This document shows, piece by piece, positions 1 through 64,000 of a stretch of DNA of 64,000 bases; position 1 is the stretch's first letter; every line of letters begins with the position of its first letter. Source of the DNA: an uncultured Geobacter sp. Its GTDB lineage: Bacteria; Desulfobacterota; Desulfuromonadia; Geobacterales; CAIOGM01. The DNA lies in NCBI GenBank assembly GCA_903857795.1, contig CAIOGM010000143.1:1-64000 (forward strand), in the 5' to 3' direction. The position numbers and the translations under genes were made by a program. The notes under the pieces are model-generated. The model was given only the letters and a program-made list of their open reading frames with translations, was not told where the DNA came from and did no database searches.

Positions 1-1044
1 CGCCCAGTCAGGCCAGACATTGCTGGTGTTGTCGTTCCACCCGGAATCATTGCCCCCTTTTCCCCAATTCTTCCCGATCCGTCCCCCGTCATTCACCGCC
101 GCGATGGGGAAATTACCGCTGGCATACACCGAAGAGGCCGTAGCCACCCCGCCGTTGGCTGCAAGAGCGACGTTGATCCGGGTGGGGAGAGTGGCAAACA
201 TCGCAGACACGGCGTGGTTGGCGGTGACGTTGGTGAAGGTGTAGCTGCCGACGCTCCCCACCGAGACGCCGTCCACCGTGACATCGGCGATCCTGTATCC
301 TGAAGCGGGGGTGATGGCGTAGCTCTGTCCGGCGCCGCTGTTCACCGTGGCGGTTCCGGCAGGGGAGATGCTCCCGCCTGAGCCGGCTGAGGCGGTGATG
401 GAGTAGGTGATGGCCGCAAAGGAGGCGGTGATGGCGTGGTTGGCGGTAACGTTGGTGAAGGTGTAGCTGCCGACGCTCCCCACCGAGACGCCGTCCACCG
501 TGACGCCGGTGATGCTAAAGCCGGAGTTGGGCGTTATGGAGCATGAGACTGTCGAGCCCTTGGTGATCGAAACCGAGGTTATGGTGGTTGATCCGTTGGT
601 TGCGCTGCTGGTACTGTCGCCCCCTACCGGCGCGATTGTCCCGCCGGGGTTAGCGGTGGCCGTGAGAGTGTAGACGAACGGAAAGCTCTTGCTCACCTCG
701 TTGGAGTAGCCGCTCCGGTTGCCGCTGCTATCGTAGTCGGTGACAGCAAAATAATAGGTGGCGCCATCGGCGAGGTTGTTGACGAGGTAGGATGTCGTGT
801 TTCCCACATCAATGGTCTGACTGTAGCTGCCGGAGGCTGTGCCGACGTAGAGTTTGTATCCGCTGAACGCTGTAAAGAGGGATCCGTCGCTATTGACCGG
901 TGGATCCCATGCCAAGGTCGTCTTGGCGGCGAGGGCGTAACCTGACGAAAGATGGATCACCATGAGGGCCATTGACACCATGGTGGCCAATGAGCGGTAG
1001 AGATACTGTCTGAGCGCAGCCTTTTGCAGGCGAAGAGTCTTCAC
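1..1044 (-). CDS. Secreted surface protein with FnIII, InlB-type repeats and start of a discoidin-like domain (partial)
   Basis: Open reading frame of 348 codons that runs off the left edge, so the C-terminus is missing. The GTG start at 1044 has a GGAGG about 10 bases upstream. A signal peptide or membrane anchor (about residues 1-40, ending near YALAA) is followed by a fibronectin type III-like domain (LAWDPPV..., about 42-125). Two or more glycine/serine-rich repeats follow, carrying the motif VTVDGVSVGSVGSYTF, as in divergent InlB B-repeats. The last visible residues (NVALAANGGVATASS..., N-D-N-T-S-N-V-W) resemble the start of an F5/8 type C carbohydrate-binding domain. The likely role is exported adhesion or matrix binding. 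A GEMM-type riboswitch lies in its leader. The exact function is not known. Confidence 0.75.
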   Translation of the reverse strand, partial: MKTLRLQKAALRQYLYRSLATMVSMALMVIHLSSGYALAAKTTLAWDPPVNSDGSLFTAFSGYKLYVGTASGSYSQTIDVGNTTSYLVNNLADGATYYFAVTDYDSSGNRSGYSNEVSKSFPFVYTLTATANPGGTIAPVGGDSTSSATNGSTTITSVSITKGSTVSCSITPNSGFSITGVTVDGVSVGSVGSYTFTNVTANHAITASFAAITYSITASAGSGGSISPAGTATVNSGAGQSYAITPASGYRIADVTVDGVSVGSVGSYTFTNVTANHAVSAMFATLPTRINVALAANGGVATASSVYASGNFPIAAVNDGGRIGKNWGKGGNDSGWNDNTSNVWPDWA

Positions 1045-1117
1045 GGTCTGGGTGCCTCCATAAGTAGGTTGTTCGCCACGGCGAAATCAGCCCATCCGTA
1101 TGAGGCCCTGACTCTTC

Positions 1118-1212
1118 GCATGGCATCCCTGCTGCCGTATCCCGTTCCTCGGGGACTTAGGCCAGCGGTTTTGCGTCCCGCCCTTTCGGACGGTTTGCCT
1201 TTTTCAAGCTGC
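1118..1212 (-). promoter_or_regulatory. GEMM-I (cyclic dinucleotide) riboswitch aptamer
   Basis: On the minus strand the leader of the 1-1044 gene contains GEMM hallmarks in order: AAGGCAAACC, a first hairpin capped by CGAAAG, GGGACGCAAAACC, GGCCTAAG (tetraloop receptor), and a second hairpin GGCA-GCAGGGA-TGCC. By family knowledge such RNAs sense c-di-GMP or, in Geobacter relatives, cGAMP. Aligned by eye with the Vc2 aptamer, the ligand-contacting position 20 appears to be G, which fits c-di-GMP but does not prove it. No U-run terminator is seen before the ribosome site, so control may be translational. The pair TTCGC/GCGAA (near 1075-1090) lies just before the SD. Confidence 0.85.
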
Positions 1213-1411
1213 TGCGTGTCTGCTGTTTATCACCTCCATTCCTTTCGGATGCGTCTGATCCTACGGGAGTCCCGGGAAAATAGTTGTGACCTGGATTACC
1301 GTTTTTGCGGTTAATGAGCTGTCCTGCAGTTCAAAACCTGGTATGCATCTGCGTGGATTCCTGATATAAAGAGCCGCACGGCGAATATTCGTCAAGAATC
1401 AGGAGATACTC

Positions 1412-2788
1412 ATGCCCAAGCAGAAACTCTGGGGGGGGCGGTTCACCCAGCCCACCGACAAATTCGTCGAGGAGTTTACCGCCTCCATCGACTTCGACAA
1501 ACGGCTCTATCATCAGGATATCCGCGGCTCCATCGCTCACGCCCGGATGCTCGGTAAGCAGGGGATCATCTCCCTGGGTGATATGGAGGGGATCGTTCAC
1601 GGCCTCCAGGAGATTCTTCAGCAGATCGAGTCCGGCCGCTTCGACTTCTCGGTGGCCCTGGAAGATATCCACATGAACATCGAGTCCCGCCTCTCCGAGA
1701 AGATCGGCGAGGCAGGCAAGCGGCTCCACACCGGCCGGTCGCGCAACGATCAGGTGGCCCTGGACATCCGGCTCTACCTGCGGGACGAGATCGTGGAGAT
1801 CTCCGCCTACCTGGATCTGCTCATAGACGCCCTCATCGAGCAGGCGGAGCAGAACCTGGAGGTGATCATGCCGGGGTACACCCACCTGCAGACCGCCCAG
1901 CCGATCCTCTTCTCCCATCACCTCATGGCCTATGTGGAGATGTGCCGCCGTGACCGGGGGCGGATGGAGGACTGTCTCAGGAGGATGGATGTCTCTCCCC
2001 TGGGGGCCGGAGCACTGGCCGGCACCACCTTTCCCATCGACCGGGAGCATGTGGCGGAACAGCTCAAGTTCTCCGGGGTGACGCGCAACTCCCTGGATTC
2101 GGTCTCGGATCGGGACTTTGCCCTAGAGTTCCTGGCGGCCTCCTCCATCCTGATGATGCACCTCTCCCGTTTCTCCGAGGAGCTGATCCTCTGGTCCACC
2201 AGCGAGTTCAAGTTTGTAGATCTTTCCGACGGTTTCTGTACCGGCTCCTCCATCATGCCCCAGAAGAAGAATCCGGACGTGCCGGAGCTGGTGCGGGGGA
2301 AGACCGGCCGGGTCTACGGCAACCTGATGGCGCTCCTCACGGTGATGAAGGGGCTCCCTCTCGCCTACAACAAGGATATGCAGGAAGACAAGGAGCCGCT
2401 CTTCGACACCATCGACACGGTGAAGGGGAGCCTCAAGATCTTCGTGGACATGATCCGGGAGCTGAAGGTCAATGCGGTTCGGATGCGGGCGGCTGCCGGC
2501 TGCGGCTACTCCACCGCCACCGATGTGGCCGACTACCTGGTCCGAAAGGGGATGCCGTTTCGCGACGCCCATGAGGTGGTGGGGAAGACGGTGGCCTACT
2601 GTATCGCCAACGACAAGGAGCTCCCCGAGCTGACCCTGGAGGAGTGGAAATCCTTCTCCGACCGGTTCGAGCTGGATATCAGCGACGCCATCACCCTGGA
2701 AGCGTCGGTGAATGCCAGGGGCGCCACGGGGGGCACCGCCACGGTGCAGGTACGGGCGGAGATCGCCCGGGCCAAGGAAGGGCGGTAG
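1412..2788 (+). CDS. argH: Argininosuccinate lyase
   Basis: 458 residues, the usual length. It cleaves argininosuccinate to arginine and fumarate, the last step of arginine synthesis, in the cytosol. The family signature [12 protein letters not shown] is present near residue 280, carrying the mobile-loop serine, and the N-terminal KLWGGRF motif is typical. An SD (AGGAG) precedes the ATG. It is followed after about 40 bases by a same-strand secreted protein gene, so the three genes to 5397 may be co-transcribed. No argF or argG is in view; they would lie elsewhere or upstream. Confidence 0.97.
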
Positions 2789-2827
2789 CCCTTCTCTGGC
2801 AAACAACATCCGTTTTTGGGAATACGC

Positions 2828-4645
2828 ATGAGTATCGGCATAGTCCAATGGAGTCGGCGACTGGTGATGAGCGCCGCGGCCCTGCTGACGGTGGCGGCGG
2901 GGACCGTCACCGGCGAGGGGAGCGTTCCCGGCAGCGTCAAGGCCGCCGAGAGCGCCGTTACTCCCCTCGCTCCCATCCAGGGGATCCGGGTGGCCGCCTC
3001 CGATGGCCGGGTGACGTTCTCCTGGTCCCTCTCCCGGCAGTTCAGCGGCGATTTCCGGGGGGTACGGCTCTACCGGCTGCTGGATGGGCGGCAAATCCGT
3101 TTCAATCACCCGGTCGAGGAGCTGGTGGAGGACCTGGGGATCCGGACCTCCTGGACGGTCTCCGGTCTGGAGAACGGCGAGCAGTACGGATTCATCCTGA
3201 AGGGGTATGACAGCGGGAAGAAGGAGTTCTGGAGCACCCTTCTCTACGCGTATCCCGGCTCCGATCCCCGCGGCGCTCCCCGGAGACCAGTTTCGTTCTA
3301 TGCTGCAGTCGGCGACGGCCGGGTCACCCTCTTCTGGGAGCGGAATCGCGAGGCCAATATGGCCTTTTACGAACTCCAGCGTAAGGGGCCCCGGGATCAG
3401 GAGTTCAAGACCGTTGGCCGTCTCCCCAAACTCCTCCTCCTGAAGCAGATCACCCTGCTCACTCCGGCGCTCTACCGGGACCGGAGCGTTACCAATGGCG
3501 AGAGCTATCAGTACCGGCTCAGGGCTCTGAACATGGAACGGAAGGCGAGCCCCTTTACGGAGCCGGTGACGGCCTCTCCCCTTCCTGCTCTCCCCCCGTG
3601 CGGGAAGGACATCGTCCTGCTGGTGAACTCCTCCGCCGATGACGGTAATCATGGCGGAGTCAATGACTCCGAGGAGATGGCCCGGTACTACGCGGCCAGG
3701 CGCGGGGTTCCGCTCTCTCAGATCCTCCGGCTCCCCCTGAAGCGCGACATCTACGCCATCGATTACGCCCGTGATATCCAGCGCCCGCTTCAGCAGTTTC
3801 TCCTCTCCGGCAATCTGGCCGGGAGGGTGACCATGCTGGTCCCCTGTTTCGGAATGCCGACCTGGAGCGGCGGCCTGGCCCTGGATTCCCGGCTGTCGGA
3901 TCTGTTCGACCGCAACATCTCGGGGACGAAGATGGGGAGCCCTAATCCTTACTTCGACAGCAACCGTCACTTCGACGGGACCGACGGCGTCTACCTGGTT
4001 ACCCGGCTGGATGGGCCTACCCTGGAGATCGCCAAGGGGCTGGTGGACAAGGCCCTTGCTGCCTCAGAGACTGTCAGCGCGGCATCGGGGAGGGTCTCTC
4101 TCGGGGGGCGCGCCACCAAGGAGCAGGGGGATCTCTCCATCCGGAAGACGGCGGAGTTTGCCCAATGGCTCGGGCTCGACGTGACGTTCAAGGACCCCGG
4201 GAGCTATACCGAGCACGAACTGGGGCCGGACGTCTTCTGGTATTTTGCCTGGTATCACGGCTATCGTGATCCGGTCCGGGAGAGGTGGCCGGTGGGGGCC
4301 GTCGGGGCGCACCTGACCTCCTACTCCTTTTCCGGCATCCGGGAGCCGGACCCGGCCAAGAAGAGCTGGGTCCAGGGACTCCTGGAAAAGGGGATCACGG
4401 CCACGTTCGGTTCGGTGGTGGAGCCGTACCAGCAGGGGTTCACCCGGGCCGAACTCTTCTTCAGCCATTTCTGGAGCGGCGACTACACCTTTGCTGAATC
4501 ATTCTTCATGGCGACCCCCACCGTGCAGTGGGCCATGAGTGCGGTGGGCGACCCCCTGTTCCGGCTAAGGAAGCCGCCGGTCGGCAGGGGGGTGACCCCG
4601 CCTCCGGCCTTCGGAGGAGAAACGCCACCCGGGAGAGCCCCATGA
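2828..4645 (+). CDS. TIGR03790-type secreted protein with FnIII-like N-terminal half
   Basis: 605 residues from the ATG at 2828; a TTG four codons earlier is possible, but GGGA sits 8 bases before this ATG. A signal peptide covers about residues 1-35. The first 220 residues hold two FnIII-like segments (GIRVAASDGRVTFSW, FYAAVGDGRVTLFW). The second half starts at VLLVNSSADDGNHGGVNDSE and matches what I recall of the uncharacterised TIGR03790 family (EMARYYAARRGVP, VTMLVPCFGMP). The reading frame overlaps the next gene by 4 bases (ATGA). The family has no assigned biochemical role; an envelope or extracellular location is inferred from the signal peptide. Confidence 0.72.
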   Translation: MSIGIVQWSRRLVMSAAALLTVAAGTVTGEGSVPGSVKAAESAVTPLAPIQGIRVAASDGRVTFSWSLSRQFSGDFRGVRLYRLLDGRQIRFNHPVEELVEDLGIRTSWTVSGLENGEQYGFILKGYDSGKKEFWSTLLYAYPGSDPRGAPRRPVSFYAAVGDGRVTLFWERNREANMAFYELQRKGPRDQEFKTVGRLPKLLLLKQITLLTPALYRDRSVTNGESYQYRLRALNMERKASPFTEPVTASPLPALPPCGKDIVLLVNSSADDGNHGGVNDSEEMARYYAARRGVPLSQILRLPLKRDIYAIDYARDIQRPLQQFLLSGNLAGRVTMLVPCFGMPTWSGGLALDSRLSDLFDRNISGTKMGSPNPYFDSNRHFDGTDGVYLVTRLDGPTLEIAKGLVDKALAASETVSAASGRVSLGGRATKEQGDLSIRKTAEFAQWLGLDVTFKDPGSYTEHELGPDVFWYFAWYHGYRDPVRERWPVGAVGAHLTSYSFSGIREPDPAKKSWVQGLLEKGITATFGSVVEPYQQGFTRAELFFSHFWSGDYTFAESFFMATPTVQWAMSAVGDPLFRLRKPPVGRGVTPPPAFGGETPPGRAP

Positions 4646-5397
4646 CCATCCTGTTCCGTCTTATCCTCTGTCTTATGCTCCTCCTCTGCGCCGCCTGCGG
4701 CAAGAAAGGGGCGCTGATCCCGCCGGACGGGCTCGTCCCCCCGCCGGTCTCCGGCCTGAGGGTCGTCCAGCAGGGGGAGCTGTTCCGGATCTCCTGGCTG
4801 GCGCCGGAGATTGGAGTCAGCGGTCAGGGTGGGACCCCTTTGGCGGGGTTCCGGCTCTATCGCCGTGAACTCCGTTCCCCCGGCGATGACTGCCCCACCT
4901 GCGGCGCCGATGAGCTCCTGATCCGGACAGTGGAGCTGGAGTTCCTGCGGGACGTGCTGCGGGAGGGGAACCTGTTCGTCGCATCAGACGGCGACGTCCG
5001 GAGCGGGAAGAGTTACCAGTACCGGGTGGCTGCGTTCGAGCAGAGCGGCGCGGAAAATCGCGATTCGGGGAGGGTGAAGCGAAGGAAGGTTCAGCCGCCG
5101 CCGGCGCCACTGCTCCGGTTGGAGGAGGTTCCGGCAGGGATCATGCTGGAGTGGGGGGCGGTTCAGGTGAAGAGCGGGACTCTTTCCGGCTACAACGTCT
5201 ACCGGTTGCGCCCCGGCGAGACCATCTCTTTCCGGTCGCTCAACACGGTTCCCCTGACGGAAAACCGGTATGAAGACCTGCGGATGGAACAGGAGCTGCG
5301 CTACCGCTACCGGGTCCGGGCCGTGGCCCTGGTGGAGGGGGAGAGCGTGGAGAGTGACCCGTCTCAGGAGGTCGAGGGGCGATTCGTCCTGCCGTGA
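4642..5397 (+). CDS. Lipoprotein with two fibronectin type III-like domains
   Basis: 251 residues from the ATG at 4642, which overlaps the previous stop; GGAGAG lies upstream. The lipobox LLCAAC is followed directly by GKKGALIPP, a motif shared with small LptM/YifL-like lipoproteins. Two beta-sandwich segments follow: one near 38-140 (PVSGLRVVQQGELFRISW... YQYRVAAF) and one near 150-245 (YNVYRLRPGE... YRYRVRAVAL). The overlapping start and the shared FnIII character with the upstream gene suggest the two products act together at the envelope. No enzymatic motif is visible. Confidence 0.72.
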   Translation: MTILFRLILCLMLLLCAACGKKGALIPPDGLVPPPVSGLRVVQQGELFRISWLAPEIGVSGQGGTPLAGFRLYRRELRSPGDDCPTCGADELLIRTVELEFLRDVLREGNLFVASDGDVRSGKSYQYRVAAFEQSGAENRDSGRVKRRKVQPPPAPLLRLEEVPAGIMLEWGAVQVKSGTLSGYNVYRLRPGETISFRSLNTVPLTENRYEDLRMEQELRYRYRVRAVALVEGESVESDPSQEVEGRFVLP

Positions 5398-5414
5398 GGG
5401 GGCGGGGTGAGGCG

Positions 5415-5822
5415 TTACCGCTTCAGTTGGAGACAGCCGTCGGCGGAGCCCAGCTCACAGGCTCTACGAAACTCGGCGCTAGCCGCAGCGTCTCTCTCTA
5501 GGCTCCCCAGGAGCATTCCCCGGTTGAGATACCCCGCCGGCTCCGTCGGGCTGAGGCTTATCTGCCGGGCGAAGTCGTCCAGTGCCCGCTCCGGATCATG
5601 CAGCGAGATGAAGTAAAATCCCCTGCTCTGGAAGAGGAGCGAATCGCTGGGGGCGGCGGCCAGGGCCTTGTCATAGTACCGTAGCGCGGCTATCGACTCA
5701 CCTTTCCCGGCATAATACTCAGCCAGTTCCAGGTACGAGAGTCCCGAGTGATCGAAGGCGAGCGCTGCCACCGAACTCTGGAAGAAGAGGAGCAGTGCCG
5801 CCAAAGCTGTTGTGGATTTCAT
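5415..5822 (-). CDS. Small secreted TPR-repeat protein
   Basis: 135 residues from the ATG at 5822, chosen because AAGGAG lies 7 bases upstream; an in-frame extension to 5885 lacks this. A signal peptide (about 1-25) precedes three tetratricopeptide-like helical pairs: YLELAEYYAGKGESIAALRYYDKALA, LLFQSRGFYFISLHDPERAL and YLNRGMLLGSLERDAAASAEF are visible in turn. TPR proteins bind partners, so a periplasmic scaffold role is plausible, but no partner is indicated. It converges with the argH-side genes and is transcribed away from the Crp/Fnr regulator at 5991. Confidence 0.7.
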   Translation of the reverse strand: MKSTTALAALLLFFQSSVAALAFDHSGLSYLELAEYYAGKGESIAALRYYDKALAAAPSDSLLFQSRGFYFISLHDPERALDDFARQISLSPTEPAGYLNRGMLLGSLERDAAASAEFRRACELGSADGCLQLKR

Positions 5823-5990
5823 CGGGACTCCTTGGTGCCCCCTGGCCATGTGATGGGGGCTCACCGATGAGATACCACACTTCACCTCAGAGAGAAAACA
5901 GAAAAAACGCCGGATCAGGCCCTGCCTTGTCCTCCCTATGGGGATATGGTAAGGTGGCCGGCATCTAATACGGGAAGAGAGAGGGTATCA

Positions 5991-6683
5991 GTGGATCCTT
6001 CAAAAATATCGGCAAGCGTCGCTCAATCGCTCCTCTTCTCGGGATTGGACGAGCCTCACCTGGCGGAGGTGACCTCCATAGCTCAATTCCGCGCCATCGC
6101 CAAGGGGGAGACGCTCTTCTCCGAGGGGGAAGAGGCCCGGGGATTCTACCTATTGGCGGCGGGGAGTATCAAGCTCTGCAAGAGCTCTTCCGACGGCAAG
6201 GAGAAGGTGCTCCACTTCGTTCATCCGGGGGAGACCTTTGCCGAGGCGGCCTTCTTCGGGGACGGCAGGTATCCCGCCGAGGCCCGGGCGCTGGAGACCG
6301 GCGCCGTGCTCTTCTTCCCCCGGGAGGCGTTCCTGGGGCTCCTTGAACGCAACCCCCGCTTCAGCCTGAACCTCATCATCTCTCTCTCCCTGCTGCTGCG
6401 GCGCTTTGCCCGTCAGATCGAGGAGCTGACCTTTGCCGAGGTCCCGGCCCGGATCGCCGGCTACCTCATCGAGTTGGCGGAGCGAAAGTCGACCTCCTTT
6501 CAGGGGAAGAGCTATCTGGACCTGGAGGTGAAGAAGGGGGAGATGGCCTCCCGGCTCGGCACGGTGAGTGAGACCCTCTCCCGCTCCTTCCGGAAGATGA
6601 GGGAGGAGGGGATCCTGGAGGTTGAGGGGAGCCGCGTGGTAATCCTCGACATGGCGCGGCTGCGGGCCATGGCCGGGAAATAG
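5991..6683 (+). CDS. Crp/Fnr-family transcription regulator
   Basis: 230 residues from the GTG at 5991 (GAGAGG upstream). Residues 10-125 form the cyclic-nucleotide-binding-type beta-roll (GETLFSEGEEARGFYLLAAGSIKL, FAEAAFFGDGRYPAEARA). The C-terminal third has the Crp winged helix-turn-helix (MASRLGTVSETLSRSFRKMREEGIL). The four N-terminal cysteines of oxygen-sensing FNR are absent, so an iron-sulfur sensor is unlikely; the effector is unknown. It lies 12 bases before the ParA-like gene and probably heads an operon with parA-like and ppk1, which makes it a candidate regulator of that operon. Confidence 0.85.
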   Translation: MDPSKISASVAQSLLFSGLDEPHLAEVTSIAQFRAIAKGETLFSEGEEARGFYLLAAGSIKLCKSSSDGKEKVLHFVHPGETFAEAAFFGDGRYPAEARALETGAVLFFPREAFLGLLERNPRFSLNLIISLSLLLRRFARQIEELTFAEVPARIAGYLIELAERKSTSFQGKSYLDLEVKKGEMASRLGTVSETLSRSFRKMREEGILEVEGSRVVILDMARLRAMAGK

Positions 6684-6695
6684 GAGAGAAGCTTT

Positions 6696-7355
6696 ATGGC
6701 CGACATCATCGGCATCATCCAGGTCAAGGGGGGGGTAGGGCGCTCCACTATCGCCACCAACCTGGCGGCGCAGCTGGCCGCCGAAGCCCCAACGGCTCTC
6801 ATCGACTGCGACCTCCCCCAGGGGACCAGCGCCTCCTGGTATGCGCTCCGTTGTCAGGCGTCGTTGGCAACCGGCCTCACCCTGGCCACGGCCGTTGATC
6901 ATGCCGAACTGGTGACGCTCTGCGGCCGTCTCGCCGTTGACAACCGCTATCTCATCATCGACGCTCCCCCCCGGCTGGCCGAGATGACCAGGGCAATCAT
7001 CGTCATGAGCCGGCTCTGCCTCATCCCGCTGGGCGCCAGCGCCTCGGAGATCTGGTCCACCACCGACCTGATGAAGAGCATTGCCGAGGCGAGGCAGTAC
7101 CGCCCCACCGTGGATGCTCGGCTGGTCTGGAACCGGTTCCGCGCCAACACCCGGGAGGCCCAGGAGTTGAGCGACGCCGTGGGGCGGGAGCTGGGATTGC
7201 CGGAACTGGTCACGAAACTCGGCTACCGGGTCGCCTACAGCGAGGCGCTAGCCCGGGGGGTGTCGGTCGGCGAGTGGTCCGACCGGGCCGCCCGGGAGGA
7301 GATGACCCGCCTGGTGGGCGAGGTCAGGAGTATCATGAAAGGGGAGACGACATGA
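6696..7355 (+). CDS. ParA/MinD-family ATPase with Arg in the P-loop
   Basis: 219 residues, the size of small plasmid-type ParA proteins. The deviant Walker A box is seen at residues 10-17 as VKGGVGRST: the signature Lys is kept, but the usual P-loop Lys is Arg. Walker A' (LIDCDLPQGTSASWY) and Walker B (YLIIDAPP) are present. Family members form ATP-dependent dimers that bind DNA and position cargo such as plasmids, chemoreceptors or carboxysomes. No ParB or parS is visible. Its stop overlaps the ppk1 start by 4 bases (ATGA), which points to translational coupling and a shared job with Ppk1. Confidence 0.85.
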   Translation: MADIIGIIQVKGGVGRSTIATNLAAQLAAEAPTALIDCDLPQGTSASWYALRCQASLATGLTLATAVDHAELVTLCGRLAVDNRYLIIDAPPRLAEMTRAIIVMSRLCLIPLGASASEIWSTTDLMKSIAEARQYRPTVDARLVWNRFRANTREAQELSDAVGRELGLPELVTKLGYRVAYSEALARGVSVGEWSDRAAREEMTRLVGEVRSIMKGETT

Positions 7356-9694
7356 AGAAGGAGCGACACCGACCGAGTATCGCCAAGCCGCTGTTCGATC
7401 CGGCGGCGGTGCTGGCCTTTGCCGATGGGGGCGGCGTCAAAGCAGAGGCGCCGCTGCTGCCGATCCCGGAGATGGCGGTTCTCCCTCTCCCCGTAGAAAA
7501 GAGGAAGAGGGTCAAGGCGGCGCCGCCTCAGCCGGCCGAGGCCATCACCCCTGCAGCCCCATCGGCCACCGCTCCCGTCGTCGATTTCAACGACCCGACC
7601 CTCTACCTCAACCGGGAGCTGACCTGGCTGGAGTTCAACCGCCGGGTGCTCCATGAGGCTGAGGACGAGCGGACTCCGCTCCTGGAGCGGATCAAGTTCG
7701 CGGCCATTGTCAGCGCGAACCTGGACGAATTTTTCATGAAGCGAATCGGCGGCCTCAAGCAGCAGGTGGTGGCCGGGATCAGCAGCCGCACCGTGGACGG
7801 CCGCACCCCCCGCCGGCAGATCGATGACTGCTATGCCGTGGTCCGGGAACTGGAGGAGCGAAAGCAGGTGCTGCTCCCTGGCTTCCTCCGGCTCCTGGCC
7901 GAGCAGGGGATCAGGATCGTCTCCTTCGATCAGCTTACCTCCAAGGAGCGCAAGCAGCTTCGTGAACAGTATCACCGGAACATCTTTCCGCTTATCACCC
8001 CTCAGTCGGTGGATCCGGCCCACCCCTTCCCCTTCGTCTCCAACCTCTCTTTGAACCTGCTCGTGACGCTCCGCTATCCACGGGATCGGGAGACCTCCCT
8101 GGCCCGGGTCAAGGTGCCGGTGGGGGCCGGTATCCCCCGGTTCATCCGGGTGGGGAGCCATGACACCTTCGTCCCCCTGGATCAGGTCATCGGCCACAAC
8201 CTGGACATGCTCTTCCCGGAGATGGTGATCGTCTCCTGCGAGCTGTTCCGGGTGACGAGGAACGCCAATGCGGAGCGGGACGAGGAGGAGGCGGATGACC
8301 TCCTGGCCATGATCGAATCGGAACTGCGGGATAGAAAATTCGCTTCCATGGTCCGGGTGGAGGTCATGGAGGGGATGTCACGGCTCCACCGGGGGCAGCT
8401 GGCGGCAGAGCTGCAGCTGGATGAGGCGGCTGATGTCTTCGAGGTCTCGGGGATCATGGCCATGCGCGACCTCTTCGAGATCGCCCGGCTGGACTACCCT
8501 CTGCTCCGGGATCCGCCCCATCACCCGGTCGATCACCCTCTTCTCCAGACCCAGAGAAACATCTTCCACATCATCCGGGAGGCCGGCGCCCTCCTCCTCC
8601 AGCACCCCTACGAATCGTTCTCCACCTCGGTGGAGCGGTTCATCTCCGAGGCCGGGAGCGATCCCAAGGTGCGGGCCATCAAGATGACCCTCTATCGGAC
8701 CTCCAATCAGAGCCGGATCGTGGATCTCCTCATCGAGGCGGCGGACCGGGGCAAACAGGTGGCTGTGGTGGTGGAGCTGAAGGCCCGGTTCGACGAGGCG
8801 ACCAACATCCGGCTTGCGGAACGGCTGGAAGAGGCGGGGGTCCATGTCACCTATGGTGTGGTGGGGCTGAAGACTCACTGCAAGGTGATAATGGTGGTGC
8901 GCCAGGATTACAGCGGCCTGCGGCGCTACCTTCACTTCGGCACCGGCAACTATCATCCTGTTACCGCCCGGCTCTACAGCGATTTGGGGCTCCTTACCTG
9001 CGACGAGGAACTGGGGGAGGACGCCACCGAACTCTTCAACTACCTCACCACCGGCTACACCCCCAAACGGAACTACCGAAAGATTCTGCCAGCTCCCAAG
9101 CTGCTCAAGAAAGGGCTCCTCTCCCGGATCGACCGGGAGATTGCCGCGCATAGCATTAAGGAGCCGGGGCTGATCCGGTTCAAGATGAACGCCTTGGAAG
9201 ATGTGGACATCGTCCGCGCCCTCTACCGGGCCTCTCTGGCCGGGGTGAAGGTGGAGCTCATAATCAGGGACACCTGCCGCTTGAGGCCGGGGGTCGCCGG
9301 ACTCTCCGAGAACATCCGGGTCGTCAGCATCGTGGGGCGCTTCCTGGAGCACGCCCGGCTCTACTACTTCCGTAACGGCGGCAAGGAGGAGTATCTCATG
9401 GGATCCGCCGATGCCATGCAGCGCAATCTGGAGAGCCGGGTGGAGGTACTCGTCCCGGTTGAGCCTCCGCCGCTTCGTCGGGAGTTGCGCCGTCTCCTGG
9501 AGACCCAATTAGCGGACCGGAGGAGCGCCTGGGAGCTGCGCTCCGACGGGAGTTCGTTCCAGCTGATGCCGGAAGAGGGAGCGGAGGCGGGGAGCCACGA
9601 ACAGGCGATCTCTCTTGCCACCCGGCGGGAGCGCGAGGCGTCACGGCTCAAGAAGCGCAAGCCCAAGGGGTTCGGCGGGAAGAGCGTGCGGTAG
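7352..9694 (+). CDS. ppk1: Polyphosphate kinase 1 with extra N-terminal tail
   Basis: 780 residues. It polymerises the gamma phosphate of ATP into polyphosphate, reversibly. The two family histidines are visible: H509 in GLKTHCKV (the E. coli H435 equivalent, phospho-enzyme) and H667 in RFLEHARLYYF (the H592 equivalent). Canonical Ppk1 begins near YLNRELTWLEFNRRVL, here at about residue 85, so the protein carries a tail of about 75-80 residues that is basic at its start (MKKERHRPSIAK) and then Ala/Pro-rich. The start at 7352 overlaps the ParA-like gene by 4 bases. This context suggests positioning of the enzyme or its granules; that part is inference. Confidence 0.96.
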   Translation: MKKERHRPSIAKPLFDPAAVLAFADGGGVKAEAPLLPIPEMAVLPLPVEKRKRVKAAPPQPAEAITPAAPSATAPVVDFNDPTLYLNRELTWLEFNRRVLHEAEDERTPLLERIKFAAIVSANLDEFFMKRIGGLKQQVVAGISSRTVDGRTPRRQIDDCYAVVRELEERKQVLLPGFLRLLAEQGIRIVSFDQLTSKERKQLREQYHRNIFPLITPQSVDPAHPFPFVSNLSLNLLVTLRYPRDRETSLARVKVPVGAGIPRFIRVGSHDTFVPLDQVIGHNLDMLFPEMVIVSCELFRVTRNANAERDEEEADDLLAMIESELRDRKFASMVRVEVMEGMSRLHRGQLAAELQLDEAADVFEVSGIMAMRDLFEIARLDYPLLRDPPHHPVDHPLLQTQRNIFHIIREAGALLLQHPYESFSTSVERFISEAGSDPKVRAIKMTLYRTSNQSRIVDLLIEAADRGKQVAVVVELKARFDEATNIRLAERLEEAGVHVTYGVVGLKTHCKVIMVVRQDYSGLRRYLHFGTGNYHPVTARLYSDLGLLTCDEELGEDATELFNYLTTGYTPKRNYRKILPAPKLLKKGLLSRIDREIAAHSIKEPGLIRFKMNALEDVDIVRALYRASLAGVKVELIIRDTCRLRPGVAGLSENIRVVSIVGRFLEHARLYYFRNGGKEEYLMGSADAMQRNLESRVEVLVPVEPPPLRRELRRLLETQLADRRSAWELRSDGSSFQLMPEEGAEAGSHEQAISLATRREREASRLKKRKPKGFGGKSVR

Positions 9695-9762
9695 ATAAGT
9701 AGAGAGTAGTTGTGGGGGGGGCGAGGGCGAGCGAGTTATATCATTGAGAAAAGGTGATCGTT

Positions 9763-9879
9763 ATGAAAGGGAACCATACTTTGAAGTCTTCGCCCACTGA
9801 CTGGGAGCGGATCTCGACAATGGCTGACGAGGAGATAGATTATTCCGATTCTCCGCCGCTTCGTGCACGGAAAAGTTAG
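9763..9879 (+). pseudogene. Truncated BrnA-like antitoxin N-terminal fragment
   Basis: A 38-codon frame with a good SD (AAGGTGA, 7 bases before the ATG). Its residues 12-33 (SPTDWERISTMADEEIDYSD, then SPPL) match the N-terminal acidic stretch of BrnA-type antitoxins (compare MSDDSIDTSDIPEI in the brnA at 41924). The ribbon-helix-helix DNA-binding half is missing, and the following sequence in the other frames shows no BrnA C-terminus. The rest of the gap from 9695 to 10085 holds no other recognisable gene. It is probably the relic of a toxin-antitoxin pair; a functional micro-antitoxin is less likely. Confidence 0.5.
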
Positions 9880-10085
9880 AGACGTATTCCGTCATGGTCT
9901 CATGCTATCATCCTCCTTTCTGGCGATCATGATCTTGTTTTGCTTCGTCGGGGCAGGGCGGTTAAGATTGGGATCGGGAGATTGCTTCGGCTTCAGCTGT
10001 TGACGCAGAGTCGGAGAGCGGACGAAAAGTGGTATCGGTTTTTATCTGTTTCAATTAGTTTGTTTGCCGACGGGAAGGAGTGGCA

Positions 10086-10730
10086 ATGACGAAGAGAAAT
10101 ACCATCAACGTACAGGGGACATCTGTCTGCATCCTTGCCCAGCCGGGAGGGGATTATATATCCCTGACAGATATGGTTCGCAACTTTGACGGTGGCAGCG
10201 CATTGATCGAACAGTGGCTCAAGAACAAGGACACTGTTCTTTTTCTCGGTGTCTGGGAGCGGATAAATAACCCCGATTTTAATTCCCTCGAATTCGAGGG
10301 AATTAAAAATGAAGCTGGCCGTAATAGTTTTTTTCTCTCAGCAAAAAAATGGGTACAACTTACCGGCGCGAAAGGGCTGATTGCCAGCGCCGGACGTTAC
10401 GGGGGTACCTATGCACACAGTGATATTGCGTTGGAATTCGGTTCATGGCTCAGCCCGGAGTTCAAGCTCTACCTGATTAAGGAATTTCAGCGCCTCAAGG
10501 AAGATGAAAATCGGCGGCTTACCCTGGATTGGAATCTGAATCGCACTCTTTCCAAACTCAACTACCGTATTCATACCGATGCCATCAAGCAGCATCTTAT
10601 CCCGACTGAAGTCACCGCTGCTCAGGCTGCCATCACCTATGTCCCACGCCGCCATCACCAGCGGTCTGGAGTGGAATCTCAAGGTAACAAACCAGGATAT
10701 GGGGCATATTCTCGACAAATTTTCTGTTGA
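10086..10730 (+). pseudogene. KilA-N domain protein, C-terminus replaced
   Basis: 214 residues from the ATG at 10086 (GGAAGGAG upstream; a GTG two codons earlier is possible). Residues 1-140 carry a KilA-N domain (YISLTDMVRNFDGGSALIEQWLKNKDT, KWVQLTGAKGLIASAGRYGGTYAHSDIALEFGSW). KilA-N proteins are DNA-binding proteins common on phages and mobile DNA. The normal continuation after TAAQAA (a conserved helical C-terminal part in relatives) is lost; from about 10630 the frame reads through helicase DNA in the wrong phase (VPRRHHQRSGVESQ...). It is judged a truncated gene, though the KilA-N core itself is intact. Confidence 0.65.
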
Positions 10731-13057
10731 GTTTGAGACCTACTGGAACAGTCGTGAGTTTGTTCATTTTGACCACGAGAATCCGGCAGAGTTTCGGGCA
10801 GCCATTGACCGCGCCCGCAATCCTCAAAAAAACGGTCCGGCACTGTTTTTTGATCTACGTCCGCATCCCTTTCAGGAGCGTATTCTTGAGGCGCTGGAGC
10901 GAGAGAGGCAGAGCCACGATCGATGGCGCAATCTGGTAATTGCCGCCACCGGAACCGGTAAAACCGTGGTCGCTGCTTTTGACTTCAAGCGATTCTACCT
11001 GCAGAACCAGCGACAGGCGCGACTCCTTTTTGTCGGCCACCGACAGGAGATTCTCCAGCAAGCTCAAACGACCTTTCGTCACGTCCTTCGGGAGCAAAAT
11101 TTCGGAGAGTTGCTGGTCGGACCGTTTCAGGCCAATCGCCGGGAACATCTGTTCTGTCGGCATGTTGACCAGTCGGCGTCTCTGGGAGCAGGTGGGATGT
11201 GACTTCTACGATTATATTGTGGTTGATGAGGCACACCACGGTGCCGCCGCCAGTTACCGGCCGATCTTTGATAACTTTACACCAAAGATCCTCCTTGGCC
11301 TGACCGCCACTCCGGAAAGGATGGATGGCGACAATGTGGCTGCCGACTTCGGTAACCGTTTTGCCGCCGAAATTCGTCTCCCCGAAGCACTGGAAGAAAA
11401 GCTCCTCTCTCCTTTTCATTATTTCGGCGTTGCCGATCCGATTGCCATTAACGGGGAGCAGCTTTGGCGTAATGGCCGGTATGACGCTGCTGCCCTGGAA
11501 AACGTGTATGTACTGGATCATGTGCGAGCCAAGCAGCGAGTCGCTGCCATTCTCACCGCACTTCACCGCTACGAACCGGATGTGAACGGACTCAAAGGGA
11601 TCGGTTTTTGCGTCACCATCAAGCACGCAGTTTTCATGGCGGAGCAGTTCACCCGGCAGGGGATTTTGTCAGAAGCATTTGTTTACGGTGTAGATGCGGA
11701 ACGTTGCACGGAACTTTTAGACGATTTGAAGTCCGGAAAACTCACATTCTTGTTCACCGTGGATAAACTGAGCGAAGGTGTGGATGTTCCCGAGGTGAAT
11801 ATCATCCTCTTCCTGCGCCCCACCGAGAGCCTGACCGTTTTTCTGCAGCAGTTGGGCCGCGGTCTTCGCCATGCACCGGGTAAGGATTGTCTTACCGTAC
11901 TTGATTTTGTCGGCCAGGCTCACCGCCGTTACCGGGTCGACACCAAACTCAAGGCCCTCTTGCCACGGCACCGCTTCTCCATCGACAAGGAAGTTGAACT
12001 TGATTTCCCCCACCTCCCGGCGGGCTGCTCCATTCAACTCGACCGCCTCTCCCGGCAGTACGTACTGGATAACATCAGGGAAAACCTCAGCCGCCTGACG
12101 GTACAGGTTCCCGACCGACTTCAGACCTTCACCAGCGAAACCGGACAGCCCCTTACCTTCGGTAACTTCATCCGCTATCACGATTATGACCCGGAACTCT
12201 TGTTGGCAAAAGAGTCGTGGAGTGAATGGAAGGCAAGGGCTCAGCTGGCCCCGTCTCCTGTTGATCCTGATCTGACCCGACTGAAGAAGAGTCTGGTCCG
12301 GGCGGCCTTCATCAATGGCCCGAAAGAGGCTGGGTTGTTATGCGAGGTCATCGCCGCTATCTCCCGAGGGGACATTCCCGCAGCGGTGACGATTGCCGGA
12401 GAATCGGTGATGCTTTTGTACTACCGGTTCTGGGGGGACAAGGGGAGTAACGTCGGAATTACCTCACTGGAAGATGCCTTTCGCCGGCTTGTGGCAAATC
12501 CGACCATACTTGCCGATCTGAAAGAGATTCTTGCCTGGTCACTGGATGCCACTCAGGTGAGTGGCATGATTCCCCTCCTCCCCTTTACCTGTCCACTGGA
12601 ACTTCATGCCCGGTATGGGGGGAAGGAGATTCAGTCGGTTTTTGGCAAGGCGACCCTTGAGACCGCCGGGCAAACCGGAGTGGGGGTGTTTCACTTCCCT
12701 GCAGTCAGCTGCTATGCGCTCCTCATCACCTTTCAGAAGAGCGAAAAGGAGTTCTCACCCAGCACCATGTATGCGGATTATCCAATCAGCAGAGAACTTC
12801 TCCATTGGGAGTCACAGGCGAATACTGCGCAACATCACATAGACGGTCAGAATTTCATACACCACATGGAAAGGGGCTATACCATCCTGGTGTTTGCCCG
12901 CGACCAGAAAAAACGGAACGGAGTCACCGTCCCTTTTACCTATCTTGGGCCGGTGGAGCGGGTTAGCCACGAAGGCGAGCGCCCCATCAAGCTGGTCTGG
13001 CAGTTACGTCATTCGATGCCGGTGGAGATGTTCAAAGATAATCGGCGGGGTGGGTAA
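10639..13057 (+). pseudogene. SF2 helicase with DUF3427-type C-terminus, N-terminally truncated and frameshifted
   Basis: Two frames together encode a superfamily 2 helicase of the PLD-helicase-DUF3427 architecture. The first frame (to about 11154) has Walker A ATGTGKT and ends its homology at REHLFC. The second (to 13057) resumes at SVGMLTSRRLWEQVG and carries the DEAH box (VVDEAHHG), LTATPER, the motif VI region QQLGRGLRHAPGKDCLTVLDF and a long DUF3427-like tail. The PLD nuclease half expected at the N-terminus is absent; homology begins at SGLEWNLKVTNQDMG. The frameshift sits in GTTCTGTCGG (11151-11160). Such fused helicase-nucleases occur in accessory, defence-type loci. It is probably non-functional unless the frame is restored. 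Confidence 0.8.
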
Positions 13058-13098
13058 GAATAAATGGTGCGCTGGGGGCAGACTCTCACGTTGATAAG

Positions 13099-13116
13099 TT
13101 GGCATATCCTTGGCTA
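13099..13116 (+). promoter_or_regulatory. Candidate sigma-54 promoter
   Basis: TTGGCATATCCTTGGCTA has the GG-N10-GC spacing of -24/-12 promoters (GG 13101-13102, GC 13113-13114) and a good TGGCA element; the -12 element is TGGC rather than TTGC. It lies about 215 bases before the ATP-grasp gene. No clear enhancer pair is seen upstream, so it is only a candidate. Confidence 0.35.
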
Positions 13117-13195
13117 AACTGGCATTTCATTAGATTTTTTGATAAAAAAATTGCGTTTTATTCTGTCCTGAATTGTTATTTTCCGGTATGTTGGA

Positions 13196-13223
13196 TGTCC
13201 ATTTCGGCATGCCGAAATGGACA
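13196..13223 (+). repeat. Perfect 28-bp palindrome
   Basis: TGTCCATTTCGGCA is followed immediately by its exact reverse complement TGCCGAAATGGACA, with no loop. It lies between the broken helicase and the ATP-grasp gene. It has no downstream T-run, so it is not an ordinary terminator. It could be a dimer-binding operator or the relic end of a mobile element. The rest of 13058-13329 shows no gene. Confidence 0.7.
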
Positions 13224-13329
13224 TAAAAAGTGCCGACGGCTCTTTTTCGCAAGGGTTCAAAGGGGGGCAGAAGGGCAAGCTTTGGGGTACGCTCTCGAGT
13301 TACCGGGATGGAATTCACTGAATGATCCT

Positions 13330-14571
13330 ATGAATAATGATTCTTCGCTACCCAGCGCCATTGACTCCGGCGACACTCCCTCATTCATCGGCATGGCGTC
13401 GTTTATGCGGCAGCTGGCGTCAGGGGTGGATATGGGCCGGCTTGCGGCAACAGCGGCGAACAATCCCGATCTTGCCGACAGGCTGATGGGGTTGTCGGTG
13501 CTGTTTTGGTTGACGGGAAACGGCGATATGGCGCTGGATTTGCAGGCCAAGGCGATAACCATCCGGCAGCAGTATCATCTGCTGACGGCTGGCGGTCGGC
13601 CGGGAATCAGACTCCTTGCCATCGTGAAAGCCGGCGACCTGCTGGAGAACACACCTCTGGACTTTCTCCTGGAGGGGTCCGATGTGGCGCTGGATCTCCT
13701 CTATGTCTCTCTGAATCTCCCTATTCCCGACCCGCTGCCGGAGCATGATGTGCTGTTTATCGCCATCGCCCAATCGGACCGGAACCGGCCGCTGCTGGAA
13801 CGTCTCAATGCTCTCGAGTACTCTTTTCTTCGCCCCGTGCTGAACAGGCCCGGACGAATCATCTCCTTGTCACGGGAGAGGGTCAGTGCGCTGCTTCAAT
13901 CTGTTCCCGGTCTGGAGATGCCGGTTTCGGCCCGTGTTGGCAGGGAACTCCTGCTGCAGCTTCAGCGGAGTGAACGATCAGTTCCCGACCTGATCGGGGA
14001 GGGTGACTTCCCGATCATTCTACGGCCGGTGGGCACCCACGGCGGCAAGGGGCTGGCACGGCTTGACAGTGCGGAGGCCGTTGGCGACTACCTGAGTTCG
14101 ACAGATGCAGACGACTTCAGTGCCGCACGTTTTGTCGATTACCAGGGGACCGACGGCCTGTACCGCAAGTATCGTATAGCCCTGATCGACGGTCGGCCGT
14201 ATGTCTGCCATGGGGCGATTTCCGAAAAGTGGGTGGTCCATTACACCTCTGCCGGGATGACGGAAAGCGCCGAGAAGCGCGCCGAAGAGGCGAAATTCAT
14301 GGCTGATTTCGATGCTGACTTCGCCTTCAGGCACAAGGAGCCGTTCCGGGTGATCGGTGAGCGGATCGGTCTCGATTACGCCGTTATCGATTGCAGCGAA
14401 ACAGTTGAAGGCAACCTGCTCATTTTTGAACTGGACAACATCGGGTTTGTGCATGCCGCAGATCCGATCTCTCTGTTCCCCTACAAACAACCGCCGATGC
14501 GAAAACTCTTTGCCGCTTTTCGTGAACTGCTCGGACGGGCGGCACACGAATGGCAAGAGCAGAATCAATGA
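13330..14571 (+). CDS. ATP-grasp protein with helical N-terminal half
   Basis: 413 residues from the ATG at 13330, the first Met at which sensible sequence begins; the SD is weak and the in-frame upstream part is not credible coding. The N-terminal about 200 residues are helical and TPR-like (ADRLMGLSVLFWLTGNGDMALDLQAKAI), followed by a dinucleotide-fold-like segment (HDVLFIAIAQSDRNRPLLE). The C-terminal half is an ATP-grasp fold: FPIILRPVGTHGGKGL (phosphate loop), KYRIALIDGRPYVCHGAIS, and the metal-binding ELDN. ATP-grasp ligases join carboxylates to amines, as in RimK. The substrate is unknown. It lies 15 bases before a PhnD-like binding protein, so the two are probably co-transcribed. Confidence 0.7.
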   Translation: MNNDSSLPSAIDSGDTPSFIGMASFMRQLASGVDMGRLAATAANNPDLADRLMGLSVLFWLTGNGDMALDLQAKAITIRQQYHLLTAGGRPGIRLLAIVKAGDLLENTPLDFLLEGSDVALDLLYVSLNLPIPDPLPEHDVLFIAIAQSDRNRPLLERLNALEYSFLRPVLNRPGRIISLSRERVSALLQSVPGLEMPVSARVGRELLLQLQRSERSVPDLIGEGDFPIILRPVGTHGGKGLARLDSAEAVGDYLSSTDADDFSAARFVDYQGTDGLYRKYRIALIDGRPYVCHGAISEKWVVHYTSAGMTESAEKRAEEAKFMADFDADFAFRHKEPFRVIGERIGLDYAVIDCSETVEGNLLIFELDNIGFVHAADPISLFPYKQPPMRKLFAAFRELLGRAAHEWQEQNQ

Positions 14572-14586
14572 CACAAGGGGGAGACC

Positions 14587-15438
14587 ATGAAACGGAGCAC
14601 CGCATCGGTCTGTTGCACGCTACTGCTACTGCTGCTTGGGGCTTCATGCACGTTCGCCGCCGGCGACAGTTTCACCTTCGGGGTCAACCCCCAGCGTAAC
14701 GCAGTGCTGACGGCCCAATACTGGAACCCTATCCTGGCGTATGTGGCCAGGAAAAGCGGCGTCAGGCTGGAGATGAAGGTGGAGAAGAGCGGGCAGGATT
14801 ATTCCGTCAAGGTGGGGCAGGGGGAGTACGATTTCGCCTATACCAATCACATCTTCAACCCCGCCAACGCCAGGGTCGGGTACCATGTTTTTGCCCGCCC
14901 CCATGAGGACTCCATCCGGGGCGAGATCGTCGTGACCGAGGGGTCGCCGGTGCGTACGCTTGAAGAGCTGAACGGCCGGGAGATCGGCTTCCCCTCCAAG
15001 GCGGCTTTTGTCGGCTATGCCGTGCCGATGGATGCCCTGATCCGCCGGGGTGTTACGGTCAAGCCGGTGTTCGGGGGGAACCAGGAGGGGATCATGGCCC
15101 AGCTCAAGGGGGGGAAGGTCGTGGCCGCCGGGGTCAACTCTCAGGTGATGCGTGATTTTGCCCAGCGGGAGAAGTTGGCGTACCGGGTTATCTGGCGCTC
15201 CCAGGAGTTCCTCAATCTCCCCCTTGTTGCCCATCCGAGGGTTTCAGCCAAGACGGTTGCCACGGTGCGCAAGGCGATGATCGAGATGAACACCGATCCC
15301 GAAGGGGGTAAGATCCTCGCCACCAGCGCCGCACTCATCGGCCAGAAACCACCGTTGGGGTTTGAACCGTCATCGGATAAAGAGTACCGCAATCAGTGGG
15401 ATTTTTACAAGACGACGACTCTCCCGGAATACAGGTAG
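14587..15438 (+). CDS. PhnD-like periplasmic substrate-binding protein
   Basis: 283 residues with a signal peptide (about 1-25, ending FAAG) and a PhnD/SsuA-type bilobed fold: FTFGVNPQRNAVLTAQYWNPILAYVARKSGV, GEYDFAYTNH, REIGFPSKAAFVGYAVPMDALIRRG. This family binds phosphonates, phosphite and related anions. No ABC permease or ATPase gene is adjacent; the next gene, 6 bases on, is a membrane sensor kinase. The likely role is therefore a ligand-presenting sensory subunit for that kinase rather than a transporter part. The ligand cannot be read from sequence. Confidence 0.82.
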   Translation: MKRSTASVCCTLLLLLLGASCTFAAGDSFTFGVNPQRNAVLTAQYWNPILAYVARKSGVRLEMKVEKSGQDYSVKVGQGEYDFAYTNHIFNPANARVGYHVFARPHEDSIRGEIVVTEGSPVRTLEELNGREIGFPSKAAFVGYAVPMDALIRRGVTVKPVFGGNQEGIMAQLKGGKVVAAGVNSQVMRDFAQREKLAYRVIWRSQEFLNLPLVAHPRVSAKTVATVRKAMIEMNTDPEGGKILATSAALIGQKPPLGFEPSSDKEYRNQWDFYKTTTLPEYR

Positions 15439-15443
15439 TGACG

Positions 15444-17450
15444 ATGATAAGCCCCCTCTTATCCTGGAAACGCCAGTCGCTGTTTCGGCAGCTCCTCCTG
15501 GTGAATTGCGCCATAATCATGATCTCAATCGTTGCGCTCTTTCTCCTGGTCATGGTCGGCACGTTCACCATGCAGAAGAAACGGTTCGTTGAGGAGAGCC
15601 TGCTCCGCCTGGAAGACTTTGCCGGCGCCATCGCCGATGAGGCGGTTATCGGTGATGATGCGAGCATTGAGAAGTATTTCAGGGGGCGCATCAGCGGCAA
15701 GGATGTTTTTCAGGTCAGGTGGGTCGACCGGAACGGAAAGATCATTCTGGTCAAGACAGAGCCGGAAAAGAGCTGTGCCCCTGCGTGGTTGGGAACTCTC
15801 ACCGGTCTGGCCAGGCAGGAGCATTCTAAGAGACTTGTTTTCGGCGGACTCTTTTACGGGGAGCTCAGCACCGTGACCACGGCCGTCGCCACGACCACTA
15901 CTATCTGGGATGCGCTGCTCTGGGGAACCGCGGGGATCGTTCTCCTGTCGGTCATCCTCCTGGTCGCCACCGCCCTGGTGCTTAAGGGGAATCTCGTGGT
16001 CCTGAAAGAGCTGACCCTCTGTACCCAAGGGTTGGTGGACGGTGATTTCTCCACCCGGGTCCCCAGGGTGACGCAGCCGGAGTTTGCACCCATATTCAAG
16101 GCGTTCAACCGGATGGCCGCCACCATGCAGCAGCTCATCCAGCGGATCGAAAGCGAAACGCAGTTCATGCAGACCATGATCAACTCCATCCCTGACCTGA
16201 TTTTCATCAAGGACAAAAATGGTGTCTATCTGGGATGTAACGACGCCTTTGTGTCGAAATTCGCCGGCAGGCCCAAGGAGCAGATTATCTCCTGTAACGA
16301 TTTTGACGTAGTGCCCGATCGCGCCTTGGCCGAACTGTTCCGTCAGCAGGACCGGGAGGTCATGGCCGCCGGCTCTGCCCGCTCCAGTGAAGATTCGATT
16401 ACGCTGGTTGATGGGAGCAATGCGCTGGTTGAGACCATCAAGGTGCCGTTTTATGATCAGAATGGAGTGGTGGCCGGACTGATCGGCATTGCCCGGGATA
16501 TCACCGCACGTAAACAGGCAGAGGAAGCTCTCTTTGATCACCAGCAGGAGTTGTTGTCCGTCAATTTGACCCTGGAGAACCGGATTCAGGACGAGGTACA
16601 GAAGAACCGGGCGAAAGACCGGCTGCTGCTCCAGCAGGACAAGCTGGCCTCCATCGGCCAACTCGCGGCCGGTGTGGCCCATGAGATCAATAATCCCATG
16701 GGGTACATCTCCAGCAACCTGCGGACACTGGCCGAGTATTTCGATCAGTTGGTCCGGTTTGACCGTCTCTGGCTGGAGCAGGTTAGCGGTGAACTGACGC
16801 CGCCGACCCGGGAGCTCGTCGCTGCCAGCAGGGAGTCCCTGGAGATAGAGCAGCTCCTGGGAGACGGGGTCGACCTGATCAGGGAGTCGCTACAGGGAGC
16901 GAGACGGGTCACGAAGATCGTCCAGGACCTGAAGAGCTTTTCCCGGGTGGACGCACTGGTGGAGAATGAACCGGTCGACCTGAGCCGCTGCATGGAGAGC
17001 GCCCTGAACATCTGTTACAACGAACTGAAATATGTGGCCGAAATCCGCAAGGAGTTTGCTCCCGTGCCGGAGGTTCTCTGCAATCCCGGCCAGCTGAATC
17101 AGGTCTTTCTCAATCTGCTGGTCAACGCCGGCCAGGCCATTACCCGGCCGGGAGAGATCATCCTGCGCTGCCGGCATGACGACTCTTTTGTCTATGCCTC
17201 GGTCAGCGACACCGGGAGCGGGATTCCGGAGGAGATCATGAAGCGGATTTTCGACCCCTTCTTCACCACCAAGGAGGTGGGGGCGGGAACCGGGCTGGGC
17301 TTAAGCATCTCCTATGAGATAATCAAGCAGCACAACGGAGAGCTCCTGGTGGAAAGCAGCTTAGGGAGCGGGACCACCTTCACCGTCAAGCTCCCCCGCA
17401 CTCCGGTTCGTCCGGATGAGGCTGGTACAGGCACCGTTCCTCATGTCTGA
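15444..17450 (+). CDS. Membrane sensor histidine kinase (periplasmic domain, HAMP, PAS, HisKA, HATPase)
   Basis: 668 residues from the ATG at 15444. Two transmembrane helices (about 19-42 and 152-178) flank a periplasmic region of about 110 residues. A HAMP linker (about 180-235), a PAS domain (about 245-370, [20 protein letters not shown]), and a kinase core follow, with phospho-acceptor H413 in [14 protein letters not shown] and ATP-binding boxes [22 protein letters not shown] and GTGLGLS. It follows the PhnD-like gene with 5 bases between, so the pair is probably a ligand-sensing unit. The response regulator is not adjacent; the nearest is the NtrC-type protein at 20099. Confidence 0.93.
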
Positions 17451-18354
17451 CCCCGCTTCCCCCTACCGCCTGGGCATCGACCTGGGCGGCACCAAGATCG
17501 AGGCGCTCCTCCTGGCGCCGGATGAAGCCGTGCTCCTGCGGAGCCGGATTCCGTCTCCGGCTGCTGAGGGGTACGCTCCCCTGCTTGCCTCCCTCCACCG
17601 GTTCATCACCGAAACGGCTTCCCTGGTTCCCGCCGGCTGTCCCTACTCTGTCGGGGTCGGTATCCCCGGCTCCCTTGACCCCGTCACCGGCCTGGTCCGC
17701 AACGCCAACTCCACCTGCCTCATCGGTCGACCTCTGCAAAATGATCTGGAACGGCTCCTCGGCCGGCGGGTGGGAATCCGCAACGATGCCGACTGCTTCG
17801 TGCTGGCCGAGTACCGACAGGGAGCCGGACAGGGGTATGGGCTCGTCTTCGGGGTGATCATGGGGACGGGGTGCGGCGGCGGGCTCTGTATCGATGGCGT
17901 GGTGCGGGAAGGGGCTCACCGGATCGCCGGGGAGTGGGGGCACTTCCCGGTAGACCCTCTGGGCGCCCCCTGCTACTGCGGCAACCGGGGGTGCGTGGAG
18001 ACGAAGATCAGCGGCTCCGGGGTAGAGAAGGCCTTTGTCGCCCGGTATGGCCGGAAGCTGACCATGATGGAGATCGTGGCCGGAGCCCGGGATGGCGCTA
18101 GGGAGTGCCGGGAGAGCTTCGACCGGTTTCTGGACGACTTCGGCCGCTGCCTGGGGGGGCTCATCTCCATCCTTGACCCCGATGCGGTGATCCTCGGCGG
18201 GGGGCTCTCGGCCATCGACGAGCTCTATACCATAGGGGTCCAGCGGGTCCGGCAGTACGCCTTCCACGACGACCTCCGGACCCCGATCCTGAAGAACCGA
18301 CTCGGCGATTCTGCCGGGGTCTTCGGCGCGGCGTGGAGCGGGGTGGCGCCATGA
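17443..18354 (+). CDS. ROK-family sugar kinase
   Basis: 303 residues from the ATG at 17443, which overlaps the end of the upstream kinase; a start at 17416 would add nine residues. The ATP site is LGIDLGGTKIE at about residue 9. NDADCFVLAEY carries the catalytic Asp, GVIMGTGCGGGL the ATP site, and CYCGNRGCVE the ROK zinc motif (three Cys with an upstream His, GEWGHF). It is similar to bacterial N-acetylglucosamine kinase, glucokinase and fructokinase; the substrate is not decided by sequence. It overlaps both neighbouring sensor kinases, an unusual place for a sugar kinase. There is no N-terminal helix-turn-helix, so it is an enzyme rather than a ROK repressor. Confidence 0.88.
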   Translation: MSDPASPYRLGIDLGGTKIEALLLAPDEAVLLRSRIPSPAAEGYAPLLASLHRFITETASLVPAGCPYSVGVGIPGSLDPVTGLVRNANSTCLIGRPLQNDLERLLGRRVGIRNDADCFVLAEYRQGAGQGYGLVFGVIMGTGCGGGLCIDGVVREGAHRIAGEWGHFPVDPLGAPCYCGNRGCVETKISGSGVEKAFVARYGRKLTMMEIVAGARDGARECRESFDRFLDDFGRCLGGLISILDPDAVILGGGLSAIDELYTIGVQRVRQYAFHDDLRTPILKNRLGDSAGVFGAAWSGVAP

Positions 18355-20102
18355 TCCGGAGAGCTGTTCGGATGGGGATCCACCTTACAGTGATCCTCCT
18401 GCTGACCCTCCTCGTCCCCGGTCCGGCGCTCCCCGGTGAAGCGCCCGTCGCCGATATTCAGCCGGTCATCGTCGTCGGCGGCGACCGTGATTACCCCCCC
18501 TACGAGTTTGTTGACAAGAGCGGTCGGCCCGCCGGCTTCAACGTGGAACTCACCCGGGCCATCAGCCGGGTGATGGGGCTGCAGGTGACTTTCCGGATGG
18601 GGGGGTGGAAGGAGATGCGGGATGACCTCCAGGCGGGACGGGTGGAGATCCTTCAGGGAATCTCCTTCTCCGAGGCCCGGAGCAGGAGCATGGAGTTCTC
18701 TCCTCCCCACAGCATCGTCAGCCATGCCATCTTCAGCCGTCGCGACTCACCATTGGCCCGCTCCCTGGATGAGCTGAAGGGGAAGGAGGTCATCGTCTTC
18801 CAGAGCGGCATCATGCACGACCTCCTGGCGGAGAAGGGGGTTGCGCGGCGGCTGATCCTCACGGAGACCCCGGCTGATGCGCTCCGGCTCCTCGCCTCGG
18901 GGAAGCATGACTATGCCGTGGTGGCGGCCCTCCCCGGGACCTATCTCATCCGCGAGCTGAACCTTAGCAACCTGGTCATGTCGGCCACCGGTGTCGCCTT
19001 CTACCCCTACGGCTACGGGGTGAAAAAGGGGAATTACGAACTTCTCGCCCGGTTCAGCGAAGGGCTGGCCATCCTCAAGAAGACCGGAGAGTTCCAGCAG
19101 ATTCACGACCGGTGGCTGGGGGTGCTGGAGCAGCAGCCGCTCTCCTGGCGCGAGGTTGCCCGCTCCGCCGCCGTGGTGGTGGTTCCGCTCCTCCTCATCC
19201 TCTGCGCTACGCTCCTCTGGTCCCGGTCTCTCCGGCGGCAGGTCGCCCTGAGGACGGACTCTCTTGCCCGGGAGGTGGAGGAGCGGGAGCGGGCCGTGGA
19301 GGAGCTCCGGCTCAACCAGGCCCAGCTGCTCCAGGCCGACAAGATGAAAACTCTGGGGATTCTCGTCTCTGGGGTGGCCCACGAGATCAACAACCCCACC
19401 GGGCTGCTGCTGCTCAACCTGCCGATTCTCCGGGAGGTCTACCGGGACGCCGTGGAGCTGCTGGAGGAGCGGTACCGGGAGCAGGGGGATTTTCCCCTGG
19501 GGGGAATCCCCTACAGCCGGATGCGGGACGAGGTTCCGATCATGCTGGACGAGACTCTGGAGGGGGCCCGGCGGATCAAGCGGATCGTCGAGGAACTCAG
19601 GGAGTTCGCCCGTCCCGACGATGCCGCAGTGAAGGAGCCGATGGATCTCACCGCGGTGGTGAAGGGGGCGCTCCGCCTGGTGGAGCCGACCCTCCGCAAG
19701 GCCACCAGCCGGTTTACGGCCCGGTATGCCGACGATCTGCCGAAGCTCCGGGGAAACCCCTACCGGATCGAACAGGTGGTGGTCAACCTGATCGTCAATG
19801 CCTGCCAGGCCCTTCCCGATCCGGAACGAGGGATAGCCCTGGAACTCCGCCATGACCGGGAGACGGGGAGCGTGATCCTGGAACTGCGGGACGAGGGGAG
19901 AGGGATCCGCGCCGCCGACCTCCCCCATCTCACCGATCCGTTCTTCACCACGAAACGGGAGAGCGGCGGGACCGGCCTCGGCCTCTCCATCTCGGCCGGG
20001 ATCGTCAAGGAGCACGGCGGCTCCTTGAGCTTCTCTTCAGAACCCGGTTGCGGCGCCACCGTCACCCTGACACTTCCCGTATCAGAGGAGCTCTCCGCAT
20101 GA
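18351..20102 (+). CDS. Sensor histidine kinase with periplasmic amino-acid/dicarboxylate-type binding domain
   Basis: 583 residues from the ATG at 18351, overlapping the ROK stop by 4 bases. A signal or anchor helix (about 10-30) is followed by a bacterial solute-binding family 3 domain (about 45-260: YPPYEFVDKSGRPAGFNVELTRAI), a transmembrane helix near 270-290, a coiled linker and a HisKA/HATPase core with H344 in [13 protein letters not shown]. This is the arrangement of kinases sensing small acids. It overlaps the NtrC-type regulator by 4 bases, so the two form a two-component pair. The probable target is dctA downstream (see the sigma-54 promoter at 21763). Confidence 0.93.
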   Translation: MIRRAVRMGIHLTVILLLTLLVPGPALPGEAPVADIQPVIVVGGDRDYPPYEFVDKSGRPAGFNVELTRAISRVMGLQVTFRMGGWKEMRDDLQAGRVEILQGISFSEARSRSMEFSPPHSIVSHAIFSRRDSPLARSLDELKGKEVIVFQSGIMHDLLAEKGVARRLILTETPADALRLLASGKHDYAVVAALPGTYLIRELNLSNLVMSATGVAFYPYGYGVKKGNYELLARFSEGLAILKKTGEFQQIHDRWLGVLEQQPLSWREVARSAAVVVVPLLLILCATLLWSRSLRRQVALRTDSLAREVEERERAVEELRLNQAQLLQADKMKTLGILVSGVAHEINNPTGLLLLNLPILREVYRDAVELLEERYREQGDFPLGGIPYSRMRDEVPIMLDETLEGARRIKRIVEELREFARPDDAAVKEPMDLTAVVKGALRLVEPTLRKATSRFTARYADDLPKLRGNPYRIEQVVVNLIVNACQALPDPERGIALELRHDRETGSVILELRDEGRGIRAADLPHLTDPFFTTKRESGGTGLGLSISAGIVKEHGGSLSFSSEPGCGATVTLTLPVSEELSA

Positions 20103-21514
20103 TGAATGCCTCCCGCTATCCCGGGTTTGGACTCCTCCTGGTGGACGATGAACCGGCCTGGCTCCGCTCTCTCTCCCTGACCCTGGAGCGTTCTGCCGGC
20201 ATCACCAACATCCTCACCTGCAGCGACAGCCGCCAGGTTATGGCGCTCCTGGAGAGCCGGGAGATCGGCCTGGTGCTCCTGGATCTGACCATGCCCCACC
20301 TCTCCGGTGAGGAACTCCTGGCCGGAATCGTCGAGAGCTATCCCGACCTGATGGTCATCGTCATCAGCGGGATGAACCAGGTGGAGCATGCCGTCCGTTG
20401 CGTGAAGCTCGGCGCCTTCGACTATTTCGTCAAGACCGTTGAAGAGGACCGCCTGCTGGGAGGGGTGCTCCGCGCCATCCGGATGCGGGAGCTTCAGCAG
20501 GAGAACCGGGAGATGTCGAGCCAGCTGCTGGGGGGCGGGCTGAGGCGGCCGGAGCTCTTCAGCGGAATCGTCACCGCCGACCGGGCCATGCTGACCATCT
20601 TCGCCTACCTGGAGGCGGTGGCCAAGAGCCCCCAGCCGCTCCTCATCACCGGAGAGAGCGGGGTCGGCAAGGAGCTCATCGCCCGGGCCGCCCATACCCT
20701 GAGCGGCTGCCGGGGGCCCCTCGTCTCGGTCAACGTGGCCGGACTGGACGACACCGTCTTCGCCGATACCCTCTTCGGTCATCTCCGGGGCGCCTATACC
20801 GGCGCCGACCAGCCACGGCGGGGGATGATCGAAGAGGCCACCGATGGCACCCTCTTCCTCGATGAGATCGGCGACCTGAGTATTCCGTCCCAGGTCAAAC
20901 TTCTCCGCCTCATCCAGGAGGGGGAGTACTTTCCCCTGGGGAGCGACCGCCCCCGGCGGATCAAGGCCCGGGTCATCGTTGCCACCCACCGGGATCTTTC
21001 GGCGCGAGAGCAGAGCGGGGGGTTCCGGCGGGACCTCTACTTCCGGCTCCGGACGCACCACGTCCAGATCCCCTCCCTGCGGGAGCGGAAGGGGGACATC
21101 CCGCTCCTCCTGGATCATTTCCTCACCCAGGCGGCTCAGGCGCTGGGGAAGAAGCGGCCGACCCCGCCCAGGGAGCTGGGCCCGCTCCTGGCCGCCTACG
21201 ACTTCCCCGGCAATGTCCGGGAGCTGCGGGCCATGGTTTACGATGCCGTCAGTGTTCACCGGGAGCGGATCCTCTCCATGGAGAGTTTTATCCGGATCAC
21301 GGGACGCCGGGAGACGCGGCCGGCGCCGGCTCCCGCAGGGACAAACCTCTTCAGTGGCCTCCTCCGGCTCCCCACCTTCGGCGAGGCGGCGGAGCTCCTC
21401 GTGGCCGAGGCGCTGTCGCGGGCCGCGGGGAATCAGACCCTGGCGGCCCGGCTCCTGGGCATCTCCCAGCCGGCTCTCTCCAAGAGACTCAAGCAGGGAC
21501 GTACGCCACTGTAG
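20099..21514 (+). CDS. NtrC/DctD-family sigma-54-dependent response regulator
   Basis: 471 residues; the ATG at 20099 overlaps the kinase stop. The receiver domain (about 10-125) has the acidic pair VDDE, phospho-acceptor D62 (LLDLTMPH) and Lys in YFVKT. The AAA+ domain (about 160-385) has Walker A GESGVGKE, the sigma-54 contact loop GAYTGA (a Phe-to-Tyr variant of GAFTGA) and Walker B GTLFLDEIG. A Fis-type helix-turn-helix closes the protein (AARLLGISQPALSKRLKQ). It is probably the activator of dctA, since three palindromes and a sigma-54 promoter lie directly downstream. Confidence 0.95.
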   Translation: MMNASRYPGFGLLLVDDEPAWLRSLSLTLERSAGITNILTCSDSRQVMALLESREIGLVLLDLTMPHLSGEELLAGIVESYPDLMVIVISGMNQVEHAVRCVKLGAFDYFVKTVEEDRLLGGVLRAIRMRELQQENREMSSQLLGGGLRRPELFSGIVTADRAMLTIFAYLEAVAKSPQPLLITGESGVGKELIARAAHTLSGCRGPLVSVNVAGLDDTVFADTLFGHLRGAYTGADQPRRGMIEEATDGTLFLDEIGDLSIPSQVKLLRLIQEGEYFPLGSDRPRRIKARVIVATHRDLSAREQSGGFRRDLYFRLRTHHVQIPSLRERKGDIPLLLDHFLTQAAQALGKKRPTPPRELGPLLAAYDFPGNVRELRAMVYDAVSVHRERILSMESFIRITGRRETRPAPAPAGTNLFSGLLRLPTFGEAAELLVAEALSRAAGNQTLAARLLGISQPALSKRLKQGRTPL

Positions 21515-21585
21515 AACGGTTTTTCAGCACCGATGGCCGTTTCCCGGCCGCACCTTCATCCTCCCATCCCTCTCCTGCCAATGGG

Positions 21586-21687
21586 CATAACCGGGGTTAT
21601 GTTCATAACCCCGGTTATGAACACTCAACCTCCTGATATCGCCGATCTTTTCGACTGCCTCTGCTCCTCTTCATAATCTCAGTTATG
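21586..21687 (+). promoter_or_regulatory. Three palindromic enhancer sites (CATAA-N6-TTATG)
   Basis: CATAACCGGGGTTATG at 21586-21601, CATAACCCCGGTTATG at 21604-21619 and CATAATCTCAGTTATG at 21672-21687 share the frame CATAA-N6-TTATG. The first two are 18 bases apart centre to centre. They lie about 85-195 bases upstream of the -24/-12 element, the normal place for NtrC-class enhancers, and just after the regulator gene. They are inferred to be its binding sites. Confidence 0.75.
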
Positions 21688-21762
21688 ACCATTCGCAGGG
21701 CACTGCACCGGTAAAACCGGCTATTGTGTAATGATTCCCTGTTGTTAACTGTTTGCCGGTAA

Positions 21763-21780
21763 TTGGTATCTCTCTTGCTT
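21763..21780 (+). promoter_or_regulatory. Sigma-54 promoter of dctA
   Basis: TTGGTATCTCTCTTGCTT matches TGGCAC-N5-TTGCW, with GG at 21765-21766 and GC at 21777-21778 separated by exactly 10 bases. It lies about 97 bases before the dctA start and downstream of the three palindromes, so control by the adjacent NtrC-type regulator is likely. Confidence 0.8.
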
Positions 21781-21876
21781 TGGAGAGTGACATCGTGCGG
21801 CAACAAAACGACATCTCGTTTCCCGTCCCGGATGCCGCAGTCAACGACCACACCACGTACAAGCGAGGAGTCCGTC

Positions 21877-23193
21877 ATGGGTAAGAAGAGGTTTTATCGG
21901 CATCTCTATTTTCAGGTTCTCTGCGCCATCACGGTGGGGGTGCTCGTGGGGCGTTTCTCCCCGGAGACCGGGAGCGCGATGAAGCCCCTGGGTGACGGTT
22001 TCATCAAGCTGATCAAGATGATCATCGCCCCGATCATCTTCTGTACCGTGGTCACCGGCATCGCGGGGATGGAAGACATGAAGAAGGTCGGGCGGGTGGG
22101 GGCCAAGGCGCTTCTCTACTTCGAGATCGTCTCCACCCTGGCCCTGGCCATCGGTCTCGTGGTGGTGAACGTCATTCAGCCAGGCGCCGGTTTCAACGCC
22201 GATGTGACCAAGATCGACACCAAGGCGCTGGCAACCTACACCTCCCAGGCACAGTCCCACAGTACGACAGATTTTCTGATGAACATCATCCCGAGCAGCG
22301 TGGTCGACGCCTTCGCCAAGGGGGATATCCTGCAGGTGCTCTTCTTCGCGGTCCTCTTCGGCTTTGCTCTCTCCGCCATGGGTGAACGGGGGAAGGGGCT
22401 CTTCCGGCTGATCGACCAGCTCTCCCACACCTTTTTCGGTATCGTCAACGTGATCATGAAGGCCGCTCCCATCGGCGCCTTCGGGGCCATGGCCTTCACC
22501 ATCGGCAAGTTCGGGCTCGGCTCCCTTTCCAAACTGGGGATGCTCATGGGAAGCTTCTACCTGACCTGTGTCATCTTCATCTTCGTGGTCCTGGGCGCCA
22601 TCGCCAGGCTCTGCGGTTTCAATATCTTCAAGTTCATCCTGTACATCAAGGAAGAGCTCCTCATCGTCCTGGGGACCTCGTCCTCTGAGTCTGCCCTGCC
22701 GCGGCTCATGGCCAAGCTGGAGAACCTGGGCTGCACCAAGTCGGTGGTGGGGCTGGTCGTCCCCACCGGCTACTCCTTCAACCTGGACGGCACTTCCATC
22801 TATCTCACCATGGCGGCGCTCTTCGTGGCCCAGGCCACCAACACCCCGCTCACCATGACCCAGACCTTCACCATCCTCGGGGTGCTCCTCCTCACCTCCA
22901 AGGGGGCGGCCGGGGTCACGGGGAGCGGCTTTGTAACCCTTGCCGCCACATTCTCCGCCATCCCCACCATCCCGGTGGCCGGTCTGGCCCTGATCCTCGG
23001 CATCGACCGCTTCATGTCCGAGGCCCGGGCTCTGACCAACTTCATCGGCAACGGGGTCGCCACGGTGGTGGTCTCCCGGTGGGAGAATGAGCTGGACGTG
23101 GCGCAGATGGAGCGGGTCCTCAATAACGAGAGCGATACCGAGGCTGAAGAGCCGGAGGTGATCCTCGGTTCCCCCGACATCATCATGGAGTAG
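21877..23193 (+). CDS. dctA: C4-dicarboxylate:cation symporter
   Basis: 438 residues from the ATG at 21877 (GAGGAG 8 bases upstream); a longer in-frame start would fall inside the promoter. It is a DAACS-family inner-membrane symporter that imports succinate, fumarate or malate with protons or sodium. Family motifs are [23 protein letters not shown], the serine-rich loop [11 protein letters not shown], and the substrate/cation motif [12 protein letters not shown]. About eight membrane helices plus two re-entrant hairpins are expected. The sigma-54 promoter and a DctB/DctD-like pair upstream support dicarboxylate rather than glutamate use. Confidence 0.93.
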
Positions 23194-23264
23194 CCGTATA
23201 CGGTAAGGGGGGATGCTGGTGTGAAATCCGGTTGACAGCAGTCGAGAAAAGAAGGTAATTTGAC

Positions 23265-23303
23265 AGCCGCCACCGTCGGGTTCCTCCGACGTGGCGGCTT
23301 TTT
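23265..23303 (+). terminator. Rho-independent terminator after dctA
   Basis: AGCCGCCACCGTCGG pairs with CCGACGTGGCGGCT (one bulged C) around a GTTCCT loop and is followed by TTTTT. It ends the dctA transcript before the GGDEF/EAL gene. Confidence 0.88.
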
Positions 23304-23357
23304 CTTGGTTTATTGGTTGTCCCTTGAAATATCGGGGTGGAAAATGGCGGCGGTACG

Positions 23358-25505
23358 ATGTCAGAAAAAGTGACTGAACCGGCTGGACGGAGCCGACAAA
23401 ACGCTCGTGAAATTGCCGAGGCGCGCTTTGAGAAGCTGTTCGAAGACGCCGAGGCCCTGTCGATTCAGGGCTATCTTCCCGACGGTACGGTTGTCTACTG
23501 GAACCGCGCCTCAGAGGCAATCTACGGCTATAGCGCCGAGGAAGCCCTGGGGGGGAATCTGCTGGATCTGATCATCCCCGCTGAGATGCGGAGTATCGTG
23601 GAGGGGGCTGTCCGGTGGATGTTCGAGTCGGGGCAGGGGATCCCCGCCGGGCGCCTTGAATTGAGGCACAAGGATGGCCGGAAGGTTCCCGTCTACTCCT
23701 GTCATACCGTGGTCGCCGTCCCCGGAGAGAGTCCAATCCTGTTCTGTATGGATACGGACATGAGCGCGCTGGATTCCGCGGAAGCCGAGCTGCGTATCGC
23801 GGCGACGGCCTTCGAGTCGCAACAGGGGATGCTGATCACCGACCGGCGCGGGGTGATTCTTCGGATCAATCAGTCGTTCGCCCAGGCCACCGGCTACACC
23901 GCGGCTCAGACAGTCGGCCGACCGCTGCGCATCCTTCGCTCAAATCAGCATCCGCCGGGATTTTACTCGGAGATGTGGTCCGCTCTGCTGTTGAGCGGTT
24001 CGTGGCAGGGGGAGATCAGTACCAAGCGAAAAAACGGCGAGATCTCCGCCGACTGGGTTACCTTCACCGCGGTCAGGGATGCATCGGGTGGGGTTACCCA
24101 CTATGTGGGGACGCAGACCGACATCACCCTGCGCAAACAGGCAGAGGCCAAGATCATTCATCTGGCGTTCTACGATCCCCTGACCCACCTCCCCAATCGG
24201 CGCTTGCTGCAGGATCGGCTCCAGCAGGCGCTCTCCGCCATCCGGCACAATCAGAGCTGTGGCGCCCTGCTGTTCATCGATGTGGACAATTTTAAGACGC
24301 TCAACGACACGCAGGGGCATATCATCGGCGATCTGCTGCTGCAACAGGTCGCAGAACGGTTGAAGACGAGCATCCGCGCCAGCGACACGGCCGGTCGCCT
24401 CGGCGGAGATGAATTCGTCGTGATGCTGGAGGACCTGGGGAGCGATCTGCATGAAGCGGCCGGACGGTCGGAGTCGACAGGCCGGACGCTGCTGGCTCTC
24501 CTCAGTCAACAGTACACCCTGAATGATCTTGTCTATGAAGGGAGCGTCAGTATCGGCGTGGCCCTCTTCTCGCCTCCGGGAAGCAGTGTTGCTGAACTGA
24601 TGAAACAGGCCGATCTGGCGCTGTACGAAGCCAAGGCCGCCGGACGGAATACGCTCCGTTTCTTCGACGCCGAGATGCAGGCCGCTGTCACCTTACGTGC
24701 GGAGCTGGTCAGCGGTCTGCGTGAGGGGGTGGCCAAAGGGGAGTTTTTTCTACACTACCAGCCGCAGGTCGATTCCCACGACCGGATCATCGGCGCGGAA
24801 CTGCTCCTGCGGTGGGATCGGCCGCGGCATGGCATGGTGCCGCCGACGTTATTCATCCCGGTTGCAGAGGAGTCCGGCCTGATTCATCCTCTCGGCGACT
24901 GGGTGCTGGAAACCGCCTGTGACCGTCTGGTGGCGTGGGGAGATCAACCGGTGCTGGCACAGCTGACTCTGGCGGTCAATGTCAGCGCCCGCCAGTTTGC
25001 GCGGAGTGATTTTGTCGCACATGTGACCGGCATCCTGGTGAGAACAGGGGCCGACCCCCGGCGGTTGAAGCTGGAGCTTACCGAGAGTCTGCTGATCAGC
25101 GATATCGATGACGTGGTGGAGAAGATGACCGCCCTCAAGAGGATCGGTGTCAGCTTCTCCCTGGACGATTTTGGGACAGGATATTCATCTCTCGCCTATC
25201 TGCAGCGTCTCCCCCTGGATCAGTTGAAGATCGATCGCTCTTTTGTCCGGAACCTTCTCACCGACCAGAGCAGCGTCGTGATCGCCCAGACGATCATCGC
25301 CCTCGGCGGAAGCATGGGGCTCTCGGTCATTGCCGAAGGGGTCGAGGAGGAGGGGGTGCGCCGGATTCTGGGTGACCTGGGGTGCATGAGTTATCAGGGG
25401 AACCTGTTCGGCAGGCCGATGGCTGTGGAGGAGTTCCAGGCGCTTGCTACCCTCTCTCCAGCCCCGCGAACCGTACCAGCAGCTTCTTCGGCCCCACGGA
25501 GTTGA
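23358..25505 (+). CDS. PAS-PAS-GGDEF-EAL c-di-GMP turnover protein
   Basis: 715 residues from the ATG at 23358 (a GTG at 23337 is possible; both ribosome sites are weak). No membrane helix is seen. It has two PAS domains (about 25-145 and 150-270), then a GGDEF domain with intact RLGGDEF near residue 355, then an EAL domain near 450-700 with the ELL variant of the signature (GAELLLRW) and the usual SLDDFGTGYSS and LPLDQLKIDRSFV. Both cyclase and phosphodiesterase sites look intact, so the net activity is not predictable. The last 20 codons overlap the 3' end of uvrD on the other strand, and the tail (APRTVPAASSAPRS) is probably read-through. Confidence 0.93.
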   Translation: MSEKVTEPAGRSRQNAREIAEARFEKLFEDAEALSIQGYLPDGTVVYWNRASEAIYGYSAEEALGGNLLDLIIPAEMRSIVEGAVRWMFESGQGIPAGRLELRHKDGRKVPVYSCHTVVAVPGESPILFCMDTDMSALDSAEAELRIAATAFESQQGMLITDRRGVILRINQSFAQATGYTAAQTVGRPLRILRSNQHPPGFYSEMWSALLLSGSWQGEISTKRKNGEISADWVTFTAVRDASGGVTHYVGTQTDITLRKQAEAKIIHLAFYDPLTHLPNRRLLQDRLQQALSAIRHNQSCGALLFIDVDNFKTLNDTQGHIIGDLLLQQVAERLKTSIRASDTAGRLGGDEFVVMLEDLGSDLHEAAGRSESTGRTLLALLSQQYTLNDLVYEGSVSIGVALFSPPGSSVAELMKQADLALYEAKAAGRNTLRFFDAEMQAAVTLRAELVSGLREGVAKGEFFLHYQPQVDSHDRIIGAELLLRWDRPRHGMVPPTLFIPVAEESGLIHPLGDWVLETACDRLVAWGDQPVLAQLTLAVNVSARQFARSDFVAHVTGILVRTGADPRRLKLELTESLLISDIDDVVEKMTALKRIGVSFSLDDFGTGYSSLAYLQRLPLDQLKIDRSFVRNLLTDQSSVVIAQTIIALGGSMGLSVIAEGVEEEGVRRILGDLGCMSYQGNLFGRPMAVEEFQALATLSPAPRTVPAASSAPRS

Positions 25506-27708
25506 ACCAGACGATCACCTTCTGATCGTCCCCCTTTCCCTCGATTTTCCTCACCGTGCCGCCGCCAAACTTGGCGTGGCGGACCTTCATCCCCAGCCAG
25601 ACCCCCTCCTGCTCTTCCGGCACCAGCTCCACCTCGGGAAACCCGTTATCCTCCGCTTCGTCGAAGATGGCCGCCAGGTTGTGGCGGGACGGCTCCTGGG
25701 GAGGGGTGAAGGGGGGCGGCGCACCCGCCGTCTGCCTGCCGGCGCCCCAGACGTACCCTCCGCCGCTCAAACCGAGGCCCGGCTGATACGACTCTTCCTC
25801 GTCCAGGAGCCCTGGCGGGATCTCTTTGATGAAGCGGCAGGGGGGATTCAGCTGTTCCTGGCCGAAGATGTGACGCCGCCGGGCGTTGAGGAGGAAGAGC
25901 CGCTCCCGGGCGCGGGTCATCCCCACGTAGCAGAGCCGCCGCTCCTCTTCCATCTGCTCCGGGTCGCTCAGCGAGCGGACATGGGGGAAAAGTTTCTCCT
26001 CCATGCCGATCATGAAGACCAGCGGAAATTCCAACCCCTTGGCCGAGTGGAGGGTCATGAGGGTCACCGACTCCTTCCCCGTCCCCTCTTGTTCAATGTC
26101 GGAGACCAACGCCACCCGTTCCAGGAATGCGGAGAGAGTCTGCTCCTCGTTGTTCTGCTGGAACTCCTCCATGGCGGTGAGGAGCTCCTTGAGGTTGGAG
26201 AGCCGGTCCTCTGCCTCTTCTGTCCGCTCTTTTAAAAGCTTCGCCTCATATCCGGTTTCGTCGAGGATGCTCTCCGTCAGTTCCGAGAGGGGGAGCTCCG
26301 TTGCCAGCTCCCGGAACCGCTCCATCATGGCCACGAAGCCGGCGATCTTTCCCCGGGTGCCGGCCGCCAGGTAACTCCCCGTGGCGGACTGTCCGAGGGC
26401 CTCGCCGAAGGTGATCCCCTCTGTTACCGCCAGTTCGGAGATCCGGTCCACCGTGGCGTGGCCGATTCCCCGCAAGGGGACATTGATGATCCGTCTGAAA
26501 GAAATTTCATCCGCCGGGTTGTCGATGATCTTGAGATAGGAGAGGATGTCCCGGATCTCCAGTCGCGCATAGAACCGGACCCCCCCCACCACATGGTAGG
26601 GGAGCGCCGCCTGCACCAAGGCGTCTTCCACCACCCGGGACTGGGCGTTGGTCCGGTAGAAGACCGCGGCATCCTTGATGTTTCCCCCCCGGCGGAGGTG
26701 CCGTTCTATCTCGGTGCAGACCAGCCGCGCCTCGTCACGCTCGCTCTCCAGCCGCCGGTAGACGATCCGCTCCCCTTCGGGATTGTCCGTCCAGAGGGTC
26801 TTTCCTTTGCGCCCCCGGTTCTTGGCCACCACTGCGCCGGCGGCGGTGATGATGGTCTTGGTGGAGCGATAATTCTGCTCCAGCTTCACCACGGTGACAT
26901 CGGGGAAGTCCCGCTCGAAGTCCAGGATGTTCCGGATATCCGCCCCCCGCCAGCGGTAGATGGACTGGTCGTCGTCACCCACCACGCAGAGGTTGCCGTG
27001 GTCGCCGGCCAGGAGCCGGATGAACCGGTACTGGATCGGGTTGGTGTCCTGGTACTCGTCCACCAGGAGCCACTGGTAGCGGTGACGGTAGAAGGCCTGT
27101 ACCTCCGGGATCTGCTCCAGGAGCCGGACGGTCTGCATCACCAGGTCGCCGAAGTCCAGGGCGTTGCATTTCTGGAGCCGCAGCTGATAGGCGGCATAGA
27201 CCTGGGTCGCCTTGGCGTCGTAGAGATCCCCCGTGGCAGCCGGCACATCCTGCGGCTCCTTGCCGGCGTTCTTGCAGCCGTCGATGAAGGCGGCGAACCC
27301 CTTGGCCGGGAACTTCTTCTCGTCGATATTGAGACCGAGCACCACCTCTTTCAGGAGCCGCTCGCTATCCTTGTCGTCATAGATGGTGAAGTTGCGCTGG
27401 AAGCCGAGATGATGGCCGTCACGGCGGAGGATCCGGACGCAGGCCGAGTGGAAGGTGGTGATGAGGGGGAGGTCGGAACCCGGCAGGAGCCGCTGCACCC
27501 GCTCCTTCATCTCACCGGCTCCCTTATTTGTAAAAGTCACCGCCAGAATATTCCAGGGTTTTACCCCCAGCTCTTCAATGAGTCTGGCGATCCGGTGGAC
27601 GATGACCCGGGTCTTCCCAGAGCCGGCGCCTGCCAGGATCAGGAGCGGTCCCTTGCCATGGAGTACCGCATCCTTCTGGGATGGATTAAGACCGTGGAGG
27701 AGGTTCAT
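25447..27708 (-). CDS. uvrD: UvrD/PcrA-type 3'-5' DNA helicase
   Basis: 753 residues, normal for UvrD/PcrA. It unwinds DNA in excision and mismatch repair and removes RecA or stalled polymerase. SF1 motifs in order are GAGSGKTRVIVHRIA (Walker A), AVTFTNKGAGEMKER, LLVDEYQDTN (Walker B), GDDDQSIYRWRGAD, LEQNYRS, TLHSAKGLEFP and YVGMTRARERLFL. The C-terminus ends in a Tudor-like PcrA tail (GMKVRHAKFGGGTVRKIEG). The start codon overlaps the vapC stop by 4 bases, so it is translated from the same message as the toxin-antitoxin genes. Confidence 0.95.
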   Translation of the reverse strand: MNLLHGLNPSQKDAVLHGKGPLLILAGAGSGKTRVIVHRIARLIEELGVKPWNILAVTFTNKGAGEMKERVQRLLPGSDLPLITTFHSACVRILRRDGHHLGFQRNFTIYDDKDSERLLKEVVLGLNIDEKKFPAKGFAAFIDGCKNAGKEPQDVPAATGDLYDAKATQVYAAYQLRLQKCNALDFGDLVMQTVRLLEQIPEVQAFYRHRYQWLLVDEYQDTNPIQYRFIRLLAGDHGNLCVVGDDDQSIYRWRGADIRNILDFERDFPDVTVVKLEQNYRSTKTIITAAGAVVAKNRGRKGKTLWTDNPEGERIVYRRLESERDEARLVCTEIERHLRRGGNIKDAAVFYRTNAQSRVVEDALVQAALPYHVVGGVRFYARLEIRDILSYLKIIDNPADEISFRRIINVPLRGIGHATVDRISELAVTEGITFGEALGQSATGSYLAAGTRGKIAGFVAMMERFRELATELPLSELTESILDETGYEAKLLKERTEEAEDRLSNLKELLTAMEEFQQNNEEQTLSAFLERVALVSDIEQEGTGKESVTLMTLHSAKGLEFPLVFMIGMEEKLFPHVRSLSDPEQMEEERRLCYVGMTRARERLFLLNARRRHIFGQEQLNPPCRFIKEIPPGLLDEEESYQPGLGLSGGGYVWGAGRQTAGAPPPFTPPQEPSRHNLAAIFDEAEDNGFPEVELVPEEQEGVWLGMKVRHAKFGGGTVRKIEGKGDDQKVIVWFNSVGPKKLLVRFAGLERG

Positions 27709-28109
27709 GGTGTGAGCGGTTGTTTGTGGCAGGCTGATTCAAAGGGATTATAACCGGAGACGCCGCACCCGAGAAAATCGTCAGTATTGCGCGTGACCAG
27801 GGTCAGATCGTACAGCAAGGCGGTCGCGGCAATTACGGCATCCGGCAGCTTGATGGCAAAACTTCTGCGCAACTCGATTACCCTTGAAACAATGGATTCT
27901 TCCAGGCTGATGACCGTGGCAAAGGAGAGAAACCGTTCAGCTTTCGCGAAGGATTCCTTTGTGTGCCCACGGAAACCGAGAAACTCCATCCGGGTGATCA
28001 CAGAAATATTGAAATGTTCTCTAAAAATACGATTGAGCTCGGATTTTGAGGCAAAGGGAATCGAGTCATCAAAGTGGTAGATGAGGATATTGGTATCAAC
28101 CAGATACAT
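27705..28109 (-). CDS. vapC: VapC-like PIN-domain toxin
   Basis: 134 residues from the ATG at 28109, which overlaps the antitoxin stop by one base (TGATG). PIN-domain acidic residues are visible: D5 in YLVDTNILIYHFD, Glu in RMEFLGF, Asp in PDAVIAATA and Asp in TRNTDDF. PIN toxins are magnesium-dependent RNases acting on tRNA or mRNA. The reading frame is intact. The stop overlaps the uvrD start by 4 bases. An upstream Met at 28124 lacks support. Confidence 0.88.
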   Translation of the reverse strand: MYLVDTNILIYHFDDSIPFASKSELNRIFREHFNISVITRMEFLGFRGHTKESFAKAERFLSFATVISLEESIVSRVIELRRSFAIKLPDAVIAATALLYDLTLVTRNTDDFLGCGVSGYNPFESACHKQPLTP

Positions 28110-28330
28110 CAGCAACGCTCCCATTCGGCCCTAATGCTGCTGGCCGCAGCGGCCGGGTCATCCAGTTTCAGGACTCCAGAGTATTCCTCCGGCTTGAAAA
28201 CAGTTTTTACCAGAAATGGCTCATCGGACGGGAGGATAAGTACTTCAACCGTCCTGTTCTGCAATTCGGGTGGAAGATTGAACACATTTTTCAAAACATT
28301 GCTGTTGATTATTTCCCGAACCGCTTGCAT
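28109..28330 (-). CDS. Antitoxin partner of the PIN toxin
   Basis: 73 residues from the ATG at 28330, chosen for AAGGAG 7 bases upstream; the longer frame to 28384 lacks one. The N-terminus MQAVREIINSNVLKNVFNLP could fold as an AbrB/DUF2281-like or ribbon DNA-binding segment, and the C-terminal half (YSGVLKLDDPAAAASSIRAEWERC) resembles toxin-binding tails. Identity as an antitoxin rests mainly on position, size and one-base coupling to vapC. Confidence 0.75.
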   Translation of the reverse strand: MQAVREIINSNVLKNVFNLPPELQNRTVEVLILPSDEPFLVKTVFKPEEYSGVLKLDDPAAAASSIRAEWERC

Positions 28331-28408
28331 AACCACTCCTTCCCGTGCGTTGATCGCTGTTGCAGCCATCTGAAGAGATTCCATCCTTCTGCCCGAATAT
28401 CGAGAAGA

Positions 28409-29149
28409 TCAAGAGGCGAGGACGACTCCCTTGGTCAGCGCAATCGCCTCGGCCAGCCGGATGGCGCCGGTATAGACCGCCTTGCCGGTGATAACCCCGG
28501 TAACGCCGGATGATTCGATGGCCATGAGGTTCTGGATATCCTTGAGAGTGGAGACCCCGCCTGAGGCGATGACCGGGATGTTGACTGCCTCGGCCAGGGC
28601 CTTGGTCGCCTCCAGGTTGGGCCCTTGGAGCATGCCGTCCCGGGCGATGTCGGTGTAGATGATGGCCGCCACGCCGTACCCTTCGAACTTCCTGGCCAAC
28701 TCCACTGCGGTGATCCCCGTTACCTCGGCCCACCCCTGCACCGCCACCATGCCGTTCTTGGCGTCGATCCCCACCACGATCCGGCCGGGGAATTTGGCGC
28801 ACGCCTCTTTCACCAGCTCCGGGTTCCTCTGGGCCGCGGTACCCAGGATGACCCGGCTGACCCCCAGGGAGAGGTATGCCTCCACCGTGGCCAGGTCGCG
28901 GATGCCGCCGCCAAGTTGGGAGGGGATGGTGATGGCGTTGACGATGGCCTCGATGGCTGCACGGTTCTTCGGTTCGCCGGCAAAGGCGCCGTCCAGGTCG
29001 ACGATATGGAGCAGTTCAGCCCCTTGACGTTGCCACTCCACTGCCTGGGCCGCGGGGTTGTCGTTGAAGACGGTGTCCCGCTCCATGAGCCCCTGCTCCA
29101 GCCGGACGCAGCGCCCCTCTTTCAGATCGATGGCGGGTATGACGATCAT
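28409..29149 (-). CDS. hisA: Phosphoribosylformimino-5-aminoimidazole carboxamide ribotide isomerase
   Basis: 246 residues, a complete beta/alpha barrel. It isomerises ProFAR to PRFAR in histidine synthesis. The catalytic Asp pair is present: D8 in [10 protein letters not shown] and the Asp of YTDIARDGM. Phosphate-binding glycines are in LGGGIRD and ASGGVS. It stands apart from other his genes: downstream are an antitoxin, vapC and uvrD, and upstream is a U32-family gene. Geobacter-type genomes normally keep hisA beside hisH and hisF, so this may be a relocated or second copy. Confidence 0.95.
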
Positions 29150-29171
29150 ATAACGTATCTCCGTATGGTTG

Positions 29172-29190
29172 GGGCGTATGGCATACGCCC
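29172..29190. repeat. Short palindromic repeat, GTAGGGGCG family
   Basis: GGGCGTATG and CATACGCCC flank one G: a perfect 9+1+9 inverted repeat between hisA and the U32 gene. It belongs to the family also seen at 29787, 35453 and 62511. Confidence 0.7.
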
Positions 29191-29274
29191 GAGAGTGAGG
29201 AACAGCCGCCGATAGTACCCTTTTTCCTTGTGCCGTTCCATCACTTTCTGCTGGTCAATGAGCCGGTCCCGCCA

Positions 29275-31734
29275 TCAGACCAGCCCCATGCTGAAGTTGA
29301 ACTCCGAAGTTCCCGCCAGCTCATCCCCCCGCTTCACCGCGTCCAGGACTCTCTCCTTCTCCTCCCGGTTGAGCCCGCTGAGGTCGACGACGAAGCTCTT
29401 GCACCCCATTTCCAGCAGGCGGTTGCGGTGCTGGACGAGGGAGAAGCGGGTGGTGGGGGTGATGACCGTCATCCCCTCCTTCTGGGTCACCTCGTACCCT
29501 TCTCCCCGGTCCGACTGGACCGGCGTCTCGTCCCGGACACTCTTGACGCTGATCTTGGAGGTGATGACCGGCACCGGGGCGAAGATCATGACCCTCCGGG
29601 GGATGGAAAGATCGGCCCCAAGGAGCGCCCTCAGGTTCTGGGCGTCATCCTCGATGTAGAGGGTGGCGGCTGAGACCCCCATCTCTTCCCAGGCCAGGAG
29701 CGCCTGGCTGTTGAGGGAGAAGAGGCGATAGTCGGTGGCGATGACGATTGTCTCCGCTGCTGACTCGACGGAGGGATCCGGCTGCTGGGCGAGGCGTGCC
29801 TCGCCCCTACGACGATGGCCCGCCCGTCCGGCGGTCGCTTGTTCCTGCAGCAGCGGGAAGTGTGACAGATTGGCGGCCTCGAACCGGGTGAACCCCTGCT
29901 GTTTCAGGTAGCCGATCGCCTCCCGGAACGCGGGGAGCTCCTCTTCGGTGATGAAGAAGGGGAGTCGCCACCAGATCTGCTCCTCCCGTCCCTGGAGCTT
30001 GCGCCCCGTCTGGGGGAGCTGGTGCAGATTGGCCCGGCTTACCGGGAAGGAGAGGGCGCTCACCTCATCCCGGTGGAGCAGGTGCCAATCCCGCACCGAG
30101 TCGGTCCTGACGATGAGCTCCGGCTGCCGGGTCGGCGAGACACTCCGCTGGCCGAGCAGGGAGGCCAGCGCCGCGGACTCTGACTTCCGCCGTCTCTGCT
30201 TCACTTCGGTGGTGACCGCGATTGCGAGACGGCGGTAGAACTCCCGCCTGATCTCCTTGAGCCGGGCAGGGGGGATGAGTACCGCCGGAAACTCCGGCGC
30301 GGTGAGGGTATGCAGGATAAAGGGGGTGTCGCCGCACTTGCCGAACTGGGCCGCCAGGACCCCGGCCATGTCGTCGCTCCGGGACGCCTCAAGCTCTCCC
30401 AGGGGGAACTCGTTGGAGACGGTGGCGCCGCCGGCAGACCCGGTCATCCGGAGGATGCCGGCCTCCAGGGAGAGTGTAAGGTCACAGGGGATGGCCGCCC
30501 CCTTCGCCGAATCCAGCCGGCGCAGGCAGGCGTTTTCGCTCATGGTGAAGGCGGTCTCGGTGGAGACCTTGAAGACTGTATCCCCCACGCAGCAGGGGAA
30601 CGGGGAGAGGACGGTGACCATCCCCTTCTCCTTGATCAGCTTGACGGAGCTCTTCCCCACGAAGAGCTCCTTGACGGTGAAGCCGCGCCCCGCCTGGTCG
30701 TTCTTCGGCTGGACCCGGATCCGATCCCCCACATGGAGCCGGTCCCGGCTCTCGAAGGTGATCATCCCGTTTTTCATGGAGGTGATCTCGCCGAGGAAGC
30801 GGCCGGTGGCCCCCTTCAGGGAGGGGGTGGCGATGTCCGTGGGGGTCCGGGAGGCGAGGAACCCCTTGGTGGGGACCCTCCCGAAGGAGAGCTTCAGCAG
30901 CTCTTTGGCCTGAGCCACGGCAGCGGTCCGCTCCCGCTCCGGTGCGTCCAGCACCAGGCGGTAGGCCGCCACCACGCTGGCCACATACTCCGCCGACTTC
31001 ATCCGTCCCTCGATCTTCAGCGATGCCACCCCGGCGTCCACCAGCTGGGGGATGAGGTCGATGGAGGAGAGGTCATTGGGGGAGAAGTAGAAACCATCCT
31101 TCCCCCGGTGACTGTACTGGCGGCGGCAGGGCTGGGTGCAGCGCCCCCGGTTGCCGCTATGCCCACCGAGGAATGAGGAGAAGAAGCATTGACCGGAGAT
31201 GGAGAAGCAGAGGGCGCCATGGACGAAGACTTCGATCTCCGCCCGGCTCTTGGCGATGATCTCCCGGATGTCGTCCAGATGGAGCTCCCGGGCCAGCACC
31301 ACCCGCTCGAACCCCAGCTCCTCCAGCTGCCGAACCCCCAGGGAGTTGTGGATGGTCAGCTGGGTGGAGGCGTGGAGCGGGATTCCGGGGAAGTGCCGCC
31401 GGACCAGCCGGGCAACGGCCAGGTCCTGGACGATGACCCCGTCGGCCCCCATCTCTTCCAGGGCCGCCAGGGCCTCCACCAGCACGGGGAGTTCCCCCTC
31501 CTTCACCAGGGTGTTGAGGGTGACGTAGACCCGTTTCCCCTTGGAGTGGGCGTATCCCACGGCCCGTTCCATGAGGGGGAGGGTGAAGTTTTTGGCCCGG
31601 GCCCGGGCCGAGAACTCAGAGAGTCCGGCATAGACCGCATCGGCCCCCTTTTCCATGGCGGCGAAGAACGCCTCCAGGGAGCCGGCGGGAGAAAGGAGTT
31701 CCGGTTTACGCTGTTTTCCGATAATATCGCTCAT
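29275..31734 (-). CDS. Peptidase U32-family protein (RlhA-like, with DUF3656-type middle)
   Basis: 819 residues. The N-terminal 330 form the U32 barrel (PELLSPAGSLEAFFAAMEKGADAVYAGL, HASTQLTIHN) with the U32 signature and clustered cysteines: CFSISGQCFFSSFLGG, NRGRCTQPCRR. Characterised relatives hydroxylate RNA bases (RlhA on 23S rRNA) and use an iron-sulfur cluster; the older collagenase label is weak. A middle beta-rich part (about 340-480, DUF3656-like) and a C-terminal segment follow. Near residues 635-660 an Arg/Gln-rich insert contains a palindromic repeat (29787-29806). It is listed without a symbol because the RNA target cannot be read. Confidence 0.85.
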   Translation of the reverse strand: MSDIIGKQRKPELLSPAGSLEAFFAAMEKGADAVYAGLSEFSARARAKNFTLPLMERAVGYAHSKGKRVYVTLNTLVKEGELPVLVEALAALEEMGADGVIVQDLAVARLVRRHFPGIPLHASTQLTIHNSLGVRQLEELGFERVVLARELHLDDIREIIAKSRAEIEVFVHGALCFSISGQCFFSSFLGGHSGNRGRCTQPCRRQYSHRGKDGFYFSPNDLSSIDLIPQLVDAGVASLKIEGRMKSAEYVASVVAAYRLVLDAPERERTAAVAQAKELLKLSFGRVPTKGFLASRTPTDIATPSLKGATGRFLGEITSMKNGMITFESRDRLHVGDRIRVQPKNDQAGRGFTVKELFVGKSSVKLIKEKGMVTVLSPFPCCVGDTVFKVSTETAFTMSENACLRRLDSAKGAAIPCDLTLSLEAGILRMTGSAGGATVSNEFPLGELEASRSDDMAGVLAAQFGKCGDTPFILHTLTAPEFPAVLIPPARLKEIRREFYRRLAIAVTTEVKQRRRKSESAALASLLGQRSVSPTRQPELIVRTDSVRDWHLLHRDEVSALSFPVSRANLHQLPQTGRKLQGREEQIWWRLPFFITEEELPAFREAIGYLKQQGFTRFEAANLSHFPLLQEQATAGRAGHRRRGEARLAQQPDPSVESAAETIVIATDYRLFSLNSQALLAWEEMGVSAATLYIEDDAQNLRALLGADLSIPRRVMIFAPVPVITSKISVKSVRDETPVQSDRGEGYEVTQKEGMTVITPTTRFSLVQHRNRLLEMGCKSFVVDLSGLNREEKERVLDAVKRGDELAGTSEFNFSMGLV
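29787..29806. repeat. Palindromic repeat inside the U32 gene
   Basis: GGGCGAGGC-GT-GCCTCGCCC, followed by CTAC, is the same family as the intergenic GTAGGGGCG repeats but lies in coding sequence and keeps the frame. It encodes part of RRGEARLAQQ. Confidence 0.75.
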
Positions 31735-31797
31735 GGGGAGGAGAGTACCGGAACCGTTCCCGCTCCGTCAAGGGATTAACCAGAAAAACGGCAGCCG

Positions 31798-31873
31798 AAA
31801 TAACACGGAGCAACGGAGCAACAGAGAAAATCACAACTTGTCCTCAACCTCAACCTCAACCTTTACCTCTACC
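31798..31873. repeat. CGGAGCAACGGAG repeat and CCTCAA hexamer run
   Basis: AATAACACGGAGCAACGGAG is nearly identical to 48036-48068. It is followed by a degenerate CCTCAA/CCTTTA/CCTCTA hexamer run (31845-31876) just before the kinase start. Confidence 0.7.
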
Positions 31874-31886
31874 TCCGGATCTAACC

Positions 31887-33212
31887 ATGCCCCACCGCAA
31901 CCGCCGCTTGCCGGACCTCTCACCTCTCCGGATCGTGCTGATCTATGCCACACTCTCCATCCTCTGGATCTCAAGCTCCGACCGACTCCTCTCATTCCTG
32001 GAGCAGGACGCCGCAATCCTGACCCGAATTCAGACCTATAAGGGGCTGTTCTTCGTGGTGGTCTCCTCGCTTCTCCTGGCCGGGCTCATCCGCCGCCATG
32101 TGGGAGAGTCCGTGGAGGCGCGGCGTCACACCGAGGAGGCGCTCCGCACCAACCTCAATCAGATGAGCACGCTCTTCGACGCCATCAGCGTCGTCATCTC
32201 CGTCAGCGATATGACCACAAAACGGCTCATCTACCTTAACAATTACGGTGAGTTGCTCCATGGAGCAGGCTGGCAGGGGAAGAGTTTTCATGCATTCATT
32301 CACGAGGAGACGGAGGCGGAGCTCTCCGGTGAATCGTGTCCCGACGAGTTGCTGGTCATAGATGGCCTGCTCCAACCCCCCTGTATTACGGAGTACCGGA
32401 GCAGGCGAAATGGCCGCTGGTACCAGCGGATCGTCCGGGCCATCCGCTGGACCGACGGTGCTCTCGTCCGGATGGAGCTTCTCGTGGACATTAATGAGCA
32501 GCGGGCCCTGGAGCGGGTCAAGGATGATCTCCTCTCGACGGTAAGCCACGAGATGCAGACTCCGCTCACCGCCATGCTCGGGTTTACTGAGCTGCTTCTG
32601 GAGCATCCGGAGCTGTCGGCGGAGGAGCGGCGGAGCTGTCTGGAGACCCTCCAGAAGGAGACGGCGCGGCTCAACGATCTCATCACCTCCTATCTGGACC
32701 TCCAGAAGCTGCAGGGACACTCTACCCCCTACGACCTTCTCCCCTTCGATCCGGCGCCGCTCCTGAGAGAGGCGGCGGCCCTCTACGCCGGAGGCTCCAA
32801 GAGCCATAGTGTGACCGTGGAGGCGCCGGAGCGGTTACCTTTTGTGCTGGGGGATGAGATGCGGCTGGCCCAGGTTCTGGGCAACCTCCTCTCCAACGCC
32901 ATCAGGTACTCCCCAGCGGGGGGGCGGGTCGTGCTGGCGGCGGTCTCAACCGGGGAGAATGTTGAGGTAACGGTCAGGGATGAAGGGCTTGGCATTCCCG
33001 CCGATGCCCGTGAGAAGATCTTTGAGCGGTTCTACCGGGTGGACAGTTCCGACCGGCGCAGGATCGGCGGCACCGGCATCGGCCTGGCGCTGGTGAAGGA
33101 GATCGTCGCCGCTCACGGCGGCAGCATCCGGGTGGAGAGCATCCTTGGCGAGGGGAGCGCCTTTACTGTGGTCCTGCCGGTGGCGGAGGGAAGCGTGAGG
33201 AGTGAGGAGTGA
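31887..33212 (+). CDS. Membrane PAS-type sensor histidine kinase
   Basis: 441 residues. Two N-terminal membrane helices (about 13-32 and 50-72) flank a short loop. A PAS-like domain (about 95-205: MSTLFDAISVVISVSDMTTKRLIYLNNYG) precedes the kinase core with phospho-acceptor H221 (STVSHEMQTPLTAMLGFTELL) and ATP boxes QVLGNLLSNAIRYS, DEGLGIP, FERFYRVD and GTGIGLAL. The phosphorelay partner is not in the window. It stands alone between the U32 gene and tRNA-Ser. The start lies next to a hexamer repeat, with a poor ribosome site. Confidence 0.93.
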   Translation: MPHRNRRLPDLSPLRIVLIYATLSILWISSSDRLLSFLEQDAAILTRIQTYKGLFFVVVSSLLLAGLIRRHVGESVEARRHTEEALRTNLNQMSTLFDAISVVISVSDMTTKRLIYLNNYGELLHGAGWQGKSFHAFIHEETEAELSGESCPDELLVIDGLLQPPCITEYRSRRNGRWYQRIVRAIRWTDGALVRMELLVDINEQRALERVKDDLLSTVSHEMQTPLTAMLGFTELLLEHPELSAEERRSCLETLQKETARLNDLITSYLDLQKLQGHSTPYDLLPFDPAPLLREAAALYAGGSKSHSVTVEAPERLPFVLGDEMRLAQVLGNLLSNAIRYSPAGGRVVLAAVSTGENVEVTVRDEGLGIPADAREKIFERFYRVDSSDRRRIGGTGIGLALVKEIVAAHGGSIRVESILGEGSAFTVVLPVAEGSVRSEE

Positions 33213-33261
33213 GGTGTAAGGCGAGAGGCGTCAGGCGGAATGAACGGGGGGTAAAAAGCTC

Positions 33262-33290
33262 TTTACAAATGGTGACCGCTGGATTATAGT
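33262..33290 (+). promoter_or_regulatory. Sigma-70 promoter of tRNA-Ser
   Basis: TTTACA (33262-33267), a 17-base spacer and TATAGT (33285-33290) lie 15 bases before the tRNA 5' end. Confidence 0.8.
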
Positions 33291-33304
33291 GCCATCTCTT
33301 TCAC

Positions 33305-33394
33305 GGAGAGATGTCCGAGCGGTTGAAGGAGCACGCCTGGAAAGCGTGTGTACGTTAACGCGTACCGAGGGTTCGAATCCCTCTCTCTCCGCCA
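33305..33394 (+). tRNA. tRNA-Ser (anticodon GGA)
   Basis: A 90-base class II tRNA with encoded CCA. The acceptor stem is GGAGAGA/TCTCTCC with discriminator G; the D-loop starts TGTCCGAGCGG. The anticodon loop CTGGAAA gives GGA, reading UCC and UCU. There is a long variable arm (GTACGTTAACGCGTAC) and a T-loop GGGTTCGAATCCC. A hairpin CCTGCCG...CGGCAGG with TTTG follows at about 33413-33440 and may end the transcript. Confidence 0.97.
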
Positions 33395-33452
33395 GTACCA
33401 CAATAACCCTGCCGTGGCGGCTCCGTCCGGCAGGTTTGTCCGTTTTGCGGAT

Positions 33453-33584
33453 GTTATGGGTACAACTGATAGCTGGGTCCCGCGCAATGGAAGGTTATGA
33501 ACTCCGCCAGGTCCGGAAGGAAGCAACGGCAGTAACCGGCTCCGTGTGCCGCGGGGCAACCCAGCTATCAGTTGTACCCATAAC
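33453..33584 (+). ncRNA. ffs: Signal recognition particle RNA (small bacterial type)
   Basis: The universally conserved apical core is present (AACTCCGCCAGGTCCGGAA, then GGAAGCAACGGCAGTA, at about 33498-33537), flanked by long complementary arms. The outer arms 33453-33478 and 33559-33584 pair perfectly over 26 bases. The RNA scaffolds Ffh for co-translational targeting of membrane proteins. The position between tRNA-Ser and dnaX is usual in this group. Exact ends are uncertain by a few bases; the mature RNA may be shorter than the full inverted repeat. Confidence 0.93.
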
Positions 33585-33730
33585 CGTATTACTTCCCTTC
33601 CTTTCATGAACGAATCCCTGAAGCGGCGCAGTACCAAGGGGACTGATAGAGTCCATGTGACGAAATCCGGCTTGAACTCATGAACCTTGAACCTTGAACC
33701 CGGAACTCGAAACAGGTTTTTGAGGCGCGC

Positions 33731-35442
33731 ATGTCGTATCTCGTCCTAGCCCGAAAATATCGTCCCCAGACCTTTGCCGATCTGGTCGGTCAGGAGCAGA
33801 TCAGCCGGGCCTTGACCAATGCGATGACCTCCGGCCGCATCGCCCACGCCTTTCTCTTCACCGGCGCCCGGGGGGTAGGGAAGACCAGCTCCGCGCGGAT
33901 TCTGGCCAAGGCGCTCAATTGTGAGCAGGGGAGCGGGACCGAGCCGTGCAATGTCTGCCCCGCCTGTCTGGAGATCACCGCCGGCAACGCAGTGGATGTG
34001 CTGGAGATCGACGGCGCCTCCAATACCGGAGTCGACGACGTCCGGGAGCTCCGGGATACCATCCGGTATCTTCCGGCCCGGGGGCGTTACAAGATTGTCA
34101 TCATCGACGAAGTCCATATGCTCTCCACCAACGCGTTCAACGCCCTGCTGAAGACGCTGGAAGAGCCTCCCCCCCACGTCAAATTTATCTTTGCCACCAC
34201 CGAGCCGCACAAACTCCCCATCACCATCCTCTCCCGCTGTCAGCGGTACGACTTCAAGCGGATACCGCTCAAGAAGATCGTGGCCCGGCTTGAGGAGATC
34301 GTCCGTCACGAGAAGATCAGCGTCACGGAGAGCGCCCTGAACGTGGTGGCCCGCAAGGGGGACGGGAGCATGCGGGACGCTCTCTCTACCCTGGATCAGG
34401 TCCTGGCCTTTTGTGGCGACAATGTGCTGGACGAAGATGTAGCGAGCCTCCTGGGGGTGGTGGACCGGCGGCTCCTTCTGGAGACATCCCAGGCGATCTT
34501 TGCCAGGGATGCGGCCGGAGTGCTCGACGCCGTGCGGCAGGTGGACTCCTTCGGCTACAGTATGCGCCAGTTCTGCCAGGAGCTCATGGAGCTGTTCCGG
34601 GTTCTCGCCATTCTCAAGGCGGTGAAGCAGCCGGGGGAGCTTCTGGACCTGGCTGATGCCGAGCTGGCGTTGCTGAAACAGCAGGCGGCCCCGCTTACCC
34701 TGGATGACCTGCAGCGGCAGATCACCCTCCTGATCAAGGCCGAGAGCGAGATGGCCCTCTCTTCCTTCCCCCGACTGGTGCTGGAGATGGCGCTGCTCCG
34801 CGCCGCGACTCTCCCCCCGGTGATTCCTATCGGAGATCTTCTGGAACGGCTGAAGAGTCTGGAGCGGGGAGTCCGGTCGGGTGGAGCCAGTGCCGTCCTC
34901 CCCCTGGCTGGGGAGCGGTTGTCGGTTGCCTCCTCGCCTCCGCTGGTAGTCCCCCCCCCGGCGCGACGCCGGCGTCTGCTCCTTCGCCCCCGGTTCCAAC
35001 GGCTTCGCCGGCGTCACTCCCGGCGCCCATGGCCGGGAGCGGCGACCCTTGGGGCGGCTTTGTGGCGTACGTCAAGGAGAAGAAGGCCCGCCTCGGGGCG
35101 TTTTTGGAGCACGGACACCCCCTTGGTCTCTCCCCGGTAAAGGTGGAGGTGGGGTTCCCCGGTGACTCCTTCTACTTCAGCAGCCTCTCGGAGCCCGAGG
35201 CGGTTGTGACCCTGAAAATCCTGGCGCGGGAGCATTTCGGTGGAGAACCGGAGGTCAAGATCGTCAAGTTGGCCGAATCCCGAGGGACGCTCCCCCCGAC
35301 GGTGCATGAAAAAAAAAAGCTCCGATCCGCTGAGAGCCTGAAGCAGGCCGAGGAGGAGTTGAAGAGGCATCCTCTCGTGGTTGCGGCGTTGGAGCTCTTC
35401 GGCGGGAAACTGGTGGTGGAGAAGGAAGCAGACGGCTCGTGA
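33731..35442 (+). CDS. dnaX: DNA polymerase III subunit tau/gamma, full length only with a -1 frameshift
   Basis: The ATG at 33731 opens a frame with the clamp-loader ATPase: Walker A GARGVGKTSSARILAKAL, the four-Cys zinc module CEQ...CNVCPACLE, IDEVHMLS and SRC. At 34951-34959 a run of nine C occurs. In frame 0 the protein then turns into an Arg-rich tail and stops at 35140 (469 residues). Reading one base back gives a Pro/Ala linker and a credible tau C-terminus (DPWGGFVAYVKEKKARLGAFLEHG... VVAALELFGGKLVVEKE) ending at 35442, about 570 residues in total. A second slippery site, A10 ending AAAAAAG, lies at 35309-35319. Programmed frameshifting, transcript slippage or a sequencing indel could explain the break. 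Confidence 0.9.
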
Positions 35443-35452
35443 CGACAGATCC

Positions 35453-35480
35453 GTAGGGGCGACGCATGCGTCGTCCCTAC
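35453..35480. repeat. Palindromic repeat, GTAGGGGCG family
   Basis: A 28-base near-perfect inverted repeat: GTAGGGGCGACGCA is followed by TGCGTCGTCCCTAC (one mismatch pair), between dnaX and ebfC. Confidence 0.8.
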
Positions 35481-35514
35481 CAGGAAAAACATACCAAATC
35501 AAGAGGAGTTACCC

Positions 35515-35829
35515 ATGTCCAAAGGCTTGGCCCAGATCATGAAACAGGCGCAGATGATGCAGCAGCGGATGGCGAAACTGCAGGAAGAGGCGACGGAGAA
35601 GAGCGCCGAGGCGACCGCCGGTGGCGGAGCTGTGGCGGTAACGGTGAACGGCAAGAACCAGATCCTCAGCCTGACCATCCAGAAGGAGGCGGTTGACCCG
35701 GAGGACGTGGAGATGCTCCAGGACCTCATCACCTCGGCGGTGAACGAGGCCCTCAAGAAGGTCCAGGCTCAGATGGCCGAAGAGATGGGGAAGGTCACCG
35801 GCGGCCTCAGTATCCCGGGGCTCTTCTAG
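35515..35829 (+). CDS. ebfC: YbaB/EbfC nucleoid-associated protein
   Basis: 104 residues, the family length. An N-terminal helix MSKGLAQIMKQAQMMQQRM is followed by the conserved VTVNGKNQILSLTI strand pair and the closing helix (MLQDLITSAVNEALKKVQ). Homodimers bind DNA with little sequence preference and affect nucleoid structure; the gene sits between dnaX and recR in many bacteria, as here. AGGAG precedes the ATG. About 260 bases of repeat-rich DNA separate it from recR. Confidence 0.93.
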   Translation: MSKGLAQIMKQAQMMQQRMAKLQEEATEKSAEATAGGGAVAVTVNGKNQILSLTIQKEAVDPEDVEMLQDLITSAVNEALKKVQAQMAEEMGKVTGGLSIPGLF

Positions 35830-35837
35830 ACCCTGTT

Positions 35838-35968
35838 CAAGGTTCAAAACTGTTCAAGGTTCAATGTTCAGTGTTCTAGATTCTTAAACCCTGAACCCTG
35901 AACCCTGAACCCTGAACCCTGAACCTTGAACCCTGAACCCTGAACCCTGAACCTTGAACCCTGAACCT
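35838..35968. repeat. Tandem heptamer run (CCTGAAC)n
   Basis: At least ten near-identical CCTGAAC units in about 35885-35968, preceded by degenerate GTTCAAGGTTCAA units of the other strand sense. Similar units (GAACCTTGAACCTTGAACCC) occur at 33678-33705 before dnaX. No gene is seen in 35830-36091. Confidence 0.9.
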
Positions 35969-36091
35969 ATGCACCTAGAACCATTTTTAAAACAGCAGTT
36001 TTGCACTAATGCTAAACTATACGCGGCTTTTTTTATTGTGAGTGAAAGTTCCGGAATTTAATAGAAATATGTTTTATTTCACTCGGAATCT

Positions 36092-36685
36092 ATGCTACAT
36101 TCCTCCCCATCGCTGACCCGGCTTCTTGCCGAACTCCGGAAACTTCCGGGGGTCGGCGAGAGGACCGCGGTACGGCTCGCCTTTCATCTGCTGAAATTCC
36201 CCGAACACGCGGTGGACCTGTCCGAGAGTCTGCGGGTGGTTGTCCAGCGGGTGGGTTTCTGTTCCACCTGTTTCGGCATTACCGAAGATGATCCCTGTTC
36301 CATCTGCGCCGGCTCCCGGGACCGGGCCAAGATCTGTGTGGTGGAAGAGCCCCAGGATCTGCTGGCAGTGGAACGGAGCCGCGCCTACCATGGCCTCTAC
36401 CATGTCCTGCAGGGGGCGCTCTCTCCCATGAACGGGGTCACTCCCGGAGATCTCCGGGTTGCGGAGCTGCTGAACCGGCTCCGGGGGAGCGAGGTGACAG
36501 AGGTGGTCATCGCCACCAACTTCTCCGTGGAGGGGGAGGCGACGGCCCTCTACCTCACCCGGCTCATCAAACCTCTCGGCGTCAGGACCACCCGGCTGGC
36601 CCACGGGATTCCGCTGGGGAGTGATCTTGAATATGTGGACAGCGCCACGGTTCAGCGGGCGCTGGAAGGACGCAACGATGTGTAG
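36092..36685 (+). CDS. recR: Recombination mediator RecR
   Basis: 197 residues. It works with RecO/RecF to load RecA at gaps. It has an N-terminal helix-hairpin-helix (LRKLPGVGERTAVRLAFHLL), a zinc finger of four cysteines (CSTCFG...DPCSICAG, about 57-72), a Toprim domain (ICVVEEPQDLLAVERS) and the C-terminal Walker-B-like region (ATNFSVEGEATALYL, TRLAHGIPLGSDLEY). All are intact. The following nifJ begins 43 bases later on the same strand. Confidence 0.97.
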   Translation: MLHSSPSLTRLLAELRKLPGVGERTAVRLAFHLLKFPEHAVDLSESLRVVVQRVGFCSTCFGITEDDPCSICAGSRDRAKICVVEEPQDLLAVERSRAYHGLYHVLQGALSPMNGVTPGDLRVAELLNRLRGSEVTEVVIATNFSVEGEATALYLTRLIKPLGVRTTRLAHGIPLGSDLEYVDSATVQRALEGRNDV

Positions 36686-36728
36686 TTCGAGAACCGGCAG
36701 AACATACCCAACATAAAGGGAGGAACGC

Positions 36729-40313
<3,585 letters not shown>

Positions 40314-40342
40314 TTCGCAGTCGTTGCAGTAGAAGTAGATGA

Positions 40343-40379
40343 ACAACGGGGATGTGCCGCAAAGGCGCATCCCCGTTGT
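40343..40379 (+). terminator. Hairpin after nifJ
   Basis: ACAACGGGGATG and CATCCCCGTTGT pair fully, with an inner GCC/GGC and a GCAAA-type loop. There is no strong T-run after it (CGTTCTTG), so terminator strength is uncertain. A G/C-rich repeat (CCCCTCCCCC...GGGTGAGGGG, 40445-40488) follows. Confidence 0.6.
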
Positions 40380-40595
40380 CGTTCTTGCGGGTTCCGCATT
40401 CAATCCATACATGGTGCAACTCACTGTAATGCGAATTAGAACGTCCCCTCCCCCTTGGTGGGAGAGGGACAGGGTGAGGGGTGAGGGGTGGCTGCTGGGG
40501 CGTAAAACCGTGATAACCCCTCGACTGTTCATCCATCAGGCTCTGCTTGTCATGCGGTATGGAATATGGTATCAAATTCGGACTGGAGGTGGATC

Positions 40596-40886
40596 ATGAA
40601 TCTGCAAGACGACATTCAACCGATATCATACCTGAAAAGCCACACCGCTCATCTGCTACAGCAGGTGAATGAAACTCACCGGCCGATCATTATTACCCAG
40701 AACGGTACGGTGCGAGGGGTGCTTCAGGACCCGGAAAGTTATGAAAGTATGAAGAACGCCTTTCTCATGCTCAACCTTATTGCGCAGGGTGAGACCGATA
40801 TCCGGACAGGTCGTCACAGTGATCAGGATGAGGTTTTTCGACGGATACGATCCCGGCTGGAATCACGAAAAGCGCAGGCGACATGA
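40596..40886 (+). CDS. Phd/YefM-family antitoxin
   Basis: 96 residues from the ATG at 40596 (GGAGGTGGATC upstream). The Phd/YefM N-terminal DNA-binding fold is visible (ISYLKSHTAHLLQQVNETHRPIIITQNGTVRGVLQDPESYE), followed by a C-terminal toxin-binding helix region. It overlaps the ParE-like toxin by 4 bases (ATGA). Such antitoxins repress their own operon and neutralise the toxin. Both genes are intact. Confidence 0.92.
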   Translation: MNLQDDIQPISYLKSHTAHLLQQVNETHRPIIITQNGTVRGVLQDPESYESMKNAFLMLNLIAQGETDIRTGRHSDQDEVFRRIRSRLESRKAQAT

Positions 40887-41215
40887 CCGGGATAATGCAC
40901 CACGTTCGATGGACCGAGACCGCCGAGGATGATCTGTCGTCTATTGTCGACTATATCGCCGGTGATAATCCTGACGCAGCTCTGGAGGTTTTTCTTAACA
41001 TCACTGCTCTGGCCGAAGATCTTGTGGCTCATCCCGAACGGGGGCGTATCGTGCCTGAACTGCGAAAACATGGTGTTTTTCACTATCGGGAGCTGCTGCC
41101 GACTCCGTGGCGAGTTATCTATCGTATGGAGGAGACGACTGTTTTTGTTACGGCAGTCATTGATGGTCGCAGGGATCTGGAACAACTTCTGTTGGAAAGA
41201 GTCGGCCGGATGTAG
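40883..41215 (+). CDS. RelE/ParE-family toxin
   Basis: 110 residues. The family pattern is clear: VRWTETAEDDLSSIVDYIA at the N-terminus, ALAEDLVAHPERGRIVPELR, and the core beta-strands FHYRELLPTPWRVIYRMEETTVFVTAVIDGRRDLEQLL. Members either cleave ribosome-bound mRNA or poison gyrase; the Phd-ParE pairing and the DGRRD motif lean to the ParE/YafQ side, but this is not certain. The frame is intact and coupled to the antitoxin. Confidence 0.9.
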   Translation: MTGIMHHVRWTETAEDDLSSIVDYIAGDNPDAALEVFLNITALAEDLVAHPERGRIVPELRKHGVFHYRELLPTPWRVIYRMEETTVFVTAVIDGRRDLEQLLLERVGRM

Positions 41216-41228
41216 CACCTCGGAACGT

Positions 41229-41492
41229 GCTCTTTATCATGCCGTCGCGCCTCGGGTACGACATCCGGCGATAAGTCGAGAACTTCTAGCCGAGTTTACA
41301 CGACATCTGCGGGGTAATAAACCACCCTGCCAGCTCCTCGCTGCTCCCTTTGATGTCCTTCTTCCCGAGGCGAGTGATGATCCGGTGGAGACGGTGATGC
41401 CGCCTGACCTCTCGGTCATCTGCGATGGAGCCATGCTGGATGACGTCGGCTGTCGCGGGGCTGCATATCTTGCTACATTTGGTGCAGGTGTT
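41229..41492 (+). pseudogene. Uma2-family (DUF820) fragment
   Basis: In one frame the sequence APRVRHPAISRELLAEF, CQLLAAPFDVLLPEASDD and PPDLSVICDGAMLDDVGCRG matches the middle of Uma2/PDDEXK-type nuclease-like proteins that are abundant in accessory DNA. The N-terminal part and the C-terminal catalytic half are missing. It lies directly after the ParE-like gene and is fused in frame to an unrelated PEP-CTERM tail. Confidence 0.72.
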
Positions 41493-41618
41493 GTGGTGTA
41501 CGAAACAACAGTGCTTTCTTCCGACTATTATGCCGTCCCCGAACCATCCACTTTCCTCCTCCTGGGCGGTGGCCTTGCCGGAATGGTTGGGTTGCGCCTG
41601 CGGCGGCGCAATCGTTGA
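41493..41618 (+). pseudogene. PEP-CTERM sorting-signal fragment
   Basis: The frame continues as SSDYYAVPEPSTFLLLGGG, then LAGMVGLRLRRRNR and a stop: a typical PEP-CTERM tail (VPEP motif, hydrophobic helix, Arg-rich end). These tails are anchored and processed by exosortase in exopolysaccharide-producing bacteria. The body of the protein is missing, so this is the 3' relic of a surface-protein gene brought next to the Uma2 fragment by rearrangement. Confidence 0.75.
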
Positions 41619-41640
41619 TCCATTAACAGACAGCTGCATA

Positions 41641-41901
41641 TCCCCTCACTCTGTCCCCTTCGACTACGCTCAGGGACCACCATTCGACTCCGCTCAGGGC
41701 AGTGTAGGCCGGATCAAGCGAAGCGGATCCGGCGGGGTGGCTGATGTCCAGGCAAAATCGCCGGTTCCGCTACGCTTGAACCGGCCTACTTTGAGCGTAA
41801 AGAAATAAAGTAGCCGAATCTCTTTCAGAGTATCCCCTCACCCTGTCCCATTTAGGCCCGCCGGGTCCTCCCACAACCGGGGAGAGGATCGGGGTGAGGG
41901 G
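41641..41901. repeat. Cluster of palindromic repeats
   Basis: This gene-free stretch holds a CCCTTCGACTACGCTCAGGG unit (near 41657), an 86-base REP-like element with ends GTAGGCCGGATCAAGCG and CGCTTGAACCGGCCTAC (41704-41789), and a CCCCTCACCCTGTCC...GGGGTGAGGGG inverted repeat (41834-41901). All recur elsewhere in the window. No coding sequence is seen. Confidence 0.85.
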
Positions 41902-41923
41902 TGGTTTCATCCCGGAGGGGGTA

Positions 41924-42247
41924 TCAGGCGGCGTCCCGGGTTTTAGACTGTGACGCCATTTCTTTACGCAGAATCGCGTTCAAGCGACTTTGATACCCTT
42001 TTCCTGAAAGCTTGAGCCAATGAAGCACGTCGGAGTCAAGGCGCACCGGTACAGTTTTTTTTATCGTCCGATAAAATTTACCGACGAGCGCATTACTCCA
42101 GTCGTTGATTTCCGGGATGTCCGATGTATCGATGCTGTCATCGCTCATCGCGGCTATGGCGCTCACTTCAGCTTCGATCTCCGGGGTGACGGTGCCGTCA
42201 GACACTACCTTGACCATATGAGGCTGCTTCTCACTCTTTGTTTTCAT
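41924..42247 (-). CDS. brnA: BrnA-type antitoxin
   Basis: 107 residues from the ATG at 42247. The N-terminal acidic part (MSDDSIDTSDIPEIND) and the C-terminal ribbon-helix-helix (VPVRLDSDVLHWLKLSGKGYQSRLNAILRKEM) are characteristic of BrnA, which binds the BrnT RNase toxin and represses the operon as a dimer pair. The gene is intact and overlaps the 3' end of the brnT relic. With the toxin broken it may persist as a regulator or be drifting. Confidence 0.9.
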   Translation of the reverse strand: MKTKSEKQPHMVKVVSDGTVTPEIEAEVSAIAAMSDDSIDTSDIPEINDWSNALVGKFYRTIKKTVPVRLDSDVLHWLKLSGKGYQSRLNAILRKEMASQSKTRDAA

Positions 42248-42515
42248 AGTATCTCCGTTCATGACTCGTGGGTCGTCTGGCCGATATGATCCTGATGATT
42301 TCTGTCTGCTCTTCATAACGGCTGACATGAACAACCAGGAGCAGTAGTACGCCGTTGATCTGTCCCATGGTTTGTCAGCGATCTTCACTGTCAATAGTCT
42401 GATCGAAAAGGGTCAGACAGTGTGGATCAAAAGAGATCATCTTTGCGGCGTTAAAGCTGACGCCATGCTTTGCCTTGTTCGCCTCGTTTTTGATTTCATC
42501 CCATTCAAAAGTCAT
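42231..42515 (-). pseudogene. brnT: BrnT-type RNase toxin with one in-frame UGA
   Basis: From the ATG at 42515 the frame reads MTFEWDEIKNEANKAKHGVS...LFDQTIDSEDR, then TGA (42377-42375). It continues in the same frame as QTMGQINGVLLLLVVHVSR...IIRIISARRPTSHERRYYE to a stop at 42231. The whole is a normal BrnT of about 94 residues; the stop sits where relatives have Trp (R-W-Q-T), so a single TGG to TGA change explains it. Catalytic features after the stop (the ISARR box) are untranslated. No frameshift is present. Confidence 0.87.
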
Positions 42516-42560
42516 ACGTTCCTTGTATGGTAAATTTACGAAAATGTAAATACATGTTGT

Positions 42561-42933
42561 AGGGGCGCCGCTTGCGGGCACCCTGGAATGACGTGTAGTT
42601 TTAGGATCAAGCGAAGCGGATCCGGAGGGGTGGCTGATATTCAAGCAAAATCGCCGGTTCCGCTACGCTTGAACCGGCCTACTTTGAGCGTAAAGAAATG
42701 CAGGGGGAATCTCTTCCGGCGGACCGCAGATTATCCCCTCACCCTGTCCCCTTCGACTCCGCTCAGGACAGGCCTCTCCCACAACCGGGGAGAGGGTCGG
42801 GGTGAGGGGCGTTTCGCAACTCCCCTTCGACTACGATCAGGGTAGTGTAGGCCGGATCAAGCGCAGCGGATCCGGCGGGGTGGCTGATATTCAGGCAAAA
42901 ATCGCCGGTTCCGCTACGCTTGAACCGGCCTAC
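42561..42933. repeat. Cluster of palindromic repeats in a gene-free stretch
   Basis: This stretch contains a degenerate GTAGGGGCG unit (near 42561), a REP-like element lacking its first bases (42604-42682), a CCCCTCACCC...GGGTGAGGGG inverted repeat (42735-42809) and a full 87-base REP-like element (42847-42933). The sequence CTACTTTGAGCGTAAAGAAA follows the first element and also the copy ending at 41789, so homology extends past the palindrome. No gene is seen from 42516 to 43147. Confidence 0.85.
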
Positions 42934-43090
42934 GACTGATCTGGGTAGCAAAGAAAAACGACAGTTCCGGCCGGGTAGTGCCGGGATACTCCCTCACTCC
43001 TCAGCAAGCTGTGCTGTACCTGTGCTTTTGCCGAGAACCGTAATTCTGCCTCCTGCCCGATTCAACCGCAGTATTTCTTTGTTGACATTA

Positions 43091-43105
43091 TAATGGAATC
43101 CATTA
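43091..43105. promoter_or_regulatory. Palindromic operator of the mqsA-like gene
   Basis: TAATGGA-A-TCCATTA is a perfect 7+1+7 palindrome directly after a TTGACA element (43082-43087), 43 bases before the start codon. The position suits autorepression by the helix-turn-helix protein downstream. Confidence 0.65.
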
Positions 43106-43147
43106 CGATGAGGGCGCTGTGGTTATACAGTTCAAGGAGAAATAGCG

Positions 43148-43570
43148 ATGGCCCAAATAGAAAAAAGAGAGTGTGCGACCTGTTACACCCTTGATATGGT
43201 GTATGGGAGTTGGGACATTGTCAGAAATTTTGAAGGCGTATCCCTGACCGTACCTGGTGTTGAAGGGTGGTTCTGCTTGGCTTGCGGTGAACTGGAGTTT
43301 GATACGCCTGAATCGGCTCGGAGTTTTTTAGAGCAGGTGAGAGTCCGCCAGCAGCAGGAGCGGGCTAGGCAGGCCGACGAACTGCGTGCAATCCGTAGAC
43401 GATTGAAGCTAACCCAGCGCCAGGCTGCAGAACTTTTTGGCGGTGGGGCGAATGCTTTTTCTGATTATGAACGAGGCACAACCAGGCCTGCCCGTTCAAC
43501 GGTATTGCTACTACATTTACTTGATCATCATCCTGAATTGCTCAAGGAGCTGCGCAGTCAGCAACGGTGA
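43148..43570 (+). CDS. MqsA/YgiT-type zinc-finger helix-turn-helix antitoxin (orphan)
   Basis: 140 residues; AAGGAG upstream. The N-terminal YgiT-type zinc finger has C9, C12 (CATC) and C43, C46 (CLAC). The C-terminal helix-turn-helix is RLKLTQRQAAELFGGGANAFSDYERG, the MqsA/HigA type. MqsA proteins neutralise MqsR-like RNases and repress their promoter. No toxin-sized frame lies within 600 bases upstream, and a deacetylase gene follows, so it appears unpaired. Confidence 0.85.
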   Translation: MAQIEKRECATCYTLDMVYGSWDIVRNFEGVSLTVPGVEGWFCLACGELEFDTPESARSFLEQVRVRQQQERARQADELRAIRRRLKLTQRQAAELFGGGANAFSDYERGTTRPARSTVLLLHLLDHHPELLKELRSQQR

Positions 43571-43592
43571 ATAACCCAAAAGGTAAACAGCA

Positions 43593-44432
43593 TTGTCCTC
43601 TCCACGGTTTTCTCGATCTGTCCACGCAGTAATCTGCATCTTCAGCCGCTTCCTGCCGCTGTTTCTCCTGCTTTTCTTCTCGTCTAGTCCGGCCGAAGCC
43701 CGTCCGTCCGCCACTGAACCGGCCGTTCCGATCCTCCTCTATCACCGCTTCGGTCCGACAAAGGCCGACTCCATGACCGTCACCACGCCGGTGTTCGAGT
43801 CGCATCTGAAGTACCTGAAGGAGAACGGCTATACGGTGATCCCGCTCCGGACGCTGGTCGACTGGTACCTGAAGAAAGCGCCGGCGCCTCCTCCCAAATC
43901 GGTGGTGATCGTGGAGGATGACGGCCACAAGACCGTCTATAGCGACATGCTCCCGCTGGCCAGGAAATACCAGGTCCCGGTGACCATCTTCGTCTACCCG
44001 TCGGCCATCTCCAACGCCTCCTATGCACTTACCTGGGAGCAGCTGCGCGAACTCAAGAAGAGCGGCCTCTTCGATATCCAGTCCCACAGCTACTGGCACC
44101 CCGATTTCAAGCGGGAGAGCAAGAGGCTGAAGCCGGCGGAGTATGCAAAGCTGGTGGATTGGCAGCTGAGACGGTCCCGGGAGAAACTGGAAAAAGAGCT
44201 GGGAGGGCCGGTGGATCTGCTCGCCTGGCCCTTCGGCATCTACGATGAGTACCTGCTGGGGCGCGCCACCGCCGCCGGGTACATCGGCGCCCTGACCATC
44301 GAGCGTCATCCCGCGGGCCCCGGTGATTCGGTCATGAAGCTCCCCCGCTACCTGCTGGTGAACGGAGACCAGGGGAAGGCCTTCACCCGGATCCTGGAAG
44401 GTGCAGGAGGCGGCCGGAAGAGCGCCTACTGA
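43593..44432 (+). CDS. Secreted polysaccharide deacetylase-family protein
   Basis: 279 residues from a TTG start at 43593 (AAAAGG upstream; no better ATG or GTG exists). A signal peptide covers about 1-36. It has a NodB-like carbohydrate esterase family 4 domain: VPILLYHRFG, FESHLKYLKENGYTVIPL, VVIVEDDGHKTVYSDMLP (the metal-binding Asp region; the first Asp of the usual TFDDG is Glu here, VEDDG) and IQSHSYWHPDF (His pair). It probably removes acetyl groups from an envelope or matrix polysaccharide. Its end overlaps the convergent lipoprotein gene by 7 bases. Confidence 0.85.
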   Translation: MSSPRFSRSVHAVICIFSRFLPLFLLLFFSSSPAEARPSATEPAVPILLYHRFGPTKADSMTVTTPVFESHLKYLKENGYTVIPLRTLVDWYLKKAPAPPPKSVVIVEDDGHKTVYSDMLPLARKYQVPVTIFVYPSAISNASYALTWEQLRELKKSGLFDIQSHSYWHPDFKRESKRLKPAEYAKLVDWQLRRSREKLEKELGGPVDLLAWPFGIYDEYLLGRATAAGYIGALTIERHPAGPGDSVMKLPRYLLVNGDQGKAFTRILEGAGGGRKSAY

Positions 44433-45562
44433 TACTGGATATAGAGCGGTTGCGGGCAGAGCCTGAGTAGCTCCGTGGGGGTCATCAGCGGCTCCCCTTT
44501 TTTTGTGTCATTACGATAAAAGAGCTTGAACCCGGTAAACTGGACCGGTTCTGCGACCACGTAATCCTCGTAGGAATCCCTCTTTAGCCAGGACGGCCCC
44601 CACCCATCCATATTCATGACGATCTGTACCTCGGGACGGAGCAGGATGCTCCCGGCGTTGGTGACGCCGTGGCGCGTAAAACGGTGGATCACCAGAACCT
44701 TTGGGGGAAGGTGATACCTCTTCACCAGCTCTGACAGGTACCCTGTGACGTAGTTCACATCCGCGCCGTCGTAGCTGCCGATGATGGTCCCCGGTTTTCG
44801 ACCGCTCCTGATCAGATTAAACTCCGGATCGATCCCCAGGTGTACGTCAGGACTCTTCAATAACCACTCGAACCGCGGCAGCAGCGCCCGGATATCGTCA
44901 TGGCCGGTCTGAAGATCGATGAAGAGGAGGGCATTCGCTTCCCTGGCCCATCCGTAGACCCGATTCACGACCTCGTCGGGGACGATCATCCGATACTTCC
45001 CCCCCTTGCCCGGTTCCCCCTGCGCCACCACCGCAATGAGATGTAATGCCGGCTGTACCGGCGTTGCCGGGTCGGTTTCTTCCCACCGGAGCACCTCCCC
45101 CTTCAGCCGCCGAAGCATCTCCTCCCTGGGGAGTTCACCGAGAATCCCCATCCGTCGGGAGAGAGGGTTCCCGTAATAGGCCACAATCCGCTTCCGGGGG
45201 AGGATGGAATCGGGCAGAGGTGGAGGAATGGTGACCGGCCAGCCGCATTTCCGGGCAAAATCGGGGTTCTCCCCGTTCTTGTACTTGATCTTTCGGGGAT
45301 GCGGCGGCTGACTCGCCAGTTTTGTGCCGCGTGCACCGGTGACTGCGGTAAATGCGGCAGCTGCGGCACGGGCCGAGGTTGCCGGCGTAAAAGGGGGCAG
45401 CGGGGCGGTGATGACAGGTTTATCGGCCGGTTCGGCCGGCAGGTCATCGCTCCGGTCGCCCCTGCAGCCGGCCAGGAGCAGCAGCAGGACGAGGAGGAAC
45501 GGCAGCAGGAGGGGGAACGAGTGAGGTGAGGAGTGAGTTGACGGTTCTTGCGCCGAGATCAT
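44426..45562 (-). CDS. Uncharacterised lipoprotein
   Basis: 378 residues; a lipobox LLAGC near residue 33 follows a very hydrophobic leader. The body (about 120-378) begins KRIVAYYGNPLSRRMGILG and carries ALLFIDLQTGHDDIRALLPRFEWLL and VHLGIDPEFNL, a pattern suggestive of a TIM-barrel-like fold with acidic residues at strand ends, but I cannot name the family. Its start overlaps the fdhD stop by 4 bases. A glycoside hydrolase-like role is possible but unproven. Confidence 0.6.
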   Translation of the reverse strand: MISAQEPSTHSSPHSFPLLLPFLLVLLLLLAGCRGDRSDDLPAEPADKPVITAPLPPFTPATSARAAAAAFTAVTGARGTKLASQPPHPRKIKYKNGENPDFARKCGWPVTIPPPLPDSILPRKRIVAYYGNPLSRRMGILGELPREEMLRRLKGEVLRWEETDPATPVQPALHLIAVVAQGEPGKGGKYRMIVPDEVVNRVYGWAREANALLFIDLQTGHDDIRALLPRFEWLLKSPDVHLGIDPEFNLIRSGRKPGTIIGSYDGADVNYVTGYLSELVKRYHLPPKVLVIHRFTRHGVTNAGSILLRPEVQIVMNMDGWGPSWLKRDSYEDYVVAEPVQFTGFKLFYRNDTKKGEPLMTPTELLRLCPQPLYIQYQ

Positions 45563-46347
45563 CCTGTCTGTTCCCGGGAGGGAGAGACAGCGCAGTCGAG
45601 CCGCTCCGGATGGCTGTAGACCATGAACCTGGCGCCACGGAGATAGCCGATGATGGTTATCCCCTGTTCCTCTGCCAACCGCACCGCCATGTCGGTGGGG
45701 GAGGTCCTGGAGGCGATAATCGCGATCCCCAGGTGGGCAGCCTTGGCCGCCATCTCGCTGGAGATCCGGCCCGAGGTCACCAGGCTCTTCCCCGTCAGGT
45801 CGATCCCCTTGAGGAGCGCTTCTCCTGCCAGGCGGTCAAAGGTGTTGTGCCGCCCCAGATCCTCGGCGTAGAGGAGGATCTTTCCTCCATCGCCAACCGC
45901 GGCGGAATGGATGCCGCCATGGGTCCGGTACTGCTCGGCGCGCCGGGCCAGCTCCTCCATGAGCGAGAAGAGCTCTGCGGCGGGGTGGGTGCGTTGTCCC
46001 TGAGTCACCTGCACCGTGGGGAGGTCGCTGCCGGGAAGGGCGAAGGTGATCCCTGTGCCGCAGCCGCTGGTCAGCACCGGTTTCAGCCTCTCCGGAATCT
46101 CGCCCTTCACCCGGACGTTGGCGATGCTCATATCCGGGCAGACGCTGAGCAGGTCGAAATCGTCGACATGACCGACGAAGCCGTTCACCCGGAGAAAGCC
46201 GGCCACCAGGAACCGGAGGTCATGGGGGGAGGCGATGAGGGTGGCCAGTTCCCGGTCGTTGACGATGAGCCGGAGAGGGAACTCGGCGACGATGGCCCCT
46301 TCTTTCGGAGAGAGCGTGCAGTTATGGTAGGCGTAGATGGTGGGCAT
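45559..46347 (-). CDS. fdhD: Formate dehydrogenase accessory sulfurtransferase FdhD
   Basis: 262 residues. FdhD passes sulfur from IscS to the molybdenum/tungsten cofactor of formate dehydrogenases. Family motifs seen are FPLRLIVNDRELATLIASPHDLRFLVAGFL, HTH-GGIHSA (RTHGGIHSAAV), AEDLGRHNTFDRLAGEALL, TSGRISSEMAAKAAHLGI and ASRTSPTDMAVRLAEE. At the place of the usual Cys-x-x-Cys the sequence is TSGCGTG with a single Cys. The gene lies 12 bases after a cupin gene and overlaps a lipoprotein gene; no formate dehydrogenase is in the window. Confidence 0.95.
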   Translation of the reverse strand: MPTIYAYHNCTLSPKEGAIVAEFPLRLIVNDRELATLIASPHDLRFLVAGFLRVNGFVGHVDDFDLLSVCPDMSIANVRVKGEIPERLKPVLTSGCGTGITFALPGSDLPTVQVTQGQRTHPAAELFSLMEELARRAEQYRTHGGIHSAAVGDGGKILLYAEDLGRHNTFDRLAGEALLKGIDLTGKSLVTSGRISSEMAAKAAHLGIAIIASRTSPTDMAVRLAEEQGITIIGYLRGARFMVYSHPERLDCAVSPSREQTG

Positions 46348-46359
46348 TTCCCTGTCCTT

Positions 46360-46686
46360 TCAGGCGCGGATCATGATGAGCAGCATCTTGAACCGCTCGT
46401 TGGCCCGGACGGCGTGAGGATGGTTGGCAGGCATGATGATCAGCTGCCCGGACTTGACAGCGTGGCTCGTTCCCCCGATAATGACCTCCGCCTCGCCATC
46501 CAGGATTTGGATGGTGGCATCGTAGGGGGCGGTATGCTCGCTCAACCCCTGGCCGGCGTCGAAGGCGAAGAGGGTTAATGTGCCTACTTTCTTGTCCACG
46601 AGGGTCCGGCTGACCACGGAGCCGTCCTGGTAGGCGATCATGTCGTTGAGAGTCAGGGGAAGGGCGGTAAGGTCGGTGGCGCTCAT
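46360..46686 (-). CDS. Small cupin-domain protein
   Basis: 108 residues forming one cupin barrel: the motif 1 region GLSEHTAPYDATIQILDGEAEVIIGG and motif 2 LIIMPANHPHAVRA. Potential metal ligands are H (SEH), E (DGEAE) and H (NHPH). The substrate is unknown. It is the first gene of a probable cupin-fdhD-lipoprotein operon and diverges from the aminotransferase at 46813. Confidence 0.85.
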   Translation of the reverse strand: MSATDLTALPLTLNDMIAYQDGSVVSRTLVDKKVGTLTLFAFDAGQGLSEHTAPYDATIQILDGEAEVIIGGTSHAVKSGQLIIMPANHPHAVRANERFKMLLIMIRA

Positions 46687-46812
46687 GTCTATTCTCCTTG
46701 TGCGGCAGGGTCATAACGGATTCGACTGTTTGTCGGTTAATGATACCGCAGCTGTTGCCGAAATACATTTGATGCAAGTCAACCCTTATGCGATGAGGCG
46801 AGGAGACTCTTC

Positions 46813-47991
46813 ATGAAATTCACTATCTCCTCGCAGATCAGCGCCGTTCACTTTCCGCCGATCTCCCAGGTCAGGGAGTGGGCCGCGGCTTACCTCCCCA
46901 CAGCCGAACGCCCCCTGGTAGATCTCTGCCAAGCGGTGCCCGACTATCCCCCGGCTCCGGAGCTTCTCGCGTACCTGAAAGTGGTGGTGGACGATCCTCT
47001 GACCTCAAAATATTCCACCGATGAGGGGGTGCTGGAGGTGCGGGAGGCTGTTTGCACCCGCTCCGGCCGGCGCTATGGCGGCGTGGTAACCCCGCAGCAG
47101 CTCTGCCTGACCGTTGGCGCCAGTCAGGCGTTCTGGTTGACCATGGTCACCCTCTGCAAGGGAGGTGACGAGGTGATCGTCCCGCTCCCCTGCTACTTCG
47201 ATCACCCCATGGCCCTGGCGATCCTCGGCATCACGCCGCGTTTTGTCCCTTTTGACGAGGCCGGCGGCGGCCTGCTCTCCCTGGCCGCAGTGGAGCAGCT
47301 CATCACTCCCCGCACCCGGGCCATCCTCCTCGTCACCCCCAGTAACCCCACCGGCGTCGTCACCCCTCCGGAGCTGATCCAAGACCTCTTCGAGTTGGCC
47401 AGGGCACGAGGCATCGCCCTGGTCCTGGACGAGACCTACGCTGACTTCATCCCCGGCAGGCCCCACGACCTCTTCCTCAGGGAAGAGTGGAGCGACCACC
47501 TCATCCAGATTCTCTCCTTCGGCAAGAGCTACGCCCTCACCGGCTACCGGGCCGGTGCCCTCATTGCGGCGGAGCGCTTCATCCACCACGCGCTAAAGGC
47601 CCAGGACAGCATGGCAGTCTGTCAGCCCCGGATCACCCAGCAGGCCATTCGCTACGGGGCGGAGCATCTCGACGGCTGGGTGGAAGCCAACCGGGAGATG
47701 ATGGCGCGCCGTCATGACCGTTTCCGGGCAGAGTTCACCGCACCGGGAAACCCCTTCACGCTCATCACCAGCGGCGCCTTCTTCGCCTGGGTCCGTCACC
47801 CCTTTCCCGGTCGGACCGGGAGGGAGGTCGCCCGGCGGCTGGTGGAGGAGGCCGGTGTGCTCACCCTCCCCGGCGAGGTCTTCGGCCCGGGGCTCACGGA
47901 GTACCTTCGTCTCGCCTTCGGCAACATCACGGAAGAGTCTATTCCCCAGGCGGTGGCGCGGTTTCGGCAGTTCCCGGTTGACTCCTGTTGA
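46813..47991 (+). CDS. Class I/II PLP-dependent aminotransferase
   Basis: 392 residues. It has fold-type I aspartate aminotransferase features: GASQAFWLTMVTLCKGGDEVI, SNPTGVVTP, VLDETYADF and the PLP lysine in LSFGKSYALTGYRAG. The C-terminal Arg that binds the substrate carboxylate is in YLRLAFGNI. The substrate is not determined. It is divergently transcribed from the cupin-fdhD operon. The 3' flank (47992-48212) holds repeats only. Confidence 0.88.
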   Translation: MKFTISSQISAVHFPPISQVREWAAAYLPTAERPLVDLCQAVPDYPPAPELLAYLKVVVDDPLTSKYSTDEGVLEVREAVCTRSGRRYGGVVTPQQLCLTVGASQAFWLTMVTLCKGGDEVIVPLPCYFDHPMALAILGITPRFVPFDEAGGGLLSLAAVEQLITPRTRAILLVTPSNPTGVVTPPELIQDLFELARARGIALVLDETYADFIPGRPHDLFLREEWSDHLIQILSFGKSYALTGYRAGALIAAERFIHHALKAQDSMAVCQPRITQQAIRYGAEHLDGWVEANREMMARRHDRFRAEFTAPGNPFTLITSGAFFAWVRHPFPGRTGREVARRLVEEAGVLTLPGEVFGPGLTEYLRLAFGNITEESIPQAVARFRQFPVDSC

Positions 47992-48035
47992 AAATCCCAT
48001 GCAGACAGCGACAGCGATAAACTTGAAAACGGCAG

Positions 48036-48180
48036 TTCGAATAACACGGAGCAACGGAGCAGCAGAGAAATCGAGACCTTACCCCAATAAAGTGCTTCTC
48101 CTGAAAGGTGAGACATTGGAATAATCTTCTTCATTGATTTCTCGTAGCTTTTACTCCGTTGCACAGTTGCTCCGTGTTTC
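48036..48180. repeat. Inverted CGGAGCAACGGAG-type repeats
   Basis: AATAACACGGAGCAACGGAG (48038-48057) recurs on the opposite sense as CTCCGTTGCACAGTTGCTCCGTG (near 48152-48176), making a long imperfect inverted repeat. The first unit matches 31798-31820. No gene is seen. Confidence 0.75.
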
Positions 48181-48212
48181 AAATAGTTGTTCCAGGATAA
48201 AAGGAGGAGAGG

Positions 48213-48710
48213 ATGGAAAGACATTGCGGGAAGTTGAACGATGGGGCGCGCCTGGATTCGGGGCGGCCGGCCTCTTCCGGTTACGCAGCGCTCGTGAAGG
48301 GGATGGCGGTCCTGACGGTTTTGCTGCTGACGGGGTGCGCCACCATCTCCCAATGGGGGCCAGACGACCGGGAGAAGCTGGTAACTGCGTCAAAAGAGTA
48401 TAACACTCTCCTCCGGTGGAGGGAGCTGGACAAGGCGTGTGTCACCTATGTCGAAGAGTTGGCCAAGGCGAGTTGTCTGGATCACGCCTTGACGCTGAAG
48501 GAGCTCCAGATCACCGACATCCGGACGAGGGATATCGACTTCAAGATCGACGGTGTCGAGGCGACAGTCCAGATCGAGATCGAATACTACCTGCTGCCAT
48601 CGACCAGGATCAGAAAGATTCAGCAGAGCCAGAAGTGGAGTTATATCGGGCCGAAGGAGAAGAGGAGCTGGTTCATAAAGAGCCCGTTACCGGAGTTTAC
48701 GGCCCCCTGA
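48213..48710 (+). CDS. Small uncharacterised lipoprotein
   Basis: 165 residues, a strong SD (GGAGGAGAGG). A 40-residue leader ends in the lipobox LLTGC at about residue 42, which is late for a signal peptide; an internal Met (MAVLTVLLL) may be the real start. The mature part has a helical segment (DDREKLVTASKEYNTLLRWRELDKACVTYVEELA) and a beta-rich NTF2-like end (VQIEIEYYLLPSTRIRK, QKWSYIGP). The function is unknown. Confidence 0.65.
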   Translation: MERHCGKLNDGARLDSGRPASSGYAALVKGMAVLTVLLLTGCATISQWGPDDREKLVTASKEYNTLLRWRELDKACVTYVEELAKASCLDHALTLKELQITDIRTRDIDFKIDGVEATVQIEIEYYLLPSTRIRKIQQSQKWSYIGPKEKRSWFIKSPLPEFTAP

Positions 48711-48736
48711 CGACAGCGAGGGGGTGGAAGCAGAAA

Positions 48737-48766
48737 CGGCCTGCCGGGGATCAGGCCGGCAGGCCG
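48737..48766. terminator. Hairpin between convergent genes
   Basis: CGGCCTGCCGG pairs with CCGGCAGGCCG around an 8-base loop, between the lipoprotein gene and tatA. T-runs are short on both sides, so it is a possible weak bidirectional terminator. Confidence 0.6.
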
Positions 48767-48802
48767 CTGGAGACTCTTCTTCACGACTGAAACAGAGATG
48801 GC

Positions 48803-48991
48803 TCAGGACGATTTCTTCTCTTCATCCTTCTTGGGGTTGATTTCGATCTCGTCCTTCCCCTCGGTGGCCTTCTTGAAGTTCCGGATACTCTTGCCGAGGG
48901 CGTTGCCGATCTCCGGCAGGCGCCCCGCGCCGAACACAACCATGACAATAACGAGAATAATAATCAACTCCGGCATGCCGAATCCAAACAT
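48803..48991 (-). CDS. tatA: Twin-arginine translocase subunit TatA/TatE
   Basis: 62 residues from the ATG at 48991 (GGAGGGT upstream; the longer frame is not supported). A short N-terminal membrane helix ([17 protein letters not shown]), the conserved FG hinge with GRLPEIG, an amphipathic helix ([13 protein letters not shown]) and a charged tail are all typical. TatA oligomers form the pore for folded proteins. No tatB or tatC is nearby. Confidence 0.93.
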
Positions 48992-49200
48992 ATGGTGCAC
49001 CCTCCATGATGATATGTCAGATGAGTATCTCACCCACTCTGTTAAAAATCAAGGTAAAAGCCTGACCGCAGCCGGTTTGGCCGGTAAAGAATGGCTTGAC
49101 ATGCGCCTGTTTTCCCTGTTGAATGGGCCGCCGTCCCCCTTGCTTCCCGTCGCTGCAAAGCGGCGGAAACCGCAGGGCAAAGAGATCCAGAGGAGAACAG

Positions 49201-49830
49201 ATGCGAACAGTCGGACTCAAGCTGCTGGCGTTGACCCTGACCACACTCCTCACCGCCTCCTGTGCTCCGGTCTCACTGGTCAACAGCTGGCGCAATCCCG
49301 CCGCCCCCCAACGGACATTCAGCAAACTGCTGGTGGTGAGCGTTGCTTCCGACACCGCTGCCCGGCAACTGTTCGAGACGGTGCTTGTCGCTGAACTTAG
49401 GGGACATGGTGTCGACGCCATCCCCGGTTCCTCACTGATCCGCGGTAATGATGCATCAGACCGTTCGGTGGTGGAGAAGGCGGTGCGTGATTCGGGTTCA
49501 GGAGGGATCGTCTCCCTTCAGTTGGACCGGGTCACCGGGCAGAGCACTGTGATTCCGGGATATACGGTGACCTACTCCATGGGGTGGTATCCCGATACCT
49601 TCTCCTCCTGGGATTTCTACAACTACTACGGTTCCACAACGGTCGTTGTCCCCCCCACCGTCATCACCGATGTAAAGTGGATGATCCGGGCGACACTCTT
49701 TGGAGCGGACGACGGCAAACTCCTCTGGGCCGGCACGTTTCAGACCGACAGACCCGAGCAGTACATCGCCATCGGCAAGGATGTGGCGCAGACCGTCGTC
49801 AACCGGTTGAGCCGCGAAGGGATGATCTGA
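49201..49830 (+). CDS. DUF4136-like lipoprotein
   Basis: 209 residues from the ATG at 49201 (AGAGGAGA upstream). Lipobox TASC at about residue 20. FSKLLVVSVASDTAARQLFETVLVAELRGHGVDAIPGS begins the mature domain, which resembles DUF4136/CsgG-related beta-alpha proteins; the sequence ends WAGTFQTDRPEQYIAIGKDVAQTVVNRL. The function is unknown; an outer-membrane location is likely. Confidence 0.7.
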   Translation: MRTVGLKLLALTLTTLLTASCAPVSLVNSWRNPAAPQRTFSKLLVVSVASDTAARQLFETVLVAELRGHGVDAIPGSSLIRGNDASDRSVVEKAVRDSGSGGIVSLQLDRVTGQSTVIPGYTVTYSMGWYPDTFSSWDFYNYYGSTTVVVPPTVITDVKWMIRATLFGADDGKLLWAGTFQTDRPEQYIAIGKDVAQTVVNRLSREGMI

Positions 49831-49888
49831 CCATCTCCATACCGGTGACGTTATTTAACGGCTACTCGGGCGCCCGGTGGAATTGTTG

Positions 49889-49916
49889 TTGACAAATAAC
49901 GACGATTCCTTATACT
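49889..49916 (+). promoter_or_regulatory. Sigma-70 promoter of the yceD-rpmF-plsX-fab cluster
   Basis: TTGACA (49889-49894), a 16-base spacer and TATACT (49911-49916) lie 25 bases before the yceD start. Confidence 0.85.
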
Positions 49917-49941
49917 GATGCGCTTCAATGCGGGGGAAGGA

Positions 49942-50493
49942 ATGAAGCTGCTGACGCTCCGGTTGGAAGACATCCGGGAAAAATCCGTTGAAATTGCTAC
50001 ACAAATTCCGAGCACGGCATTCCCCGTACTTTCCGAGATGATTCACTCCGGCGAGGTGATCCTGACCTCGCCGGTTTCTGTCGAGATATCTGCAGCCCAC
50101 GAATTCGACCATGTGCGGGTCAGCGGCAGGGTCTCGGCGCTGGTGCGGCTCCCCTGCTCACGCTGTCTCGCAGAGTACGAGGAGAGGATAGATACGACCT
50201 TTCTGCTCTTTTACACCAGAGCGCAGACAGCCGAGGGTGTTGAAGACGAAGAGATAGAGCTTTCCGAAACCGACCTGGTCTCCGTCCCGTACCGTGGGGA
50301 GGAGATCGATCTTATCCCGGAAGTGGACGAGCAGATCGTCATGGAGCTCCCCTTGAGGCCGCTCTGTGGTGACGACTGCCGGGGATTATGCAGCTCCTGC
50401 GGCGCGGAGCTCAACGTTAAAGAGTGTGGTTGTCGCCGGAGTGTTCCGGCGCTCGCCTTCAGCACCCTGAATGATTTGAAGATTAACACCTGA
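49942..50493 (+). CDS. yceD: YceD/DUF177 protein
   Basis: 183 residues from the ATG at 49942 (GGAAGGA upstream). YceD/DUF177 proteins lie next to rpmF in most bacteria and are linked to 23S rRNA accumulation. Conserved features are [37 protein letters not shown] and the Cys-rich [17 protein letters not shown] near the C-terminus. First gene of the ribosomal-protein/fatty-acid cluster. Confidence 0.9.
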
Positions 50494-50509
50494 AAAAAGG
50501 AGAACCACC

Positions 50510-50692
50510 ATGGCCGTACCCAAGAAGAAAACCTCCAAGTCCCGTAAAAATATGCGACGGGCCCACGACTTCCTCATCGCACCGGCTACATCTACCTGTC
50601 CCCAGTGCAAGGCCCCCAAGCTTCCCCATCGTGTCTGTTCCGCGTGCGGAACGTACAAGGGAAAAGAAGTCTTCCCGAAAACCGACGACTAG
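50510..50692 (+). CDS. rpmF: Ribosomal protein L32
   Basis: 60 residues, the full length. The N-terminus [19 protein letters not shown] is diagnostic. The zinc ribbon is intact (CPQC...CSAC), so this is the zinc-binding form. It lies 16 bases after yceD and 36 before plsX. Confidence 0.98.
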
Positions 50693-50728
50693 GCGAATGC
50701 CGCGTTACAGCCAGACGAACCGGATATC

Positions 50729-51775
50729 ATGATGCGAGTTGCCGTTGATGCGATGGGAGGGGACCATGCCCCGGTCGTAGAGGTTGAGGGGGCCGTCGCC
50801 GCTGCACGCGAATATGGGATACCCATTACCCTCGTCGGTTCGACCTCCCGGATTTCCGCTGAACTGTCACGACACAACACCGCCGGTCTCGACATCATCC
50901 TGAAGAACGCCACCGAGGTGGTGGGGATGCACGACTCCGCCTCGGATGCCGTCAGGAAGAAGAAGGACTCCTCCATCCGGGTGGCCTTCGACCTGGTCAA
51001 GGCCGGCGAGGCCGACGCCGTGGTGAGCGCGGGGAATTCCGGGGCCACCATGGCCGCCGGGATGTTCGTGCTGAAGCGGCTCACCGGGATCGATCGACCC
51101 GCCATAGCTCAGGTCTTCCCTAGCCTGCAGGGTCACACCCTGGTCCTCGACGTCGGGGGGAACGTGGAGTGCAAGCCGGTCCATCTGGTGCAGTTTGCCC
51201 TCATGGGCGAGGTCTATGCCCGCCACATTCTCGGGATAGACAACCCCCGGGTCGGTCTCCTCTCCAACGGGGAGGAGGACAGCAAGGGGAATGAACTGAC
51301 CCGCGAAAGCAACCTGATCCTGAAAGAGATCTCCTTCAACTACACCGGCTACGTGGAAGGGAGGGACATTTTCAACGGGGTCGCTGATGTGGTTGTCTGC
51401 GATGGTTTCGTGGGGAACGTGGTACTGAAGCTCTCCGAAGGGTTGGCCGAGGCGGTGGGGACCATGCTCAAACGGGAGATTGAGGGAAGTTTCCTCTCCA
51501 AGGTCGGGTATCTTCTGGCCCGTCCGGCGTTCAAGCGCTTCAAGAAGAGGGTGGACTACGCCGAGTACGGAGGCGCGCCACTTCTGGGGATCGACGGCGT
51601 CGGCATGATCTGCCATGGCGGTTCCAACGCCAAGGCGATCAAGAACGCCATCCGGTTTGCCCACGAAAACGTCGAGAAGAAGGTCAACCAGCGTCTGGCT
51701 GAAAAGCTGCGCGAGAACCTTGCCACCCTCCAGAGCCAACGGGAAGCTGCCGGGAAAGAAGTGGCTTCCACCTAG
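50729..51775 (+). CDS. plsX: Phosphate acyltransferase PlsX
   Basis: 348 residues; two adjacent Met codons at the start. PlsX converts acyl-ACP to acyl-phosphate for phospholipid synthesis. Family motifs are [67 protein letters not shown] and [11 protein letters not shown]. It is followed after 3 bases by fabH. Confidence 0.97.
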
Positions 51776-51778
51776 GCG

Positions 51779-52765
51779 ATGATGATACCGCGACCCAAGA
51801 TCATCGGAACCGGAGCAGCGCTCCCCGATCGGGTGCTGACCAATCACGATCTGGAACAGATGGTGGAGACCAGCGATGCCTGGATCATGGCCCGGACCGG
51901 GATCAAGGAGCGGCGGATCGCCGTTCCGGGAGAGTTCACCAGCACCTTCGCCACAGCGGCGGCTCGCAAGGCGCTGGAGATGGCGGGGGTGAGTCCGGTT
52001 GATCTGGACCTCATCATCTGCGGCACCGTGACCCCCGATTTCCCTTTCCCCTCCACCGCCTGTATCGTCCAGAGCAATCTCGGCGCCACCAGGGCGGCCG
52101 CCTTCGACCTCTCCGCCGCCTGTTCCGGTTTTCTCTACGGGCTTTCAATCGCCGAGAAGTTCATCAACGGCAAAGCCGCCACCACGGTCCTGGTCATCGG
52201 GGTCGAGGTCCTGTCACGGATCGTTGACTGGAGCGACCGGAACACCTGCTGCCTCTTCGGTGATGGCGCCGGCGCCGTCGTGCTGACCGCGTCAGAGGGG
52301 AGTTCCGGGATCCTTTCCACCCATATCTACAGCGATGGTGGCCACTGGACGCTCCTCCACCAGCCGGGTCCGGGAAACCGCACCCCGGCGTCCCAGGAGC
52401 TTCTGGACAACGGAGAGCGGTTCATCAGGATGCAGGGGAACGAGGTCTTCAAGCTGGCGGTGCGGGCCATGGAAGAGGCCGCCCATACGGCGCTTTCCGC
52501 CAATGGTCTTACCGTTGCCGATCTGGACTACCTCATCCCCCATCAAGCCAACCGGCGGATCATCGACGCCATCGGCAAGCGGCTCGGTCTCGGCAGCGAC
52601 AAGCTCTTCGTCAACCTGGAGCGTTACGGCAACACCTCGTCGGCCTCCATCCCCATCGCCCTGGACGAGGCCAATCGTCAGGGGCTGCTCAAGGAAAATG
52701 CCCTGGTGCTGCTGGACGCCTTCGGCGGTGGAGTGACTTGGGCTTCGGTGCTGATGCGCTGGTGA
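51779..52765 (+). CDS. fabH: 3-oxoacyl-ACP synthase III
   Basis: 328 residues. It starts fatty-acid synthesis by condensing acetyl-CoA with malonyl-ACP. The catalytic triad is visible: C115 in SAACSGFLYG, His in PHQANRRI and Asn in YGNTSSAS. The start is 3 bases after the plsX stop, so the genes are coupled. The primer preference (straight or branched) cannot be read from this sequence alone. Confidence 0.97.
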   Translation: MMIPRPKIIGTGAALPDRVLTNHDLEQMVETSDAWIMARTGIKERRIAVPGEFTSTFATAAARKALEMAGVSPVDLDLIICGTVTPDFPFPSTACIVQSNLGATRAAAFDLSAACSGFLYGLSIAEKFINGKAATTVLVIGVEVLSRIVDWSDRNTCCLFGDGAGAVVLTASEGSSGILSTHIYSDGGHWTLLHQPGPGNRTPASQELLDNGERFIRMQGNEVFKLAVRAMEEAAHTALSANGLTVADLDYLIPHQANRRIIDAIGKRLGLGSDKLFVNLERYGNTSSASIPIALDEANRQGLLKENALVLLDAFGGGVTWASVLMRW

Positions 52766-52828
52766 CGCGAGCGTAGAGACTGCTCACCACGCAGCGAGAT
52801 CACAAGAACTCTTTAGAGGAGCAACGAT

Positions 52829-53758
52829 ATGTCCACCACCGCGTTCATCTTCCCCGGTCAGGGCTCTCAGTACGCCGGAATGGGGAAGGAGCTTGCCGCC
52901 AACTTCAGAGTCGCCGCCGACGTCTTCGCCGAGGCTGACGAGGCACTGAGCTTTTCCCTGAGCCGGATCTGCTTTGAGGGGCCCGAAGAAGAGCTCAAAC
53001 TCACCGCCATTACCCAGCCGGCGATCCTCACCGCCAGCATCGCGGCGCTCAGGGTGCTGCAGTCCGAGAGCGGAATTGTCCCGTCATACCTGGCCGGGCA
53101 CTCCCTGGGCGAGTATTCGGCCCTGGTGGCCTCCGGTGCGCTCTCCCTGGCTGATGGGGTCCGGACGGTGCGGAGCCGGGGGAGTTTCATGCAGGAGGCG
53201 GTGCCGGTAGGGGTGGGGGCCATGGCCGCCATCCTCAACGTGGAGCCGGAGCTCCTGGCAGAGATCTGCGCCGAAGCGGCCCAGGGGGAGGTGGTCTCCC
53301 CTGCCAACTTCAACTCTCCCGGTCAGATCGTCATCGCCGGTCACGCTGCGGCGGTGAACCGGGCCATGGTCATCGCCAAGGAGCGGGGAATTCGCAAGTC
53401 GATGCTCCTGCCGGTGAGCGCCCCATTCCATTGCTCTCTCATGAAACCTGCCGCCGACCGTCTGGCGGAGGTTCTCGACCGGATTGACGTCAGCACCCTC
53501 TCCCGGCCGGTAGTGACCAACGTGGAGGGGGTCGCCAATGATGACCCTGACCGGGTACGGGAGCTGCTTACGTCCCAGGTCTGCTCTCCGGTCCGGTGGG
53601 TCCACTCCGTGGAGGAGCTGATCCGGCTCGGGGTCATAACCTTCATCGAGATCGGTCCCGGCAAGGTCCTCTCCGGGTTGGTCAAGCGGATCAGCAAGGA
53701 GCCGTCAACCTTCAACCTTGAAGATGTGGCCGGCCTGAACTCTCTTCCGTCAGCCTGA
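52829..53758 (+). CDS. fabD: Malonyl-CoA:ACP transacylase
   Basis: 309 residues. It loads malonyl groups on ACP. FIFPGQGSQ at the N-terminus, catalytic S92 in AGHSLGEYSAL, Arg in RGSFMQEA, His in SAPFHCSLM and GPGKVLSGLVKRI are all present. AGAGGAG precedes the ATG. A 63-base gap separates it from fabH. Confidence 0.97.
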   Translation: MSTTAFIFPGQGSQYAGMGKELAANFRVAADVFAEADEALSFSLSRICFEGPEEELKLTAITQPAILTASIAALRVLQSESGIVPSYLAGHSLGEYSALVASGALSLADGVRTVRSRGSFMQEAVPVGVGAMAAILNVEPELLAEICAEAAQGEVVSPANFNSPGQIVIAGHAAAVNRAMVIAKERGIRKSMLLPVSAPFHCSLMKPAADRLAEVLDRIDVSTLSRPVVTNVEGVANDDPDRVRELLTSQVCSPVRWVHSVEELIRLGVITFIEIGPGKVLSGLVKRISKEPSTFNLEDVAGLNSLPSA

Positions 53759-53787
53759 TTCCACTGTTTAAGAGAAAAGGAGCAGAT

Positions 53788-54525
53788 ATGTCCAAAGGTA
53801 AAGTCGCAGTAATCACCGGCGCCTCCCGGGGTATCGGCCGGAGCATCGCCCTGGCCCTGGCCGCACAAGGGGCGAAGATCGTCGCCGTGGATCTGGATCA
53901 GCTCTCCACCGAGGCGGTGGTCGCGGAGCTTCAGGAAGCGGGAGCCGAGGCTCTGGCCGTGATGGGGAATGTCACCATCGCCGCCGACGCCGAAAAGATG
54001 GTCGACGCCGCGGTTCAGGCGTTCGGCCGGGTGGATATCCTGGTGAACAACGCCGGAATCACCCGCGATGGGCTCCTCATCCGGATGAAGGAAGAGGATT
54101 GGGATGCGGTCCTGACGGTCAACCTCAAGGGAGCGTTTCTCTGCACCAAGGCGGTCTCCCGGATCATGACGAAGCAGCGTTTCGGGCGGATCATCAACAT
54201 CGCCTCCATCGTCGGTCAGATGGGGAACGCCGGACAGGCCAACTACTGCGCCAGCAAGGCGGGGCTTATCGGGCTCACCAAGTCCAACGCCCGTGAACTC
54301 GCAAAACGCAACATCACCGTCAATGCGGTGGCGCCGGGGTTCATCGCCACGGCCATGACCGACGCCCTGCCGGAAAAGGCGCGGGAGGAGTTGGCGGCCC
54401 AGATCCCCCTGGAGCGGCTCGGGAGTCCTGATGATATTGCCAATGCGGTGGTTTTCCTGGCGGCGGAACGGTCCGGGTATATCACCGGCCAGGTGCTGGC
54501 GGTGAACGGCGGCATGTACATGTAG
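53788..54525 (+). CDS. fabG: 3-oxoacyl-ACP reductase
   Basis: 245 residues, short-chain dehydrogenase fold. The NADP-binding TGASRGIGRSIALALA, NNAG, active-site Ser of NIASIVGQMGN and YCASK (Tyr-x-x-x-Lys) are present; the C-terminus ends QVLAVNGGMYM. It reduces 3-ketoacyl-ACP in elongation. The fabD-fabG-acpP order is standard. Confidence 0.97.
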   Translation: MSKGKVAVITGASRGIGRSIALALAAQGAKIVAVDLDQLSTEAVVAELQEAGAEALAVMGNVTIAADAEKMVDAAVQAFGRVDILVNNAGITRDGLLIRMKEEDWDAVLTVNLKGAFLCTKAVSRIMTKQRFGRIINIASIVGQMGNAGQANYCASKAGLIGLTKSNARELAKRNITVNAVAPGFIATAMTDALPEKAREELAAQIPLERLGSPDDIANAVVFLAAERSGYITGQVLAVNGGMYM

Positions 54526-54555
54526 GCGAGACGCTGGTCCATGAGAAAAATGCTT

Positions 54556-54583
54556 TTGCATTTTTGTTGATTCGTGCTATGAA
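54556..54583 (+). promoter_or_regulatory. Probable promoter for acpP
   Basis: TTGCAT (54556-54561), a 16-base spacer and TATGAA (54578-54583) lie about 60 bases before acpP. A separate acpP promoter is common because ACP is needed in large amounts. Confidence 0.5.
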
Positions 54584-54643
54584 CCGGTAACATTTTTCCA
54601 CAAACCTGAAAAGGTCACAAAAAATTGGATGGAGGAACTACAG

Positions 54644-54877
54644 ATGGCTTCAATAGAAAAGCGGGTAAAAGAGATTGTTGCCGAGCAACTCGGCGTGGAC
54701 GAAGGGCAGGTCACCAACGAGGCGTCATTCATGGATGACCTGGGCGCCGACTCCCTGGACACGGTGGAGTTGGTCATGGCCCTTGAGGAGGAGTTCGAGG
54801 TCGAGATCTCCGACGAAGACGCCGAGAAGATTCAGACCGTCCAGGATGCCGTCGATTACGTCACCGAGCATACCTAG
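54644..54877 (+). CDS. acpP: Acyl carrier protein
   Basis: 77 residues from the ATG at 54644 (GGAGGAACTACAG before it). Phosphopantetheine attachment at S37 in the conserved [18 protein letters not shown]. Acidic four-helix protein carrying acyl chains. Confidence 0.98.
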
Positions 54878-54919
54878 GCCCACGGCGGTGCTGTACCGCT
54901 TTAAAACGTTATTGACCGG

Positions 54920-54947
54920 ACGGGGGCGCATCTTGATGCGCCCCCGT
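54920..54947 (+). terminator. Strong hairpin between acpP and fabF
   Basis: ACGGGGGCGCATC and GATGCGCCCCCGT form a 13-bp perfect stem with TT at the tip. Only TTGCC follows, so it may be an attenuator or RNA-stability element that lets acpP be expressed above fabF rather than a full terminator. Confidence 0.6.
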
Positions 54948-55009
54948 TGCCGCTACCAGTGGAGATGGCGCGTACTCCTGAAACGAAGCGCCCAGGGAGC
55001 TTTACTATC

Positions 55010-56242
55010 ATGAGAAGAGTTGTCGTAACGGGCGTAGGGGTCGTTTCCCCGCTGGGGACAGGTAACGCTAAGAACTGGGATGCCTTGACCTCCGGAAAAT
55101 CGGGTGTCGCCCGGATTACCCGGTTTGATCCTGTGGGGCTGCCGGTTTCCATTGCCGCCGAGGTCAAGGATTTCAATCCTGAAGAGTTCATCGAGAAGAA
55201 AGAGATCAAGAAGATGGATCTCTTCATCCACTACGCCATCGCTGCGGCTCAACTGGCCATGGATGATTCAGGCTTGGTGATCGACGCCGACAACGCCGAA
55301 CGGGTGGGGGTTCTGGTGGGGGCCGGTCTCGGCGGGCTACCGGCCATCGAGCGGTACCACACGCTGCTTCACGAGGGGGGGTACAAGAAGATCTCCCCCT
55401 TCTTCATTCCCATGCTGATCATAAACCTGGCGCCGGGACACATCTCCATCCGCTTCGGCGCCAAGGGGCCCAACGTCTCCTCGGTCTCCGCTTGTGCCAC
55501 CGGGACCCACTCCATCGGCGACGCCTATCACATCATCAAGCGGGGCGACGCTGACGCCATGATCGCCGGCGGAACCGAATCCACGGTGACTCCGCTGGGG
55601 ATCGGTGGCTTCGCGGTGATGAAGGCGCTCTCCACCCGCAATGACGACCCGGAAGGGGCGTCCCGTCCCTTCGACAAGGGGCGAGACGGCTTCGTCTTGG
55701 GGGAAGGGGCCGGTATCGTCGTCATGGAGGAGTATGAGGCGGCAAAGGCGCGCGGCGCCAAGATTTACGGGGAAGTCGTGGGATACGGCCTCACCGGTGA
55801 CGCCTACCATCTGACCGCGCCGGCGCCCGACGGTGAAGGGGCGGCCCGCTGCATGAAGATGGCCCTCAAAGGGGCCGGGATAAATCCGGAGGATGTCGAC
55901 TACATCAACGCCCACGGCACCTCCACCCCCATGAACGACCTGTACGAGACCATGGCCATCAAGAGGGTCTTCGGCGACCATGCGAAGAAGCTGATGGTCT
56001 CCTCCACCAAGTCCATGACCGGGCATCTCCTGGGGGCGGCCGGCGGTATTGAGGCGGTCTACACCCTCATGACCATGCAGAGCGGGGTGGTTCCTCCCAC
56101 CATCAACTACACCGACCCGGACCCGGAGTGCGACCTGGATTACGTGCCGAACGTGGCCCGTGACGCCCGGGTGACATACGCACTCAGCAACAACTTCGGG
56201 TTCGGCGGCACCAATGCCACGCTCCTTTTCAAGAAGATCTAG
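55010..56242 (+). CDS. fabF: 3-oxoacyl-ACP synthase II
   Basis: 410 residues from the ATG at 55010, where the family N-terminus [16 protein letters not shown] starts; a longer frame from 54947 overlaps the hairpin and is not credible. Catalytic C162 in [13 protein letters not shown] and two His in [12 protein letters not shown] and [10 protein letters not shown]. It elongates acyl-ACP with malonyl-ACP. Confidence 0.97.
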
Positions 56243-56252
56243 GGCCTTCGCC

Positions 56253-56708
56253 ATGAAGAACTTTGTCGTAGGAAGCGATCATGGGGGGCTCGACGCCAAG
56301 GCAGCGGTCATCGCCCTGTTGGAACAGCGGGGCGCCACGGTCATGGACGCCGGGACTCACGGCCCGGAATCGGTTGATTATCCCGACTTCGCCGTAAAGG
56401 TGGCGGGGATGGTCTCCCGGGGAGAGGCGGAGCAGGGGGTCCTGGTCTGCGGCACCGGCATCGGCATGTCCATGGTGGCCAACAAGTTCCCTGGAGTCCG
56501 GGCGGCCCTGGTCACCGACCAGTTCATGGCCCGGATGGCCCGGGAGCATAACAACGCCAACGTCCTGGTCCTCGGCGGCCGGGTGGTTGACGTCCCCACG
56601 GCGGAAAAGTTGGTGACGGCCTGGCTGAACGCCACCTTCGAGGGGGGGCGCCACCAGGGACGGCTGGACAAGATCTCGGCCCTGGAGCGTGAACTCAGGT
56701 TAGTGTAA
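56253..56708 (+). CDS. rpiB: Ribose-5-phosphate isomerase B
   Basis: 151 residues from the ATG at 56253. Motifs: GSDHGGLDAKA, PESVDYPDFA, catalytic Cys in VLVCGTGIGMSM and REHNNANVLVLGGRV. It interconverts ribose-5-P and ribulose-5-P. Often located between fabF and glyA, as here, 10 bases after fabF. Confidence 0.96.
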   Translation: MKNFVVGSDHGGLDAKAAVIALLEQRGATVMDAGTHGPESVDYPDFAVKVAGMVSRGEAEQGVLVCGTGIGMSMVANKFPGVRAALVTDQFMARMAREHNNANVLVLGGRVVDVPTAEKLVTAWLNATFEGGRHQGRLDKISALERELRLV

Positions 56709-56722
56709 TAACAAAAGCTTAT

Positions 56723-56900
56723 TCACCACAGAGACACGGAGACACGGAGAAAGAGTATGTAACAGGGATATGCAGGATAAACAGGATGAAACGGGTGGTT
56801 CACAGTCATTCTTTTTTTAAATGGACGTATTCTGTCCATCCTGTTCATCCCTGTGAAATTTGCTTTGTTTTTCTCCGTGGCTCCGTGTCTCCGTGGTAAA
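56723..56900. repeat. CACGGAGACACGGAG inverted repeats
   Basis: CACCACAGAGACACGGAGAC (56724 onward) and its reverse GGCTCCGTGTCTCCGTGG (near 56880-56897) frame the gap between rpiB and glyA. An inner pair, GGATATGCAGGATAAACAGG and CCTGTTCATCCCTG, also faces each other. There is no gene in 56709-56928. Confidence 0.8.
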
Positions 56901-56928
56901 TGCCTATACATTTTTCAAGGAGTTTGTG

Positions 56929-58176
56929 ATGTCCATACTGTCCCAGTTCGATCCGGAAATAGCCGCCGCCATCCTCAAGGAGACCGAGCGCCAGGAGTAC
57001 AATCTGGAGCTTATCGCCTCGGAGAACTTTGTCTCCGAAGCGGTGCTGGAGGCCCAAGGGTCGATCCTTACCAACAAGTACGCCGAGGGGTACCCCGGCA
57101 AGCGCTACTACGGCGGCTGTCATCAGGTGGACGTGGTGGAGCAGTTGGCCATCGACCGGGCCAAGGAGCTGTTCGGTGCCGAACACGCCAATGTTCAGCC
57201 CCACGCCGGCTCCCAGGCCAACATGGCGGTCTATTTCTCGGTACTCAAGCCGGGGGACACCATCCTGGGGATGAACCTCTCCCATGGCGGACATCTGACC
57301 CACGGCAGTCCGGTGAACTTCTCCGGGCGCCTTTATAATGTGATCCCCTACGGCGTCTCCCAGGAGACGGAGACCATCGATTATGAAGAGGTGGAGCGGC
57401 TGGCCCTGGAGAACAAGCCCAAGCTCATCGTGGTAGGGGCCAGCGCCTATCCCCGCATCATCGACTTCCCCGCCTTCAGGTCTATAGCCGACAAGGTGGG
57501 GGCCAAGGTGATGGTGGATATGGCCCACTTCGCCGGACTCGTGGCCGCCGGTTTTCATCCCAGCCCGATCCCCTATGCCGAGTTCGTCACCACCACCACC
57601 CACAAGACCCTGCGTGGTCCCCGGGGCGGGATGATCCTCTGCCGGGAGGAGTTCGCCAAGTCAATCAACTCCCACATCTTCCCCGGTATCCAGGGGGGAC
57701 CGCTCATGCATGTCATCGCCGCCAAGGCGGTGGCCTTCAAGGAGGCGCTCACCCCCGAGTTCAAGGAGTATCAGGGGCAGATCGTGAAAAACGCCGGGAA
57801 ACTGGCCGAGGCTCTCATGGCCAAGGGGTTCCGTCTTACCAGCGGCGGCACCGACAACCACCTCATGCTCATGAACCTCACCGGTACCGAACTCACGGGG
57901 AAGGTGGCCGAAGAGGCGCTGGACAAGGCCGGGATCACGGTGAACAAGAACACCGTCCCCTTCGAGACCCGTTCCCCCTTCGTTACCTCAGGCATCCGGA
58001 TCGGCACCCCGGCGGCCACGAGCCACGGGCTAAAAGAGGCCGAGATGGAGCAGGTTGCCGGCTTCATCGCCCGGGTCCTGGCCGACCCGCTCAATGAGGC
58101 GAACCTGGCAGCAGTTAAGGGGGAGGTTAACACCCTCATGAAGCGCTTCCCGCTCTACGCAGATCGGTTAAAGTAG
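56929..58176 (+). CDS. glyA: Serine hydroxymethyltransferase
   Basis: 415 residues from the ATG at 56929 (AAGGAG upstream; the in-frame extension falls in the repeat). It interconverts serine and glycine with folate one-carbon transfer. [26 protein letters not shown], the PLP lysine K226 in [14 protein letters not shown] and SGIRIGTPA are present. Confidence 0.98.
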
Positions 58177-58215
58177 GCGGTCAAGTGGGGGCGAGAGCCC
58201 TTCGTTACTGCTCTG

Positions 58216-58252
58216 AAAAAAGGGACATGGCCTTGAGCCGGTCCCTTTTTTT
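58216..58252. terminator. Rho-independent terminator after glyA
   Basis: AAAAAAGGGAC and GTCCCTTTTTTT pair, with an inner GGC/GCC; a T7 tract follows on the plus strand. Confidence 0.88.
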
Positions 58253-58361
58253 GGTTTAGCTTACCCGAACATCACGGTAACGCTCATGAAGGTTCCTATT
58301 CCTCGCCATCTGTGCTATGAATGACAGGTTTAAGCATTCCCGCAGAGCAGGAAGGTCGTCC

Positions 58362-61130
58362 ATGCAGAGTTCCCCCCTCTCCCCCGGAAGAGTGTTCCGG
58401 TTCGTTGCCCGCTATCCCCGTGCCATCGTCATCGTCTCCCTGCTCCTTGCCGTGCTCTCGGTGCTCTACACGACGCACTCCATGGAGTATCTCACCGGCC
58501 GCGACGACCTGATGCCAAAGAACCGGAAGTTCTTCCTGGACAACGCGGCGTACAACCGGGAGTTCGGCGCCCCCGACGATATAGTCGTGGTGATCGAGAG
58601 TAGTGACCGGGAGCAGGCGACCCTCTTCGGAGAGCGTCTGGAGAAGGCGCTCCGGAAGGAGAAGGGACGGTTCAGCGATGTCTTCTTCCCTGGCGGCCTC
58701 CCTTTCTTCCGGAAGAACGGCCTCCTCTTCATGCCCCTGGCCGACATAAAGGAGCTGAAGCGGAACCTCCTCATGGCCCAACCGGCTCTGAAGGCGCTCT
58801 CCGCTGCCCCCTCGGTGCAGACCCTCTTCACCTACCTGACCGCCGAAGTCGATGCCTGGCTGGTCGGCGACCGTAACTCTCCCGCGGAGCAGGAGCGGTT
58901 GGCCCGGATCACCTTCATGCTGGAGAAGCTCGATGTGGGATTCGGCTCTTTCGGCGGCAGCGGGATGACGAACCTCTCACTGGAAGGGTTCTTCCTCGGC
59001 TCCGGGGGCGGCGCCGAATCGGCCTTCGCCAAGGCCGGGAAGATGCAGATCCTCACCGTGACCCCCATCAAGGATAGTGGCAGTTTCGTCCCGGCCGAGG
59101 AGGCGATTCCGGTGGTCCGGCGGGAACTTGCCGCACTAATGAAGCTCCCCGAGTTCAAGGGGGTGACCGCCGGGCTCACGGGGGTTCCGGTGCTGGAGCA
59201 TGAGGAGATGATCACGAGCCAGCGAGACATCACCCTGGCGACGGTGATCTCTCTCCTCCTCACGGTCATTCTCCTCCTGGTCGCCTTCCGGGGGCTCGCC
59301 ACCATGCTGGCCGCCATGCTCTCCCTGGGGATCGCCATCAGCCTCTCCTTCGGCTTCGCCACCCTGGCTGTCGGGCATCTGAACATCCTCTCCATGGTCT
59401 TCGCCATCATGCTCATCGGCATCGGCATCGAATACGGGATCCAGGTGGTCCTTCGCTACCGGGAGGAGTTGGCTCTCGGCACGGACGAACTGACCGCCAT
59501 CGGCCGGGGGCTGGACCGCAACCTCTGGGCCATCATCATGGCGGCAGCTACGGTGGCCGCCGCCTTCCTGACCTTTGTCGCCACGGACTTCAAGGGGATC
59601 TCCGAACTGGGGGTCATCGCCGGCGGCGGGGTCGCCATCTGCGTCCTGGTTACCTTCACCGTCCTCCCGGCCCTCCTGGTCCTCATGGCCCGGTGGCGGA
59701 CACGAGGAGCTATAAACCCGACGCTGGCCGCCGGGCTCTCGGCACCAGGAAGTACAAACCCGACACTGAGCGCTGGACTCTCGGCGACTGGAGATTCAAC
59801 CCAACTGCCTGGATCCTCGCGCCTCGCGCCGATAAGAACCCTCCTCTTCGGGCATCCGAAGGCGGTGCTTGCCCTGACAGCGCTCCTCTGCCTTGCCTCA
59901 CTCTACCCCGTGAGCAGGATAGTCTTCGATTACAATCTCATGAACCTCCAGGCCAAGGGGCTGGAGTCGGTGACCTACGCCTACAAGCTGATGCGGAGCT
60001 CCGAAAACTCCGGCTACTTCGCCGTGACCAGTGCGACTACTCCGGAGGAGCTGCGCCGGAAAACGAAACAGCTGGAGGCGCTGCCGGAGGTCGATCACGT
60101 GCTGAGCCTCCTCACCTTCATCCCTGACCAGCAGGAGGAGAAGCTGGCCGAGTTGGCGGAACTCCGGCAGAAGCTGGGGGAGGTGAAGCCGGTCCCCTAC
60201 GAGGAGGATCTCAGGGTGATGGAGCTCCCGGCGGTCTTCGAGGGGTTCCACGGCAGCGTGGAGAAACTGACCACGCTCCTCACCGCGGAGAAGCGGAAGG
60301 AGGCAAAGCCGGTGGGGAAATTCCTCGCCACCCTGGACAAGTTCTTCAAGAACCTGGAGAAGGAGAAGGACGCCAATGCCGTGGGGATGCTCCGGGATTT
60401 CCAGGGGGGGCTCTTCGCCACACTTCCCGAGAAGATCGGGATGCTGCGGGAGAGCCTCAACGCCACTCCGGTGACGGAAAAGGAGATCCCGCCGGAGCTT
60501 CGGAAACGGTTCGTCGGCGCCACCGGGAAGTTCGCCTTGCAGATCGCGCCCAAGCGGGAGATCTTCGACCGGGAACCGCTGGAGGCGTACCTCAAGGCGG
60601 TCCGCTCGGTGGCGCCCGACGCCGCCGGCGAACCGGTCATGGTCTATGAGTCCATGACCATCATGCGGGAATCCTACCGTTCGGCCTTCATCTACGCCTT
60701 TATGGCCATCGTCGTCATCCTCCTCATCGCCTTCAGGAGCCTTACCTATGCGGCCATTGGCCTGGCGCCGCTGGTGGTGGGACTTCTTTTCATGGTGGCG
60801 GGGATGTGGCTCTGCGGCATCAGCTTCAATTCGGCAAACATCATCGTGCTGCCGCTCATCCTCGGGATCGCGGTGGATTCGGGGATCTACATCATCAACC
60901 GGTTCCGGCGCGAGGATGAGAGCGCCGTGGAGGTGGTGACCCGGAGCACCGGCCTGGGGGTTGTCTACAACACCCTCACCATCATGGCCAGTTTCGGGGC
61001 GCTCATGGTGGCCCATCATCAGGGGGTCTTCAGCATCGGCGCGGTCATGTCCCTGGGGATGGTCGCCTGCCAGTTCGCCTTCATCCTCGTCCTCCCGGCG
61101 ATCCTCACCCTGGTGGGGAAGAGGGCATGA
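58362..61130 (+). CDS. hpnN: Hopanoid-type RND/MMPL transporter (HpnN-like)
   Basis: 922 residues from the ATG at 58362, which has AGGAAGG in place; the ATG at 58317 has none. Twelve membrane helices are expected in two halves, each with one N-terminal helix, a large periplasmic domain and a five-helix MMPL block (ISLSFGFATLAVGHLNILSMVFAIMLIGIGIEYGIQ and ANIIVLPLILGIAVDSGIYI). HpnN moves hopanoids to the outer membrane. The next gene being hpnI supports the assignment. Between the halves (about residues 447-492) lies a degenerate tandem repeat (59712-59788) that looks like an in-frame insertion. Confidence 0.82.
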   Translation: MQSSPLSPGRVFRFVARYPRAIVIVSLLLAVLSVLYTTHSMEYLTGRDDLMPKNRKFFLDNAAYNREFGAPDDIVVVIESSDREQATLFGERLEKALRKEKGRFSDVFFPGGLPFFRKNGLLFMPLADIKELKRNLLMAQPALKALSAAPSVQTLFTYLTAEVDAWLVGDRNSPAEQERLARITFMLEKLDVGFGSFGGSGMTNLSLEGFFLGSGGGAESAFAKAGKMQILTVTPIKDSGSFVPAEEAIPVVRRELAALMKLPEFKGVTAGLTGVPVLEHEEMITSQRDITLATVISLLLTVILLLVAFRGLATMLAAMLSLGIAISLSFGFATLAVGHLNILSMVFAIMLIGIGIEYGIQVVLRYREELALGTDELTAIGRGLDRNLWAIIMAAATVAAAFLTFVATDFKGISELGVIAGGGVAICVLVTFTVLPALLVLMARWRTRGAINPTLAAGLSAPGSTNPTLSAGLSATGDSTQLPGSSRLAPIRTLLFGHPKAVLALTALLCLASLYPVSRIVFDYNLMNLQAKGLESVTYAYKLMRSSENSGYFAVTSATTPEELRRKTKQLEALPEVDHVLSLLTFIPDQQEEKLAELAELRQKLGEVKPVPYEEDLRVMELPAVFEGFHGSVEKLTTLLTAEKRKEAKPVGKFLATLDKFFKNLEKEKDANAVGMLRDFQGGLFATLPEKIGMLRESLNATPVTEKEIPPELRKRFVGATGKFALQIAPKREIFDREPLEAYLKAVRSVAPDAAGEPVMVYESMTIMRESYRSAFIYAFMAIVVILLIAFRSLTYAAIGLAPLVVGLLFMVAGMWLCGISFNSANIIVLPLILGIAVDSGIYIINRFRREDESAVEVVTRSTGLGVVYNTLTIMASFGALMVAHHQGVFSIGAVMSLGMVACQFAFILVLPAILTLVGKRA
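59712..59788. repeat. Two tandem 42-base units inside hpnN
   Basis: AACCCGACGCTGGCCGCCGG...CTCTCGGCAC and AACCCGACACTGAGCGCTGG...CTCTCGGCGAC are about 42 bases apart start to start, and encode INPTLAAGLSA and TNPTLSAGLSA in the cytoplasmic linker. The spacing is a multiple of three, so the frame is kept. Confidence 0.8.
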
Positions 61131-61150
61131 AAGTCGAAAGGGGATCCTGA

Positions 61151-62296
61151 ATGTTTACCGCCATGCTCCCGTTCATCATCATCCTTCCCGCCGCCGGGTA
61201 CAGCATCCTGGCGATCTGGTGCGCCCACCGCTACTTCAACCGCACCTCACCCCTTCCCGACCATGCGCCTCCGGTCTCCATTCTCAAGCCGGTGAAGGGA
61301 ATGGATGCGGAGAGCTTCGAGAACTTCGCCTCATTCTGCCGCCAGGAGTACCCGGTATTTCAGATCATCTTTGCCGTCTCTTCCGAGGAAGATCCGGTCC
61401 TGCCGGTCATCCACCGGCTCATGGAAGAGTTCCCGCATATCGACATCACTCTGGTGGTGGACGAGCGGAAATACGGACCGAACTACAAGGTCTGCAACCT
61501 CATGAACGCCTACCCCCAGGCGAAGCACGACCTCATCATCATCTGCGACAGCGATATTCATGTGCGACCCGAGTATCTCAGGAACGTCTGCGCCCCCTTT
61601 GCCGATCCCGAGGTGGGGCTCGTGACGTCGCTCTACCGGAGTCCCCGGGTGCAAGGAACGGCCACGGCCCTGGAGGCGATGGGGTTCACCGTGGAGATGA
61701 TGCCCAACGTCATGGTGGCCATCGTCCTGGAGGGGCTGACCTTCGCCCTGGGGGCATCCATGGCCGTCCGGCGGGAGGCGCTGGACGCCATCGGCGGATT
61801 TGCGGCTCTGGTGGACTATCTGGCCGACGACTACCAGCTGGGGAATCAGCTCTTCCGGGCTGGCTGGCGTCTGGAGCTCTCCCCGCATCTGGTGGAGAGT
61901 GTGATGAAAGAGGAGACGTTCAGCCACGTCTTCTCCCGGCAACTCCGCTGGTATCGAACCATGAGGGTGAGTCGCCCAGGCGGTTATGCGGCTTCAGGGA
62001 TCACCCAACCGTTTCCCGCAGTGCTCCTGGCGCTCCTCATCTCGGGCGGCTCACTTCCCGGCATCTCCGCCGCCCTGCTCCTCTACGCCGTGCGGAGTCT
62101 CAACGCCCTCATCTTCAGCCGCCGCTACCTCCACGACCACCTCTTCCCCCGCTGGCTCTGGCTCCTGCCGATCAGGGATCTGCTCGCCTTTATCAAGTGG
62201 GGGCTCTCCTTCTTCGGCAACCGTGTCCATTGGCGGGGGCACTACTACCGGATCCTTCGCGGCGGCAAGATGGTCGATCTGGAGTGGGATGAGTGA
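61151..62296 (+). CDS. hpnI: Hopanoid biosynthesis glycosyltransferase HpnI
   Basis: 381 residues. A family 2 (ceramide glucosyltransferase-like) enzyme that adds N-acetylglucosamine to bacteriohopanetetrol-type lipids. An N-terminal membrane helix, then PPVSILKPVKGMDAESFENFASFCRQEYP, the DSD metal motif in IICDSDIHV, ALDAIGGFAAL, and the product-site motif QLRWYRTMR (Q/R-x-x-R-W). Two C-terminal membrane helices follow. It starts 20 bases after hpnN. Confidence 0.88.
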   Translation: MFTAMLPFIIILPAAGYSILAIWCAHRYFNRTSPLPDHAPPVSILKPVKGMDAESFENFASFCRQEYPVFQIIFAVSSEEDPVLPVIHRLMEEFPHIDITLVVDERKYGPNYKVCNLMNAYPQAKHDLIIICDSDIHVRPEYLRNVCAPFADPEVGLVTSLYRSPRVQGTATALEAMGFTVEMMPNVMVAIVLEGLTFALGASMAVRREALDAIGGFAALVDYLADDYQLGNQLFRAGWRLELSPHLVESVMKEETFSHVFSRQLRWYRTMRVSRPGGYAASGITQPFPAVLLALLISGGSLPGISAALLLYAVRSLNALIFSRRYLHDHLFPRWLWLLPIRDLLAFIKWGLSFFGNRVHWRGHYYRILRGGKMVDLEWDE

Positions 62297-62351
62297 GCAG
62301 GGGCGGCCGGGGTGGTCTGCGTGCTCGGATCCGCACTCTGGCAATAAAGGC

Positions 62352-62436
62352 GTAGGCCGGTTCAAGCATCGCGGAACCGGCGTTTTTTGCCGAAGATCAG
62401 CCCCCCGCCGGATCCGCTGCGCTTGATCCGGCCTAC
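62352..62436. repeat. REP-like 85-base element (inverted copy)
   Basis: GTAGGCCGGTTCAAGC at one end and GCGCTTGATCCGGCCTAC at the other, with CGGAACCGGCG and CGCCGGATCCG inside. It is the opposite orientation of the copies at 41704, 42604 and 42847. Confidence 0.87.
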
Positions 62437-62510
62437 AACTTTGTCAGATTACGGCGCTCCACCCCGCCGAAGGGGTCGGGAAGGTGCAGATCTTGGGATG
62501 TCCGGAAACC

Positions 62511-62607
62511 GTAGGGGCGGCGCTTGCTCCGCCCGCCTGTGACGCCGGCGAGGCGGCGCGGCAAGATGGGGCTCGGCAAGATAGGGCGCGGCAAGCGGCG
62601 CCCCTAC
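62511..62607. repeat. Composite GTAGGGGCG element with inner tandem units
   Basis: GTAGGGGCGGCGCTTGC (62511-62527) and GCAAGCGGCGCCCCTAC (62591-62607) are near-perfect inverted ends. Between them CGGCAAGAT-GGGGC-type units of 15 bases repeat about 2.5 times. A further CACGGAGGGCACAGG...CTCTGTGGTG pair lies at 62669-62732. No gene is seen in 62297-62746. Confidence 0.8.
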
Positions 62608-62746
62608 CAACGGACTCATCCTTCCTTCCCAATCCTCTCCCGTGCTATAGTGCCCGTTCCCGCCAAAATGCGTTCACCACGGAGGGCACAGGGTTTTTCT
62701 CTGTGTTCTCTGTGGCTCTGTGGTGCAACTGATTGAGAGGTTATTT

Positions 62747-64000
62747 ATGCTGCACGACAAGATCATCATCAAAGGCGCCTGCGAACACAACTTGAAGTGC
62801 ATCGATGTGGAGATCCCCCGGGATAAGCTGGTGGTCATCACCGGCCTCTCCGGTTCCGGCAAATCTACCCTGGCCTTTGACACCATCTATGCCGAGGGAC
62901 AGCGGCGCTACGTTGAGTCGCTCTCCGCCTATGCCCGACAGTTTCTGGAGCAGATGGAGAAGCCCGATGTGGAGTCCATCGAGGGGCTCTCGCCCGCCAT
63001 CTCCATCGAACAGAAGACCACCAGCAAGAATCCGCGCTCCACCGTTGGCACGGTGACAGAGATCTACGATTATCTCCGCCTCCTCTTCGCCCGGATCGGC
63101 CGGCCAGCCTGTTACCAGTGCGGCAAAGAGATCGCCTCCCAGAGTGTCAGTCAGATGATCGATCAGATCATGGCGCTGCCGATGGGGACCAAGATCATCC
63201 TCCTCTCCCCCATGATCAGGGGACGCAAGGGGGAGTACAAGAAAGAGCTGAACCAACTCCGGAAGGAGGGGTTCGTCCGGGTGGTCATCGATGGCGAGCA
63301 GAAGGAGCTGGCCGAAGAGATCGAACTGGACAAGAAGAAGAAGCACGACATCGACATCGTGGTGGATCGGCTGGTAATAAAGGAGGGGCTGGAGCGGCGG
63401 CTGGCAGACTCTCTGGAGACGGCGCTCCACCATGCCGAAGGGGTCGTGAAGGTGCAGATCCTGGGGGCTAGCCCCATCCCCCTCCCAACCTCCCCCTTGA
63501 AGGGGGAGGAGTCTGTTCTGCCCCCTCCCTTTCAAGGGGAGGGCCGGGGTGGGGATGGGGTACCGACAACCATCCTCTTCTCCCAGAACCTGGCCTGCAT
63601 CGACTGCGGCATCTCGTATCCGGAGATGACCCCCCGAATGTTCTCCTTCAACAACCCCTACGGCGCCTGCCCCGACTGCACCGGTCTGGGGACCCGGATG
63701 TACTTCGACGCCGACCAGGTCGTCCCCAATCCGGAGCTCTCCATCCGCGAGGGGGCCATTGCCCCCTGGGAGAAGCGGCTCTCCGGCTGGTATCACCTGA
63801 CCCTGGAGGCGCTGGGAAAGGCGTACGATTTCGAGATAACTACCCCGTTCAAAGAGCTTCCCGAGCGGGTCAAGTCAGTTATCCTGAAAGGCTCCGGCGG
63901 GGAGAAGGTGGAGTTCTGGTGGGAGGAAGATGGGGGAAAGCGCCATACCTATCAGAAGGAGTTCGAGGGGGTGCTGAATAACCTGGAGCGGCGCTACCGG
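62747..64000 (+). CDS. uvrA: Excinuclease ABC subunit A (partial)
   Basis: 418 codons from the ATG at 62747 (GAGAGG upstream), open at the right edge. UvrA finds DNA damage for nucleotide excision repair as a dimeric ATPase. The first Walker A is at residues 33-40 (GLSGSGKS), then [37 protein letters not shown], and the first zinc-finger cysteines (CYQCG, CIDCG, CPDC). Residues about 243-271 ([20 protein letters not shown] and on) are encoded by a palindromic repeat inserted in frame; the family has only a short link here. Confidence 0.95.
63474..63560. repeat. Palindromic repeat inserted in uvrA
   Basis: The outer ends CCCCATCCCC and GGGGATGGGG and the inner hairpins CCTCCCCCTTGAAGGGGGAGG-like (63489-63510) and CCCTCCCTTTCAAGGGGAGGG form a nested inverted repeat of 87 bases, a multiple of three. 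Confidence 0.85.

Follow-up and report, generated by a model that had tools for sequence, protein, structure and literature searches.

The window analysed here is a 64,000-nucleotide stretch of DNA from an uncultured Geobacter sp. (contig CAIOGM010000143.1), and the question it raises concerns dnaX. The family-like sequence of this gene leaves one reading frame and resumes in another at a run of nine C residues (C9). A preliminary description proposed that a programmed or slippage-based shift at this tract makes two forms of DnaX, and gave an indel error as the alternative. Is the C tract a decoding device, or is it a flaw in the sequence? The best joint explanation, to which we assign a probability of about 0.75, is that C9 is a miscounted C10 and that two DnaX forms arise by way of a run of ten A residues (A10), located about 350 bases 3' of C9 in the same gene. 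The features relevant to the C tract are as follows.

33731..34950, plus strand: dnaX frame 0, encoding clamp-loader domains I–III and the start of the linker (open reading frame; Pfam; NCBIfam PRK14965)
34951..34959, plus strand: C9 run at the switch of the family frame; most likely a C10 undercounted by one base (sequence; run-length table; congeners; breaks in the same genome)
34960..35140, plus strand: frame-0 continuation, Arg-rich and without family match, stop at 35138–35140 (open reading frame; PRK14965)
34960..35442, plus strand: −1 frame, encoding the end of the linker and tau domain V; stop at 35440–35442 (translation; PRK14965; dN/dS)

Translation of frame 0 runs from ATG 33731 to the stop at 35140 and ends in the Arg-rich tail. 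The −1 frame, read from 34960, yields 160 aa comprising a Pro/Ala linker and tau domain V, with its stop at 35440–35442. The N-terminal part of the gene (33731..34950) matches the Pfam families DNA_pol3_delta2, DNAX_ATPase_lid and DNA_pol3_gamma3. Against the NCBIfam model PRK14965 (gamma/tau, 578 positions), frame 0 covers positions 1–406 and the −1 frame covers positions 420–571. Because the two frames match successive positions of the model, the family frame really does switch at C9, as the preliminary description had recognized. Together, the two frames contain the parts of a tau protein, namely domains I–III and a C-terminal domain V (Pfam and NCBIfam; fold matches 5fkv_E and 2aya). A table of run lengths gives one continuous dnaX frame only with C7 or C10 (n = 1 mod 3); the earlier expectation that C8 or C11 would restore the frame was mistaken. 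Genes for tRNA-Ser (GGA) and the bacterial small SRP RNA adjoin dnaX upstream (window 33305–33569), and a c-di-GMP-I (GEMM) riboswitch aptamer (77.9 bits) lies on the minus strand at window positions 1119–1209.

Past C9, comparison of 363 nt of the −1 frame to congeners gave a dN of 0.14 and a dS of 0.8–1.3, values indicative of purifying selection on the tau frame. From this selection it follows that the cells produce tau, or did so until recently. Directly 3' of the run, nucleotides 34960–35030 are predicted to form a hairpin built on GACGCCGGCG / CGCCGGCGTC, with a folding energy of −33.2 kcal/mol (z −2.4). Only 15 of 659 window tiles fold equally well, and 1 of 200 shuffled sequences was as stable. 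Such a hairpin could aid a shift, and equally it could make the region hard to sequence.

Comparison of the tract among relatives, which the preliminary description had proposed, speaks against a device at C9 and in favor of an indel error. The two dnaX-bearing congeners (89% and 85% identical) carry tau in one open reading frame (607 and 624 aa, stop to stop), and neither has a C run or a frame break at the C9 site. More broadly, dnaX is present in 133 of 141 genomes of the order and forms one long frame in nearly all of them. Linker frame breaks are left in three of the 133 genes (that of the window, G045 and G116), at sites that differ, and the break in G116 needs a shift opposite in direction to that of the window. 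A break at the C9 site was found nowhere else among these 133 genes. As the congeners read one frame and the other linker breaks of the order differ in place and direction, the C tract is not a conserved site. G045 was considered as a parallel C8 case and rejected, since its −1 frame is family-like already upstream of C8 and the break lies elsewhere. Four apparently short dnaX genes (G113, G005, G056 and G083) were likewise rejected, being short only from contig ends, and G011 was set aside because of an assembly gap.

C/G runs of at least nine bases are not rare in this genome, which has about 180 of them in 179 contigs, so the C9 run itself is unremarkable. We sampled these runs by region and examined 77 with their flanks. 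Forty-three had coding sequence on both sides, on one strand. The frame is kept across 40 of these runs, and hence a consensus error at C9 is not certain; it is broken at the remaining three. Translation identified the broken genes as ribF, a copy of ftsH, and a gene for a pilB-like ATPase, and the breaks sit at C/G runs of 9–11 bases, at L197 (C92), L166 (C51) and L176 (C66). The only copy of ribF is open for 217 aa, compared to 356–372 aa in three congeners. In the broken copy of ftsH, the frame stays open for 349 aa, compared to 631–643 aa in two congeners, and a second ftsH copy is intact. We know of no programmed frameshift in ribF, ftsH or pilB-like genes. Because ribF and ftsH are intact in the congeners, long C/G runs appear to be miscounted in this assembly. 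All four breaks (dnaX, ribF, ftsH and the pilB-like gene) are explained by length errors of one base at such runs.

These data make a one-base undercall of C10 in the draft consensus the most likely reading of C9. With one frame in the congeners and similar breaks in other genes of the assembly, the indel error named as an alternative in the preliminary description is the best fit. With a true C10, tau would be encoded in a single open reading frame, as it is in the congeners. Our second choice, after a length error, is a genuine strain-level indel, with C9 and C10 alleles arising in the population by replication slippage, harmful or neutral and without a programmed role. Long mononucleotide runs do change length; in two sister species of another order (G168 and G180), the linker run is C10 in one and C8 in the other, and both genes are in frame. 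However, replication depends on tau, and such alleles would have to be present simultaneously in several housekeeping genes of this assembly, which makes this reading improbable. A programmed shift on C9 is not supported and very hard to credit: if C9 were real, lineage-specific slippage or a −1 ribosomal frameshift (on C_CCC_CCC or C_CCC_CCG, with the hairpin) would yield gamma as the frame-0 product to 35140 and tau as the shifted product, a scheme in keeping with the hairpin, the selection on the tau tail and the intact frame at most long C/G runs, yet the congeners lack both run and break, the rest of the order lacks them at this site, ribF, ftsH and the pilB-like gene share the defect, and dnaX already has a conserved candidate site downstream.

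That downstream site is the A10 run, which the preliminary description did not mention. The idea of two DnaX forms finds no support on the C tract but does find support at this other place in dnaX, which probably makes both forms at 35309–35318, judging from the sequence features listed here.

35309..35318, plus strand: A10 run within tau codons GAA AAA AAA AAG (35308–35319), the predicted slippage site (sequence; order-wide codon alignment)
35313–35319, plus strand: in-frame heptamer A_AAA_AAG (sequence, tau frame)
35331..35333, plus strand: TGA that a −1 shift or an inserted A would bring into frame; the predicted short form ends ...HEKKKAPIR (translation; order-wide −1 stop)

While we were looking for short frames, A9–A10 runs kept appearing in the relatives at one place near the end of tau. 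Such runs of at least nine A residues are rare in the window's genome, numbering 20 in 4.05 Mb. Translation of the window with one A added to the run gives EKKKAPIR*, and with one A removed EKKSSDPLRA*. The −1 stop comes 7 codons after the A run in the window, 4 codons after it in most of the order, and 13 codons after it in one congener.

To quantify conservation of the site, we aligned 114 intact dnaX genes of the order by codon and computed expectations from the codon usage of each gene. An initial site search mismatched a few loci (L099, L111 and L204), and the alignment-based counts were used. At least nine A residues occupy the site in 110 of the 114 genes (13.3 expected), a −1 stop falls within 7 codons of the run in 108 (46.8 expected), and the two occur together in 107 (6.7 expected); as the sequences are related, these expected values describe constraint, not probabilities. 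The usual −1 stop is a TGA formed by a T-ending codon before Asp or Glu, with T present in 100 of 114 genes, compared to an expectation of 22. The two Lys columns at the site are 99% and 100% AAA; among eleven other conserved Lys columns, ten are 16–41% AAA and one is 92%. Of 488 seven-codon windows, the one at the A-run site has the largest codon-identity excess (0.41, with the next distinct window at 0.29). Elsewhere in the alignment, columns 202 and 84, both in the N-terminal part, are a Glu column with 100% GAA and a Lys column with 92% AAA, far from usage elsewhere.

The exact heptamer of E. coli dnaX is in frame in 66 of the 114 genes, the window's included. In these AAG-type genes, codon 1 of the site is GAA (64/66) or GGA (2/66) and never GAG. 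All 39 Ser-type genes have AGY as codon 4, whereas AGY makes up about one-third of Ser codons gene-wide. Because codon 1 lies outside A_AAA_AAG and the Ser codon lies outside A_AAA_AAA, and both are nonetheless fixed, the run seems to be selected at a length of at least nine.

The A run is present in 22 of the 24 genera of the order that were sampled, and its carriers include Geomobilimonas luticola and Geobacter sp. H2geo. One sampled genus, g7 (G017 and G018; L204 and L248), is alone in having lost the run, with 3–4 A residues left. In this genus the −1 stop is at codon 13 instead of codon 4, so the near stop was lost alongside the run. Thirty-five dnaX genes sampled outside the order but within the class showed no A run at the site, most having an EER-like motif there, and thus the site arose in, or at the base of, the order. 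In two genomes (G007, L131; G137, L200), the length of the A run differs by one base, which puts a stop into the default frame shortly after the run and would make slippage necessary for tau. These could be sequence errors, or alleles with a reversed gamma/tau arrangement. In two MAGs, one of the Myxococcales (L038, A10, codon 424/435) and one of the Chitinispirillaceae (L075, A12, codon 400/405), dnaX ends a few codons after a long mid-gene A run, and these genes are candidates for a two-ORF type of dnaX.

The part of tau that would be removed by slippage can be described from an AlphaFold2 model.

35047..35271, plus strand: globular part of tau domain V, model residues 18–92 (AlphaFold2, pLDDT mostly >90; fold match 5fkv_E, 2aya)
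35302..35400, plus strand: C-terminal helix-turn-helix, model residues 103–123 and 126–135, lost in the predicted short form (AlphaFold2; E. coli counterpart)

The terminal helices are modelled with lower, moderate confidence, and the A run coincides with the start of the first of them; slippage would end tau immediately ahead of this helix-turn-helix. The best fold match of domain V is the C-terminal domain of E. coli tau in its polymerase complex (5fkv_E; probability 1.00, target TM 0.61, E 0.03); 2aya was also matched, and a search of the PDB with a sequence profile of the tau tail found nothing relevant. The site lies at 91–97% of the length of tau (mean 93%), with 37–49 residues following it in nearly all genes. 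In E. coli, the contact of tau with alpha involves residues 611 to at least 636, and tau cut at 618 shows negligible alpha binding, like gamma (PMC11470591).

We infer that RNA polymerase, and perhaps the ribosome too, slips on the 9–10 A residues. Part of the mRNA or of the product would then be out of frame, and translation would stop a few codons later. The short form would keep the clamp-loader domains and the globular domain V and lose about 40 C-terminal residues. With the loss of the helix-turn-helix, the E. coli counterpart of which binds Pol III alpha, the short form would be gamma-like, loading clamps without holding the polymerase.

Transcriptional slippage is the likely mechanism, favored over ribosomal frameshifting. 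The run consists of at least nine A residues on the sense strand, with tau in the zero frame, in the window as in nearly all of the order, and a length of at least nine has been reported for transcriptional slippage in Thermus (PMC1088944). In the window, stops are near in both non-zero frames. The run is also longer than a heptamer needs, as codon 1 is A-ending in every AAG-type gene and codon 4 is AGY in every Ser-type gene. Alternatively, the site could direct a −1 ribosomal frameshift as in E. coli (on A_AAA_AAG or A_AAA_AAA). The exact heptamer, in frame in well over half of the genes and in the tau frame of the window, is consistent with this idea, as is the location of the conserved stop in the −1 frame. 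But the avoidance of G at the end of codon 1 and the constant AGY at Ser are unneeded by the heptamers, and the run is kept at nine or more. Moreover, a Shine-Dalgarno-like stimulator was found at 0 of 66 sites (16 nt box, 4–20 nt upstream), and no clear stem-loop was found just 3' of the A run, with a z of 0.52 in the window and a mean z of −0.46 at sampled sites, compared to 0.09 in a control region. We therefore consider ribosomal frameshifting unlikely, though well short of negligible. That the A run has no decoding role, and reflects the EKK motif and codon-pair habits, is highly improbable: EKK is conserved in the order, yet Lys-Lys elsewhere in these genes uses all four codon pairs (AAA AAA in 28 of 97), bias in one direction is seen at the Glu, Ser and Lys codons and at the T before GA, and in genus g7 the loss of the run went with that of the near stop.

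On balance, we think it somewhat likely that these genes share an order-wide site of transcriptional slippage at the extreme 3' end of dnaX, which arose in or at the base of the order and trims only the polymerase-binding tail of tau. Such a site would separate clamp loading from polymerase tethering and set the ratio of the two DnaX forms. Slippage or frameshifting in dnaX is already known for Thermus, for E. coli and its relatives, and for the GeneTack set (PMC5009743, PMC3711429), and according to a 2012 review, frameshift signatures are missing from most dnaX genes (PMC3290774). Within the limited set of journals covered, our literature search on frameshifting or slippage in Geobacter dnaX turned up no report of this site. 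How widespread gamma forms are in bacteria beyond the enterics and Thermus is unsettled, and the site described here, with its late A run and selected stop throughout an order, offers a directly testable case. It suggests that loss of the polymerase-binding tail alone can yield a gamma-like form. The C9 tract also carries a lesson for genome scans: where a frame breaks at a long C/G run, housekeeping genes of that assembly should be inspected for comparison.

Three known systems provide points of comparison. In Thermus thermophilus, dnaX undergoes transcriptional slippage on A9 (Larsen et al. 2000, as related in PMC1088944 and PMC5009743). The site described here is similar in having 9–10 A residues on the sense strand late in the gene (seven-eighths of the way in Thermus, ∼93% here), with tau in one open reading frame, stops near in both other frames, and no need for ribosomal stimulators. 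It differs in lying further 3', such that only the terminal helix-turn-helix after domain V is removed, and in that many members of the order also have the E. coli heptamer; slippage here is predicted from sequence. E. coli dnaX, which uses a −1 ribosomal shift, shares with the majority of these genes the same in-frame heptamer, followed soon by a −1 stop that gives a shorter product. Unlike in E. coli, the A run exceeds the length that the heptamer needs, and is accompanied by neither a Shine-Dalgarno element nor a clear stem-loop. Finally, in the two-ORF dnaX genes of the GeneTack set, e.g. those of Chlorobium and Chloroherpeton, a poly-A run of ∼7–10 joins two frames (Antonov et al. 2013, PMC3711429). 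The genes of this order likewise have a poly-A run in dnaX, and G007 and G137 resemble the two-ORF type, though they may be errors. In the GeneTack genes, however, tau needs the shift, whereas here tau is the zero-frame product.
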